From Marivita sp. (GTDB lineage: Bacteria; Pseudomonadota; Alphaproteobacteria; Rhodobacterales; Rhodobacteraceae): DNA of 46,910 bases. Under the pieces are notes generated by a model that was given only the letters and a program-made list of their open reading frames with translations, was not told where the DNA came from and did no database searches. The DNA lies in assembly GCF_017643905.1 (NCBI RefSeq), contig NZ_JAEPMO010000012.1, positions 1 to 46,910 of the forward strand, in the 5' to 3' direction. Both the position numbers and the translations under genes were made by a program. Shown in pieces: positions 1 to 46,910 of the stretch (its first letter is position 1; each line of letters opens with the position of its first letter).

Positions 1-114
1 AGGTATCTCAGGTCTCTTTTGGTCTATCTGCTCGCTGCTATTCTCAACGCAATCCAAAATTTGGAAACCAAAGCTCCCCGCAATCAGCCGCTATACACAC
101 CCGTCACAGCCTGA
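1..114 (+). CDS. Possible C-terminal end of a gene cut by the window edge
   Basis: Frame 1 is open from the first base to a TGA at 112-114, giving 37 residues. They include a hydrophobic run (LLVYLLAAILNAI) followed by a polar tail. This could be the membrane-anchored end of a protein starting outside the window. With no start codon and no recognisable motif, chance openness over 114 bases cannot be excluded. No family is proposed. Confidence 0.28.
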   Translation, partial: RYLRSLLVYLLAAILNAIQNLETKAPRNQPLYTPVTA

Positions 115-140
115 ATTGCCTTGTTCAAGGTCGACTATTT

Positions 141-722
141 ATGTTCGGCACGCCCGTCGGTGCGGGTATTGGCGCTGGCATCTGGTACGAATGGCAGGAA
201 GTTTACGGAGTAGGGGCGATGTCAGCTTGGGCCTGCGTCCCGCTCTCTTGGCGCTTTGTCAACTTCAACGGCGGCCTTTGGCTTCAAATTAAGGACATCC
301 CCGCAAAGAACGGAAGTAAGATTACAGTACTTGGCAAACAATTTTCGTGGGGCGTTGACGGCGTCGTCCACTTCATGGAGCCCGATGGGTTTGCGCATAC
401 CAAAGGAGCTGTGCAGCGGTTTCGAAGCCAAACTACAGGAATCATCGAAAACAACAGATTGCAAGAAGACCTCGCCTTCCAGAAAGGCCGTGGCGTGGCT
501 CCGCCGGGCGGTGGCATAAACCTGTCGATTAGAAGCCTTGGGGCTATGCGAGATTTCCTCGGCTCGCTTACACCGATCCCAGCCGAATCTACAGTCGATT
601 TGGGGCTCGCGATCCGTTTCGAGGATCAACTTGTTTGGGAAAGCTATGAGTCCGCCAAGCTTTGTACAGCGGGCAACGGTGCAATCAGCACAGTGACACA
701 GAACAGCGGTTGGAGATATTGA
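141..722 (+). CDS. Hypothetical protein, 193 aa, doubtful
   Basis: The frame is open for 193 codons from an ATG at 141, with an AAGG about 10 bases upstream as a possible ribosome site. The predicted protein is rich in glycine and tryptophan (for example GAGIGAGIWYEW near the start). I recognise no domain, signal peptide or family motif. Base composition is clearly AT-richer than the rest of the window, and an opposing frame at 222-788 is almost as long, so either or neither may be real. If real, it is probably horizontally acquired, like the surrounding stretch. I lean slightly towards the plus strand because of the possible ribosome site and the same direction as the next gene. Confidence 0.3.
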   Translation: MFGTPVGAGIGAGIWYEWQEVYGVGAMSAWACVPLSWRFVNFNGGLWLQIKDIPAKNGSKITVLGKQFSWGVDGVVHFMEPDGFAHTKGAVQRFRSQTTGIIENNRLQEDLAFQKGRGVAPPGGGINLSIRSLGAMRDFLGSLTPIPAESTVDLGLAIRFEDQLVWESYESAKLCTAGNGAISTVTQNSGWRY

Positions 723-918
723 ACCTTCGCCGGCTATAGCTAAGTGCTCGACACTTTTCAGATGTTGTTGAGGTTGGCAGCATATCACTCGAGAGCACTA
801 ACTTCGTGGGAGAAAATGCACAGCTCCTCAGCATTGACCTGTGCCATCGAAAATACTGTTTCGCCAAACGAATCACTGTGCCACTATTCAAGAAAAATGT
901 TATTGGCGGCAGCAGGCT

Positions 919-2457
919 ATGTTTCAGGCACAAGAACTGTGGAGCTATCGGTACGGGCAATTTGCCGAACGGTTCCGGTATCAATACGTCATTTCGCGAT
1001 CAACTGAGGCGATTGAGGGCTTTAAGGAAAGCACGATCGGCGATCTGAAACTGTATACCGGCAAGGATTTACCGCTGCGCGAACTGCGCGACGCAGCTGG
1101 CTCCACGATCGGTTATGTGCTTGGTATCGCCGTCGGAATGGACGCGCAGCAGACGCCGGAAACGCTCAAACTGCCCTTCAGGAAAACCACCAAGAGCTTC
1201 TGGACCCGGTTCGAGACATGGCTCAATGATGCGGCAGGTCGCTTTGCATTTGTCGTCGATGCATCGGGCGGTCCGCGGCTTTACACCGACCCTGTCGGTA
1301 TGATTGGCGCGGTCTATAATCCTGAAGACGGGTATGTTGCCTCCTCGACGATGCTCGCCATCAAGAGACCGCTGCGGCCTCACCCGAAATACGATTTCGA
1401 CGTGATCCGCGACCTTGGCGGCAGGCTGACACTGTTTCACACCGCCGACAAAGACGTACACCGGCTGAACCCGAACCATTACCTTGATCTGACAACGCTC
1501 GAATCCACACGCTTCTGGCCGCGCGATGTCAGCTTCACACCCGAAGCCGAAGACCCGACCAAGGTCTACCGCGAAATCATCGAAACCGCCCGCGCCAATA
1601 TTGGCGCGATTGCAGAGGCATATCCCTGCTCCCTTCCTGTTTCCGGCGGCATCGACAGTCGGTTGATACTCGCCTTCGCGGGGGAACATCGAAGCAAGAT
1701 CAAGCAGTTCTACACCCACATCAACAACTACGCGACCCGGCGCGATGCCGCCATCGCGGCAGAGTTGTGCCGCGTCTGCAATGTCGAACATGAAATCCAT
1801 GACAAACGGGATTTCGGCATCGCACGCCACGAAGTCCGCCTGAACCGGCATGCCTACGAACTCACATTCGGGGCACCTGCGTCACCGCCCAAAGAGTACC
1901 AGAATGGCGTGATCCGTGGCGTCCCAGAAGGCAACGTGATCCTGCGCGGACATCAGACTGACCTTCTTCGGGCGGTCTATGTCTTCCGTCCGGAATCCGA
2001 ATGGCGCGATCCGGATTGGCAAATCGAACGCTTGTTTATCGTGCCGCGCTCTGACTTCAGCAGTATGATCGCGGATCGGTTCCGCGAAGATTTCGTCGCG
2101 TGGCAATCGACTTTGCCGGATGCCGCCATGGAAAAGGCCGCTGACTTCATGTTCCTTGAGGTTTTTTCCAACGCCTCGATTGGGTCGTCCTTCCCGGCAC
2201 TCTGGCGAAACTTCTACATGTCGCCGTACAACAGTCGCCGATTGATCGCCTTGTCTCTTCAGTTCTCGGAAAAGCGCCGCCGCGCATCCGAGCCGGTGTT
2301 CGAATTGATCGAGATGATGAACAAGGATTTATCCAAGGTTCCGTTCGATTTCGAAGCACCCGCCTCGCTGGCGGACAGGCAGGAATGGGGCACAAATGCT
2401 CAGTCGACACAGAAACGACGGAACAAGACGGTCGAAAAGCTGCTGAAATACGCCTGA
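919..2457 (+). CDS. Asparagine synthase-like ATP-pyrophosphatase without glutaminase cysteine
   Basis: 512 residues. The PP-loop SGGIDSR lies at about residues 242-248. This ATP-pyrophosphatase signature is found in asparagine synthetase B, beta-lactam synthetase and lasso cyclases, enzymes that adenylate a carboxylate and form an amide. The N-terminal half keeps the class II amidotransferase fold pattern (GRFAFVVDASGGPRLYTDPVG, then NHYLDL and FWPRD) but has no N-terminal Met-Cys, so it should not hydrolyse glutamine. The frame stays open up to a GTG at 841. I prefer ATG 919 because the 26 extra codons look non-coding. No lasso or beta-lactam partner genes are nearby. Proteins of this type also occur in surface polysaccharide loci, and an amide-forming role there is inference. 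It ends 5 bases from the convergent LysR gene. Confidence 0.75.
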   Translation: MFQAQELWSYRYGQFAERFRYQYVISRSTEAIEGFKESTIGDLKLYTGKDLPLRELRDAAGSTIGYVLGIAVGMDAQQTPETLKLPFRKTTKSFWTRFETWLNDAAGRFAFVVDASGGPRLYTDPVGMIGAVYNPEDGYVASSTMLAIKRPLRPHPKYDFDVIRDLGGRLTLFHTADKDVHRLNPNHYLDLTTLESTRFWPRDVSFTPEAEDPTKVYREIIETARANIGAIAEAYPCSLPVSGGIDSRLILAFAGEHRSKIKQFYTHINNYATRRDAAIAAELCRVCNVEHEIHDKRDFGIARHEVRLNRHAYELTFGAPASPPKEYQNGVIRGVPEGNVILRGHQTDLLRAVYVFRPESEWRDPDWQIERLFIVPRSDFSSMIADRFREDFVAWQSTLPDAAMEKAADFMFLEVFSNASIGSSFPALWRNFYMSPYNSRRLIALSLQFSEKRRRASEPVFELIEMMNKDLSKVPFDFEAPASLADRQEWGTNAQSTQKRRNKTVEKLLKYA

Positions 2458-2462
2458 GCTGA

Positions 2463-3395
2463 TCAACGCGACACGTCACCCAAGACGGTGATCTCGGGTG
2501 CGCGTGCCGTGAGCGATCGACAGATGAAAGCCGACAACAGCCGGAATTCCTTTTCGCGCGAGGTTCCCTTGCGCCAGACCATCCCGATGGTGCGCGACGG
2601 TGCCGTTCCGCGAAACGGCCGCGCGACGACGATATCCTGATGCGCCACTTCGGATTTCACGTAGAGCGCGGGCATCAGTGACAATCCCATCCCTGTCGCC
2701 ACCATCTGCCGAAGCGTATCAAGGCTGGTGCCTTCGTAATCATGCGACAGGTCCACACCGTAGTCTTCCGAGATGGATCGCACCAGTTCGTGCAGCCTGT
2801 GTCCCGGTTCCAGCGAAAGAATGGTCTCTCCGCGCAGCATGACAGGGTCGATTTCGGGCTCTTGCGCCAACCGATGATCCCACGGCATCACTACCTGGAT
2901 CGGCTCACGGAACAGGGAAAGGCTATCAAGTTCAACCCGGTTGACCGGCAATGGAAAGAAGAGCAGGTCCAGCGCGCCATCCTCCAGACTGCGCAACAGA
3001 ACATCCGGCAAGCCTTCCCGGATATAGAGGCCAAGTTTTGGGTATTCCTGGTGCAAATCCGGGATCACCAGCGGCAGGAAGTACGATCCGACTGTCTGAA
3101 CCACACCAATTCGGATAACCGAACTCAACACGCTTTGCCCGGATTTGGCGATGGTGTGGATTTCGGCCACTTCCCGCAGGATGCGCCGCCCACGCTCTGC
3201 AATCTCCTTGCCCGCCGGGGTCATCATCACTTTCGACCGACTGCGTTCAACAAGGCTCGTACCCAATCGCATCTCCAGCTCTTTGATCTGTGCACTCAGC
3301 GTCGGCTGGGTCACATTGCAGGATTCCGCCGCACGTCTGAAATGCAGCTGGTCCGCGACCGCCACGAGATATCGAAGTTGCTGCAGGCTCGGCAA
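2463..3395 (-). CDS. OxyR-like LysR family transcriptional regulator lacking redox cysteines
   Basis: 310 residues. An N-terminal winged helix-turn-helix (about residues 1-60, with LHFRRAAESCNVTQPTLSAQ as recognition region) is followed by a LysR substrate-binding domain. Overall pattern and length are those of OxyR. In E. coli OxyR the peroxide-sensing Cys199 and Cys208 lie in GHCLRDQAMGFC. The aligned stretch here, GHRLHELVRSIS, has Arg200 and Ser209 at the same spacing, so the classical disulfide switch cannot form. It may answer to a different signal or be a constitutive regulator. The start is TTG at 3395; no in-frame ATG lies before the upstream stop, and AAGAGC gives a weak ribosome site. 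A perfect OxyR-type box lies just upstream (3406-3426), suggesting autoregulation and control of the divergent stress-protein/Mrp operon. Confidence 0.88.
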   Translation of the reverse strand: MPSLQQLRYLVAVADQLHFRRAAESCNVTQPTLSAQIKELEMRLGTSLVERSRSKVMMTPAGKEIAERGRRILREVAEIHTIAKSGQSVLSSVIRIGVVQTVGSYFLPLVIPDLHQEYPKLGLYIREGLPDVLLRSLEDGALDLLFFPLPVNRVELDSLSLFREPIQVVMPWDHRLAQEPEIDPVMLRGETILSLEPGHRLHELVRSISEDYGVDLSHDYEGTSLDTLRQMVATGMGLSLMPALYVKSEVAHQDIVVARPFRGTAPSRTIGMVWRKGTSREKEFRLLSAFICRSLTARAPEITVLGDVSR

Positions 3396-3405
3396 ATCAT
3401 CGCTC

Positions 3406-3426
3406 TTGATAGTTAATTTCTATCAA
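3406..3426. promoter_or_regulatory. Perfect LysR/OxyR-type operator between divergent genes
   Basis: TTGATAG, a 7-base AT-rich spacer, then CTATCAA: a perfect 7-bp inverted repeat containing ATAG-N7-CTAT, the half-site of the OxyR consensus. It lies 11 bases upstream of the TTG start of the OxyR-like gene and 27 bases before the ATG of the stress-protein gene, where a LysR-family regulator would be expected to bind. Function is inferred. Confidence 0.6.
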
Positions 3427-3452
3427 TTAGGCGATTATTTTCGATTTGGTCA

Positions 3453-4473
3453 ATGAGAAACGCGCCCTATCTCGTTGCATTGGTGAGGGAGCGCGCAGAC
3501 GTGCACAGGTTCGAGAACATTCTTTTCGTGTGTGATGAACACAGCGCATATGAACTTGCGTTGGAGCGCGTGATTTGGCTTGCGGCCCTCAATCAGGCCC
3601 GTGTCACGATGGTCTCCACCATTGACAGCGGTGGCTCAAATGACGTGTCGCGCCTGTTTTCCATGATCCCCGGCCTCGGCAATTCAGAGATCGGTGAAAC
3701 GGTGATTGCCGTTCATCGCATGAAGCTTGAAGACCGTGCGCAAGCCCTGCGCAATCATGGGATCGCGGTCGAAACGAAGCTTCTGATCGGCACGCCGTTC
3801 ATCGAAATCATCCGGCAAGTCCTGCGGGACGGGCATGACATCGTCATCAAGGGGGCGCATCGCGCTGCGGGGCGGCGGTTCCTGCCCGGCGCGGACATGC
3901 ATCTCTTGCGCAAATGCCCCTGTCCGATCTGGGTGCTGAACGCAGCCTCTGAACCACAAGCCAAACGCATTCTGGTTGCCGTTGACCCTGATCCGACCGA
4001 CCCGAACCGCGACAGCCTGAACCGCATGATCATGGAACTTGGCCACGTCTTTGGCCCGCAATGACGGAGCCAAGCTTGACGTGATGAATGTCTGGCGCCT
4101 TCAGGAAGAAGCGACACTGCGGCATGGATTGGCCAATATCCCCGAGGAAGACATCGACCGCCTTGTCGCCAAGGCACAGGACGACAGCAAATCAAGGTTG
4201 CAGGACCTTGTCTCTGGCTTCTCGGACTATGACGACATCATGCGCGTTCTGCACATCAAGGGGGTTGCCGGTGACGTGATCCCCGAACATGTGACCGCCG
4301 AAAGCATCGACACCATAGTCATGGGCACGCTGACCCGCACAGGGGTTGCCGGGCTGTTCATCGGCGACACCGCAGAAACCATTCTCAACCATGTCAGTTG
4401 CTCGGTCCTGACCGCGAAAGCCCCCGGCTTCGTCACTCCGATCGGCGCTGGACCCGCAGGAGGACTCCACTGA
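3453..4473 (+). pseudogene. Tandem universal stress protein (UspE-like) split by a one-base frameshift
   Basis: Two UspA domains are encoded in tandem but in different frames. The first frame (3453-4064) carries domain 1, with KGAHRAAGRRFLPGADMHLL and RKCPCPIWVL typical of UspE. The second frame (to 4473) carries domain 2, with VMGTLTRTGVAGLFIGDTAE and the UspE-type ending CSVLTAKAPGF. Reading CTT GCC ACG instead of CTT GGC CAC at 4038-4046 restores ELATSLARNDGAKLDVMNVW, so one extra G at 4041-4042 accounts for the break. It may be a real lesion, a sequencing error or programmed frameshifting. ATG 3453 has no clear ribosome site; GTG 3501 (MHRFENILFV), preceded by GAGGGA, is an attractive alternative start. 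The stop overlaps the mrpA start (TGATG), so translation of mrpA may depend on ribosomes reaching this end. Confidence 0.85.
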
Positions 4474-6731
4474 TGGCTGGCGGATTTCCAACCGACACGC
4501 GCGGCAACGGGCTGACCGGGATTGTCCCTGTCGTCTTTGCCGCTGCGCTCTTTGTCTATTTTGCGTCCATGGTGCCAACCATCGCCGCGACCGAGGTCAT
4601 TCGGGTCTCGATCCCGTGGATTCCCTCGCTTGGTATCGAACTGGCCTTTCTGGTTGACGGTCTCAGCCTGACGTTCTCGCTGCTCATCTCCGGCATCGGC
4701 ACGCTGGTGCTGCTCTATTCCAACACTTACCTCGCCGGGCATCCACAATATGCCCGGTTTGCGCTGTTTCTGACCGCCTTTATGGTATCGATGCTGGGAC
4801 TGGTGCTGGCCGACGACCTGATCCTGCTCTTCGTGTTCTGGGAACTGACGACGCTTACGTCGTACATGCTGATCGGGTTTTCGCACGAGACCGAGAAAAG
4901 CCGTCGCAACGCGTTGCAAGCTCTCTTTGTCACCGGAGCGGGCGGGTTGGCCTTCCTCGCCGGGTTGATCCTGTTGGCCGCAGCGTCCGGCACCACCAGC
5001 ATTTCCGGCATCATCGCGCAGGGCAGCGCGCTCAAAGAGCACGCCATGTACCTGCCGATCCTGATCCTGCTGCTGGCGGGCACCTTCACGAAATCCGCGC
5101 AGGTGCCGTTCCACTTCTGGCTGCCCAACGCGATGGCAGCACCCACGCCCGTCAGCGCGTTCCTGCACTCGGCCACGATGGTCAAAGCAGGCGTCTACGT
5201 CATGGCGCGGATGCACCCTGCGATGTCCGGCACAGATGTCTGGCTCTGGACGCTGACGATCCTTGGTGCGGTGACAGCAGTCTTTGCCAGCCTGCTTGCG
5301 CTGCGCCAGACCAACCTCAAGCAGGCGCTGGCTTACACGACACTCATGGCGCTCGGCACACTCACGCTCTTTCTGGGGCAGGAGTCGGGCTACGCCATGA
5401 CCGCCTTCGCGACCTTCCTGATCGTGCATTCGCTCTATAAAGCGTCGCTCTTCCTTGTTGTCGGCTGCATCGACCTCTCCACAGGCACGCGCGAGACCGA
5501 CCAATTGGGCGGTTTGGGACGGATCATGCCGATCACCGCCGTCGCCGCAGCCTTGGCCGCCTTGTCGATGGCGGGCTTCCCACCGTTCCTTGGCTTCATC
5601 GGCAAGGAACTGAAATACGCAGGTGCGATTGCTGTGGCTTCCGAGCCTCTGTTGGTGGCCGGTGCCGCGCTCCTGTCGAACGCGCTCATGCTCGCCGTGG
5701 CAGGGGTCGTCGCCTTCCGCCCATTCTGGCAGGGCAGCGTGCCCTCCGGGCAATCCCCCCGCGAAGCGCCCTGGCAGATGTGGGCCGGACCGATCATCCT
5801 TGCCAGCCTTGGCGCAGTGTTCGGTGTCTACCCCGACCTGCTGCAAGTCGCGCTGATCAACCCGACCGTGATTTCGCTGACCGGCGAAATCGGTGAGGCG
5901 AAAGAACTGAAGCTTTGGGCTGGGATCAATGTGCCCCTGTTCCTCAGCATCGCCACTTTCATTTTGGGCCTGCTGTTCTACAAGTTTCACGTCCAACTGC
6001 GTGCGAAGCTCGAACAGGGGTTCCAAGCGATCCCCAATCTCGACAAAGGCTGGGACAGCTTCCTTGATGGCCTCAAGCGCTTTGCAAAGTGGCAAACCCA
6101 GCTTGTGCAAAACGGCAAACTCTCCAGCTATCTCTTCGGCACGTTCCTGACCATTGCGGCCGGTATCCTGCTGACGCTGGTTTACACGGGTATGCCGATG
6201 ATCGCCGTCGATCTGTCCGATGTAGAGTGGAAGCACACCTCGATTGCCCTGCTGACCATCGCGGGCGCGTTGCTGGCACTGGTCACCAATTCGCGCATCG
6301 CGGGGATTGCGGCCCTTGGCGTCGTCGGTATCGGCATCGCGCTGATCTTCATCGTGTTCAGCGCCCCTGACGTGGCGATCACCCAGCTTTTGGTCGAAAC
6401 GCTGATCGTCGTGCTGGTGGCGGTCGTCATGCTGCGCCTGCCCTCACTGCCCAAGGCCGAGTTCCGCCCGGGCCGTGCGGTGCTCTCCATTGCCGTTGGC
6501 GTTGCCGTTTCGCTCACGCTGATCGCCGTGGTCTCCAGCCCGCTTGACCTGCGCCTGACCGACTATTTCGAAGCGACAAGCTGGCCCGAAGCCTACGGGC
6601 GCAACATCGTCAACGTCATCCTCGTGGACTTCCGCGCGCTCGACACATTCGGAGAGATAGCCGTGGTCGTGATCGCCGCCCTGTCGGCTTACGCGCTGCT
6701 GCGCACAACACGCAAAGGAGACCAGAAATGA
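4473..6731 (+). CDS. mrpA: Mrp cation/proton antiporter subunit A
   Basis: 752-residue multispanning inner-membrane protein, the largest subunit of the Mrp (Mnh/Pha) Na+(K+)/H+ antiporter, homologous to NADH dehydrogenase subunit NuoL. The proton-channel residues are visible: the glutamate in FVFWELTTLTSYML (about residue 124) and the lysine in TKSAQVPFHFWLP (about residue 206). The last third carries the MbhD/MbhE-type membrane segments usual for MrpA (FSAPDVAITQLLVETL). ATG 4473 follows the strong ribosome site CAGGAGGA and overlaps the stop of the stress-protein gene. Frames upstream of 4473 are not needed. MrpB is a separate gene, not fused as in rhizobial PhaAB. First gene of the seven-subunit operon. 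Confidence 0.95.
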   Translation: MAGGFPTDTRGNGLTGIVPVVFAAALFVYFASMVPTIAATEVIRVSIPWIPSLGIELAFLVDGLSLTFSLLISGIGTLVLLYSNTYLAGHPQYARFALFLTAFMVSMLGLVLADDLILLFVFWELTTLTSYMLIGFSHETEKSRRNALQALFVTGAGGLAFLAGLILLAAASGTTSISGIIAQGSALKEHAMYLPILILLLAGTFTKSAQVPFHFWLPNAMAAPTPVSAFLHSATMVKAGVYVMARMHPAMSGTDVWLWTLTILGAVTAVFASLLALRQTNLKQALAYTTLMALGTLTLFLGQESGYAMTAFATFLIVHSLYKASLFLVVGCIDLSTGTRETDQLGGLGRIMPITAVAAALAALSMAGFPPFLGFIGKELKYAGAIAVASEPLLVAGAALLSNALMLAVAGVVAFRPFWQGSVPSGQSPREAPWQMWAGPIILASLGAVFGVYPDLLQVALINPTVISLTGEIGEAKELKLWAGINVPLFLSIATFILGLLFYKFHVQLRAKLEQGFQAIPNLDKGWDSFLDGLKRFAKWQTQLVQNGKLSSYLFGTFLTIAAGILLTLVYTGMPMIAVDLSDVEWKHTSIALLTIAGALLALVTNSRIAGIAALGVVGIGIALIFIVFSAPDVAITQLLVETLIVVLVAVVMLRLPSLPKAEFRPGRAVLSIAVGVAVSLTLIAVVSSPLDLRLTDYFEATSWPEAYGRNIVNVILVDFRALDTFGEIAVVVIAALSAYALLRTTRKGDQK

Positions 6732-7147
6732 ATTCCGTCATCCTGCGCGTCGGCACGCGCTACCTTGCCGGTCTGCTGCTTGTGTTCTCGTTCTACATGA
6801 TGCTGCGCGGCCACAACGAACCCGGTGGCGGCTTCATCGGTGGGCTGACCGGGGCCACCGGCTTTGTCCTTTACGCCATCGCTTGCGGCACTCAGGACGC
6901 CCGCGCGGCGCTGCGTGTGATGCCACAGACCATCGCGATCTGGGGGCTGGGCATTGCCCTTGCCGTCGGGTTATTTGCAGCGATCTTCGGCGACGCACTT
7001 TTCACCGGGCAATGGTTGTTCATCGGTGCGACCGAGACCGAAAAGGGTCTGCCCCTGTCGTCGGTGCTGGTCTTCGACATCGGCGTCTACCTCGTGGTCT
7101 TCGGGTCGATCCTCACCCTTGTCTTCGCCATGGAGGAGGAAATCTGA
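6728..7147 (+). CDS. mrpB: Mrp antiporter subunit B
   Basis: 139 residues with four predicted membrane helices. MrpB/MbhF-type motifs are present: RTGTRYLAGL-like start (VGTRYLAGLLLVFSFYMML) and HNEPGGGFIGGL, the hallmark of the family. It overlaps mrpA by four bases (ATGA) and mrpC at TGATG. It is a structural subunit needed for assembly of the MrpA-G hetero-oligomer in the inner membrane. Confidence 0.95.
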   Translation: MNSVILRVGTRYLAGLLLVFSFYMMLRGHNEPGGGFIGGLTGATGFVLYAIACGTQDARAALRVMPQTIAIWGLGIALAVGLFAAIFGDALFTGQWLFIGATETEKGLPLSSVLVFDIGVYLVVFGSILTLVFAMEEEI

Positions 7148-7509
7148 TGGAGTTTCTCTTTGCCATCACCATCGGCGTTCTGGTCGCGGCGGCGGTCTAT
7201 CTGATGCTGTCGAACCACCTTCTGCGGTTCATCTTCGGCCTCGTGCTGATCTCGAACGCCGCGAACCTGACGATCTTTGTCTCGGGTCGCCTGACCGATG
7301 GCGCGCCGCCGCTGATCCCCGAAGGAGCCGATGCGCCGCTCGTCGATGTGGCCAACGCCCTGCCGCAAGCCTTGGTGCTGACCGCCATCGTGATAGGCTT
7401 TGGCCTGTTTGCCTTTGCCATTGTTCTGGTCTTCCGCGCGTGGACGACCCTGAATTCCCTGACGCCGGACGATATGCGCCTGGCCGAACCCGAGGAGGCA
7501 CCTAAGTGA
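7147..7509 (+). CDS. mrpC: Mrp antiporter subunit C
   Basis: 120 residues, homologous to NuoK. Three helices with the family patterns YLMLSNHLLRFIFGLVLISNAANL and DPLPQALVLTAIVIG-like (ANALPQALVLTAIVIGFGLF). ATG 7147 overlaps the mrpB stop (TGATG). Longer in-frame extension upstream would lie wholly inside mrpB and is rejected. It pairs with MrpD, as NuoK does with NuoN/M, in the antiporter membrane arm. Confidence 0.94.
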   Translation: MEFLFAITIGVLVAAAVYLMLSNHLLRFIFGLVLISNAANLTIFVSGRLTDGAPPLIPEGADAPLVDVANALPQALVLTAIVIGFGLFAFAIVLVFRAWTTLNSLTPDDMRLAEPEEAPK

Positions 7510-9002
7510 GCTGGCTTCTTGCACTTCCCGTCGTCATCCCTTTCCTGACGGCTGTCCTTGCCTTCCTGACACGGCAAAGCCCCTTGGGACGCTGGATTTC
7601 CGTGGCCGGATCATCCGTCCTGCTGATCGCTTCCATCGCCCTGATGAACACCGTCCTGCGCGAGGGCGTGATCGCCGGGCAGATGGGCAACTGGCCCGCG
7701 CCGTTCGGGATCACGCTGGTGGCCGATCTTCTGTCTGCCGTAATGGTCCTGATCACCGCCATCGTCGCGGTGGCCGTATCGATCTACGCCATCGCCGATG
7801 TCGACGAAGGGATGGAGCGTCTGGGCTATCACGCGCTCTTCAACATGCTGATCGCAGGTGTGGTCGGCGCGTTCATCACCGGTGACCTTTTCAACCTCTA
7901 TGTCTGGTTCGAAGTGATGCTGATCGCGTCCTTCGGCCTTCTGGTGCTGGGCGGACGCCCCGAGCAGATCGACGGTGGCGTGAAATACGTGGCGCTGAAC
8001 CTTGTGTCCACGATCATGTTCCTGACCGGGATCGGCCTGCTTTACGGCATGACAGGCACGCTCAACATGGCCGATCTGGCCAGTGCGGTGGACGGCGCTG
8101 ATCAACGGCTCCTGACCATCGTTGCGGTCCTCTTCATGATCGCGTTCGGCGTCAAGGCGGCGGTCTTCCCGCTCTTCTTCTGGCTGCCCGCTTCCTACCA
8201 CACCCCCGCCTTTTCCGTGTCTGCGGTGTTCGCAGGACTGCTGACCAAGGTCGGCGTCTACGCCCTCTTGCGCATGTTCACGCTGGTGTTCGACCATGAC
8301 ACCGCCTTTACGCACACGATCCTGCTCTGGGTCGCGGGCCTGACCATGGTTGTTGGCGTTCTGGGCGCGGCCGCACAATCCAACATGCGCAAGATCCTGT
8401 CGTTCCACATCGTCAGCCAGATCGGCTACATGATCCTTGGCCTGGCGCTTCTGACCCCGCTCGCCATCGTCGGCGCGGTGTTCTACCTCGTGCACCACAT
8501 CGTGGTGAAGGCGAACCTGTTCCTGATCGCGGGCGTCGCCCAGCGCATCGCGGGCGGAACCGAGCTGTCGCGGATCGGCGGCCTGTACAAATCCGCGCCC
8601 CTTCTGGCCGTGCTCTTTGTCGTCCCAGCCTTTTCGCTTGCAGGCTTCCCGCCGCTCTCGGGCTTCTGGGCCAAGTTCCTGCTGGTCAAGGCGGCGCTCG
8701 ACGTACAGGGCTGGATCATCGCGGGCATCGCGCTTGCCGTGGGTCTGCTGACCATCTACTCCATGACCAAGATCTGGGCGCAGGCGTTCTGGGAACCGCA
8801 TCCCGACGGGATCGAGCCGAAACTGTCATCGCTCAGCTACCGCGACCGCGCTGCGATGCTGATCCCGATTGCGGGGCTCGCTGTGCTGACCGTGATGATC
8901 GGCGTCATGCCCGAACCTTTCGTGCAATTCGCCGAAGCCTCTGCCGCGCAACTTCTTGACCCGACAGCCTACATCACGGCCGTTTTGGGAGAGCAGCCAT
9001 GA
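7506..9002 (+). CDS. mrpD: Mrp antiporter subunit D
   Basis: 498 residues, about 14 membrane helices, related to NuoM/NuoN. Key channel residues are present: the glutamate in NLYVWFEVMLIASFGL and the lysine in FGVKAAVFPLFFWLP, with a further lysine in GLLTKVGVYALLR. The start is GTG 7506, inside a GTGA overlap with the mrpC stop. Together with MrpA it is thought to form the ion-translocating part of the complex. Confidence 0.95.
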   Translation: MSWLLALPVVIPFLTAVLAFLTRQSPLGRWISVAGSSVLLIASIALMNTVLREGVIAGQMGNWPAPFGITLVADLLSAVMVLITAIVAVAVSIYAIADVDEGMERLGYHALFNMLIAGVVGAFITGDLFNLYVWFEVMLIASFGLLVLGGRPEQIDGGVKYVALNLVSTIMFLTGIGLLYGMTGTLNMADLASAVDGADQRLLTIVAVLFMIAFGVKAAVFPLFFWLPASYHTPAFSVSAVFAGLLTKVGVYALLRMFTLVFDHDTAFTHTILLWVAGLTMVVGVLGAAAQSNMRKILSFHIVSQIGYMILGLALLTPLAIVGAVFYLVHHIVVKANLFLIAGVAQRIAGGTELSRIGGLYKSAPLLAVLFVVPAFSLAGFPPLSGFWAKFLLVKAALDVQGWIIAGIALAVGLLTIYSMTKIWAQAFWEPHPDGIEPKLSSLSYRDRAAMLIPIAGLAVLTVMIGVMPEPFVQFAEASAAQLLDPTAYITAVLGEQP

Positions 9003-9478
9003 ACACCTTTGGACTGAACATCATCCTCGCCATCGCCTGGGTCGCGTTTACGGGGTCCGTCTCGCTGGTCGGACTGATCACCGGCTTTGTGATCGGCTAC
9101 GGCGCGCTCTGGCTGATCCAGCCGTTGATCGGGACAAGCACCTATTTTCGGCGCGTCACGGCGTGGATCAAGCTGGTCATCATGTTCCACTATGAACTGA
9201 TCGTCTCCAGCATCGAGGTCGCTTTCGACATTCTGACCCCTAAACACCGGTCGCGCCCGGCGATCATCGAGGTGCCGCTCGACGTCAAAACCGACACGGG
9301 GATACTGCTGGTCACCAACCTGATCTCGCTGACCCCCGGTACGCTGAGCCTTGACGTCAGCGAGGACCGAAAAACGCTGCTAGTGCATGCAATGTTTGCC
9401 GATGACCCCGATGCCCTGCGCAAAAGCCTGAAAGACGGGATGGAGCGTTGGGTGATTGATGCCGTGGAGGGCGCGTGA
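8999..9478 (+). CDS. mrpE: Mrp antiporter subunit E
   Basis: 159 residues with N-terminal membrane helices and a cytoplasmic tail. MrpE (MnhE) pattern: hydrophobic start, then LVTNLISLTPGTLSLDV, the most conserved piece of the family, and LVHAMF. It overlaps mrpD through ATGA. In this family MrpE helps the assembly and activity of the whole antiporter. Confidence 0.93.
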   Translation: MNTFGLNIILAIAWVAFTGSVSLVGLITGFVIGYGALWLIQPLIGTSTYFRRVTAWIKLVIMFHYELIVSSIEVAFDILTPKHRSRPAIIEVPLDVKTDTGILLVTNLISLTPGTLSLDVSEDRKTLLVHAMFADDPDALRKSLKDGMERWVIDAVEGA

Positions 9479-9777
9479 TGGATGGATTTCTCGAAATCAG
9501 CCTTGAGATCGGCTTCATGTGTGTCGTGTTTTCCGTCGCGCTGGCCTTCGTCCGTTTGATCAAGGGGCCAAGCTTGCAGGACCGCGTCGTGGCGCTGGAT
9601 TTCATGACCGTCGCCATCGTCGCCTTCTGTGGCCTTGCCGCCATCCGCTATGGCACGCCCGCCTTCCTTGATGTCGCACTGGTGCTAGCGCTGGTGGGTT
9701 TCCTTGCGACGGTCGCCCTTGCCCGCTTTGCCGAACGCAACACCGAACGCAGCAGAGAAAGGTCACACCATGAGTGA
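9478..9777 (+). CDS. mrpF: Mrp antiporter subunit F
   Basis: 99 residues, three membrane helices. The family pattern RLIKGPSLQDRVVALDFM between helix 1 and 2 is clear. ATG 9478 is preceded by GTGGAGG at a good distance and overlaps the mrpE stop (TGATG); a GTG at 9475 would add one residue. The C-terminus is charged and overlaps mrpG by eight bases. Confidence 0.92.
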   Translation: MDGFLEISLEIGFMCVVFSVALAFVRLIKGPSLQDRVVALDFMTVAIVAFCGLAAIRYGTPAFLDVALVLALVGFLATVALARFAERNTERSRERSHHE

Positions 9778-10126
9778 GATCATCGCAGGTTCCCTGATCA
9801 TCCTCGGCGGCTTTTTTGCCGTGATCGGCGGGCTTGGCATTATCCGGTTGCCTGACGTGCTGCTGCGCATGCACGCGTCAACCAAGATCGGCACCCTGGC
9901 CTGCGGGCTGATCCTGCTGTCCTGTGCGGTGATCTTCGGCACGTCGGACATCATCATCCGGGTGATCGCCATCGTGCTGTTCATCCTGCTCACCGCCCCG
10001 ATCGGCGCTCACATGATGGGCCGCTCGGTTGTGTCGACCGGTGTGCCGCTTTGGAAAAACGAAGGCATTGAGGAAGGCAAACTCGATACCGCGCTGGACG
10101 AAGAACACAGCACGCCGAAATCCTGA
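9770..10126 (+). CDS. mrpG: Mrp antiporter subunit G
   Basis: 118 residues. MrpG motifs are GGFFAVIGGLGIIRLPDVLLRMHASTK (conserved RLPD.L.RMHA core) and LTAPIGAHMMGR. ATG 9770 has GAAAGG eight bases upstream; in-frame sequence further 5-prime lies inside mrpF and is not used. This is the last gene of the operon and is followed by a strong terminator. The acidic C-terminal tail faces the cytoplasm in the usual topology. Confidence 0.93.
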   Translation: MSEIIAGSLIILGGFFAVIGGLGIIRLPDVLLRMHASTKIGTLACGLILLSCAVIFGTSDIIIRVIAIVLFILLTAPIGAHMMGRSVVSTGVPLWKNEGIEEGKLDTALDEEHSTPKS

Positions 10127-10139
10127 GCCCAGAAACGCA

Positions 10140-10165
10140 AAAGGCCGCTCGAACGAGCGGCCTTT
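10140..10165. terminator. Bidirectional terminator between mrpG and the HU gene
   Basis: Perfect 12-bp hairpin AAAGGCCGCTCG / CGAGCGGCCTTT with a two-base AA centre. A-tract and T-tract flank the GC-rich stem on both sides, so it can end transcription of the Mrp operon and of the convergent HU gene. Confidence 0.9.
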
Positions 10166-10186
10166 CAGGTAAGTCCGGAGGTCGGA

Positions 10187-10474
10187 TCAGCCGTTCACGC
10201 TGTCCTTGAGGGCCTTCGCAATGGTCATCTTGACCACTTTGTCGGCTTCTTTCTTGAACTGCTCGCCGGTGGCCGGGTTGCGGACCATGCGCTCAGGGCG
10301 CTCGCGGCAGTAGATCTTGCCAACACCCGGGATTGTGACGGCACCGCCGCCTGCAACTTCCTTGGTGATGATGCTGGTTACAGCGTCCAGTGCGGCTCCG
10401 GCTGTTTTCTTGTCGCTGCCCATTTCTTCGGCCAGAGCGGCCACAAGCTGGGTCTTGGTCATTGGTTTCGCCAT
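10187..10474 (-). CDS. hup: HU-family DNA-binding protein
   Basis: 95-residue nucleoid protein. The HU/IHF fold is clear: N-terminal helices TKTQLVAALAEEMG, the GVGKIYCRERPERMVRNPATGE beta-arm region with RNPATGE that grips the DNA minor groove, and the C-terminal KALKDSVNG. It matches HU rather than IHF, which has different arm residues. ATG 10474 has AAGGAG eight bases upstream. Single gene, convergent with the Mrp operon across a shared terminator. The 185 bases upstream hold its promoter region, but I could not fix a convincing -35/-10 pair. Confidence 0.95.
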   Translation of the reverse strand: MAKPMTKTQLVAALAEEMGSDKKTAGAALDAVTSIITKEVAGGGAVTIPGVGKIYCRERPERMVRNPATGEQFKKEADKVVKMTIAKALKDSVNG

Positions 10475-10659
10475 TTCGTGGTCTCCTTAACTGCCCGATC
10501 TTGGGCCTCGTGTGCAAAAACTAACCGTATATTGAGGGGAAACACAACGGTTGGTAGGGCTTTCCCTCACGTTTTTCAGCTTTTTTGGCCGATTTCCGCA
10601 GGTTTATTGACCCTGCATCAAGGCAAAACCGACATTCGGCGTCGAAAAGACAGAATCGC

Positions 10660-12144
10660 CTAGAGGAACGCGGTTTCCTCAAAGCTGCGCAGCTTCCGGC
10701 TGTGGATGCGTTCAAGGGGCATCTCGCGCAGGTGTTCCATGGCGTGAATACCGATCATCAGGTGCCGCGCCACCTGCGTCTTGTAGAAATCCGACGCCAT
10801 GCCGGGCAGCTTCAATTCGCCATGCAACGGCTTGTCGCTGACGCAAAGCAGCGTGCCGTAGGGCACCCGGAACCGGAACCCATTGGCGGCAATCGTGGCG
10901 CTTTCCATATCAAGTGCAATGGCGCGGCTTTGGCTCAAACGCTGCACAGGGCCGCGCTGGTCACGCAGTTCCCAGTTGCGGTTGTCCACGCTGGCCACCG
11001 TCCCCGTCCGCATGATGCGTTTGAGGTCATAGCCTTCGAGCTGCGTTTCCGCGGCAACCGCGCGCTCCAATGCGATCTGGATTTCAGCCAGCGCCGGGAT
11101 CGGCACCCAGACGGGCAGATCGTCATCCAGCACCCGATCTTCACGCAGATAGGCATGAGCCAGCACGAAGTCGCCCAAGCTTTGCGAATTGCGCAGACCC
11201 GCGCAATGGCCAACCATCAGCCACGCATGGGGTCGCAGCACCGCGATATGGTCGGTCGCCGTCTTGGCGTTCGACGGCCCAACCCCGATATTCACCAGAG
11301 TGATCCCAGCACCACCTTTACGCTTGAGGTGGTAGGTCGGCATCTGGGGCATCTTGTCGACCGCAGGCAAGGGTGCGTCCGCGTCGAAAATCTCGGCATT
11401 CCCGGTGCTGACGAAACTTGTGTAGCCGCTGTTCGGATCGGCCAACTGAGCCCGCGCATAGGCTTCGAACTCGGCCACGTAGAACTGGTAGTTGGTGAAC
11501 AGAACATGGTTCTGGAAATGATGCGGATCGGTCGCCGTGTAATGCGACAGGCGCGCGAGCGAATAATCCACCCGCTGCGCGGTGAAGGGCGCCAACGGTT
11601 CCGTCCCGTCCGGCGCGGGTTTGGCCACGCCGTTGACGATATCGTCGTTCGTCGTCGCCAAATCCGGCACGTCAAACACGTCGCGCAGGATGAAATCGGC
11701 TGCACCTTCCTGCGGCACCGAGATGGCTGCGTCGTTGGCCACCGCGAAATGCACCGGCATCGGTGTATCAGACACCCCAACCTCGACCGGAACATTGTGA
11801 TTTTCCATCAACAGGGACAATTGCTGTTCAAGGTAATGCCGGAACAGATCGGGGCGCGTGATTGTCGCGGCATAAGTCCCCGGATGTGCCACATGGCCAA
11901 AGCTCAAACGGCTGTCCACCTTGGCAAAGGTCGTCGTCGTGAACCGAACTTCGGGATAAAACGCACGATAGCGCACACCGGGATGACGCTGCTGCATCGC
12001 GGTCCGAAAGCTGTCGCACAGGAACCGCGTGGACATATCATACAGCTCGCAAAGTCGATCCACCGCGGCCTTGGCATCTTCGAACCTCCGGGGTGCCGGG
12101 ACGTCCGGTGTCAGAATGTCGAGATTGATCGAACGGTCCTGCAT
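10660..12144 (-). CDS. amn: AMP nucleosidase
   Basis: 494 residues, the length expected of Amn. It hydrolyses AMP to adenine and ribose 5-phosphate in the cytosol. The protein has the Amn-specific N-terminal domain (RRFEDAKAAVDRLCELYD and NHNVPVEVGVSDTPMPVHFA) followed by a nucleoside-phosphorylase-type domain with VNIGVGPSNAKTATDH, HAWLMVGHCAGLR and the active-site segment ALDMESATIAANGFRFRVPY. Alone in its transcription unit and divergent from the gene at 12245. It could adjust adenylate levels under phosphate or energy stress, as in enterobacteria; that is family knowledge, not visible here. Confidence 0.95.
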   Translation of the reverse strand: MQDRSINLDILTPDVPAPRRFEDAKAAVDRLCELYDMSTRFLCDSFRTAMQQRHPGVRYRAFYPEVRFTTTTFAKVDSRLSFGHVAHPGTYAATITRPDLFRHYLEQQLSLLMENHNVPVEVGVSDTPMPVHFAVANDAAISVPQEGAADFILRDVFDVPDLATTNDDIVNGVAKPAPDGTEPLAPFTAQRVDYSLARLSHYTATDPHHFQNHVLFTNYQFYVAEFEAYARAQLADPNSGYTSFVSTGNAEIFDADAPLPAVDKMPQMPTYHLKRKGGAGITLVNIGVGPSNAKTATDHIAVLRPHAWLMVGHCAGLRNSQSLGDFVLAHAYLREDRVLDDDLPVWVPIPALAEIQIALERAVAAETQLEGYDLKRIMRTGTVASVDNRNWELRDQRGPVQRLSQSRAIALDMESATIAANGFRFRVPYGTLLCVSDKPLHGELKLPGMASDFYKTQVARHLMIGIHAMEHLREMPLERIHSRKLRSFEETAFL

Positions 12145-12244
12145 GCACAGCCTTTCTTGGGTCTTGTCCTGCCTTGGGCGCAGGTTGACAGGTCAATGGC
12201 ACGGGATCAAGCTGCCCGCAATCACCGGAATTTGGAAAGTATAG

Positions 12245-12664
12245 ATGGACTACGAAACAGTGTCCGCCGGTGCCTTCGGCGCCAGACTTCGAGGGATCGG
12301 CCTCAATCTGCTGACACGGGATGTTCGCCGCATGGTCACGCAGCTTTGCACCGTGTTCGGAATGACAGCACACCGGCTGTCCGATGACTTCGCTATCCTG
12401 CGCTATGGTGATCAGGTGTTTCAGGTCCATTCCGATGGCACTTACGGCAGCAACCCTCTGCTTGGCCTTCTGCCGGAACTGCCGCCGCGGGGCGCAGGTC
12501 TGGAAATCCGGCTCTACGACACCGACCCGGATCGCGCCGCTGAGATGGCCGAAGAGAACGGATTTACAGTGCTCCAGCCTCCGACAGACAAACCTCACGG
12601 CCTGCGCGAATGTTATCTGCTCTGCGCGGATGGATACGCATGGGTGCCATCACGCCCGCTCTGA
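12245..12664 (+). CDS. Small VOC/glyoxalase-like protein, function unknown
   Basis: 139 residues, no signal peptide or membrane segment. The arrangement FGARLRGIGLNLLTRDVRRM, RYGDQVFQVHSD and the C-terminal GLRECYLLCADGYAWVPSRP suggests a vicinal-oxygen-chelate (glyoxalase/bleomycin-resistance) fold with beta-alpha-beta modules, but the metal-binding His/Glu set is not obvious, so no enzymatic activity is claimed. It diverges from amn across 100 bases and precedes the class II aldolase gene by 68 bases, possibly in one transcript. Confidence 0.65.
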   Translation: MDYETVSAGAFGARLRGIGLNLLTRDVRRMVTQLCTVFGMTAHRLSDDFAILRYGDQVFQVHSDGTYGSNPLLGLLPELPPRGAGLEIRLYDTDPDRAAEMAEENGFTVLQPPTDKPHGLRECYLLCADGYAWVPSRPL

Positions 12665-12732
12665 CAACCACACAGACCGCTTGACTTTAGACTGTGAAAC
12701 GCATGCTCTGGCCGCAACAACAGGAGGCCCAC

Positions 12733-13488
12733 ATGTCTGTCACGCAACTCGCCCCCAATATCGAGCATTGGCAGGAACGCGTTGATCTTGCAGCCGCTTT
12801 CCGGTGGACGGCGCGGCTCAACATGCACGAGGGCGTTGCCAACCATTTCAGCCTTTCGATCAATGATGACGGCACCCGGTTCCTGATGAACCCAAACCAG
12901 ATGCACTTTTCGCGCATCAAGGCGAGCGACCTGCTGGTCGTGGATGCCAACGATCCCGACACGCTCAACAGGCCGAACGCACCCGACCCGACCGCCTGGG
13001 GCCTGCATGGCGGCTTGCACCGCCATTGTCCGCATGCCCGCTGTGCGATGCATGTGCATTCGATCCACGCAACCGTTCTGGCCTGTTTGCAAGACCCGCG
13101 TCTGCCGCCCATCGACCAGAATTGCGCCACCTTCTTCAACCGCTATGTGATCGACACGCAGTATGGCGGCCTTGCCTTCGAGGACGAGGGCGAACGCTGC
13201 GCACAGCTCTTCACCGATCCCAAACAGAAGGTGATGATCATGGGCAACCATGGCGTCATGGTGATCGGCAACAGCGTGGCCGATACGTTCAACCGGCTCT
13301 ACTATTTCGAACGCGCCGCCGAAACGTACATTCGCGCGCTTCAAACTGGACAGCCGCTCAAGGTTCTGTCCGATGAGATCGCAGAAAAAACCGCCCGGGA
13401 ACTTGAGGGCTACCCCGAGCAGGACGCGCGCCATCTGTCCGAGCTGAAAAAAATTCTGGATGCCGAGGGATCCGATTACGCGTCTTGA
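12733..13488 (+). CDS. Class II aldolase/adducin family protein
   Basis: 251 residues. The fold is that of L-fuculose-phosphate aldolase and L-ribulose-5-phosphate 4-epimerase. Visible are NHFSLSI near the start, the zinc-binding HVHS pair (about residues 102-105) and the third-ligand region GNHGVMVIG (about 173). Many alphaproteobacterial members of this group act on unknown hydroxy-acid or sugar substrates, so the substrate is open. ATG 12733 has CAGGAGG nine bases upstream; the in-frame ATG at 12694 lacks one. A hairpin terminator follows at 13503. Confidence 0.85.
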   Translation: MSVTQLAPNIEHWQERVDLAAAFRWTARLNMHEGVANHFSLSINDDGTRFLMNPNQMHFSRIKASDLLVVDANDPDTLNRPNAPDPTAWGLHGGLHRHCPHARCAMHVHSIHATVLACLQDPRLPPIDQNCATFFNRYVIDTQYGGLAFEDEGERCAQLFTDPKQKVMIMGNHGVMVIGNSVADTFNRLYYFERAAETYIRALQTGQPLKVLSDEIAEKTARELEGYPEQDARHLSELKKILDAEGSDYAS

Positions 13489-13502
13489 ACGTTAAAATTT
13501 GC

Positions 13503-13533
13503 GTGGGTCGGCAGCTGACCCACTTGGTTTTGG
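13503..13533 (+). terminator. Probable terminator after the class II aldolase gene
   Basis: GTGGGTC (13503-13509) pairs perfectly with GACCCAC (13517-13523) across a seven-base loop. TTGGTTTTGGG follows, an imperfect T-tract. It lies between the aldolase stop and the next start. Confidence 0.5.
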
Positions 13534-13557
13534 GTTTATCTGTACCAATTTCACTTC

Positions 13558-14421
13558 ATGGATTACACATTACTTTCTCTTGGCCACGGGTATAGCGCGG
13601 CATTTCTCGCCCGGCGTCTCCTGCCGAAGGGCTGGAAAATCGCGGGCACAACGCGCGACCTCGACAAATTCAAAGACTTTCACGCCCAAGGGATCACACC
13701 TCTTCTATGGGACCGGGATGCGATCCTGCCATGGCTCGAAAACGCGAGCCATGTGCTTGTCTCCGCTGGCCCGACCGAAGATGGCGACCCGACGCTGGCT
13801 CTGCTCAAGACGGATATCGCCGCACAGGCCAAGCGGCTTGACTGGGTCGGCTACCTCTCGACCACAGGCGTCTACGGGGATGCGCAAGGTGATTGGGTGG
13901 ATGAAAGCGCGCCCTTGACCCCGGTCACTGAACGTGGCCGCCGCCGCGTACGTGCCGAGGCGGCATGGGCCGCAATTCCAGACCTGCCGCTGCATATCTT
14001 CCGGCTTGCTGGCATCTACGGCCCCGGACGCGGCCCGTTCTCCAAGGTCCGCGACGGAACCGCCCGCCGCATCATCAAACCCGGTCAGGTGTTCAGCCGC
14101 ATCCATGTCGAAGACATCGCGCAGGTGCTAGAAGCATCGATGCTGCACCCCAAACCGGGCACGGCGTATAACCTGTGCGATGACGACCCTGCCCCGCCGC
14201 AGGACGTGATCCTCCATGCCGCGACACTGCTGGGTGTCGATGCACCCCCGGAATTGCCGTTCGACGAAGCCGAGCTGTCGCCGATGGCACGCAGTTTCTA
14301 TGCCGAAAGCAAACGGGTTCGGAACGACCGGATCAAAGCGGACCTCGGTGTCGCGCTGAAATACCCGGATTATAAAGCCGGTCTCGCGGCAATTCTTGCA
14401 GAAGAGCAGGCTGGACCGTGA
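13558..14421 (+). CDS. NAD(P)-binding atypical SDR protein (YeeZ-like)
   Basis: 287 residues. The N-terminal Rossmann motif is SLGHGYSAAFLARRL, followed by VLVSAGPTEDGDP and the SDR-type YLSTTGVYGD segment (about residues 99-108), then FRLAGIYGPGR and FSRIHVEDIA, both typical of epimerase-like extended SDRs. Substrate unknown; relatives are annotated only as SDR family oxidoreductases or NAD-dependent epimerases. The start at 13558 lacks a strong ribosome site. The gene overlaps exoD by four bases (GTGA), so the two are translationally coupled. Confidence 0.82.
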   Translation: MDYTLLSLGHGYSAAFLARRLLPKGWKIAGTTRDLDKFKDFHAQGITPLLWDRDAILPWLENASHVLVSAGPTEDGDPTLALLKTDIAAQAKRLDWVGYLSTTGVYGDAQGDWVDESAPLTPVTERGRRRVRAEAAWAAIPDLPLHIFRLAGIYGPGRGPFSKVRDGTARRIIKPGQVFSRIHVEDIAQVLEASMLHPKPGTAYNLCDDDPAPPQDVILHAATLLGVDAPPELPFDEAELSPMARSFYAESKRVRNDRIKADLGVALKYPDYKAGLAAILAEEQAGP

Positions 14422-15050
14422 CTCCCAACGAGGGCGCTCCACGATCCCTGACCACCCTTCTTGACACGCTTGATCCCGACAACCCCGCCACCGGAGCCGA
14501 GATCCGGCACCATGACGCCCATGAAGGACTGACGATTCAAGAAATGCTCGACCGGGTCGGCGCACGGTCTTTCGGCGCAGCCCTTCTGGTGCCAGCGCTG
14601 ATCCTTGTGTCGCCCCTGTCGATTATTCCGCTCATGCCCACCATTGGCGGGCTGGTCATCCTCACGATCTCGATTCAGGCGTTCTTTGGTCGTGACCATC
14701 TCTGGCTGCCCAGGTTTCTTGCAAGCCGGCGGCTCAGTGGCCCGCAACTGAAACGCGCGGTCAACTATCTCCGCAAGCCCGCCGCCTGGCTGGACCGGAA
14801 CAGCCGTCACCGGCTGCGCTTTCTGACCGCAGCACCGATGGACAGGATTGCGTTGCTGGCCGTTATGGTCGTCGCAGCGACCTGGCCGTTCCTCGAAATC
14901 CTACCGATGTTCACCTCGATCAGCGCAACCGGTGTAGCCCTCATCGCCTTCGCGCTCATGGTGCGCGATGGGTATGTTCTGATCGGCGGATATGCAGTCC
15001 TTGGATTGTCGCTTGCCGTCGTCGTCGCCCTGATTACGGGGATTTTCTAG
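14418..15050 (+). CDS. exoD: ExoD-family membrane protein
   Basis: 210 residues. Domain ExoD is marked by [20 protein letters not shown], then [11 protein letters not shown]-like ([18 protein letters not shown]) and [10 protein letters not shown]. Three or four membrane helices lie in the C-terminal half. ExoD was described in Sinorhizobium meliloti as needed for normal exopolysaccharide production and nodule invasion; the biochemical role is not known. GTG 14418 overlaps the preceding stop. It converges with dxs, whose stop overlaps the last four bases of this gene. Confidence 0.85.
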
Positions 15051-16972
15051 GCCCGCTTGCCAATCGATGCCACGCTAAGCACGTCGAGAACCTTCTTCTC
15101 GATATGTTCGGCGTTCATCCCGGCGACATCGTACATCGCCTGCGGGCTGGCCTGATCGATGAAGATATCGGGCAGCACCATCGACCGGAACTTGAGCCCG
15201 TGGTCGAACACCTCTTCGTCGGCCAGCAACTGCGCGACGTGACTGCCAAAGCCACCGATCGCGCCTTCCTCGATGGTGATGAGCGCCTCATGGTCCGTCG
15301 CCAGTTTCAGGATGAGGTCATGGTCCAGCGGCTTGGCAAAACGGGCATCGGCAACGGTCGGGCTGATCCCCTTGGCCTCAAGCGCCTCACACGCAGTCAG
15401 GACTTCGCCCAGACGGGTGCCGAACGACAGGATCGCGACGCGGCTGCCTTCACGGATCAACCGCCCTTTACCAATCGGTAAAATTTCGCCCCGCTCGGGC
15501 ATATCCACCCCGCGCCCCTCGCCCCGCGGATAGCGGAACGCGATGGGGCCGTCATTATGCGCCACGGCGGTCGCAACCATATGCTTTAGTTCCGCCTCAT
15601 CCGCCGCTGCCATGACGACAAACCCCGGAAGGTTCGCCAGATAGGCCACGTCGTAGCTGCCCGCATGGGTCGCCCCATCGGCACCGACCAAACCCGCCCG
15701 ATCGATGGCAAAGCGCACCGGAAGCCGCTGAATGGCCACGTCATGCACAACCTGATCATACCCGCGCTGCAGGAAGGTCGAATACATCGCGCAAAACGGC
15801 TTCATTCCGCCTGCCGCCAGCCCGGCGCAGAAGGTGACGCCGTGCTGTTCAGCGATGCCCACGTCAAACGTCCGCGACGGGTAGCGTTCGGCAAACAGGT
15901 CAAGCCCTGTGCCATCGGGCATCGCAGCCGTCACCGCACAGACCAGCGGATCGTCCGCCGCTTCCAGCAACAGCGCATCTGCGAACACCTTGGTGTAGCT
16001 TGGCGCGTTTGACGGCGCTTTTTTCTGCTCTCCGGTGATCACGTCAAACTTGGCGCGCGCGTGCCCGCGATCCGCAGACTCCTCGGCCGGGCCATAGCCC
16101 TTGCCTTTCTTGGTGACGACATGAATGAGGATAGGCCCATGCGCCCGGTCCTTGACCGTCCGCAGCACCGGCAGAAGCTGCCCCAGATCGTGCCCATCAA
16201 TCGGACCGAGGTATGAAAAACCCAAAGCCTCGAACAGAGTACCGCCCACGGCCATACCCTTGAGCAGATCCTTGGCCCGCTTCGCCCCTTCCCGGAACGG
16301 TTCGGGAAGGAAGCTCACAGCGCCCTTCGCGGCCTCTTTCAAATCCTGAAATGGCGCACCCGCATATAGCTGCGAGAGGTAGGAGGACAGCGCGCCCACA
16401 GGCGGCGCGATGCTCATCTCGTTGTCGTTCAGAATGACGATCAGCCGTTTCTTCAGATGACCCGCGTTGTTCATCGCCTCATAGGCCATGCCCGCGCTCA
16501 TCGCGCCATCGCCGATCACCGCAATCGCATCGCCATGGCCGGTGTTACAATTCCCGCCCAGATCGCGCGCCACGGCGAAGCCCAAAGCCGCAGAGATCGA
16601 GGTCGAACTGTGTGCCGCGCCAAAGGGGTCATACGGAGATTCTGACCGTTTGGTAAAACCGGACAGACCGTTCTCCTGTCGCAATGTCCCCATCCGCTCG
16701 CGCCGCCCCGTCAGGATTTTGTGCGGGTAACACTGGTGCGACACGTCCCAGATGATCTTGTCGCGCGGCGCATCGAAAATCGCATGCAGCGCCACTGTCA
16801 ACTCGACCACGCCAAGTCCCGCCCCCAGATGCCCACCCGTCTTCGACACCGCCGAGATGGTCTCGCGCCGCAACTCATCCGCCACCTGCTCAAGCTGCGC
16901 ATCGGAAAACCGTTTCAGGTCGGCCGGGGAAGAGACCGTATCAAGAAGCGGGGTCTCTGTGGAAAAGGACAT
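15047..16972 (-). CDS. dxs: 1-deoxy-D-xylulose-5-phosphate synthase
   Basis: 641 residues, full length. It condenses pyruvate and glyceraldehyde 3-phosphate, the first step of the MEP isoprenoid pathway, with thiamine diphosphate. Visible are [17 protein letters not shown], the ThDP motif [16 protein letters not shown] with NDNEMSI, GPIDGHD, the transketolase-type pyrimidine domain ([18 protein letters not shown]) and the C-terminal domain with [12 protein letters not shown]. It lies 21 bases downstream of ispA in the same orientation, placing two successive isoprenoid functions in one operon with xseB, as in many proteobacteria. Confidence 0.97.
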
Positions 16973-16993
16973 ATGCCGCGCCTCCGGGTCGCA

Positions 16994-17863
16994 TCAGGTG
17001 TCGCGCGAGATAACGAACTGCGCCGCCTCATTCAAGGTTTGCGCCCGTGCGCCATAGGGCGACAAGGCATCACAGGCGACTTCGACCAGTTGAGAGGCAC
17101 GCTGCTTTGCGCCGTCGAGCCCCAGCAAAGAGACAAACGTGGCCTTGCCCCGATCCGCGTCTTTGCCCACCGCCTTGCCAACGATAGTCTCGTCGCCTTC
17201 GACGTCCAGAATATCGTCGGCAATCTGGAACGCGAGGCCGAGGGCATTGGCATAATCTGTCAAAGGCTTGAGGTCGGCCTGCGCCAGCCGCGCCCCCGCC
17301 TGCGCCGACCACACGATCAGCGCTCCGGTCTTGCCTGCCTGCAACTCGGTGATCTGGTCCAGCGTCAATGGCGTCTCGGCGGTTTCCGCGAGAATGTCCA
17401 ACGCCTGCCCCAGCACCATACCCTTATGACCCGACGCCTGCGCAAGGCTCAGGGCCAGATCGGCGCGCACCGCACCGTCGCCGTGACAGGCCGGGTCCAG
17501 CACCAGTTCGAACCCGAGGGTCTGCAACGCATCCCCCACCAGAACCGCCGTCCCGTCATCCCATTTGCGATGCACGGTCGGCAGCCCCCGCCGCAGATCG
17601 TCATCATCCATGCAGGGCAGGTCATCATGCACAAGGCTGTAGGCGTGGATCGCCTCAATCGCGGCGGCAGGCCAGATGGCCTGCGCCTCAGACACGCCAT
17701 GCAGGCGCGCACCTTCAAGCACAAGGAACCCGCGCAGCCGTTTGCCGCCCGCCACAGCATAGCGCATGCCCTCGACCACCGGCAGGTCAGGCTGCCCCGC
17801 TAGAACGGTCTCCAGGTGTGCGCCGATCCGGGCAGCATCGCGGCGCAGCGCGTCGGAAAACAT
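16994..17863 (-). CDS. ispA: Polyprenyl (farnesyl) diphosphate synthase
   Basis: 289 residues, the short IspA type. The first aspartate-rich motif with the two-residue insertion, DDLPCMDDDD (residues 80-89), and the second, QIADDILDVEGD (about 214), bind the magnesium-diphosphate groups. GGKRLRGFL near residue 40 is the usual substrate site. It makes farnesyl diphosphate from IPP and DMAPP, for quinones, undecaprenyl phosphate and possibly carotenoids. xseB ends nine bases upstream and dxs follows. Confidence 0.93.
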   Translation of the reverse strand: MFSDALRRDAARIGAHLETVLAGQPDLPVVEGMRYAVAGGKRLRGFLVLEGARLHGVSEAQAIWPAAAIEAIHAYSLVHDDLPCMDDDDLRRGLPTVHRKWDDGTAVLVGDALQTLGFELVLDPACHGDGAVRADLALSLAQASGHKGMVLGQALDILAETAETPLTLDQITELQAGKTGALIVWSAQAGARLAQADLKPLTDYANALGLAFQIADDILDVEGDETIVGKAVGKDADRGKATFVSLLGLDGAKQRASQLVEVACDALSPYGARAQTLNEAAQFVISRDT

Positions 17864-17872
17864 CGGACCAGC

Positions 17873-18115
17873 TTACTCGGGATCGAAGGGCGCGGTGCCC
17901 GTAGGTTTGCCATCGGCGTCCAGCGTGATCGCCGCGACCTTTTCCTGCGCCTCGTTCAGCTTGGCCTCGCAGCGCTTCTTGAGCGCCGCCCCGCGTTCGT
18001 AAAGCGCAATGGATTCCTCCAAAGCCACATCGCCGCGTTCCAACTGGCCCACGACCTTTTCAAGTTCGGCCATCGCCGCCTCAAAGCTCATCTGGTCCAC
18101 AGGTGTGTCGCTCAT
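17873..18115 (-). CDS. xseB: Exodeoxyribonuclease VII small subunit
   Basis: 80 residues, the normal size. XseB motif: MSFEAAMAELEKVVGQLE then GDVALEESIALYERG, forming the two-helix coiled-coil that binds XseA. The C-terminal tail is alanine- and lysine-rich. The start overlaps the stop of the HDAC-like gene by four bases, and ispA follows after nine bases, the common xseB-ispA-dxs order. The large subunit gene xseA is not in the window. Confidence 0.93.
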   Translation of the reverse strand: MSDTPVDQMSFEAAMAELEKVVGQLERGDVALEESIALYERGAALKKRCEAKLNEAQEKVAAITLDADGKPTGTAPFDPE

Positions 18116-19038
18116 GACGCGGCCTCCATCAGTTCTTCCACATGCGCACGCGCACTTTCCGCGAGCGCAGACAAATCATAGCCACCTTCCAGAGTCGAGA
18201 CGATGCGCCCCTCACACAGGTCTGCCGCCAATGCGCACAGCTGACGGGTGAGCCAGCGGAAATCTTCGGTCGACCACTGCAATTCCGCAAGCGGATCATC
18301 CTGATGCGCGTCAAACCCGGCAGAGAGTATGATCAACTCAGGTTTGAAGGCGCGAAGACGCGGGAAAACCTGCGCCTCATAAGCCGCCCGCATCTCGGCC
18401 CCACCGGATCGCGGCGCCAATGGCACGTTCAGCACATTGTCATGTGCGCCCCGTTCCGACGGATCACCGGTGCCCGGCCACAGCGGCATCTGCTGGCTGG
18501 TGATGGTCAGCGCCCGCGCTTCGTTCCACAACAGGTCCTGCGTGCCATTGCCGTGATGCACGTCGAAATCCACCACCGCGACACGGGACAAGCCATGCGC
18601 CTCAAGCGCATGCATGGCCCCGATGGCCGCGTTGCCGAAAAGGCAGAACCCCATGGGCGTAGACGTTTCCGCATGGTGCCCCGGCGGACGGATGGCGCAG
18701 AACGCATTGCCAACCTCATCGTCCAGCACCAGATCGACCGCTTTGACCACAGCCCCCGCCGCCCGGAACGCGGCGTTTACGCTGCCCGGTGACATCCATG
18801 TATCGGCGTCCAACTGGTGAAACCTTTCGGCAGGTTGCGCCGCGACAATGGCATCTACATGCCCTTGCGGATGCACATAGGCCAGATGCGCGGGGTCAAC
18901 CAACGGCGCTGTCTCACGCCGCAGATCCAACCCTTCCAACGCGTGCAACACATGCTCCAACCGCGCCACCCGCTCGGGATGTCCGTTCGGAGTCACATGC
19001 TCCAGACACTCCGCATGTGTGATCAATGCCGTCGCCAT
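18112..19038 (-). CDS. Histone deacetylase family protein
   Basis: 308-residue zinc-dependent deacetylase of the HDAC/acetylpolyamine amidohydrolase/AcuC superfamily. Motifs in order: GHPERVARL (19-27), RPPGHHAE (117-124), VVDFDVHHGNGTQD (155-168) with zinc ligands Asp159 and His161, SAGFDAHQDDPLA with the third ligand, and LEGGYDL. All catalytic residues are present. Bacterial members deacetylate polyamines, acetyl-CoA synthetase or unknown small molecules. The substrate here is not shown; an acetylated polyamine is one option given the polyamine-type transporter at 21468-27044, but the two are separate transcription units. It overlaps xseB. Confidence 0.9.
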   Translation of the reverse strand: MATALITHAECLEHVTPNGHPERVARLEHVLHALEGLDLRRETAPLVDPAHLAYVHPQGHVDAIVAAQPAERFHQLDADTWMSPGSVNAAFRAAGAVVKAVDLVLDDEVGNAFCAIRPPGHHAETSTPMGFCLFGNAAIGAMHALEAHGLSRVAVVDFDVHHGNGTQDLLWNEARALTITSQQMPLWPGTGDPSERGAHDNVLNVPLAPRSGGAEMRAAYEAQVFPRLRAFKPELIILSAGFDAHQDDPLAELQWSTEDFRWLTRQLCALAADLCEGRIVSTLEGGYDLSALAESARAHVEELMEAAS

Positions 19039-19089
19039 GGGCGCGTCCCCCTGCTTCTTCTCTTTTCAAATACGCAAAGACCAAACCCG

Positions 19090-19791
19090 TCAATCGGGTG
19101 CAAGCATATACCCGGCGCCGCGCACCGTTTGCAGGTAGCGCGGCTGTTTCGGATTGTCTTCGAGCTTGCGGCGAAGTCGGGTGATCTGCACATCCACCGC
19201 CCGCTCCTGGCTTTGTCCACGGTCGCGCCCCAGTTCCTCGACCAGTTGCGTGCGGCTGAGGGCGATACCCGGCTTGGCCGCAAAGATCTTCATCAGCTGG
19301 ATCTCGGTCGACGTCAGACGAACAAGGTTTTCCCCCCGCCACATCTCGGCGCGTTCGGTGTCATAGCGGATAGGGCCAAGGTTCAGATATTTCGGGGTAC
19401 TGTCCGCCATGACCTGTTCCGGCATGCGACGCAGGATCGCGTTGATGCGAAGCAGCAGTTCCTTGGGCTCGAACGGCTTGGCAAGGTAATCATCTGCCCC
19501 GGCCTCAAGCCCCGCAATCCGGTCCTCGGTTTCAGCCCGCGCCGTCAGCAGAAGGATCGGTGTGGTCGAGCGCTCCCGGATGCCGCGCGTCAGGCTGATC
19601 CCGTCTTCGCCCGGCATCATCACGTCCAGAACGATCAGGTCGAAATCCAACCCGGACAGAATGCGTCGGGCATGAGCGGCATCACGGGCCGCGCTGACAA
19701 GAAAGCCGTTGCGGATCAGAAATTTCTGCAGCAACCCGCGAATACGCTCGTCATCATCGACAATCAGCAGGTGGGCGTCGGGATCAGCCAT
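19090..19791 (-). CDS. petR: OmpR-family response regulator, PetR-like
   Basis: 233 residues from ATG 19791. Receiver domain with the acidic pair DDDE and phospho-acceptor Asp in IVLDVMMPGEDG, then KPFEPKELLLRI, followed by an OmpR/PhoB winged helix (LVRLTSTEIQLMKIF, RAVDVQITRLRRKLED, TVRGAGYML). It starts one base after the MarR-type gene. This MarR-regulator plus response-regulator pair matches petP-petR of Rhodobacter capsulatus, known to be required for cytochrome bc1 expression there. No sensor kinase gene is adjacent and petABC are not in the window. The longer frame to 19815 would overlap the upstream gene and is not needed. Confidence 0.82.
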   Translation of the reverse strand: MADPDAHLLIVDDDERIRGLLQKFLIRNGFLVSAARDAAHARRILSGLDFDLIVLDVMMPGEDGISLTRGIRERSTTPILLLTARAETEDRIAGLEAGADDYLAKPFEPKELLLRINAILRRMPEQVMADSTPKYLNLGPIRYDTERAEMWRGENLVRLTSTEIQLMKIFAAKPGIALSRTQLVEELGRDRGQSQERAVDVQITRLRRKLEDNPKQPRYLQTVRGAGYMLAPD

Positions 19792-19792
19792 G

Positions 19793-20305
19793 TCAGCGTC
19801 CGTCCCGCAGCGCATGATAGGCGCGCTTCATGTCGTCATCCATCATCGCTTCCAATACTGTTTTGAAACCGGCCACCGCGTCGGGGCCAGCCTTGCGATA
19901 GGCGTCGCGCATCCGGGCACGTTGTGCGTCGGACAATTGCTGTTCAAGCGCTTCGCCGGCTTCGGTCAGGGTCAAATGCCGCTCTCTCTTGTCGCTGCGT
20001 CCCACATGGCTTGTGACAAGACCATCTTCGATCAAGGTGCGCAACACACGGTTCAGCGATTGCTTTGTCACCCCAAGAATGGCCAGCAGGTTGTTCACGG
20101 TGGTGCCGGGTGCGCAGTGGATGAAATGGATGGCGCGGTGATGGGCTCGCCCGTAGGACAGCCCTTCAAGAATGCGATCCGGATCCGCAGTGAACCCACG
20201 ATAGGCAAAGAACATCGCTTCGATCCCCTGCCGCAACTGCTCGTCCGTCAGATACAGCAGGGACTGCCCGCTCGAAGTGTTTTGCGTGTGCCCTTCCGCC
20301 ATGGT
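19793..20305 (-). CDS. petP: MarR-family regulator, PetP-like
   Basis: 170 residues from ATG 20305; a further in-frame ATG at 20362 with GAGG upstream would add 19 poorly conserved-looking residues. MarR winged helix: PGTTVNNLLAILGVTKQSLNRVLRTLIEDGLV (helix-turn-helix) and the wing DKRERHLTLTEAG. LLYLTDEQLRQGIEAMFFAYRGFTADPDRIL is characteristic of PetP relatives in Rhodobacteraceae. First gene of a probable six-gene minus-strand operon (petP, petR, HDAC, xseB, ispA, dxs) and divergent from ilvE. Confidence 0.82.
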   Translation of the reverse strand, partial: TMAEGHTQNTSSGQSLLYLTDEQLRQGIEAMFFAYRGFTADPDRILEGLSYGRAHHRAIHFIHCAPGTTVNNLLAILGVTKQSLNRVLRTLIEDGLVTSHVGRSDKRERHLTLTEAGEALEQQLSDAQRARMRDAYRKAGPDAVAGFKTVLEAMMDDDMKRAYHALRDGR

Positions 20306-20355
20306 CGGTCGTCCAATCCGTCTTTTTTGTTGGTCTCGAAAATACGTCAGTCTTG

Positions 20356-20384
20356 TTGACATTCCAAGCCTCGAATGGTAGCGA
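20356..20384 (+). promoter_or_regulatory. Possible promoter of the branched-chain aminotransferase gene
   Basis: A perfect -35 hexamer TTGACA (20356-20361) lies 17 bases before TAGCGA (20379-20384), a weak -10. It is about 80 bases upstream of the ilvE start and partly overlaps the alternative petP start region. Only one half is convincing. Confidence 0.35.
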
Positions 20385-20464
20385 ATCTCAGTTTTAGCGC
20401 AACATTATGTCCGATGCGGACCTAATTTGCGCAATTTATGAAAATCCGGGCGAGGAGAATTGAA

Positions 20465-21334
20465 ATGGCCGGAACCTATGACGACCGCGATGGAAAGATC
20501 TGGATGGATGGCCAGCTCATCGATTGGCGCGACGCGAATGTCCACATCCTGACACATGCCATGCATTACGCAAGTTCGGTCTTCGAGGGCGAGCGTGCGT
20601 ATAACGGCAAGATCTTCAAATCGCGCGAGCATTCGGAACGGCTCAAGCGGTCGGCGCAGATGATCGACTTCGAGATCCCTTACACCGTGGACGAAATCGA
20701 AGCGGCCAAGAAAGCGGTTCTCGAAGCCAACGGGCAGTCCGACGCATATGTGCGGGCTGTTGCATGGCGCGGCGTGGGTCAGGACATGGGTGTCGCGTCC
20801 GCGCGCAACCCGGTCCGTATGGCGATCGCCAGCTGGGAATGGGGTGCTTATTACGGCGATGCCAAGATGAAGGGAGCGAAGCTCGACATTTCCAAGTGGA
20901 AGCGCCCGTCGCCCGAAACCATCCCGAGCCATGCCAAGGCGGCCGGTCTCTACATGATCTGCACCATGTCCAAACACGCGGCCGAGGCCAAAGGCTGCTC
21001 TGACGCGATGATGTTTGACTATCGTGGCTATGTGGCCGAAGCGACAGGCGCGAACATCTTCTTCGTCAAGGACGGCGAAGTGCACACGCCAACACCCGAC
21101 TGCTTCCTCAACGGCCTGACGCGCCAGACAGTGATCGGCATGCTCAAAGAGCGCCAGGTCAAGGTGCATGAGCGCCACATCATGCTGGAAGAGCTTGAAG
21201 GCTTCGAGCAGTGCTGGCTCACCGGGACGGCCGCCGAAGTGACCCCCGTTGGCCAGATCGGTGATTACAACTTCGAAGTCGGATCGCTCACCCGCGAGAT
21301 CGCGGAAGGCTACGAAAAGCTCGTCCGCAGCTGA
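20465..21334 (+). CDS. ilvE: Branched-chain amino acid aminotransferase
   Basis: 289-residue fold-type IV PLP enzyme. It transfers amino groups between Leu/Ile/Val and 2-oxoglutarate in the cytosol. Evidence: HAMHYASSVFEGERAYNG at the start, YVRAVAWRG, the PLP-binding KW..PSPETIPSHAKAAGLYM region, GYVAEATGANIFFV and FLTGTAAEVTPV-like (WLTGTAAEVTPVGQIG). ATG 20465 follows GAGGAGA, a strong ribosome site; the nine codons upstream are rejected. It ends just before a shared bidirectional terminator and stands alone. Confidence 0.95.
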   Translation: MAGTYDDRDGKIWMDGQLIDWRDANVHILTHAMHYASSVFEGERAYNGKIFKSREHSERLKRSAQMIDFEIPYTVDEIEAAKKAVLEANGQSDAYVRAVAWRGVGQDMGVASARNPVRMAIASWEWGAYYGDAKMKGAKLDISKWKRPSPETIPSHAKAAGLYMICTMSKHAAEAKGCSDAMMFDYRGYVAEATGANIFFVKDGEVHTPTPDCFLNGLTRQTVIGMLKERQVKVHERHIMLEELEGFEQCWLTGTAAEVTPVGQIGDYNFEVGSLTREIAEGYEKLVRS

Positions 21335-21352
21335 TCTAGACATCCCTCAACG

Positions 21353-21387
21353 AAAAAGGCCCCGCACCATCGTGTGGGGCCTTTTTT
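21353..21387. terminator. Bidirectional terminator between ilvE and the ABC transporter operon
   Basis: AAAAAGGCCCC and GGGGCCTTTTTT flank a GCAC...GTGT stem extension with loop CATC. Both strands give a GC stem followed by a run of at least five T, so it serves ilvE and the converging minus-strand transporter operon. Confidence 0.92.
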
Positions 21388-21398
21388 GTGCTTGGAGC

Positions 21399-21464
21399 AA
21401 GGCTCTTGGAAGAGCCTTCATCCGCATTTTGGAAAATGCGGAACAAGCGCCTTCAAAGACGCTT
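21399..21464 (-). repeat. Three consecutive short hairpins after the transporter operon
   Basis: Three adjacent inverted repeats with two-base centres: AAGGCTCTT/AAGAGCCTT (21399-21418), TCCGCATTTT/AAAATGCGGA (21421-21442) and AAGCGCCTT/AAGACGCTT (21445-21464). The third has one C-A mismatch on the plus strand but a G-U pair in minus-strand RNA, which fits a role in the transporter transcript. They sit directly behind the last permease gene and before the terminator, so probably protect or define the 3-prime end of that mRNA. Confidence 0.65.
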
Positions 21465-21467
21465 CCC

Positions 21468-22658
21468 CTATCCCGGCGACATGCCCCGCATTTTCTCGGA
21501 CCTGCGGCGCAGAATCTCGACAGCCGTCAGAAGGCAGATCGAAATCCCCACAAGGATGGTCGCAGCGGCAAGGATCGTCGGCGAAATCTGCTCGCGCAGA
21601 CCGGTGAACATCTGCCACGGCAGCGTCTGCAATTCGGCCGAACCGATGAAGAGCACCACAACCACTTCGTCAAAAGACGTGATGAATGCGAACAAGCCCC
21701 CGGAGATCACGCCCGGCAGGATCAGCGGCATCTGCACCTTGAAGAAGGTGGTCACCGGGTTCGCGCCCATATTCGCCGCCGCCCGTGTCAGCGACCGGTC
21801 AAAGCCGACCAGCGTGGCCGTCACGGTGATGATGACAAAGGGAATGCCCAGCACCGCGTGTGCCAGAACAATGCCCCAATAGGTGCCGACAAGTCCAATC
21901 TTGGAGTAGAAGAAATACATGCCCGTGGCGGAGATGATCAGCGGCACGATCATCGGAGAAATCAGGATCGCCATGATCGCCCGTTTGCCCGGCACGTGGC
22001 TCTGGCTCAGGCCGATGGCTGCCAGAGTTCCCAGCGAAACCGAGATCAAAGTCGCAACCGGCGCCACCATGAGGGAGTTCTTGACCGCATTGGTCCATTC
22101 CGGGTTGGTCAGGAAGTCCCGGTAGTGCTTGAGGCTGTAACCTGCCGGATCGAAGGCCAGCATTTCCGGCGTGAAGGTAAAGAAATCCTGCGCGTTGAAG
22201 GACAGCGGCATCACCACGATGATCGGCGTGATCAGAAAGACGAAGATCGCTCCGCAGAGCACGCGGAAACTGTAGTGCCACAGCACCTGGCCAGGGGTGA
22301 GGTAAGGCACCAGATGCGCCCGATAGCGCCCCATGCCGATCCAGTAGATGAACCAGCCGAAGAACCAGCCAAACAGCCCCCCCATGATCAGACCGGGAAT
22401 GGCGTTGAACAAATAGCCGACGACCGCCGCAACCGCGAACAGCCCCCAGCGCACCGGCTTTTCCAGCGCTTCGCCCAGCACTTGCATCGCAACGAATGCC
22501 AATACCGCCATCAGCGCCGCTCCGGCAAGGATACCCAGCAGGCCCGAGCCTTGCGCTGTGCCGATGAACAGCCCCGCAAACCCGCCCGCTGCGGCCAGAA
22601 CGCCCGCCGTGAACCCGATGGGCTTTTTCTCGATCGGTGTGAGAATGGCTTCAGCCAT
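21468..22658 (-). CDS. ABC transporter permease, polyamine type (PotC-like), with N-terminal extension
   Basis: 396 residues. The C-terminal about 270 residues are a normal PotC-class permease (LNSLMVAPVATLISVSLGTLAA-like TNAVKNSLMVAPVATLISVS) with the EAA loop RAAANMGANPVTTFFKVQMP that contacts the ATPase. The first about 125 residues are extra: several hydrophobic, glycine-rich segments (FLIGTAQ-like AGLFIGTAQGSGLLGILAGAAL, then AIPGLIMGGLFGWFFGWFIYWIG) predicting additional membrane helices. Last gene of the operon, three bases downstream of the other permease gene. It moves solute through the inner membrane; substrate is inferred from the family only. Confidence 0.88.
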   Translation of the reverse strand: MAEAILTPIEKKPIGFTAGVLAAAGGFAGLFIGTAQGSGLLGILAGAALMAVLAFVAMQVLGEALEKPVRWGLFAVAAVVGYLFNAIPGLIMGGLFGWFFGWFIYWIGMGRYRAHLVPYLTPGQVLWHYSFRVLCGAIFVFLITPIIVVMPLSFNAQDFFTFTPEMLAFDPAGYSLKHYRDFLTNPEWTNAVKNSLMVAPVATLISVSLGTLAAIGLSQSHVPGKRAIMAILISPMIVPLIISATGMYFFYSKIGLVGTYWGIVLAHAVLGIPFVIITVTATLVGFDRSLTRAAANMGANPVTTFFKVQMPLILPGVISGGLFAFITSFDEVVVVLFIGSAELQTLPWQMFTGLREQISPTILAAATILVGISICLLTAVEILRRRSEKMRGMSPG

Positions 22659-22661
22659 GGA

Positions 22662-24359
22662 TCAGCCCCCCAGTTTGACGTTGTCGATGCCGACGATCCG
22701 GTCGTAGGCCCAATAGAGCACCAGAACCACCACCAGCAGGATCGTCCCCAACGCGGCCGCAAGGCCCCAGTTGAGCGAGCTTGAGATGTGGTACGCAATC
22801 CGGTTCGAGATGAAGATACCCGAGGTACCACCCACGATTTCCGGCGTGATGTAGTAGCCGATGGACAGGATGAACACGAGAATCGACCCCGCGCCGATGC
22901 CGGGCACCGATTGCGGGAAGTAGACCCGCCAGAAGGTTGTCCAGTTGGTCGCGCCCAGCGACTTTGCCGCGCGGACATAGGATTGCGGGATGGTCGACAT
23001 CACCGAATACATGGGCAGAATCATGAACGGCAGCAGGATATGCGTCATCGCGACAATGGTGCCGAACTGGTTGTTGATCATCGTCAGACGCGCGTCATCC
23101 GCCACAAGTCCAAGCCAGACCAGCGTATCGTTGATCACACCCTGCTGTTGCAGCATCACCTTCCACGCCGAGGTCCGCACCAGAAGTGACGTCCAGAATG
23201 GCAGCAGCACGAGGATCATCAGCAGGTTTGCCTTGCTCGACGGCAGGTTCGAAAGCAGGTAGGCGATCGGATAGCCGAGCATGATGCAGCTTAGCGTAAT
23301 CACAAGGCTCATGAACATGGTGCGCTGGAACAGCAGACCGTAGATCCGCTCGTCCTCATCGCGCAGCATCGGACCTTCCGGCGTTTTCTGCATGTCGACG
23401 GCGTTCAGGAAGTACCCAGACGTATAATCCGGGCTGTAGGTCTTGATGGTCTGCCAGACTTCCGGCTCGACCCAGTCTTCGTCGATATCGGCAAAGCCAT
23501 CGCGGAACGAGATCGTTTCAAAATCGGGGCTCGCGACAAGCGCAGCCGCCGCCTGAAGCATATCGGCGCGCGGACCGGAATACCCACTGACATCCCCTGC
23601 AGAGACGTCCTGATACAGCGCCGTGTGCACGACACTCCACGGCTCTTCTTCCAGCGGGCTGTCGCCTTCCTCGTTCTGCATGAAGCGGGCGAAGATACGA
23701 TACGACTCGGCCGTGCGCGGCAGGATCTCGGCGATGTCCGACCGCAGCTCGAACGCCGGCATGGTGCCGTTGCCGTCCCAAGCCTCCTGCGCTGCAATCC
23801 AGTCCGGATCGCCCATCAGTTCGGCCCAGGGGCGGGCTTCGTCCCAATCACCGTTCAGGTCCTCGAACTGGTCCTGATAGACCTCTCCGATATCCTCGAT
23901 GCCCCGGCCAGATTTACGGAAAAGCGACGACGCCCCGGTCTGTTCATAGTTCAGGCGCGAGCCCAGCCGAGTGTGTTCCTTCCGTTCCGCCGCGTAGAAC
24001 ACATCGTAATAGGCGGCCTCGAACACTTCCTCGCGCGGCAAGCCACCGGCAGCGGCGTCATAATCGGTCAAGGCGGCGACGGTGCGCGGGATCGTATCGC
24101 GCACGATCTGGTTTTCCACCGAACGGAACAGCATGTCACCAATCGGGGCAATGAAACTGATCAGAACAAACAGCAAGAGCGGCGCGATAAGCATCAACGC
24201 GCGGATTTTCTGCGCCCGAAGCGCGCGGTTCAAGGATCGTTTGAGCGGTGTGCCGTCAGCCGCAAGAACCGGCCCAGTCTCGGCTTTGTCGGCAGCACGC
24301 AGCGCATTATCGGGCGTCGGGCCCGCGATCTTGTCGGGTTCTGTTGCGGCGTCGGTCAT
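22662..24359 (-). CDS. ABC transporter permease, polyamine type (PotB-like), with large inserted domain
   Basis: 565 residues, about twice the normal PotB length. After a polar cytoplasmic N-terminus comes helix 1 (about 54-73), then roughly 270 hydrophilic, acidic residues (75-347) predicted outside the membrane, then the standard remaining helices from 348 with the EAA loop RAAKSLGATNWTTFWRVYFP. The insert is rich in Asp, Glu, Tyr and Trp, with no cysteine or known motif that I recognise. It may contact the binding protein or the substrate in the periplasm. The gene lies three bases after the DUF1330 gene and before the second permease. Confidence 0.88.
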   Translation of the reverse strand: MTDAATEPDKIAGPTPDNALRAADKAETGPVLAADGTPLKRSLNRALRAQKIRALMLIAPLLLFVLISFIAPIGDMLFRSVENQIVRDTIPRTVAALTDYDAAAGGLPREEVFEAAYYDVFYAAERKEHTRLGSRLNYEQTGASSLFRKSGRGIEDIGEVYQDQFEDLNGDWDEARPWAELMGDPDWIAAQEAWDGNGTMPAFELRSDIAEILPRTAESYRIFARFMQNEEGDSPLEEEPWSVVHTALYQDVSAGDVSGYSGPRADMLQAAAALVASPDFETISFRDGFADIDEDWVEPEVWQTIKTYSPDYTSGYFLNAVDMQKTPEGPMLRDEDERIYGLLFQRTMFMSLVITLSCIMLGYPIAYLLSNLPSSKANLLMILVLLPFWTSLLVRTSAWKVMLQQQGVINDTLVWLGLVADDARLTMINNQFGTIVAMTHILLPFMILPMYSVMSTIPQSYVRAAKSLGATNWTTFWRVYFPQSVPGIGAGSILVFILSIGYYITPEIVGGTSGIFISNRIAYHISSSLNWGLAAALGTILLVVVLVLYWAYDRIVGIDNVKLGG

Positions 24360-24362
24360 GGC

Positions 24363-24650
24363 TCAGGTGCCCTCGACTAGTATGATTGTGCTTGTCGCGG
24401 TGCGTCGGCGAATCTCTGCGACTTCCTGATAGGCAGGGTCGTGATACGCGCGCTTTGCGGTTTCGAAATCGTCGAATTCAATGACGACATGGCGGTTTTG
24501 CGTTTCGCCCTCCATCGTCTCGGACTGTCCGCCCCGCACGATGAACTTGGCGCCAAAGCTCTCAAGGATCGGCGTGTCGCGCTCGATATATTCCTTGTAG
24601 GCGTCGGGGTCATTCACCGTGATATGACCGATGATATAGCCTTTGGGCAT
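24363..24650 (-). CDS. DUF1330 family protein within the transporter operon
   Basis: 95 residues, ferredoxin-like alpha/beta barrel family related to EthD and antibiotic-biosynthesis monooxygenases. MPKGYIIGHITVNDPDAYKE, RGGQSETMEGE and VVIEFDDFETAKRAYHDPAYQ are the DUF1330 landmarks. No cofactor site is visible, and function is unknown for the whole family. ATG 24650 has AAGGA upstream; the frame further upstream overlaps the binding-protein gene and is rejected. It lies between the solute-binding protein and the two permeases, separated from the former by two hairpins. Confidence 0.85.
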   Translation of the reverse strand: MPKGYIIGHITVNDPDAYKEYIERDTPILESFGAKFIVRGGQSETMEGETQNRHVVIEFDDFETAKRAYHDPAYQEVAEIRRRTATSTIILVEGT

Positions 24651-24669
24651 GGGACTGTCCTTCCAATGC

Positions 24670-24710
24670 GGGATGGGCCAAACGGCCCATCCCAAAGCCT
24701 TCAAAGGCTT
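24670..24710 (-). repeat. Two hairpins between the binding-protein gene and the downstream genes
   Basis: AAGCCTT/AAGGCTT (24695-24710), overlapping the binding-protein stop codon by two bases, and the perfect 10-bp GGGATGGGCC/GGCCCATCCC with loop AAAC (24670-24693). In minus-strand RNA they follow directly on the binding-protein gene and no T-tract follows. Such hairpins commonly stabilise the upstream mRNA and reduce read-through to the permease genes, giving more binding protein than permease. That role is inferred. Confidence 0.7.
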
Positions 24711-25827
24711 ATTGTGCGAGCCACGCCTGGAACTTCGCGTCGATATCGTCGCGATAGTCAGCCCAGAACTCGTAGTTGTAGAGGAACGTGTTCTTCGCGT
24801 TGTTCGGATCGGTCGGCATATGCGGTGCCATCTCGATGCCAAGCTCTGCGTGTGTGGACACCAGCGGTGCCGAGGATGCACGTGCCGGACCGTAGGAGAT
24901 GAACTTCGCCTGATCTGCCAAACGCTGGGTGTCGGTTGCGAAACGGACAAAGTCCATCACACGGGCCAGACGGTCTTCCGGGAGGCCGGTCGGGATGATC
25001 CAACCATCAAGGTCGAACACCTGAGCGTCCCACATCATGCCGATCGGCTGACCCTGCTCGACAATGGCCGAGAAGAGACGACCGTTATAGGTCGAACCCA
25101 TGAACACTTCGCCATCCGCCAGAAGCTGCGGCGTGTCAGCACCGGCGTTCCACCAGATCACTTGATCCTTGATGGTGTCGAGCTTGGCCAGAGCCTGGTC
25201 CTGACCTTCGTCGGTTTCCAGAACGTCGTAGACGTCTTCCTTGGCCACGCCGTCACAGAGCAGCGCCCATTCCATGTTGTTGATAGGACGCTTTTCCAGC
25301 GCGCGCTTGCCCGGATAGGTTTCCAGATCGAAGACCGAGCAAATGTCGGACGGCGGCTCTACGCCAGCCGGAACCATGTCTGTGCGGTAGCCGAAGGTCG
25401 TGGAGTACACGATCTGCGGGATGTAGCAATCCGACACGATCAGATCGCCGAAATCGTCGCTTGCGCTTGTGCCATCGGGGGCTGCTGCCAGCATTTCGTC
25501 ATGGTCGATTTCCATCGCCAGACCTTCGTCACAGAGACGGATCGCGTCGGCTGCAACGACGTCAACCAGATCCCATGTGATGTTGCCCGCTTCGTTCATT
25601 GCGCGAAGTTTCGCCACAGCTTCCGCCGAGCTTTCGTCCCAGGACGCGCTCACATCGGGGTGCATTTCAATGTAGGGCGCGACATAAGCGTTTTGCTGCG
25701 ACGCCTGATAAGCTCCGCCCCAGCTGACAAGTGTCATGCTGTCAGCCATACCGTGACCGGCTGCGTATGCACCCGCGGCGGCAACGGTAAGTGCGCTGGT
25801 CGCCAAAAGTGTTTTAGACAGTTTCAT
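24709..25827 (-). CDS. Extracellular solute-binding protein, polyamine type
   Basis: 372 residues. A Sec signal peptide (MKLSKTLLATSALTVAAAGAYA, cut near residue 22) precedes a PotD/PotF-class periplasmic binding protein: LVSWGGAYQASQQNAY, SAEAVAKLRAMNEAGNITWDLVDV, YRTDMVP and PTGLPEDRLARVMDFVRF. The ligand set of true PotD/PotF could not be confirmed, so spermidine, putrescine or another cationic or acidic solute all remain possible. GGGAG lies eight bases before ATG. A 9-bp hairpin separates it from the ATPase gene upstream. Confidence 0.9.
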   Translation of the reverse strand: MKLSKTLLATSALTVAAAGAYAAGHGMADSMTLVSWGGAYQASQQNAYVAPYIEMHPDVSASWDESSAEAVAKLRAMNEAGNITWDLVDVVAADAIRLCDEGLAMEIDHDEMLAAAPDGTSASDDFGDLIVSDCYIPQIVYSTTFGYRTDMVPAGVEPPSDICSVFDLETYPGKRALEKRPINNMEWALLCDGVAKEDVYDVLETDEGQDQALAKLDTIKDQVIWWNAGADTPQLLADGEVFMGSTYNGRLFSAIVEQGQPIGMMWDAQVFDLDGWIIPTGLPEDRLARVMDFVRFATDTQRLADQAKFISYGPARASSAPLVSTHAELGIEMAPHMPTDPNNAKNTFLYNYEFWADYRDDIDAKFQAWLAQ

Positions 25828-25841
25828 TCATATTCTCCCGT

Positions 25842-25883
25842 TTCGGCCCGCTTATGACACATGGTGATGCGGGTCGGGCCGAA
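25842..25883 (-). repeat. Intergenic hairpin between ATPase and binding-protein genes
   Basis: TTCGGCCCG (25842-25850) and CGGGCCGAA (25875-25883) form a perfect 9-bp stem with a 24-base loop. It lies just upstream of the binding-protein ribosome site. It may set transcript processing or translation of that gene relative to the ATPase. Confidence 0.55.
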
Positions 25884-25934
25884 CCGACACCACCTGTAAT
25901 GCCACGGGACCGCGCCGCGATCCCGCGCCAATTC

Positions 25935-27044
25935 TTATTTGCTGGGCGCATCCAGAGCGCGGCAATCCTCGGGCAACCACCCAATGTCGATCTGCGTACC
26001 CGGCTGGAGGCGCACCTGGTCGGGCGCGTTCCGCGTCTTGATGACGAACTCGTCATTGCCGGCAACCTTGAGCCGGGTGCGGAAAATGTCGCCCATGTAA
26101 ATGAATTCAAGCACCTCTGCCTTGAGCGTGTGTGCGCCCTCTTGCAGACGGTCCTTGTTGATCTCAACACGCTCCGGACGGATCGACACGCGAGTCCGTT
26201 CACCGCCCTTGCTGACATTGACCGGGACCGCATCAATCAGCTCTCCGTCGTCGAGCTGAACAACACAGGTGTTGCCCTTCATCTCACGAATGACGCCCTC
26301 GAGCGTGTTGTTTTCGCCGATAAACTGCGCGACAAAGCTGTTCTGCGGCTTCTCGTAAAGCTCATCCGGCGGCGCAAGCTGCTGAATGCGGCCATCATCG
26401 AACACAGCCACCCGATCTGACATCGTCAAAGCCTCGGTCTGGTCATGGGTCACGTATACCACGGTGATGCCAAGGCGATGCGCCAGGTCGGTGATCTCGA
26501 ACTGCATCTTCTCACGCAGTTGCTTGTCCAAAGCGCCCAGCGGCTCGTCCATCAGAACCAGCTCCGGTTCGAACACCAGTGCCCGCGCCAACGCGATCCG
26601 CTGCTGCTGACCACCGGACAGTTGCGCCGGACGACGGCCCCCAAAGGCCCCCATCTCGACCATGTCCAGCGCCCGCTTCACCTTGGCTTCCCGGTCGGAC
26701 TTGCCGATCTTGCGCACCTCGAGCGGAAAGCTGAGGTTCTCCGCAATGGTCATGTGCGGGAACAAGGCGTAGTTCTGGAACACCATGCCGATCCCACGTT
26801 TGTGCGGCGGGATGTTGTTGATCGGCCGACCATTCAGCCGGATGTCGCCATGGGTTGCGGTCTCGAACCCGGCAAGCATCATGAGGCAGGTGGTCTTGCC
26901 CGATCCCGACGGCCCGAGCATCGTCAGAAACTCGCCCTTCGGCATGGTAAGATTAAGGTCTTTCACGACAAGCTGTACGCCGTCGTAACTCTTTTGCACT
27001 CGTTCAAATTCGACGAACGCGTCACTGTTTGACGTGTCGGGCAA
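25935..27044 (-). CDS. ABC transporter ATP-binding protein, polyamine type (PotA-like)
   Basis: 369 residues. ABC ATPase domain: Walker A GPSGSGKTTCL (about 44-54), Q-loop NYALFPHMT, signature LSGGQQQRIALARAL, Walker B LVLMDEPLGALD and the H-loop YVTHDQTEA. A C-terminal TOBE domain (about 260-365, VSIRPERVEI) matches PotA/CysA-type ATPases. It powers the two permeases downstream. The start is TTG at 27044: no in-frame ATG or GTG occurs before the upstream stop, and GGGAG is seven bases in front, a good ribosome site. First gene of the five-gene minus-strand operon. Confidence 0.93.
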   Translation of the reverse strand: MPDTSNSDAFVEFERVQKSYDGVQLVVKDLNLTMPKGEFLTMLGPSGSGKTTCLMMLAGFETATHGDIRLNGRPINNIPPHKRGIGMVFQNYALFPHMTIAENLSFPLEVRKIGKSDREAKVKRALDMVEMGAFGGRRPAQLSGGQQQRIALARALVFEPELVLMDEPLGALDKQLREKMQFEITDLAHRLGITVVYVTHDQTEALTMSDRVAVFDDGRIQQLAPPDELYEKPQNSFVAQFIGENNTLEGVIREMKGNTCVVQLDDGELIDAVPVNVSKGGERTRVSIRPERVEINKDRLQEGAHTLKAEVLEFIYMGDIFRTRLKVAGNDEFVIKTRNAPDQVRLQPGTQIDIGWLPEDCRALDAPSK

Positions 27045-27596
27045 AAACGAACTCCCTGTGTTGTCCGTGGATTGGTTCCACGTGTCTGGTCAAAATAAAT
27101 CGCGTTAGGCTCCGCATTGCAACACGGTTGCCCAAGTTTCGCGCCTTCAAGAGCGTTTGCAGGAAATTTCGGCAGTTGAAGAGACATTTGGCGGGAAAAA
27201 CGTCTCTGTAACGAGACACGGCAGTACATTTTCTCACGACAAATTTTGTCACCACCGCCCCTTTTCGCCCGAAACACGCCTAACTCGTACGGACCAAGCC
27301 AGAGTCGCAGAGTTTTCGATTGGCGATTCGCGACGCTTTATGAACCGAATATGTCCTCGCGAATGATTCCTGCCCCATCCGGCGCGCAGTTCTCTGCCAA
27401 GTCGTGTTCATACTTGCGCCTTTCCTGTCGGCATGAGGGCCACGCTGTACCAGGCCGCCAGAGCAAGCTGCGGAACATGACCCGGAGACAATACCCGGTT
27501 TTTGCTATGGATTGGCCACAATCCAGTCAAACTCGACGACTAAACCCTTTGGAAACCAACTCGTGCAATCCTTGTACGGAGGTGATTGGGGTTTCG
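27045..27596. other. 552-base intergenic region between divergent transport operons
   Basis: No convincing gene on either strand. It must carry the promoters of the polyamine-type operon (minus) and the KpsT/KpsE pair (plus). Visible structure: GAGAC at 27181-27185 and 27213-27217 both complement GTCTC at 27202-27206, giving two mutually exclusive stems in the leader of the ATPase gene. TGGATTG-GCCA-CAATCCA (27508-27525), a perfect 7-bp inverted repeat, lies about 70 bases before the KpsT start and could be an operator. Confidence 0.5.
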
Positions 27597-28256
27597 ATGC
27601 TTGAATTCGACAATGTGAGCAAATCGTTCTGGACGGGATCGCATCGCAAGGTGATTCTGGACCGGGCGTCGTTTCGGGTCGAACTGGGGCAGTCGCTGGG
27701 GATTCTGGCGCCCAATGGCACCGGCAAGACGACGCTGGTCAAGATGATGGCGGGGCTGGAAAAGCCCGATGAGGGCGAGATCCGCAAGACCTACCGGGTG
27801 TCGTTCCCTCTGGGCTTCATGGGCGGGGTCGTCACGCGGCACACGGCGATGGAAAACTCGCGCTTCATTGCCCGGCTCTACGGGCTCGATCCCGATTACG
27901 TGGAGGCCTATTGCCGCTGGCTTTGCGATCTGGGCGAATATTTCGACCAGCCGCTGGGCACCTATTCCTCGGGCATGCGGGCGCGCTTCACCTTCGCGCT
28001 GCTCCTGGCGCTCGATTTCGACATTTATCTCGTGGACGAAGGGATGCCGACCTACACGGATGTGGAATTCAACCGCAAGGCGGGCGACATCCTGGCCGAG
28101 CGGCTCCGCACCACCACCATGATCATGGTGTCCCACCAACCCGAAACGCTGGCGCGATTTGTCAGCAAGGCCGCCGTTCTCAGGGATGGCAAGCTGCACA
28201 TGTTCGACAGCCTGGAAGAAGCGAAACAGCTCTATGACTATGAAACCCACAGCTAA
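27597..28256 (+). CDS. Capsule polysaccharide export ATPase, KpsT-like
   Basis: 219 residues. Walker A APNGTGKTT (38-46), signature YSSGMRARF and Walker B IYLVDEG, with VSHQPET as H-loop region. Size and sequence match the KpsT/BexA/Wzt-short class that drives export of capsule or other polysaccharide through a KpsM permease. The start is ATG 27597 (MLEFDNVSKSFW), preceded by CGGAGGTG at a rather long spacing. A GTG at 27582 is an alternative. It overlaps the KpsE-like gene. No permease gene (kpsM) is next to it. Confidence 0.9.
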   Translation: MLEFDNVSKSFWTGSHRKVILDRASFRVELGQSLGILAPNGTGKTTLVKMMAGLEKPDEGEIRKTYRVSFPLGFMGGVVTRHTAMENSRFIARLYGLDPDYVEAYCRWLCDLGEYFDQPLGTYSSGMRARFTFALLLALDFDIYLVDEGMPTYTDVEFNRKAGDILAERLRTTTMIMVSHQPETLARFVSKAAVLRDGKLHMFDSLEEAKQLYDYETHS

Positions 28257-29856
28257 GCGTTTTCGCATCCGCCGCAGCGAATCGGGCACCGACACAGGTC
28301 ATTTGGCTCCGGCCGGACACCCTGCCCCGTCCTCCGGCGCGTCCGCAGCGGCAGCACCGCAGCGGCGTATTCAGCGCCCCGCCGGTGGTGGCGTGGAGCA
28401 AGCGCTTCTGGCCATTCGGGACGAAGGTCTGACGGGGCGCCAGTTGCGTATGGCGCGGCGCATCGCTCAGAAACACGGGCTGGATCCAAACACCGATTAC
28501 GAAGCGGTTTATCTGCTGCGCCTCAAAGGCATCGATCCGTTCCAGCGCGAAAACGCGCTTGATTTGATGGTGCCCGCCGAAAGCGCCGGACAGGCGCGGT
28601 CCAAGGCCCCCGCCACCGATCAACCTTTGGCGGTTCAACCGCAGCTGCCGCAGACGGCCAAGCCGGACACCAAGAACCTCCCCGCCACGGACAATCGCAG
28701 CCCGGCGGAGCGGCGCCAGCAGGAGATCATGGCGATCCAGAAGGACATGGCCCGCCGCCGCAATCGCCGGATGCGCATGCTCTTTGCCCGGCTTGCGGTT
28801 TTCGTGCTGCTGCCCACACTCGTCGCCGGCTGGTATTTCTTCACCCTCGCCACGCCGATGTACGCCTCGAAATCCGAATTCCTCATCCTCAAGGCCGAGA
28901 CCCAGAGCGGCGGCATTGGCGGGCTCTTCTCGGGCACGCAATTCGCCACCAACCAGGATGCCATCGCGGTCCAAAGCTACCTGACCTCCAAGGACGCCAT
29001 GCTGCGCCTGAGCGAGGACGAGGGCTTCAAGGCGCATTTCTCGCAGCCCGAGATCGACCCGCTGCACCGGCTGGAGCCCGACGCCTCTGCCGAGGACATG
29101 TACAAGCTCTACAAGAAATACGTCCAGATCGGCTATGACCCGACCGAAGGCGTGATCCGCATGGAGGTGGCCGCGGCCGATCCGCAGGTGGCCGCCGATT
29201 TCTCCACCGCCCTCATCGGCTATGCCGAGGAGCGGGTCGACAACCTGACCGCCCGCAAGCGCGAGAACGCGGTCAAGGATGCCGAGCTGGGTCTGGCCGA
29301 GGCCGAACAGGCCCGCCGCGACGCGCAGGAAAAGCTGGTGCGCATGCAACAGGACAGCGCCGTTCTCGACCCGAGGGCGCGCATCGGGGCGCTGCAGGCG
29401 CGCGTCGAGACGGTGGAGACGGAAATCCAGGAAAAGACCCTGCAATTGCAGGCGCTGATGGACAACGCCCGCCCCAACCGCAGCCGCGTCGAAGGGGTGG
29501 AGGCCGACATCCGCCGCCTCGAGGCGCTCAAGGCCGAGATCAACGCCGAGATGACCGCGCAAAGCGCCGGCGCCGGATCGCTGGCGGAAACCGCCGTGCA
29601 AATCCAGCTGGCCGAGGCGGATCTCGCCACCCGCGACATGATGCTGTCCGCCGCCCTCGAACGGCTCGACCAGGCCCGCCGCGACGCCGACAGCCAGGCG
29701 CGCTATCTCACCACCTCGGTCTACCCCCTGCCTTCCCAGGACCCAAGCTACCCCCGCGCCTTCGAGAACACGCTCCTCACCTTCCTCGTCTTCTCCGGCA
29801 TCTACCTGCTGATCTCCCTCACCGCCTCCATCCTCAGAGAACAGGTCTCGAACTGA
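28240..29856 (+). CDS. Capsule export inner-membrane protein, KpsE-like
   Basis: 538 residues of the polysaccharide co-polymerase/KpsE family. An unusual cytoplasmic N-terminal part (1-180) contains a proline/alanine-rich stretch and a small charged module (EGLTGRQLRMARRIAQKHGL then GIDPFQREN). Helix 1 is at about 182-202. The periplasmic part has long coiled coils (about 330-480; ARKRENAVKDAELGLAEAEQ, ALQARVETVETEIQEKTLQL) and ends with helix 2 at about 511-531. Starts at ATG 28240 or 28234, inside the KpsT gene. Family role: bridges the inner-membrane exporter to the outer-membrane channel KpsD/Wza, neither of which is in the window. Confidence 0.88.
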   Translation: MKPTAKRFRIRRSESGTDTGHLAPAGHPAPSSGASAAAAPQRRIQRPAGGGVEQALLAIRDEGLTGRQLRMARRIAQKHGLDPNTDYEAVYLLRLKGIDPFQRENALDLMVPAESAGQARSKAPATDQPLAVQPQLPQTAKPDTKNLPATDNRSPAERRQQEIMAIQKDMARRRNRRMRMLFARLAVFVLLPTLVAGWYFFTLATPMYASKSEFLILKAETQSGGIGGLFSGTQFATNQDAIAVQSYLTSKDAMLRLSEDEGFKAHFSQPEIDPLHRLEPDASAEDMYKLYKKYVQIGYDPTEGVIRMEVAAADPQVAADFSTALIGYAEERVDNLTARKRENAVKDAELGLAEAEQARRDAQEKLVRMQQDSAVLDPRARIGALQARVETVETEIQEKTLQLQALMDNARPNRSRVEGVEADIRRLEALKAEINAEMTAQSAGAGSLAETAVQIQLAEADLATRDMMLSAALERLDQARRDADSQARYLTTSVYPLPSQDPSYPRAFENTLLTFLVFSGIYLLISLTASILREQVSN

Positions 29857-29864
29857 CGCTCAGG

Positions 29865-29886
29865 GCAGCATTCGCCTGAATGCTGC
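29865..29886. terminator. Hairpin after the KpsE-like gene
   Basis: GCAGCATTC and GAATGCTGC form a perfect 9-bp stem with loop GCCT, eight bases after the KpsE stop. No T-tract follows, so it may slow or stabilise rather than terminate cleanly. Confidence 0.45.
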
Positions 29887-29969
29887 AAGTGCAAACTGCC
29901 ACAGGTGACAAGCCCAGTCGTGCGCCCTATAAGGCGCGCGACTTGATTTTGGCAGAGCAGAGGCCCGAC

Positions 29970-30890
29970 ATGACAACCCTCGTATTCGGACACAAATCCC
30001 CCGACACCGATAGTACCGGCAGCCCGATCATCTGGGCGTGGTATCTCAACCAGATCAAGGGCGAAGAGGCCAAGCCCGTCCTGCTGGGCGAGCCCAACAC
30101 CGAAGCCGCCTTCGTTCTCGACCACTGGGAGCTCGACAAGCCCGAGATCATCTCGACCGTCGATGCCGACCAGCCCGTCGTCATCGTCGACACCAACAAC
30201 CCGGCCGAACTGCCCGATGCGATCAACAGCGCCGACATCCGCGCGATCATCGACCACCACAAACTGGTCGGCGGTCTGGAAACCAAGGGCCCCATCGACA
30301 TCCGCATCGAACCCGTCGCCAGCACCGCCACCATCATGTGGAAGATGATCGGTGACGACCTCGCCCAGGCCCCCCGTGGCATCAAAGGCGCGATGCTGTC
30401 CTGCATCCTCAGCGACACGCTGGAATTCCGCTCGCCGACGACCACACAGGAAGACAAGGCCATCGCCCATGCGCTGTCCGACGACCTCGGCGTGTCGATC
30501 CCCGACTTCGCCGCCGAGATGTTCGCTGCGAAATCCGACGTGTCTGCCTTCTCCGACGCTGAACTCCTGCGCATGGACAGCAAGGAATACCCGGTCGAGG
30601 GCACGAAGTTCCGCGTGTCGGTTCTCGAAACCACGTCGCCGAAAATCGTGCTCGACCGCAAGGACAGCCTGATGGCGTCCATGGTTGATGTCGCCAAGGA
30701 AGACGGCGTCGATCAGGTGATCCTCTTCGTCGTCGACATCCTGAACGAGGAATCGACCCTTCTGGTGCCGAACGATCTGGTCAAGACACTGGCCGAAAAG
30801 AGCTTTGGCGCAACCGTGTCGGGTGACACCGTGGTTCTGCCCGGCGTTGTCAGCCGGAAAAAGCAGATCATCCCGAATCTGAAACTCTGA
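29970..30890 (+). CDS. ppaC: Manganese-dependent inorganic pyrophosphatase
   Basis: 306 residues, family II PPase of the DHH phosphoesterase superfamily. It hydrolyses diphosphate to phosphate. Metal residues are visible: His8 and Asp12/Asp14 in FGHKSPDTDS, the VDTNNP aspartate, and the DHH motif IIDHHK. The DHHA2 domain carries SDTLEFRSPTTTQED and ends with the VSRKKQIIPNL arginine/lysine signature. ATG 29970 is chosen because it opens directly onto the family N-terminus; the 30 codons upstream cover the hairpin region and are not coding. Confidence 0.96.
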   Translation: MTTLVFGHKSPDTDSTGSPIIWAWYLNQIKGEEAKPVLLGEPNTEAAFVLDHWELDKPEIISTVDADQPVVIVDTNNPAELPDAINSADIRAIIDHHKLVGGLETKGPIDIRIEPVASTATIMWKMIGDDLAQAPRGIKGAMLSCILSDTLEFRSPTTTQEDKAIAHALSDDLGVSIPDFAAEMFAAKSDVSAFSDAELLRMDSKEYPVEGTKFRVSVLETTSPKIVLDRKDSLMASMVDVAKEDGVDQVILFVVDILNEESTLLVPNDLVKTLAEKSFGATVSGDTVVLPGVVSRKKQIIPNLKL

Positions 30891-30901
30891 CCTCGCTCTG
30901 T

Positions 30902-31231
30902 GTGACGGTCACACCGCTCACCACCGGGGTTCTTTTAACAGGCGGCGTCTTCGCATTCGTCAACGGCGTCGCCTTTTGGATGTTCTACGTTGATAAAGAA
31001 CGCGCCATCCGGGGCGAGTGGCGTATTTCCGAAACCTCGCTTCTGATGCTCGCCTTTCTTGGTGGGTGGGTCGGCGCAAAAGCGGCGCAGCGTCGGTTTC
31101 GACACAAAACGCGCAAGCAACCGTTCCGGACATTTCTCAACCTGATCCCGTTTCTATGGGTGATCCTCGGTTTCGCCTTCGCCTACGAAACCGACCTCAT
31201 GAACTCGAGAAGTTTCTTCGCAGCTCAATAA
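30902..31231 (+). CDS. DUF1294 membrane protein
   Basis: 109 residues, three hydrophobic segments. DUF1294 hallmarks: NGVAFWMFYVDKERAIRGEWRISE, LAFLGGWVGAKAAQRRFRHKTRK with the conserved FRHKT-K, and a C-terminal helix. Function of the family is unknown. GTG start 30902, eleven bases after ppaC, so likely co-transcribed with it. Confidence 0.85.
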   Translation: MTVTPLTTGVLLTGGVFAFVNGVAFWMFYVDKERAIRGEWRISETSLLMLAFLGGWVGAKAAQRRFRHKTRKQPFRTFLNLIPFLWVILGFAFAYETDLMNSRSFFAAQ

Positions 31232-31310
31232 CGAAGTTTGCCCGCCTCGGCTGGCAATCATTCCCGGTTCGGGCGATACGTGGCGCAACCCGCGTCAATC
31301 AGGTGCCTTC

Positions 31311-32183
31311 ATGACCCAGATCATCAACTCCCTCGCCGACATCGCAAACCGCTACGACGTGTTGCTCGTCGATCTCTGGGGCTGCGTACACAATGGCGTC
31401 ACCGCCCATGAAGAGGCTGTCTCGGCCCTGCGCGGCTTCAAGCAGGGCGGCGGCACGGTGGTCTTGCTCACCAACGCGCCTCGGTCGCGCCACGAGGTGG
31501 CCAAACAGCTTGTGCGTCTGAACGTGCCCGAGGACTGCTATGACAGCATCGCCACAAGCGGCGACAGCGCCCGCGCCGCGATGTTCCGTGGCGCGGTGGG
31601 GGAAAAGGTCTGGTTCATGGGGCAGCCCTTTGACGAGACCTTCTTTGACCCGATGGAATTGATCGAGGACCCGGTGAACATCCAGCGCGTCGAGTTGGAA
31701 GACGCCGAAGGCATTGTCTGCTGCGGCCCGTTCGACCCCCATGCCGACCCGGCGGTCAACCGTCCGCAGTTTCTGTACGCCAAGCAAAAGGGCCTCAAAC
31801 TGCTCTGCGCCAACCCGGACATCGTGGTGGATCGCGGCGACACGCGCGAATGGTGTGCAGGCGCACTGGCCGCGCTCTATACCGAAATGGGGGGCGAAAG
31901 CCTTTACTTCGGCAAGCCCCATCCGCCGATCTATGACCTTGCCCGCCGCCGCATCGCCGCCCTTGGGCTGGACGTGGACCCGACCCGTATTCTGGCCATC
32001 GGGGATGGCGTCCACACCGACATCGACGGCGCGATGGGCGAGGACATCGATTCCCTTTTCATTTCCGGAGGTCTTGCCGCAGCCGAGACAAAAACGTCGC
32101 ACCAACCCGATCCGGATGCGCTAAGTGCCTATCTTGCAAAGGAAAACGCGTCTCCGACCTATACTATTGGGCAACTCCGCTGA
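31311..32183 (+). CDS. HAD-superfamily class IIA hydrolase (TIGR01459-type)
   Basis: 290 residues. Motif I VLLVDLWGCVHNG (about 14-26) carries the nucleophile aspartate but has DLWG where most HADs have DxD. VVLLTNAPRSR supplies motif II, and GKPHPPIYDLA with ILAIGDGVHTDIDGAMG supplies motifs III-IV. This is the NagD-like subfamily, frequent and single-copy in Alphaproteobacteria, with substrate unknown (phosphorylated sugars or nucleotides are usual for relatives). A 13-bp inverted repeat follows its stop. Confidence 0.88.
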   Translation: MTQIINSLADIANRYDVLLVDLWGCVHNGVTAHEEAVSALRGFKQGGGTVVLLTNAPRSRHEVAKQLVRLNVPEDCYDSIATSGDSARAAMFRGAVGEKVWFMGQPFDETFFDPMELIEDPVNIQRVELEDAEGIVCCGPFDPHADPAVNRPQFLYAKQKGLKLLCANPDIVVDRGDTREWCAGALAALYTEMGGESLYFGKPHPPIYDLARRRIAALGLDVDPTRILAIGDGVHTDIDGAMGEDIDSLFISGGLAAAETKTSHQPDPDALSAYLAKENASPTYTIGQLR

Positions 32184-32211
32184 CGCAGATTTTGCTTGCT
32201 TTTCTGCGGTT

Positions 32212-32266
32212 GCAAAGTAATAAAGTTGCCAAATCGGGCATCTGACTTAGCTATTTATTACTTTGC
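32212..32266. promoter_or_regulatory. 13-bp perfect inverted repeat upstream of the MaoC-type gene
   Basis: GCAAAGTAATAAA (32212-32224) and TTTATTACTTTGC (32254-32266) are perfectly complementary across 29 bases. The downstream arm ends 12 bases before the GGAG ribosome site of the gene at 32288. It is AT-rich in a GC-rich neighbourhood. It may bind a repressor at two half-sites or form an RNA stem in the leader. Confidence 0.55.
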
Positions 32267-32287
32267 CGCCTGCGAGTGGAGTGCGAA

Positions 32288-32731
32288 ATGTTGGACAACC
32301 TGCCACGCGGAACGATCTGCATCGAAGACATCGAAATGGGGATGTCGCGCCACCTGCGCAAACAGGTGACCGATCAGGACATCGAGATGTTCGCGCAGAT
32401 CTCGACCGACCGGAACCCGGTGCATCTGGACGACGATTACGCGCAGGACACGATTTTCGAGGGCCGCATCGCGCATGGGATGCTGACCGCCGGCCTCATC
32501 TCAGCCGTGATCGGCGAACAGCTGCCCGGCCATGGTACGGTCTACATGGGCCAGACGCTGAAATTCCTCGCCCCCGTACGCCCCGGCGACGTGGTCTATG
32601 CCGAGGTCAAGGTGGTCGACATCGACATCGCCAAGCGGCGCGTGACGCTGGATTGTCATTGCTCGGTCGATGGCAAAAAGGTGCTGATAGGCGAAGCCAA
32701 GGTGCTCGCCCCGTCCCGCAAGTTCGACTGA
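32288..32731 (+). CDS. MaoC-like (R)-specific enoyl-CoA hydratase
   Basis: 147 residues, single hot-dog fold. The hydratase-2 motif is present: FAQISTDRNPVHLDDDYA with catalytic Asp and His, then FEGRIAHGMLTAGLIS and LKFLAPVRPGDVVYAEV. Relatives (PhaJ type) hydrate trans-2-enoyl-CoA to (R)-3-hydroxyacyl-CoA, feeding polyhydroxyalkanoate synthesis or fatty-acid metabolism. The usual G before D in the motif is replaced by T. ATG 32288 with GGAG seven bases upstream is preferred to GTG 32276. Confidence 0.88.
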   Translation: MLDNLPRGTICIEDIEMGMSRHLRKQVTDQDIEMFAQISTDRNPVHLDDDYAQDTIFEGRIAHGMLTAGLISAVIGEQLPGHGTVYMGQTLKFLAPVRPGDVVYAEVKVVDIDIAKRRVTLDCHCSVDGKKVLIGEAKVLAPSRKFD

Positions 32732-32743
32732 CCCTGTCACGGG

Positions 32744-32810
32744 CGCGGATGCGTCGACGCATCCGCGGTTTTCCGTCACCGGAAAATCCCCGCCAGCCCG
32801 CAGCGGGGAT
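32744..32810. repeat. Three adjacent hairpins between MaoC and RibF genes
   Basis: A 24-bp perfect palindrome at 32744-32767 (core GATGCGTCGACGCATC), TTTTCCG/CGGAAAA (32769-32786) and ATCCCCGC/GCGGGGAT (32786-32810). They fill most of the gap between the two genes. The first shares 12 of 13 bases with a repeat at 46355-46367. Likely a transcript-end structure and a copy of a dispersed intergenic repeat. Confidence 0.65.
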
Positions 32811-32845
32811 TGCAACCCCCCAGCGCCACCGCTAGTCCTCTGCGC

Positions 32846-33778
32846 ATGAAGATCGTGCGGGATTATCAATTCATTGCCGAGGCCGACAAGGGCGCAACCG
32901 TGGCCATCGGCAATTTCGACGGCGTGCATTCCGGCCATCAGGCCGTGATCCAGCTTGCCCGCGACGCGATGCCCGCAGCGCCTTTGGGCGTCCTCACGTT
33001 CGAGCCGCATCCGCGCGAATACTTCGCCCCGGATGCCCCCCCCTTCCGGCTGATGAACGCCACCGCGCGCGCGACGCGCCTGCGCAAGCTGGGGGTCGAG
33101 ATTCTCTATGAACTCAACTTCAACAGCCAGTTGGCCGCCCTGACGCCCGAAGGTTTCGCTGCGAACGTGATTTCCGACGGCCTCGGACTGCGTCATGTCG
33201 TGGTCGGGGCGGATTTCTGTTTCGGCAAGGGCCGCAAAGGCACTGTCGATGATCTGCGCCGGTTTGGTGCCCAGATGGGTTTCGGCGTCACGGTGGCAGA
33301 GCTTGTCACCGCCGAGGCCGGTGCCGTGTCCTCGACCGCCATCCGCACGGCCCTGTCTGACGGCAATCCGCGTCTGGCCGCCGACATGCTGGGCCATTGG
33401 CACCGTATCGAAGGCGAAGTGATCGGCGGCGAACAACGCGGGCGCGAACTGGGCTATCCCACCGCCAATATGTCCATCGACGGGCTGCACCCACCAAGGT
33501 TCGGGGTCTATGCCGTCTTGGTCGATGTGCTCGACGGGCCGCATGCCGGATCCTACCATGGCGCCGCGTCCATCGGTGTGCGTCCGATGTTCGGCGAGAA
33601 CCGCGCAAACCTTGAGACCTTCATTTTCGACTTCACCGGCGATCTTTACGGCGCAACGGTCTCGGTCGCTTTGATAGATTTCCTGCGACCCGAATTGAAG
33701 TTCGACAGCCTTGAGGCGCTCATCACGCAGATGGATGCCGACTGCGCCCAGGCGCGCGCGATCCTGACCGCGCTATGA
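32846..33778 (+). CDS. ribF: Bifunctional riboflavin kinase/FAD synthetase
   Basis: 310 residues. N-terminal FMN adenylyltransferase: ATVAIGNFDGVHSGHQAVI (nucleotidyltransferase motif), FEPHPREYF, VVGADFCFGKGRKG and VSSTAIRTALSDG. C-terminal riboflavin kinase (from about 185): GEVIGGEQRGRELGYPTANM and GVYAVLVDV, GAASIGVRPMFGEN, FIFDFTGDLYG. It converts riboflavin to FMN and then FAD. ATG 32846 matches the normal family start; 12 codons upstream lie in hairpin sequence. It overlaps the YcgN gene by four bases. Confidence 0.96.
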   Translation: MKIVRDYQFIAEADKGATVAIGNFDGVHSGHQAVIQLARDAMPAAPLGVLTFEPHPREYFAPDAPPFRLMNATARATRLRKLGVEILYELNFNSQLAALTPEGFAANVISDGLGLRHVVVGADFCFGKGRKGTVDDLRRFGAQMGFGVTVAELVTAEAGAVSSTAIRTALSDGNPRLAADMLGHWHRIEGEVIGGEQRGRELGYPTANMSIDGLHPPRFGVYAVLVDVLDGPHAGSYHGAASIGVRPMFGENRANLETFIFDFTGDLYGATVSVALIDFLRPELKFDSLEALITQMDADCAQARAILTAL

Positions 33779-34248
33779 GCACCGACCCGATTGATCGCAC
33801 AGGACTTGCCCCCCGGTTCTGGGAACGCAAGGCGCTCACCGATCTGAATCCGCAGGAATGGGAAGCGCTGTGCGATGGCTGTGGCAAATGCTGCCTCAAC
33901 AAGCTTGAGGACGAAGACACCGGCCATGTGGAGCTGACCCGCGTCGCCTGTCGGTTGTTCGACGACACCACCTGCCGCTGTGCGCAATATGACATCCGCC
34001 ACCAGTTCGTGCCGGAATGTATCGTGCTGAAGCCATCAAATATCGATGACCACGCCTACTGGATGCCCAAGACCTGCGCCTATCGGCTGCTGTGGGAGGG
34101 AAAGCCGCTTTACGACTGGCACCCTCTGATCTCGGGCACGCCAGACACCGTTCACGACGCCGGCGTTTCGATGCGAAACCGCACCGTGGCCGAATTCGAA
34201 GTTGATGAAGACGATTGGGAAGACCACATCATAGAGGAGCCGATCTGA
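33775..34248 (+). CDS. YcgN family cysteine-cluster protein (UPF0260)
   Basis: 157 residues. Cysteine pattern of UPF0260/YcgN: CDGCGKCCLNKLEDEDTG, VACRLFDDTTCRCAQY and PECIVL, with KTCAYRLLWEGKPLYDWHPL later. The spaced cysteines suggest binding of an iron-sulfur cluster or zinc, as proposed for the CxxCxxCC family; function is unknown. It overlaps ribF upstream (ATGA) and the threonine aldolase gene downstream (TGATG). Confidence 0.92.
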   Translation: MSTDPIDRTGLAPRFWERKALTDLNPQEWEALCDGCGKCCLNKLEDEDTGHVELTRVACRLFDDTTCRCAQYDIRHQFVPECIVLKPSNIDDHAYWMPKTCAYRLLWEGKPLYDWHPLISGTPDTVHDAGVSMRNRTVAEFEVDEDDWEDHIIEEPI

Positions 34249-35297
34249 TGTTTTTTGCCTCCGACAACAGCGGGCCCGTGCCACAGGCCGTTCTGGACGT
34301 TCTGGCCGAGGTCAACCAGGGCCACATGATGGGGTACGGTGCCGATCCGATGATGGACGAGGTGCGCCAGCGCATCCGCGATCTGTTCGAAGCGCCCGAC
34401 GCGGCGGTGTACCTCGCTGCCACAGGAACCGCGGCCAATGCACTTGCGCTGGCCACGCTGGTGGAACCGTTCGACACGGTGTTCTGCACCCCGATGGCCC
34501 ACATCGAGGAAGACGAATGCAACGCGCCCGAGTTCTACACGGGTGGTGCAAAGCTGACGCTGGTGCAGGGGTCGGACCGGATGACGCCGGACGCGCTGAC
34601 CCGCGCAATCGAGAGCCAGGGCAATCGCGGTGTGCATGGTCCGCGCCGGGCGGCGGTGTCGATCACGCAGGTCACCGAGATGGGGAACGTCTATACATTG
34701 GCCGAGCTGAAAGCGCTGTGCGACATCGCGAAATCTTATGGCCTGCCGGTTCATCTGGACGGCGCGCGGTTCGCAAATGCGGCGGTGGCCTTGGGCTGTA
34801 CCCCGGCCGAGATGTCGTGGAAGCTGGGCGTTGACGTTGCTGTGTTCGGTGGCACGAAGAACGGCCTGATGGGGGTCGAGGCGGTGGTGTTCTTCGACCC
34901 GAGCAAAGCCTTGGAATTCGAGCTGCGTCGCAAACGGGGCGGGCACCTGTTTTCCAAGCACCGCTACCTGTCGGCGCAGATGGCCGCGTATCTGCGGAAT
35001 GACCTATGGAAAGACCTTGCGCAAAAGGCCAATGCCAAGACAGCGCATCTGCTGGACGGTCTACGCAAACGCAATGACGTTGAAATCGTGAATGATGTCA
35101 CCGCCAACATGATCTTTTTCCGCGCTCCCCGCGCGTTGCATCAGACGCTCCAGAAAAGCGGTGCGCGGTATCACCTGTCTGGCGGCGATCTGAATGATGG
35201 GCCTGCGGACGGGGTGTTGACCGGTCGGCTTGTCTGCGACTGGTCGCTGCCCGACACTGAAATCGACCGCTTTGTTTCGTTGCTGAACACGGCATAA
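34248..35297 (+). CDS. ltaE: Low-specificity L-threonine aldolase
   Basis: 349-residue fold-type I PLP enzyme. It splits L-threonine or L-allo-threonine into glycine and acetaldehyde. Seen: FASDNSGPVPQAVLDVL at the start, ATGTAANALALATL, HIEEDECNAPEFYTGGAKL, the cofactor aspartate in VHLDGARFANAAVALG and the Schiff-base lysine in FGGTKNGLMGVEAVVF (about residue 205). ATG 34248 overlaps the previous stop. A good terminator follows. Confidence 0.93.
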   Translation: MFFASDNSGPVPQAVLDVLAEVNQGHMMGYGADPMMDEVRQRIRDLFEAPDAAVYLAATGTAANALALATLVEPFDTVFCTPMAHIEEDECNAPEFYTGGAKLTLVQGSDRMTPDALTRAIESQGNRGVHGPRRAAVSITQVTEMGNVYTLAELKALCDIAKSYGLPVHLDGARFANAAVALGCTPAEMSWKLGVDVAVFGGTKNGLMGVEAVVFFDPSKALEFELRRKRGGHLFSKHRYLSAQMAAYLRNDLWKDLAQKANAKTAHLLDGLRKRNDVEIVNDVTANMIFFRAPRALHQTLQKSGARYHLSGGDLNDGPADGVLTGRLVCDWSLPDTEIDRFVSLLNTA

Positions 35298-35301
35298 GAA
35301 A

Positions 35302-35325
35302 AGGGCTCCCACTTGGGAGCCCTTA
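35302..35325. terminator. Terminator between the threonine aldolase gene and hspQ
   Basis: Perfect 10-bp hairpin AAGGGCTCCC/GGGAGCCCTT with loop ACTT, bounded by A-rich and T-containing flanks. It can act for both convergent genes. Confidence 0.85.
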
Positions 35326-35358
35326 CTTGTTAATCGTGGCAAACTAGAGAGAGATCGT

Positions 35359-35685
35359 TCAGTTGTACTGGAATTGCAGCTCGTAGCTGCCATCCTCGAA
35401 TGCACCGAAAAGGTCGGGCACGTCGGGATGTTCGACAGGTTCACCCGAATAGTCAGCGATCAGGTTCTGTTCCGAGACATACGCGACGTAGAAGCTTTGT
35501 TCATTCTCTGCGAGCAGATGGTAGAACGGCTGCTTTTTCGCAGGGCGGCTGTCCTCTGGAATGGCCTCGTACCATTCTTCGGTGTTGTTGAATTCCGGGT
35601 CCACATCAAACACCACGCCCCGAAACGGGTGGCGGCGGTGGCGAACGACTTGGCCGATGTTATATTTTGCGCGTTGCTTGATCAT
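35359..35685 (-). CDS. hspQ: Heat shock protein HspQ (YccV family)
   Basis: 108 residues. The HspQ/YccV fold is seen in KYNIGQVVRHRRHPFRGVVFDVDPEFNNTEEWY (start of the family), QPFYHLLAENE and YVAYVSEQNLI. In E. coli HspQ binds hemimethylated DNA and enhances substrate delivery to Lon protease. ATG 35685 (MIKQRAKYNIG) is the family start; 33 codons upstream are non-conserved. The promoter region contains TTGACAAATTGTCCAA, a short imperfect palindrome; no clear heat-shock promoter was found. Confidence 0.93.
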   Translation of the reverse strand: MIKQRAKYNIGQVVRHRRHPFRGVVFDVDPEFNNTEEWYEAIPEDSRPAKKQPFYHLLAENEQSFYVAYVSEQNLIADYSGEPVEHPDVPDLFGAFEDGSYELQFQYN

Positions 35686-35913
35686 GAGTCCTGTCCGTTG
35701 CCACATACCTGCCTGATTTTTGACAAATTGTCCAATTCTCGAGGCGTTTTTTCTGGAAACAGTCTGTGATGCATTTCGACACAAGACTTTTTCGTGTCAT
35801 GGCAAGGGTTTGCCGGTCCCAGCAATTGTGATTTCCCCTACGGCCCCTTTGCGATAGACTGCAGGAAATCCGAAAGGCGGAGCAACCGCCATCGAGCAAT
35901 AAGCGAGAGGCCC

Positions 35914-36504
35914 ATGAGCAGATTCTTTCGCGCCTTTGTGATTGTCCTGTTGGCGGCCTCATGCGGAGGCGGCGGCGGCACATCGGCGCCCCGTAACCTC
36001 GACGATGCCTGTTCCATTCTGCAACAGCGCCCCGGATACCTGCGCGCCTTCCGCGCGGCAGAGCGGAAATGGGGCGTGCCGGTGCATGTGCAAATGGCGT
36101 CGATGTATCAGGAGAGCAAGTTCAAGTCGGACGCGCGGACGCCGTTCCGCTACACTCTGGGTGTGATCCCGATGGGCCGACAAAGCTCGGCCTTCGGCTA
36201 CAGTCAGGCGTTGAACGGCACGTGGGAAGAATACCAGCAGGACCAGCGCAAGTTCCGCGCGAAACGCAACGACATCAACGATGCTGCGGATTTCATGGGG
36301 TGGTACATGTCGGAATCCAACCGCCGCCTTGGCATTTCTCTCGCTGATGCGCGCAACCAATATCTGGCCTACCACGAAGGCCGTACGGGCTTTGCGCGTG
36401 GAACTTACAACAGCAAGGCATGGCTGTTGCGGGTCGCGGACGAGGTCGCGGTGCGGTCGGTAACCTACCAAGGTCAGCTGGCGCGCTGCCCGGTCCGCAG
36501 ATAG
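35914..36504 (+). CDS. Lipoprotein with lytic transglycosylase-like (SLT) domain
   Basis: 196 residues. The N-terminus is a lipoprotein signal (FFRAFVIVLLAASC), with Cys17 as the lipidated residue followed by a glycine run. Residues 40-190 resemble the goose-lysozyme/SLT fold: VPVHVQMASMYQESKFKSDA, where the Glu of QES is the expected catalytic acid, then SSAFGYSQALNGTWEEYQ and YLAYHEGRTGFARG. It should cleave peptidoglycan glycan strands from the outer membrane. GCGAGAGG precedes ATG 35914. It stands alone; a parS-like palindrome follows. Confidence 0.82.
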   Translation: MSRFFRAFVIVLLAASCGGGGGTSAPRNLDDACSILQQRPGYLRAFRAAERKWGVPVHVQMASMYQESKFKSDARTPFRYTLGVIPMGRQSSAFGYSQALNGTWEEYQQDQRKFRAKRNDINDAADFMGWYMSESNRRLGISLADARNQYLAYHEGRTGFARGTYNSKAWLLRVADEVAVRSVTYQGQLARCPVRR

Positions 36505-36521
36505 GTCCGGAACGGCCCTGA

Positions 36522-36539
36522 TGTTTCGCGCGCGAAACA
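36522..36539. repeat. 18-bp perfect palindrome with parS-like arms
   Basis: TGTTTCGCGCGCGAAACA. The outer six bases on each side equal those of the ParB site parS (TGTTTCACGTGAAACA), but the centre is GCGCGC instead of ACGT, so the arms are two bases further apart. It lies 18 bases after the transglycosylase stop. It may be a variant chromosome-partition site or just a transcript-end hairpin. Confidence 0.5.
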
Positions 36540-36593
36540 ATGGGACAAGAACGCTGACCCATTAACCTTTTGTTAACAATCGAGACCCTCCCT

Positions 36594-37808
36594 CTAAGGG
36601 ACGGGATAGGCCCTCTCCAGAACCTGCATGGCCCGCGCCAGAACTTCGCTGTCGGAAAGACTGGCGAGGTCGCGCGCGGCTCCGGCACCGTTGAACCCAA
36701 GCAGCAGCGGCGCGTCCAGCAGCGGCGCGAGATTGAGCCATTGATTGAATTGCCCCGGTGGCAATCCGGTCTCGGGCGTCAGGATCCAGGTTGCATCCGC
36801 ATCCCAGAACACGTCATCGAACCGTAGATAAAGCTTGTCCAAAAGGCCAAAGCCAAGGCGGCGGATCGCGATCTGCTTGTCTTCGGGCAATGCGGGGGAA
36901 AAGGCGATGCGCTCTGCCTTGAGCACCCCCAGCGGAACGGTGATAATCACTGCATCGAACTGGCCCAGATCATCTTGGGCGGAGGCCAGATGCACGCCAT
37001 CATCCCTGAGTGTGACCTGCCGCACCTCGGTGCCAAGCCGGATGTCGAGCGACTGCTCAGGCATACCGAGGATCTGCGCATAGCCGTCCGGGAAGAGCAG
37101 GTCTTCGCCACCATAGTCGGGATCGTCCGCGTAGGCGTCCCAGTTGATGTCAGTCGTACTGGCGCCGTAGTCCTGCTGGATCGTCACCACGTCCTCGAAC
37201 CAGTCCGGCATGTCGCGGTCGCGCAACCGACGACCCGCCGCGCCGCGCAGGACATAATCGTCATAGGTGACGACGCTGCGCATGCCACGCTCTGCCGCCA
37301 GTGCAACGAGCGGGTTGCCGTCGTCGCCATGCAGCCAGCTTGCCCCCAGATCGAGAGGCAGACCCAGGCTGGGGTCGGTCCAGATACGCCCGCCAACGCG
37401 GTCGCGGGCCTCGAACAGGATCACGCGGACGCCCTTGGCGGTGAGGCGGCGCGCGGCGGTCAGGCCACTGATCCCGGCTCCGATGATGGCGACTGTTTCG
37501 GCACCTGTGTCGGCGACGCTCTCTGCCACGTCGAGACCGGTTTCATAGGCGGCGTGAACCGTGCTGTTGTAGCCGGGATGTGTGGCCTCTCCGGCGAAGA
37601 AAAGATGGGGTCCGACAGGGCGGGACAGCGCGGTCACATCGGCGCGGGATGCGGTCTGCGCGATGTAGGAATAGGACCCGAGGCTGAAGGGATCGCGGCT
37701 CCAGTTGGTGCGCAGGTAGCCGGTGAGGGATCGCGCGCCTTGCGCCGCTGAAACGCGGGGCATCAGAAGGCTGGTTGCAGCAAGGGCAAGGATCTGTCGG
37801 CGACGCAT
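36594..37808 (-). CDS. Circularly permuted flavin amine oxidase, exported
   Basis: 404 residues of the MAO/polyamine oxidase/LSD1 class, but in permuted order. Residues 1-23 form a twin-arginine-type signal (MRRRQILALAAT...SAAQG). Residues 29-97 are what normally ends the enzyme: TNWSRDPFSLGSYSY (34-48), HLFFAGEAT (68-76) and STVHAAYETG (82-91). A short linker follows. Residues 105-404 are the normal beginning and middle: FAD motif AIIGAGISGL (107-116), EARDRVGGRIW (133-143), LDLGASWLHG (152-161), VPLGVLK (291-297) and GFGLLDKLYLRF with Lys325 at the usual catalytic lysine position. The protein stops at ERAYPVP, exactly where the missing C-terminal part would follow. All elements are present once, so the fold could close normally. 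Confidence 0.9.
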   Translation of the reverse strand: MRRRQILALAATSLLMPRVSAAQGARSLTGYLRTNWSRDPFSLGSYSYIAQTASRADVTALSRPVGPHLFFAGEATHPGYNSTVHAAYETGLDVAESVADTGAETVAIIGAGISGLTAARRLTAKGVRVILFEARDRVGGRIWTDPSLGLPLDLGASWLHGDDGNPLVALAAERGMRSVVTYDDYVLRGAAGRRLRDRDMPDWFEDVVTIQQDYGASTTDINWDAYADDPDYGGEDLLFPDGYAQILGMPEQSLDIRLGTEVRQVTLRDDGVHLASAQDDLGQFDAVIITVPLGVLKAERIAFSPALPEDKQIAIRRLGFGLLDKLYLRFDDVFWDADATWILTPETGLPPGQFNQWLNLAPLLDAPLLLGFNGAGAARDLASLSDSEVLARAMQVLERAYPVP

Positions 37809-37832
37809 AGGCGCAGCATTGGAGCGGAGCTG

Positions 37833-37873
37833 CGTTTGCGTCAACGCAAACGTGCGATGCGTCGCCGCATCGC
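37833..37873. repeat. Two hairpins in the divergent promoter region
   Basis: CGTTTGCGT-CA-ACGCAAACG (37833-37852) and GCGATGCG-TCGC-CGCATCGC (37854-37873), both perfect. The first 16 bases recur inverted at 46356-46371, and GCGATGCGT recurs at 46352-46360, marking a dispersed intergenic element. Their presence also argues against starting the amine oxidase gene upstream of 37808. Confidence 0.65.
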
Positions 37874-37985
37874 GCGCGGTGCAGGGCCCACTTTGTCCCG
37901 AGGGCTGCACGCAAGCGACCCATTCCAGCCATTTTGCATCGGTACAGTCTGGGCCAAACGCACTGTGCTCAGGAGCGCCTCAACG

Positions 37986-38654
37986 ATGTTCGATGATGGC
38001 ACCAAGATCGGGGTTTTTGCCATTGTGATGGCAGCGTGGGTCTTTGGCTTGAGCGCAGACAAACTTGAGCCGCCTGCCGATCTGGCGACCGCCGTCGATC
38101 ACTCCCAGCTTCCGCCTCTGCCGCTGAAAGCGGCACCGGACGGGTCTCCGGCACAGGCTCGTGTCCCGGGGATACAGGTCGCGCTTAGCCATGGGTTTGG
38201 GGCCAAGTTGCTGGCCAGCTATGTGCTCGAGGGGCGTGTCGTGACCCGTCGTGAATATCGCAATGATCTGACCAGCCCGATCTCTCCGCTTGATCTTGGC
38301 ATCGTGTGGGGTGATCTCGCCCCGTCCGATGCCACCAATGGCTTCGAGTTCCGAACCATGCATCGCGCGATTTGGTTCAATCCACCCAAAGGCGTCGACT
38401 TGCCACGGCAGTGGGACGATCAGATCACCAACAACCATCTCATCCCGGCGACACCGGCAGTGAATGATGTTTTGATGGCGATTGGCATCGGGTCACATGT
38501 CAGGATCCGCGGGTATCTTGTGTCCGTCACGGGAGACCAGATCAGACCATGGCGTTCCTCGACACGCCGTGACGATGGTTCGCTCGTCGGAGGTTGCGAA
38601 ATCATCCTCGTGACCTCGGTCGAGGTTTTGACCAAGTATGAAACAACGACCTAG
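37986..38654 (+). CDS. Uncharacterised exported or membrane-anchored protein
   Basis: 222 residues. One N-terminal hydrophobic segment (IGVFAIVMAAWVFGLSA) acts as signal or anchor; the rest is soluble and probably periplasmic. Segments ISPLDLGIVWGDLAPSD, NNHLIPATPAVNDVL, HVRIRGYLVSVTG and WRSSTRRDDG followed by CEIILVTSVEVL resemble an unnamed family I recall in various proteobacteria, with no known role. ATG 37986 is chosen as the start of the hydrophobic segment. The 50 codons upstream cross hairpin repeats. Divergent from the amine oxidase gene. Confidence 0.75.
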   Translation: MFDDGTKIGVFAIVMAAWVFGLSADKLEPPADLATAVDHSQLPPLPLKAAPDGSPAQARVPGIQVALSHGFGAKLLASYVLEGRVVTRREYRNDLTSPISPLDLGIVWGDLAPSDATNGFEFRTMHRAIWFNPPKGVDLPRQWDDQITNNHLIPATPAVNDVLMAIGIGSHVRIRGYLVSVTGDQIRPWRSSTRRDDGSLVGGCEIILVTSVEVLTKYETTT

Positions 38655-38662
38655 ACGGATGG

Positions 38663-38684
38663 TCGGTCCGGTCCCGGACCGACA
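38663..38684. terminator. Convergent-gene hairpin before lolA
   Basis: GTCGGTCCGG and CCGGACCGAC form a perfect 10-bp inverted repeat separated by two bases. It lies in the 39-base gap between converging genes. No T-tract, so Rho-independent ending is uncertain. Confidence 0.5.
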
Positions 38685-38693
38685 GAACCCGTC

Positions 38694-39290
38694 TTATTGG
38701 TTGGCACGGCGCTCCCGTTCGACATTGAACAGGCTGTTGGCCAGTTGTTTGCGCTCCAGCGCCCCAAGAATGACCGTCGTCTGACCGCCGCCGTCATCGG
38801 TGATGATCCATTGGCGCAGCTCGACGGGGCTGTCCGTGAACTTCAGCTGGATACTGCCATATTCCGGGTTTTCCGGGTCTTGCGCGGTCACAGTCGTGGC
38901 GGTGCCGTCATAGCCATGCGCCACGACCATATTGGCGCGGCTGAGGTCGACATTGCGGGCAAGGATCAGGGCCAGCGGTGTGCGGTCCAGCGGATAGGTT
39001 TCCGGATCGCCCCCCAGCTTGCGGTCGAAGACGAAGACCGCGCCATTGTTGGCCATCACCAATGCCTGTTCCGGAGGATTGTATTCGAACCGCATCTTGC
39101 CGGGGCGGCGCATATAGAGCGTCCCCGTCGAAATGGTCCCGTCCCCATTGATCTGGGTGAAAGTCGCCTCGGCGCTGGTGAGCTGGTTGAGATAGTTGGA
39201 CAGCGCGTTCAGCGAAAGCTGCTGCGCGGCGGCAGGCAATGCCCACATCCACGTCAGGGCCGCTAGGAGGGCAAGGAAACGAAGTCGCAT
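38694..39290 (-). CDS. lolA: Outer-membrane lipoprotein carrier protein LolA
   Basis: 198 residues. Sec signal MRLRFLALLAALTWMWALPAAAQ (cut near 22), then the LolA domain: LNALSNYLNQLTSAEATFTQ, GTLYMRRPGKMRFEYNPP, VFDRKLGGDPETYPL and the C-terminal GSIQLKFTD, LRQWIITDDGGGQTTVIL. It carries lipoproteins from LolCDE across the periplasm to the outer membrane. It follows ftsK after about 100 bases with a hairpin between them, the order commonly seen in alphaproteobacteria. Confidence 0.94.
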   Translation of the reverse strand: MRLRFLALLAALTWMWALPAAAQQLSLNALSNYLNQLTSAEATFTQINGDGTISTGTLYMRRPGKMRFEYNPPEQALVMANNGAVFVFDRKLGGDPETYPLDRTPLALILARNVDLSRANMVVAHGYDGTATTVTAQDPENPEYGSIQLKFTDSPVELRQWIITDDGGGQTTVILGALERKQLANSLFNVERERRANQ

Positions 39291-39339
39291 AGAGTCGGGG
39301 TCCTGTCTGCTCGGATCTCTTGACCTCTATATGGCGAAA

Positions 39340-39373
39340 CGGGCGCTGTTATGCGATAGCAGCGCCCGCTTTT
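39340..39373. terminator. Hairpin between ftsK and lolA
   Basis: CGGGCGCTGTTAT and ATAGCAGCGCCCG form a 13-bp stem with one wobble or mismatch and loop GCG. CTTTTG follows on the plus strand and only TTTC on the minus strand, so it is at best a partial terminator for ftsK. Confidence 0.5.
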
Positions 39374-39393
39374 GTGACCGGACCGGCAAGACT

Positions 39394-42348
39394 TTACTGC
39401 TCGGGCACCAGAATCTCGCGTTTGCCGACGTGGTTGGCCGCAGTGACGACGCCTTCTTCTTCCATCTGTTCCACAAGACGCGCGGCCTTGTTGTAGCCTA
39501 TGGCCAGTTTGCGCTGGATATAAGAGGTCGAACATTTCCGGTCGCGCACCACGATGGCAACGGCCTGATCGTACAGCGCGTCTTCGCTGTCGGTGTTGCC
39601 ACCTGTGTTGAGGCCCAGAACTGCGTCGATATTGTCGGCCTTTTCGTCATCCGGACCCTGCACAACGCCGCTGACATATTCCGGCGGGCCATAAGCCTTG
39701 AGATGGGTGACGATTTCCTCGACCTCTTCGTCGGACACGAACGGACCGTGGCAGCGGATGATCTTCGAACCGCCGGCCATGTAGAGCATGTCGCCCTGCC
39801 CCAGCAGTTGTTCGGCCCCCATTTCGCCAAGGATGGTGCGGCTGTCGATTTTCGATGTGACCTGGAAGCTGATGCGTGTCGGGAAGTTCGCCTTGATCGT
39901 GCCGGTGATGACATCGACCGAAGGGCGCTGTGTGGCCATGATGAGGTGGATACCGGAGGCACGCGCCATCTGGGCAAGACGCTGAATGCAGGCTTCGATT
40001 TCCTTGCCCGCGACCATCATCAGGTCAGCCATCTCGTCGACGATGACGACGATATAGGGCATCTTGACGGGCTGGATTTCTTCGGTCTCGAAGATCGGCT
40101 CGCCGGTTTCGTCGTCAAAGCCGGTCTGGACGGTGCGTTCGAACATCTCACCACGGCTCAGCGCGTCGGCGACGCGACCGTTGTAGCCGTCGATGTTCCG
40201 CACGCCCATCTTGGACATTTTGCGGTAGCGGTCTTCCATTTCGCCCACGACCCATTTCAGGGCGACAACCGCCTTTTTCGGATCGGTTACAACGGGCGAC
40301 AGCAGGTGCGGGATGCCGTCATAGACGGATAGTTCAAGCATCTTGGGGTCGATCATCACGAGGCGCAGATCGGCTGGCGTCAGCTTGTAAAGCAGCGACA
40401 GGATCATGGTGTTGATCGCCACGGATTTACCGGAACCGGTGGTCCCTGCGATCAGCAGGTGGGGCATCTTGGCAAGGTTGGCGACAACCGGATCGCCGCC
40501 GATGTCCTTGCCCAGCGCGAGCGGCAGTTTCTGGGTGCCGTCGCCATAGTCGCGGGTCGAGAGGATCTCGCGGAAGCTGACCATCTCGCGCTTTTCATTC
40601 GGGAGTTCGATGCCGATCACGCTGCGGCCCGGTACGGTGGAGACACGGGCAGACAGCGCTGACATGGACCGCGCGATGTCGTCTGCCAGACCGATGACGC
40701 GGGACGCCTTGAGGCCCGGCGCGGGTTCAAGCTCGTACATGGTGACCACGGGGCCGGGGCGGACACTGACAATCTCACCCTTGACGCCATAATCATCCAG
40801 CACCGCCTCGAGCATGCGGGCGTTTTCCCCAAGCGCTTCGTCGCTCAGGTGGTGGCGTTCGATATTGGCCGGGTCCATCAGAAGGCCCAGCGGCGGCAGG
40901 TCGTATTCCGCCTGCTTGTCTTCGAATTGCAGACGCGGCTGCGCTTCTTCCTGCGCGCGCTTGGACGGCTGGAGCGGCTTGCGCTGTGGCTGCTGGACCA
41001 CTTTCCGCGCTTCTGGCACCGGGATCGGCGCGGGCGGCACAGGCGCGTAAGCCTGAGTGTCATCGCCGTAATCGTCCCAATCGGTCATGTCGTCGAAGAT
41101 GTTGTCCGGTTCATCCTCGAACGCAGGCACCTGCGGCTGCGGCTGGTACGCGGTGGGCCTCGCTGCGGTGACCGGAGGTTCGGCACGCAGCGGGGCTGCG
41201 GCGCGGGCGGTGACCGGGGGTTCGGGCGGCAGGCCGACCGAGGGTTTGAAGATCAACGGATCGGGGCCACGGCCGCGCCCTTTGGTCAGCGGGGCCGCAA
41301 TGGCCGACGTCACAGCGGGGTTCTGGCGCACACGGGACTTGATGGCGTCTGCGATCTTGGCACGGACGCGGTCATCCCCCGGCAGCGCGTCGGGCAAATC
41401 GCCATGCGGGTAGGTCTCGACCCATTCCGGTTCGGGCTCGGCACGGCGCATGAGAGACGGCATCTTGGACAGGAAGCCCGTCTTTTGCGGCGCGGGTGCA
41501 GGATAGGGTGTGTCGATCAGGCTGTCGTCGGCATGGATCGCGGGCGGTGCCTTGGGCGCGACACGGGTCACGCGCGGTTCGGCTTTGACAGCCTCCTGTG
41601 CCGCGGCCCATTCGGCAGCTTCGGCCTCTTCCTGCGCGCGAATGGCGCGGCGTTCGGCGTTCTTGGCCTGCATCTGGCGGGCTGCGACCAGCGCGCCGGA
41701 TGCGCCTTTGCCCAGCAGGTTCAGGATCGTGGCATAGACCATGATCACGCCGACCAGAAGGAATCGCGCCAAGCGCGTCAACTCAATCTTGGTAAAGCCC
41801 AGCACGAAGGCGCCCATGACGATCACCACACCGCTCAGAAGCAACATCATCAGCTTGAGCGCCAGTGTCGTGCCCAGAGGCAAGATGGTCAGGATCGACC
41901 CCATCATCATGTCACCGAACAGCCCCCCCAAGCCAAAGCTGTGGGTCCATGCGGCGGATTCAGGCACACCAGCGGCGTAGACAGCGGCCAATGCGACCCA
42001 GATCGGTGCAAAGATCAGGCAGGACAGCGCGCGTTCTTCGCCCCGGTGCAAGGCGAACCGTACGCCCCAGACCAGCAGAACCATCGCGAGGCCCCAGCTC
42101 GCCCAGCCGACGATCATGAACAGGGGCGCAGCGACCGAGGCACCTGCCCGGCCCAACCAGTTCTGGACTGGGGCATCTGTGGCGGACAGCCAGCTTGGGT
42201 CTTGCGGCGAATACGAATAGATCATCGCGGCGGCCATCACCCCCAGCGCAATCAGCACGAAGCCACCCAGCTCTTTGCCGCGCTTTTCCAGCGCAGCCTG
42301 CATGTTGCTGTCAAAGAGGGGGTCACGCCCCCGCGCCTGATATGCCAT
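39394..42348 (-). CDS. ftsK: DNA translocase FtsK
   Basis: 984 residues. The N-terminal membrane part (about 30-190) has four helices for the division septum. It is followed by an alanine/proline/glutamate-rich linker (about 200-480). The motor contains Walker [13 protein letters not shown] (about 628-639), Walker [16 protein letters not shown] and [13 protein letters not shown]. The C-terminal winged-helix gamma domain (about 915-980, [20 protein letters not shown]) reads KOPS sequences. It pumps chromosome DNA through the septum and activates XerCD at dif. Last in a pair with the aminotransferase gene upstream, 11 bases away. Confidence 0.97.
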
Positions 42349-42359
42349 CGTTCGCCTCT

Positions 42360-43550
42360 TTATTGGTCTTCACCGCCGTAAAGGCAGTCCCTGATCTGCG
42401 TCAGGCCGCGTTCGGTTTCGTCTTTTGGGGCCACCATGGCGACCCGAATATAGTGCTTGCCGGGGTTTCCGGCCTCTGTGTCCTGCGACAGGTACGCACC
42501 GGGCAGCACCCGGACACCCGTTTCTTTCCAGAGTTTGAGCGCTGCAGCTTCGCCGTCTTCCACCGGCAACCAAAGAAAGAACCCCGCCTGTGGGGATCTG
42601 TAGCCCGGCACATTGCCGAAGATGCGGTCGGCCAGATCGTATTTCTCGGCGTAGAGCGCTCGGTTTTCCTCGACATGCGCCTCGTCTTTCCAGACCGCCT
42701 CGGCCACCGCCTGTAGCGGCACAGGGAGCGGCGCACCGGAATAGTTGCGCAATTGCTGGATGCGTTTGATCGATTCAGGCCCACCGGCCACGAAGCCCGA
42801 CCGCAGACCCGGCAGGTTCGACCGTTTGGAAAGCGAGTGGAAGATCACCACGCGTTCAGGGTCAGCGCCCATCTCTTGCGCGACTTGAAGTGCTCCCACG
42901 GGGGGCGTGTCGCGGTAGATCTCGGAGTAGCACTCATCGGCAAGGATCTGGAAATCGTACTTTTCCGCCAGCGTGATCAGCCGTTCCCAATAGTCCCGAT
43001 CGGCCACTGTGCCCTGCGGATTTGCAGGTGAACAGATATAGGCCAGCGCGGTGCGGTTGAGCACGTCTTCCGGCAGACCTTCGAAATCGGGCAGATGGCC
43101 GGTCTCGTCGGTCGCGTTCACGAAGACAGGCTCCGCGGCCACGGAAATCGCAGAGATCAGGTAGACCTGATAAAACGGGTTCGGCATCAGGACAGCGGGT
43201 TTCGCGCCGTTCTTGGTCTCGGGACACAACGCCATCCCGACGTTATAGAGCCCCTCGCGTGTACCGTTGAGCGCCATGATCTGCGTGTCCGCATCAAGGG
43301 CAACACCGTAACGGCGCTGTACCCAGTCGCGGATCGCCCCGCGCAATTCGGGCGTGCCTTCGTTCGGCGGGTATTTGTTAAATCCAGCGATGTTCTGCGC
43401 AAGAACGTCAGAAATCCACGCCGGAAACGTGTGTTTCGGCTCTCCGATCGTCATGTGTACGACCGGCCCACCCGGTTCAAACACGTCCAATAGGGCGCGC
43501 AGACGCGGGAACGCATAAGCCGGAAGGTTCGAGAACCGCTCGGGAAACAT
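42360..43550 (-). CDS. Aminotransferase class I/II, DapC-like
   Basis: 396-residue PLP enzyme. Visible: [23 protein letters not shown], Asp205 in [11 protein letters not shown] for the pyridine nitrogen, Schiff-base Lys242 in [20 protein letters not shown], and a C-terminal YIRVAMV arginine. [13 protein letters not shown] is typical of succinyldiaminopimelate aminotransferase (DapC) of proteobacteria, which serves lysine and peptidoglycan precursor synthesis. Related LL-diaminopimelate or aspartate-type transaminases cannot be excluded. It precedes ftsK in one unit. Confidence 0.88.
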
Positions 43551-43660
43551 GCCAATACTGCCTCAGAATGAGGGTCGTTCGCGCCCTCGTTGCAGCCAAA
43601 TTACATAGCATGGGCCTGTGCGTCCAGAAAAAGAGCGCACAGATCAGTCGGTTGTGGCTT

Positions 43661-44989
43661 TCAGGCCAGAGCGGCCTCGGCGGCAAGCCCCAGCCGCAAC
43701 AGCCGCCGTTCTTCCCGTGGTGCCGCCATCAGGGAAACCCCGCAGGACGGAACGCCGGTGGGGAGTGTCAGCACACATAGCCCCATCAGGTTGCCAATCC
43801 GGGTGTTGCGCAAAGCGAGCAGGTTCTCGGAGGTGAAGAAACCCACGTCGGACAGCAGGCGCGGCACATTGGGCGGGGTGATCGGGCTGGTTGCACAAAG
43901 CACCGCGTCAAAGCTGGCCGTTGCTTCAAGATAGGCCACCCGCAGCGCGTCGAGCTTGTGCCACGCGGCTACGTAATCGGCGCCGGAAAAGTCCTTGCCC
44001 GAGCGGAAGCGGGTGCGTACCGGTTCGTACATAAGCTCGGGATTGGCTTCGATCACATCTTTCCACGTGCCATACGCTTCGCACCCGAACAGCACACCGG
44101 ACAGCGCCATCGCCTCGGCCACTTCGGGAATGGCGATCTCGACGATGTCGGCCCCTGCCTCGTTCAACGCGTGCACCGCCTTTTCCAGACCTGCACGAGG
44201 GGCCTCGCGGATGTCGTCGAACGCGGTTGTGGTCAGGACGGCAAGCCGCGCACCCTTGAGCGATGTCATCTCAAGGTCGATTGGTTTGTCCCCCTTCATG
44301 GCGGCAAACAGAAGCGCCGCATCCTCAACCGATTTGCAGAGCGGGCCAACCGTGTCGAACTTTGCAGCCAGCGGCACGGCCCCCTTGAGGCTGAGCACGC
44401 CAGAGGTGGTCTTGAGGCCAACAAGGTCGTTCCATGCCGACGGAATTCGCACGGACCCGCCAGTATCCGACCCGATGCCCGCAGGTGCGAGCCCATATGC
44501 GACCGATGCGGCGGCACCGGACGAGGACCCGCCGGGTGCTGCGTCGGGATCATGGATGTTCGGCGGTGTCGCGGTCTTGGGGTTCACCCCCAGCCCGGAA
44601 AAGGCCAGTTCGGTCTGGTGCGTTTTGCCAAGGCAAACCAGGCCCTGATGGGTCGCGTTCTGCAACACTTCGGCGTCTTCGTCAGGCGTGCGCCCATTGA
44701 GAAGCTGCGAGCCCGACTCGGTCGCCACACCGGCGGTGTCATACAGGTCTTTCCAACTGATCGGCACACCATCAAGCGGAGACCGACGCAGTTTGAGCCG
44801 CGCGCGCTCTTGTGCGGCTGTCGCCTCGGCCATGGCGCGATCCGGGGTCAGGCGCGCATAAATGCGGTCGCGGTATGCGTTTGCGTCGATCGCATCCAGA
44901 AAGAACCGGGTCAGTTCGACCGGATCAATCTCGCCTTTGTCGATGCCGCGCCCCAGATCTGCAGCTGTCATGGCCTGCCATTCGCTCAT
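43661..44989 (-). CDS. Amidase signature family hydrolase
   Basis: 442 residues. Ser-cisSer-Lys triad: Lys80 in PISWKDLYDTAG, cis-Ser near 155 in PGGSSSGAAAS, and the nucleophile Ser179 in GSDTGGSVRIPS. The GatA-like core is complete. Not next to gatC or gatB, so a free-standing amidase of unknown substrate is more likely than GatA. ATG 44989 (MSEWQAMTAADL) has AAGGGA upstream; the extension to 45067 would overlap the facing gene. Divergent from the UbiH-family gene and transcribed towards the aminotransferase gene. Confidence 0.9.
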   Translation of the reverse strand: MSEWQAMTAADLGRGIDKGEIDPVELTRFFLDAIDANAYRDRIYARLTPDRAMAEATAAQERARLKLRRSPLDGVPISWKDLYDTAGVATESGSQLLNGRTPDEDAEVLQNATHQGLVCLGKTHQTELAFSGLGVNPKTATPPNIHDPDAAPGGSSSGAAASVAYGLAPAGIGSDTGGSVRIPSAWNDLVGLKTTSGVLSLKGAVPLAAKFDTVGPLCKSVEDAALLFAAMKGDKPIDLEMTSLKGARLAVLTTTAFDDIREAPRAGLEKAVHALNEAGADIVEIAIPEVAEAMALSGVLFGCEAYGTWKDVIEANPELMYEPVRTRFRSGKDFSGADYVAAWHKLDALRVAYLEATASFDAVLCATSPITPPNVPRLLSDVGFFTSENLLALRNTRIGNLMGLCVLTLPTGVPSCGVSLMAAPREERRLLRLGLAAEAALA

Positions 44990-45077
44990 GTGATCATCCC
45001 TTGACCGGTGGTTTCGCGCGACGGTAGCGGCAGAGAAGCGCATGGACAATCCCGGCAAGGCTTCCATATTTCAGCAC

Positions 45078-46295
45078 ATGAACACTTCCTCAGATATCCT
45101 GATCGTCGGCGGTGGGCTGAACGGCCCGACGCTGGCCCTTGCCGCCGCCAAGGTGGGCCTGTCCAGCACCGTCATCGACACACGTCCCGAAGGCACGCGG
45201 CGCAGCGACAATTTCGACGGGCGGTCCTATGCGCTGGCGCTGGCCTCGGTCCGGATGCTGACCGCGTTGGGTCTGTGGGACGGGCTGAAAGCGAACGCGC
45301 AGCCGATGACCGAGATCAAGGTCAGCGACGGGCGCGCCGGAGATGCCGAGGTGTTTCTGGGCCTGCATTTCAACAGTGCCGAGATCGAGGAAGGCCCGAT
45401 GGGCCACATGCTCGAAGACCGGTATCTGCGGCGGTCGCTGCTTGAGGCGATGGCGTCCGAGCCGCTGATCACGCATCTGGCGGGCGAAACCGTTGTGGAT
45501 CAGAACGTGACCGCGACGGGGGCCAATGTCACTTTGGCGTCGGGCGACATGCTGACCGGGCAGATGATCGTGGGAGCCGATGGCCGTCAGACCGGAACAG
45601 GGCAACGTGCCGGTATCCGGCGCACGGCGTGGAACTACAATCAGACCGCATTGGTCTGCGCAATTGCGCATGAAAAGCCCCATGGCGGCGTGGCGCATCA
45701 GCTCTTCCTGCCGTCCGGGCCGCTGGCGATCCTGCCGCTGACGGGCAATCGGTCGTCCATTGTCTGGAGTGAGCGCAAAGGGCTGGCCGAAGAGATCAAC
45801 GCCCTGCCGGTAGAGGACTACCTGACCGTGCTGCGCCCGCGTTTCGGCGATTTTCTGGGAGAGATTTCCTTGGCCGGAGAGCGGTTCACCTATCCGCTGG
45901 GTCTGACCCTGGCCAATCGGTTCATCGCGGACCGTGTGGCACTGGTCGGTGATGCGGCGCATGGGATGCACCCGATTGCCGGGCAAGGGCTGAACGCCGG
46001 GTTGCGCGATGTTGCGGCGCTGGCGCATGTGATCGGCCATGCCGTGCGGCGCGGTGAGGATTTTGCAAGTCCCTTCGTTCTGGAACGTTACGAGCAATGG
46101 CGGCGGTTCGACACCGCAACGTTGCTGACCGCGACGGACGTGTTTAACCGCCTGTTCTCGAACGACAATCCACTCCTCCGTGCAGGTCGCGATCTTGGCA
46201 TGGCGGCAATCAATGCAATCCCCGGTGCGCGCCGGACCTTCATCCGCGAGGCGGCCGGATTGAACGGCGATCTGCCCGATCTGATGGCGGGGTAA
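45078..46295 (+). CDS. UbiH/UbiF/VisC family FAD-dependent hydroxylase
   Basis: 405 residues. FAD motifs: DILIVGGGLNGPTLAL at the N-terminus, MIVGADGRQTGTGQ in the middle (the DG motif), and VALVGDAAHGMHPIAGQGLN at about residue 287 (the GD motif). This is the ubiquinone-ring hydroxylase family; alphaproteobacteria have UbiH, UbiL and UbiM variants, and I cannot decide which ring position is served. ATG 45078 fits the family start although a ribosome site is weak; ATG 45042 with AGAGAAG in front is an alternative. Divergent from the amidase gene. Confidence 0.9.
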   Translation: MNTSSDILIVGGGLNGPTLALAAAKVGLSSTVIDTRPEGTRRSDNFDGRSYALALASVRMLTALGLWDGLKANAQPMTEIKVSDGRAGDAEVFLGLHFNSAEIEEGPMGHMLEDRYLRRSLLEAMASEPLITHLAGETVVDQNVTATGANVTLASGDMLTGQMIVGADGRQTGTGQRAGIRRTAWNYNQTALVCAIAHEKPHGGVAHQLFLPSGPLAILPLTGNRSSIVWSERKGLAEEINALPVEDYLTVLRPRFGDFLGEISLAGERFTYPLGLTLANRFIADRVALVGDAAHGMHPIAGQGLNAGLRDVAALAHVIGHAVRRGEDFASPFVLERYEQWRRFDTATLLTATDVFNRLFSNDNPLLRAGRDLGMAAINAIPGARRTFIREAAGLNGDLPDLMAG

Positions 46296-46351
46296 CGCAC
46301 CGCCGCACGGACCAAGCATACCGCCGCGCAACTGCTGACATCAGCGCGCGG

Positions 46352-46372
46352 GCGATGCGTTGACGCAAACGC
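46352..46372. repeat. Copy of the dispersed GCGTTGACGC-type repeat
   Basis: GCGATGCGTTGACGCAAACGC. Sixteen bases (46356-46371) equal the reverse complement of 37833-37848, and ATGCGTTGACGCA differs in one base from 32749-32761. It sits in the 92-base gap between converging genes. Confidence 0.6.
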
Positions 46373-46387
46373 GGCCTTTGTCGCGGC

Positions 46388-46910
46388 TTACTGGATCCGC
46401 ATCCCGTTCGCCAGCACATGCCCCTGATCATTGATCGTCAGCGTCGATTTCAGGCTGTCGGGTCCGCTGCCCGGAACTGCGAACATGCTCATCATCATGC
46501 GGGCGCCCATCGCGTCATCGCTGGTCAGCAGTCCCATCGCGATCAGCTTGTCGATCAGAGCATTCGCTCCGTCCAAGGTGAGGTTCACCTCACCGTTCGG
46601 ACGCGGGAAGCCGCCAAACGTTTGCAGGTCATCATTGTCGAAGGTGAACGATCCGCTGCCGCCAAGCTTGGCACCAGCCGCCTCGACCGTCAGATTGTTA
46701 AGGGTGAGCGCATTCAATTCGCCCGGAACCTCTCCGGTCGCGTCGAGTGCCGCCATCTGTTCGGGGTCGAACAGGTTGATGAAGGGTGTCACTTTCCCGG
46801 TCAGGTCCAGCGCGATGGTTGCCGGATCGCGGGGAAGCGCCGCGCCGGGGTCGAAGATATTCCAGAGAAGGGCGGACATCTGGAAACCGCCAAGGGTGAG
46901 GCCAAAGGCC
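46388..46910 (-). CDS. C-terminal part of a DUF2125-like protein
   Basis: The frame is open from the window edge to the stop at 46388, about 173 codons. The start lies outside the window; the internal ATG at 46879 is probably not the start because GLTLGGFQ reads on upstream. Features: LLWNIFDPGAALPRDPATIALDLTG-type repeats (short quotations only), LNNLTVEAAGAKLGGSGSF, FDNDDLQTFGGFPRPNGEVN and LNDQGHV-like (TINDQGHVLANGMRIQ) at the end. The pattern of beta-strand repeats is that of DUF2125 proteins, periplasmic and of unknown function in Alphaproteobacteria. Confidence 0.7.
   Translation of the reverse strand, partial: AFGLTLGGFQMSALLWNIFDPGAALPRDPATIALDLTGKVTPFINLFDPEQMAALDATGEVPGELNALTLNNLTVEAAGAKLGGSGSFTFDNDDLQTFGGFPRPNGEVNLTLDGANALIDKLIAMGLLTSDDAMGARMMMSMFAVPGSGPDSLKSTLTINDQGHVLANGMRIQ

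Follow-up and report, generated by a model that had tools for sequence, protein, structure and literature searches.

Rearranged Gene and Its Surroundings

We analyzed a stretch of 46,910 nucleotides from Marivita sp. (assembly GCF_017643905.1, contig NZ_JAEPMO010000012.1), here called the window, and found on its minus strand a single gene for a flavin amine oxidase whose parts follow one another in an unusual order (Table 1). Flavin amine oxidases, including MAO, the polyamine oxidases and LSD1, have one common chain order, and the family is marked by a dinucleotide-binding GxGxxG with its Glu, by GGR and by FAGE.

Table 1. Parts and key residues of the permuted gene, and two neighboring frames, with positions in the window
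Feature	Position	Strand	Remarks
Circularly permuted flavin amine oxidase, whole CDS	36594..37808	-	404 aa; start ATG at 37808, final codon 36597-36599, stop TAG 36594-36596; no frame break
Twin-arginine-like signal peptide, residues 1-22	37743..37808	-	MRRRQILALAATSLLMPRVSAAQG; RR at residues 3-4
Old C-terminal module ("ending"), residues 28-100	37509..37727	-	TNWSRDPFSLGSYSY ... LFFAGEATHPGYNSTVHAA; helix 84-100 at its end; residues 30-96 correspond to PF01593 374-440
Tyr46 in GSYSY	37671..37673	-	Tyr in 39/39 permuted and 38/39 canonical rows
Thr83 in NSTVHAA	37560..37562	-	Thr or Ser in 78/78 rows
New junction, residues 101-104	37497..37508	-	Bridges helix 84-100, formerly the last, and strand 105-109, formerly the first
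Old beginning and middle, residues 105-404	36597..37496	-	GxGxxG (110-115), GGR (139-141), substrate domain, catalytic-Lys segment
Stretch that is longer and helical in canonical relatives, residues 196-215	37164..37223	-	One helix (203-214) in the model
Lys325	36834..36836	-	Aligns with the LSD1 lysine segment; Lys in 39/39 permuted and 39/39 canonical rows
Bifunctional riboflavin kinase/FAD synthetase	32810..33778	+	Pfam FAD_syn and Flavokinase; about 3 kb from the flavoenzyme gene
Divergent neighboring frame	37839..38654	+	No Pfam match at E 1e-4

Against the whole protein, the Pfam profile Amino_oxidase (PF01593) scored 234.8 bits (cut-off 19.8) in three stretches. Residues 1-97 alone gave E 1e-14 at profile positions 374-440; residues 98-404 alone gave E 6.1e-55, their best stretch covering positions 176-366. 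As the end of the profile is matched at the start of the protein, the ending is placed first in the chain; the seven profile positions separating 366 from 374 fall at the loop that holds the new termini. In the order of the profile GxGxxG comes first and the FAGE module last, whereas here the FAGE module comes first, and the gene is therefore classed as a permuted variant of the PF01593 family and not as an ordinary member. The old termini are joined by a turn of four residues and the new ends lie in the canonical loop YGxxIPxPxxxxITRW, the chain stopping at residue 404, the point where the canonical loop toward the C-terminal module would start. An earlier note on this DNA had described the ending-first order in a single uninterrupted frame; the separate Pfam matches in swapped order agree with this and the frame it gave stands, the minus strand being added here as a correction, since the note left the strand unstated. 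In NCBIfam, 47 families were matched at E 0.001, and among the best 25 of the 47 every score was under the cut-off of the family.

The protein begins with an RR motif and a hydrophobic stretch, and TatC is found in the genome; from these features, the protein would be exported by Tat and its leader cleaved near the boundary between VSA and AQG.

Among the 25 largest clusters of neighboring genes, none names a substrate or is shared widely enough to do so. Leaving aside the gene itself and frames overlapping it, these clusters are common to the loci of the Marivita group and are partly found at L057 and L039. What seems by sequence to be the same riboflavin kinase/FAD synthetase gene lies nearby in L014-L018 and L057, and a frame similar to the divergent neighbor seems to occupy the corresponding position in the Marivita loci. 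Near the permuted gene of L022, L023, L026, L028, L041 and L049 lies a gene for an ABC-F-type ATPase, a name given from the sequence and not from a profile, and these loci may mark a shared integration spot.

Recurrence of the Order in Other Genomes

To look for relatives, we scanned one genome per species with six exact peptide patterns and obtained 491 stretches, 438 of which encode a relative. The query was split into the ending and the beginning-plus-middle part, and the succession of the two was read at each locus. The order counts rest on the best 80 of the 438 relatives and are lower bounds, as exact patterns miss diverged genes: 41 of the 80 loci have the permuted order (L014-L053 and L057) and 39 the canonical order (L054-L056 and L058-L093). 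In 37 of the 41 permuted loci the gene is a complete single frame. One locus (L044) is truncated at a contig end, and at three the frame is interrupted (L050, 5010-6169; L057, 5088-6211; L029, 5097-6218); the latter may be decaying copies or assembly errors, and the gene may be dispensable or badly assembled there. Going by the record titles, complete permuted genes are found in cultured isolates of Marivita cryptomonadis, Marivita lacus, Pseudooctadecabacter jejudonensis, Thalassovita mediterranea, Falsiruegeria mediterranea, Halocynthiibacter namhaensis and Nioella species. Chance is excluded by the E-values of the modules together with the 37 further complete genes that have the same order among the 80 loci.

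The alignment of permuted proteins, A1, consists of 39 rows: the window, the 37 complete loci and L013. The proteins are 40-77% identical to that of the window, PF01593 matches all 39 at E 0.001 or better, and the RR of the leader is kept in every one, with starts chosen by a script that gave a bonus for RR. In 15 pairs among six genes of the genus group, dN/dS was 0.14-0.25 overall; by module it was 0.09-0.34 (ending) and 0.13-0.22 (beginning plus middle), and the leader and junction were looser. The values are rough, with synonymous sites near saturation (median pS 0.58). Judged by these ratios, both modules appear to be under purifying selection.

Outside cellular genomes, the 19 plasmid records found all fall short of 80% coverage of the query, and of 21 stretches of viral contigs that matched a pattern none encodes a relative. 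One plasmid match (H17, Pseudomonas aeruginosa NZ_CP140112.1) looked like a second case, as its tblastn alignment took in query residues 41-180 and so crossed the junction. It was rejected: the annotated frame of 167 aa starts as an ordinary amine oxidase, the sequence upstream has no FAGE module and the alignment there is due to chance.

Distribution

In 394 Rhodobacteraceae genomes, drawn evenly from a larger group, 15 (own genome included) match approximately the whole A1 profile at 381-656 bits; among these, the match of L105 stops at profile position 351. The next 17 genomes, from 160 bits, cover only positions ~205 to 405, as canonical enzymes would. At the class level the gene is found in 3 of 385 genomes and at the phylum level in 3 of 398 (E 1e-60 in both, own genome included), all three of the latter in the family of the window; the family, class and phylum scans scored no more than four first-look candidates in each genome. 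The family of genome G555 has it in 4 of 17 genomes (E 1e-60), and 6 of 17 genomes of the window's genus carry it. Within the window's own genome, the next match after the permuted gene reaches only E 5.7e-9. The distribution of the permuted gene is patchy.

The gene also appears in bins named Opitutaceae, Actinomycetota and Anaerolineae, the taxonomy being that of the bin name. The Anaerolineae case (L053, 3552 bases) is joined to the alphaproteobacterial L051 by branches of 0.035 and 0.087, and given this closeness it is probably mis-binned. One genome of the Rhodobacteraceae, G310, contains a complete permuted gene as well as a partial match resembling the canonical form, the two being on different contigs (C15 and C1), and offers a natural pair for comparison.

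Conservation of the Flavin Site

The motif set of the family (GxGxxG, Glu133, GGR and FAGE) is present in the permuted proteins. Gly110, Gly112, Gly115, Glu133, Gly140, Arg141, Trp158, Asn165, Lys325, Trp335 and Trp357 are invariant in all 39, as are Trp36, Asp39, Pro40, Gly44, Tyr46, Gly73, Glu74, Val84 and His85; in the FAGE motif, AGE is invariant and F is found in at least 90% of the rows. By its place in the alignment, Lys325 is taken as the conserved flavin-N5 lysine. It presumably occupies the position of Lys300 in maize polyamine oxidase, and we take Tyr46 and Thr83, mapped by motif, to be at the positions of Phe403 and Tyr439; the Lys300 and the aromatic Phe403 positions would accordingly be kept in the permuted enzyme. 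In the maize enzyme, Lys300 reaches the flavin N5 via a water molecule and Phe403 and Tyr439 flank the tunnel (PMC7576179). The Tyr439 position holds Thr (35 rows) or Ser (4 rows) in the permuted enzyme, as it mostly does across most other polyamine oxidase clades (PMC7576179).

Relation to Known Enzymes

The canonical bacterial flavin amine oxidases, for example L054 from Anaerolineae, L058 from Marinomonas and L082 from Methylococcaceae, are 31-39% identical in the beginning plus middle and 41-57% in the ending. They share the FAD motifs, the catalytic Lys and the cage Tyr and Thr with the permuted proteins, and many have a Tat-like leader, but they differ in their beginning-middle-ending order, in a longer beginning-plus-middle part and in having three long helices in place of the single one of the permuted model.

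Among the PDB matches listed, the amine oxidase domains of LSD1 and LSD2 (KDM1A and KDM1B) were the top relatives both by sequence (LSD1 with E 8.7e-44 for the protein query, LSD2 with E 4.2e-75 for the family profile) and by fold. They differ in having the canonical order, and between query residues 177 and 196 LSD1 has a long additional segment, which we take to hold the Tower. LSD1 and LSD2 contain other domains as well, and a bacterial enzyme would not be expected to act on histones. Maize polyamine oxidase (1b37) and the spermine oxidases belong to the same family, and 1b37 shares the fold; they too differ by the canonical order. Among the best 60 of 98 PDB matches to the protein query and the best 60 of 100 to the profile, no best stretch spans the junction over the whole permuted order; for 7e7h, matched by the protein query, the best stretch begins at query residue 84, just before the junction. 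A literature search at the level of titles and abstract openings found no permuted flavin amine oxidase among the entries listed. As far as seen, a conserved natural circular permutation of this well-known kind of enzyme is new.

Predicted Structures and the Shortened Part

We predicted the structure of the permuted protein using AlphaFold2 with A1 and, as a canonical control, that of L082, using an alignment with 29 of the 38 remaining canonical proteins. Both models were confident (pLDDT 89.3 and pTM 0.87 for the permuted protein; 92.9 and 0.88 for the control). In the permuted model the leader, residues 1-23, is the sole segment below 50 pLDDT, and residues 91-110, which span the junction, average 97-98. 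After the leader come strands 28-33 and 46-48, helix 55-62, strand 69-71 and helix 84-100, and then strand 105-109, helix 113-124, strand 128-133 and further elements up to helix 386-400. The control starts with strand 35-42, helix 46-57 and strand 62-66, continues to helix 364-379, and closes with strands 388-391 and 404-406, helix 414-420, strand 427-429 and helix 442-459, ending at residue 460. Read from this succession of secondary structures in the two models, the one order appears as a rotation of the other. Since the first strand of the control lies near the leader and its chain closes on the last helix, a short link suffices for joining the termini.

In Foldseek searches, the control model had TMq values of 0.81-0.88 among the best 50 matches listed, with LSD1 and LSD2 first, and the permuted model found the same relatives with 0.60-0.67 among the best 50 listed. 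The lower values are expected because an aligner that follows sequence order can use only one of the two swapped blocks. The earlier note had proposed a foldable natural circular permutation with a leader, to be checked by structure prediction and to be given up if homologues were absent and the structure did not close. The prediction gave a confident fold and homologues exist; with the swapped Pfam matches and the retained catalytic residues, they uphold the proposal. The note would also have yielded to evidence of a misassembly joining two parts of a normal gene; neither of these refutations was borne out.

On one point the outcome was different. The note held that no part is missing, but the beginning-plus-middle part has 297-302 residues (median 300) in the 39 permuted rows and 336-363 (median 346) in the 39 canonical rows, a difference in medians of ~46 residues with BLAST matches used to place the part ends. 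Where the control model has three helices (131-154, 161-172 and 176-194), the permuted model has a single one (203-214). The shortened stretch falls in the presumed substrate domain, at the site of the long additional segment that LSD1 has relative to the query.

Origin of the Permuted Order

For the phylogenetic analysis, the two modules were aligned apart and put in one order, and only columns filled in most rows of both groups were retained; the tree was built from 368 columns and 78 rows (39 permuted and 39 canonical), with no outgroup. A branch with support of 100/100 separates the permuted from the canonical rows, and a single change of the order label suffices in 100% of 200 bootstrap trees. 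Judging by the canonical order seen in the Pfam profile and the aligned PDB relatives, the permuted order would be the derived one. A deep permuted subgroup (L049, L051, L052 and L053; support 95/93) retains (I/V)PDP....ITRW ahead of the ending. This corresponds to the canonical-consensus loop YGxxIPxPxxxxITRW and so suggests the site of the opening, namely that the chain opened directly after the helix that ends in Y(P/G).

Under a similar RR-favoring rule, 23 of the 39 canonical relatives also have RR and a hydrophobic leader, so the Tat-like leader is probably older than the permutation. In the ancestor, the order would have been leader, beginning, middle and ending, and the ending, comprising the last strand and helix of the FAD domain, would have come to follow the leader and precede the beginning. 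The old termini would have become linked by a turn of about four residues, and the loop before the ITRW/RTNW strand would have opened to give the new ones.

Tandem duplication is the usual textbook route to permuted genes, and a doubled gene trimmed at both ends can yield the ending-beginning order by cutting. This route is compatible with a circular permutation, and the earlier note had invoked it as duplication followed by loss; we consider it possible but somewhat doubtful. A search of the 42 permuted loci and the window at E 1e-3 turned up neither module a second time, whether whole or as a remnant, and none of the 80 loci showed a single gene with a doubled module or both orders (at most three matches each for the canonical loci). 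Moreover, plain tandem duplication and end trimming is insufficient because the leader stayed at the front: as 23 of the 39 canonical relatives carry a Tat-like leader, the second copy would have had one too, and precisely this piece would have had to disappear at the junction. Either that leader was lost, or another kind of recombination relocated the ending.

Discussion

The product of the gene is very probably an exported FAD amine oxidase that belongs to the polyamine oxidase/LSD1-like branch and has a naturally circularly permuted chain. The chain order, its conservation, purifying selection, the one supported group, the shortened helical stretch and the predicted fold were computed; for FAD binding, export, substrate, products and genetic route, we infer the course described above and the following one. 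The fold would close in the canonical manner: the aromatic Tyr and one side of the FAD site would come from the ending, the dinucleotide-binding strand and helix from the beginning, and the substrate domain and catalytic Lys from the middle. FAD would be loaded in the cytoplasm and the folded enzyme then exported by Tat, and in the periplasm small amines would be oxidized to an aldehyde, ammonia or an amine, and H2O2 (or electrons passed to a carrier).

We judge amine oxidation to be the likeliest activity, and with good confidence. The protein could instead have an FAD-binding fold without this activity, its shortened substrate domain serving a flavin-dependent dehydrogenase, a carrier or a sensor with another substrate. 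Such a role would fit the fact that every permuted row (39/39) is shorter in the beginning plus middle than any canonical row, and also the patchy distribution (15 of 394 Rhodobacteraceae genomes), but we consider it unlikely given that all 39 proteins have the catalytic Lys and the presumed cage Tyr, with Thr or Ser on the opposite side in all 39, much like the canonical relatives. The chance that a misassembly or frameshift fused two pieces of an ordinary gene is practically negligible: the assembly is a draft in which the window is contig C202 of 274, but the order is repeated at 41 of 80 loci from separately sequenced isolates and bins, many homologues thus sharing it, the window protein is 40-77% identical to the others and both modules appear to be under purifying selection.

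A further view, which we regard as speculative and rather improbable, is that the permutation was an adaptation to export and, together with the shortened substrate domain, defines a separate family that has its own substrate and spread between bacteria by gene transfer. Most motifs of the FAD site (residues 36-141) would then lie in the first third of the chain and not at its two ends, and the flavin pocket could close and be loaded during translation, ahead of Tat export.

For the permuted amine oxidase, naming from a single Pfam match would conceal the rearrangement. The enzyme represents a shorter scaffold with new termini for biocatalysis, and the permuted and canonical enzymes, with a similar leader and the same active-site residues, form a natural pair in which chain order can be set against cofactor loading, folding order and Tat export. 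The conserved permutation indicates that the two-domain FAD fold tolerates a cut between the catalytic and C-terminal modules as well as the joining of its termini.
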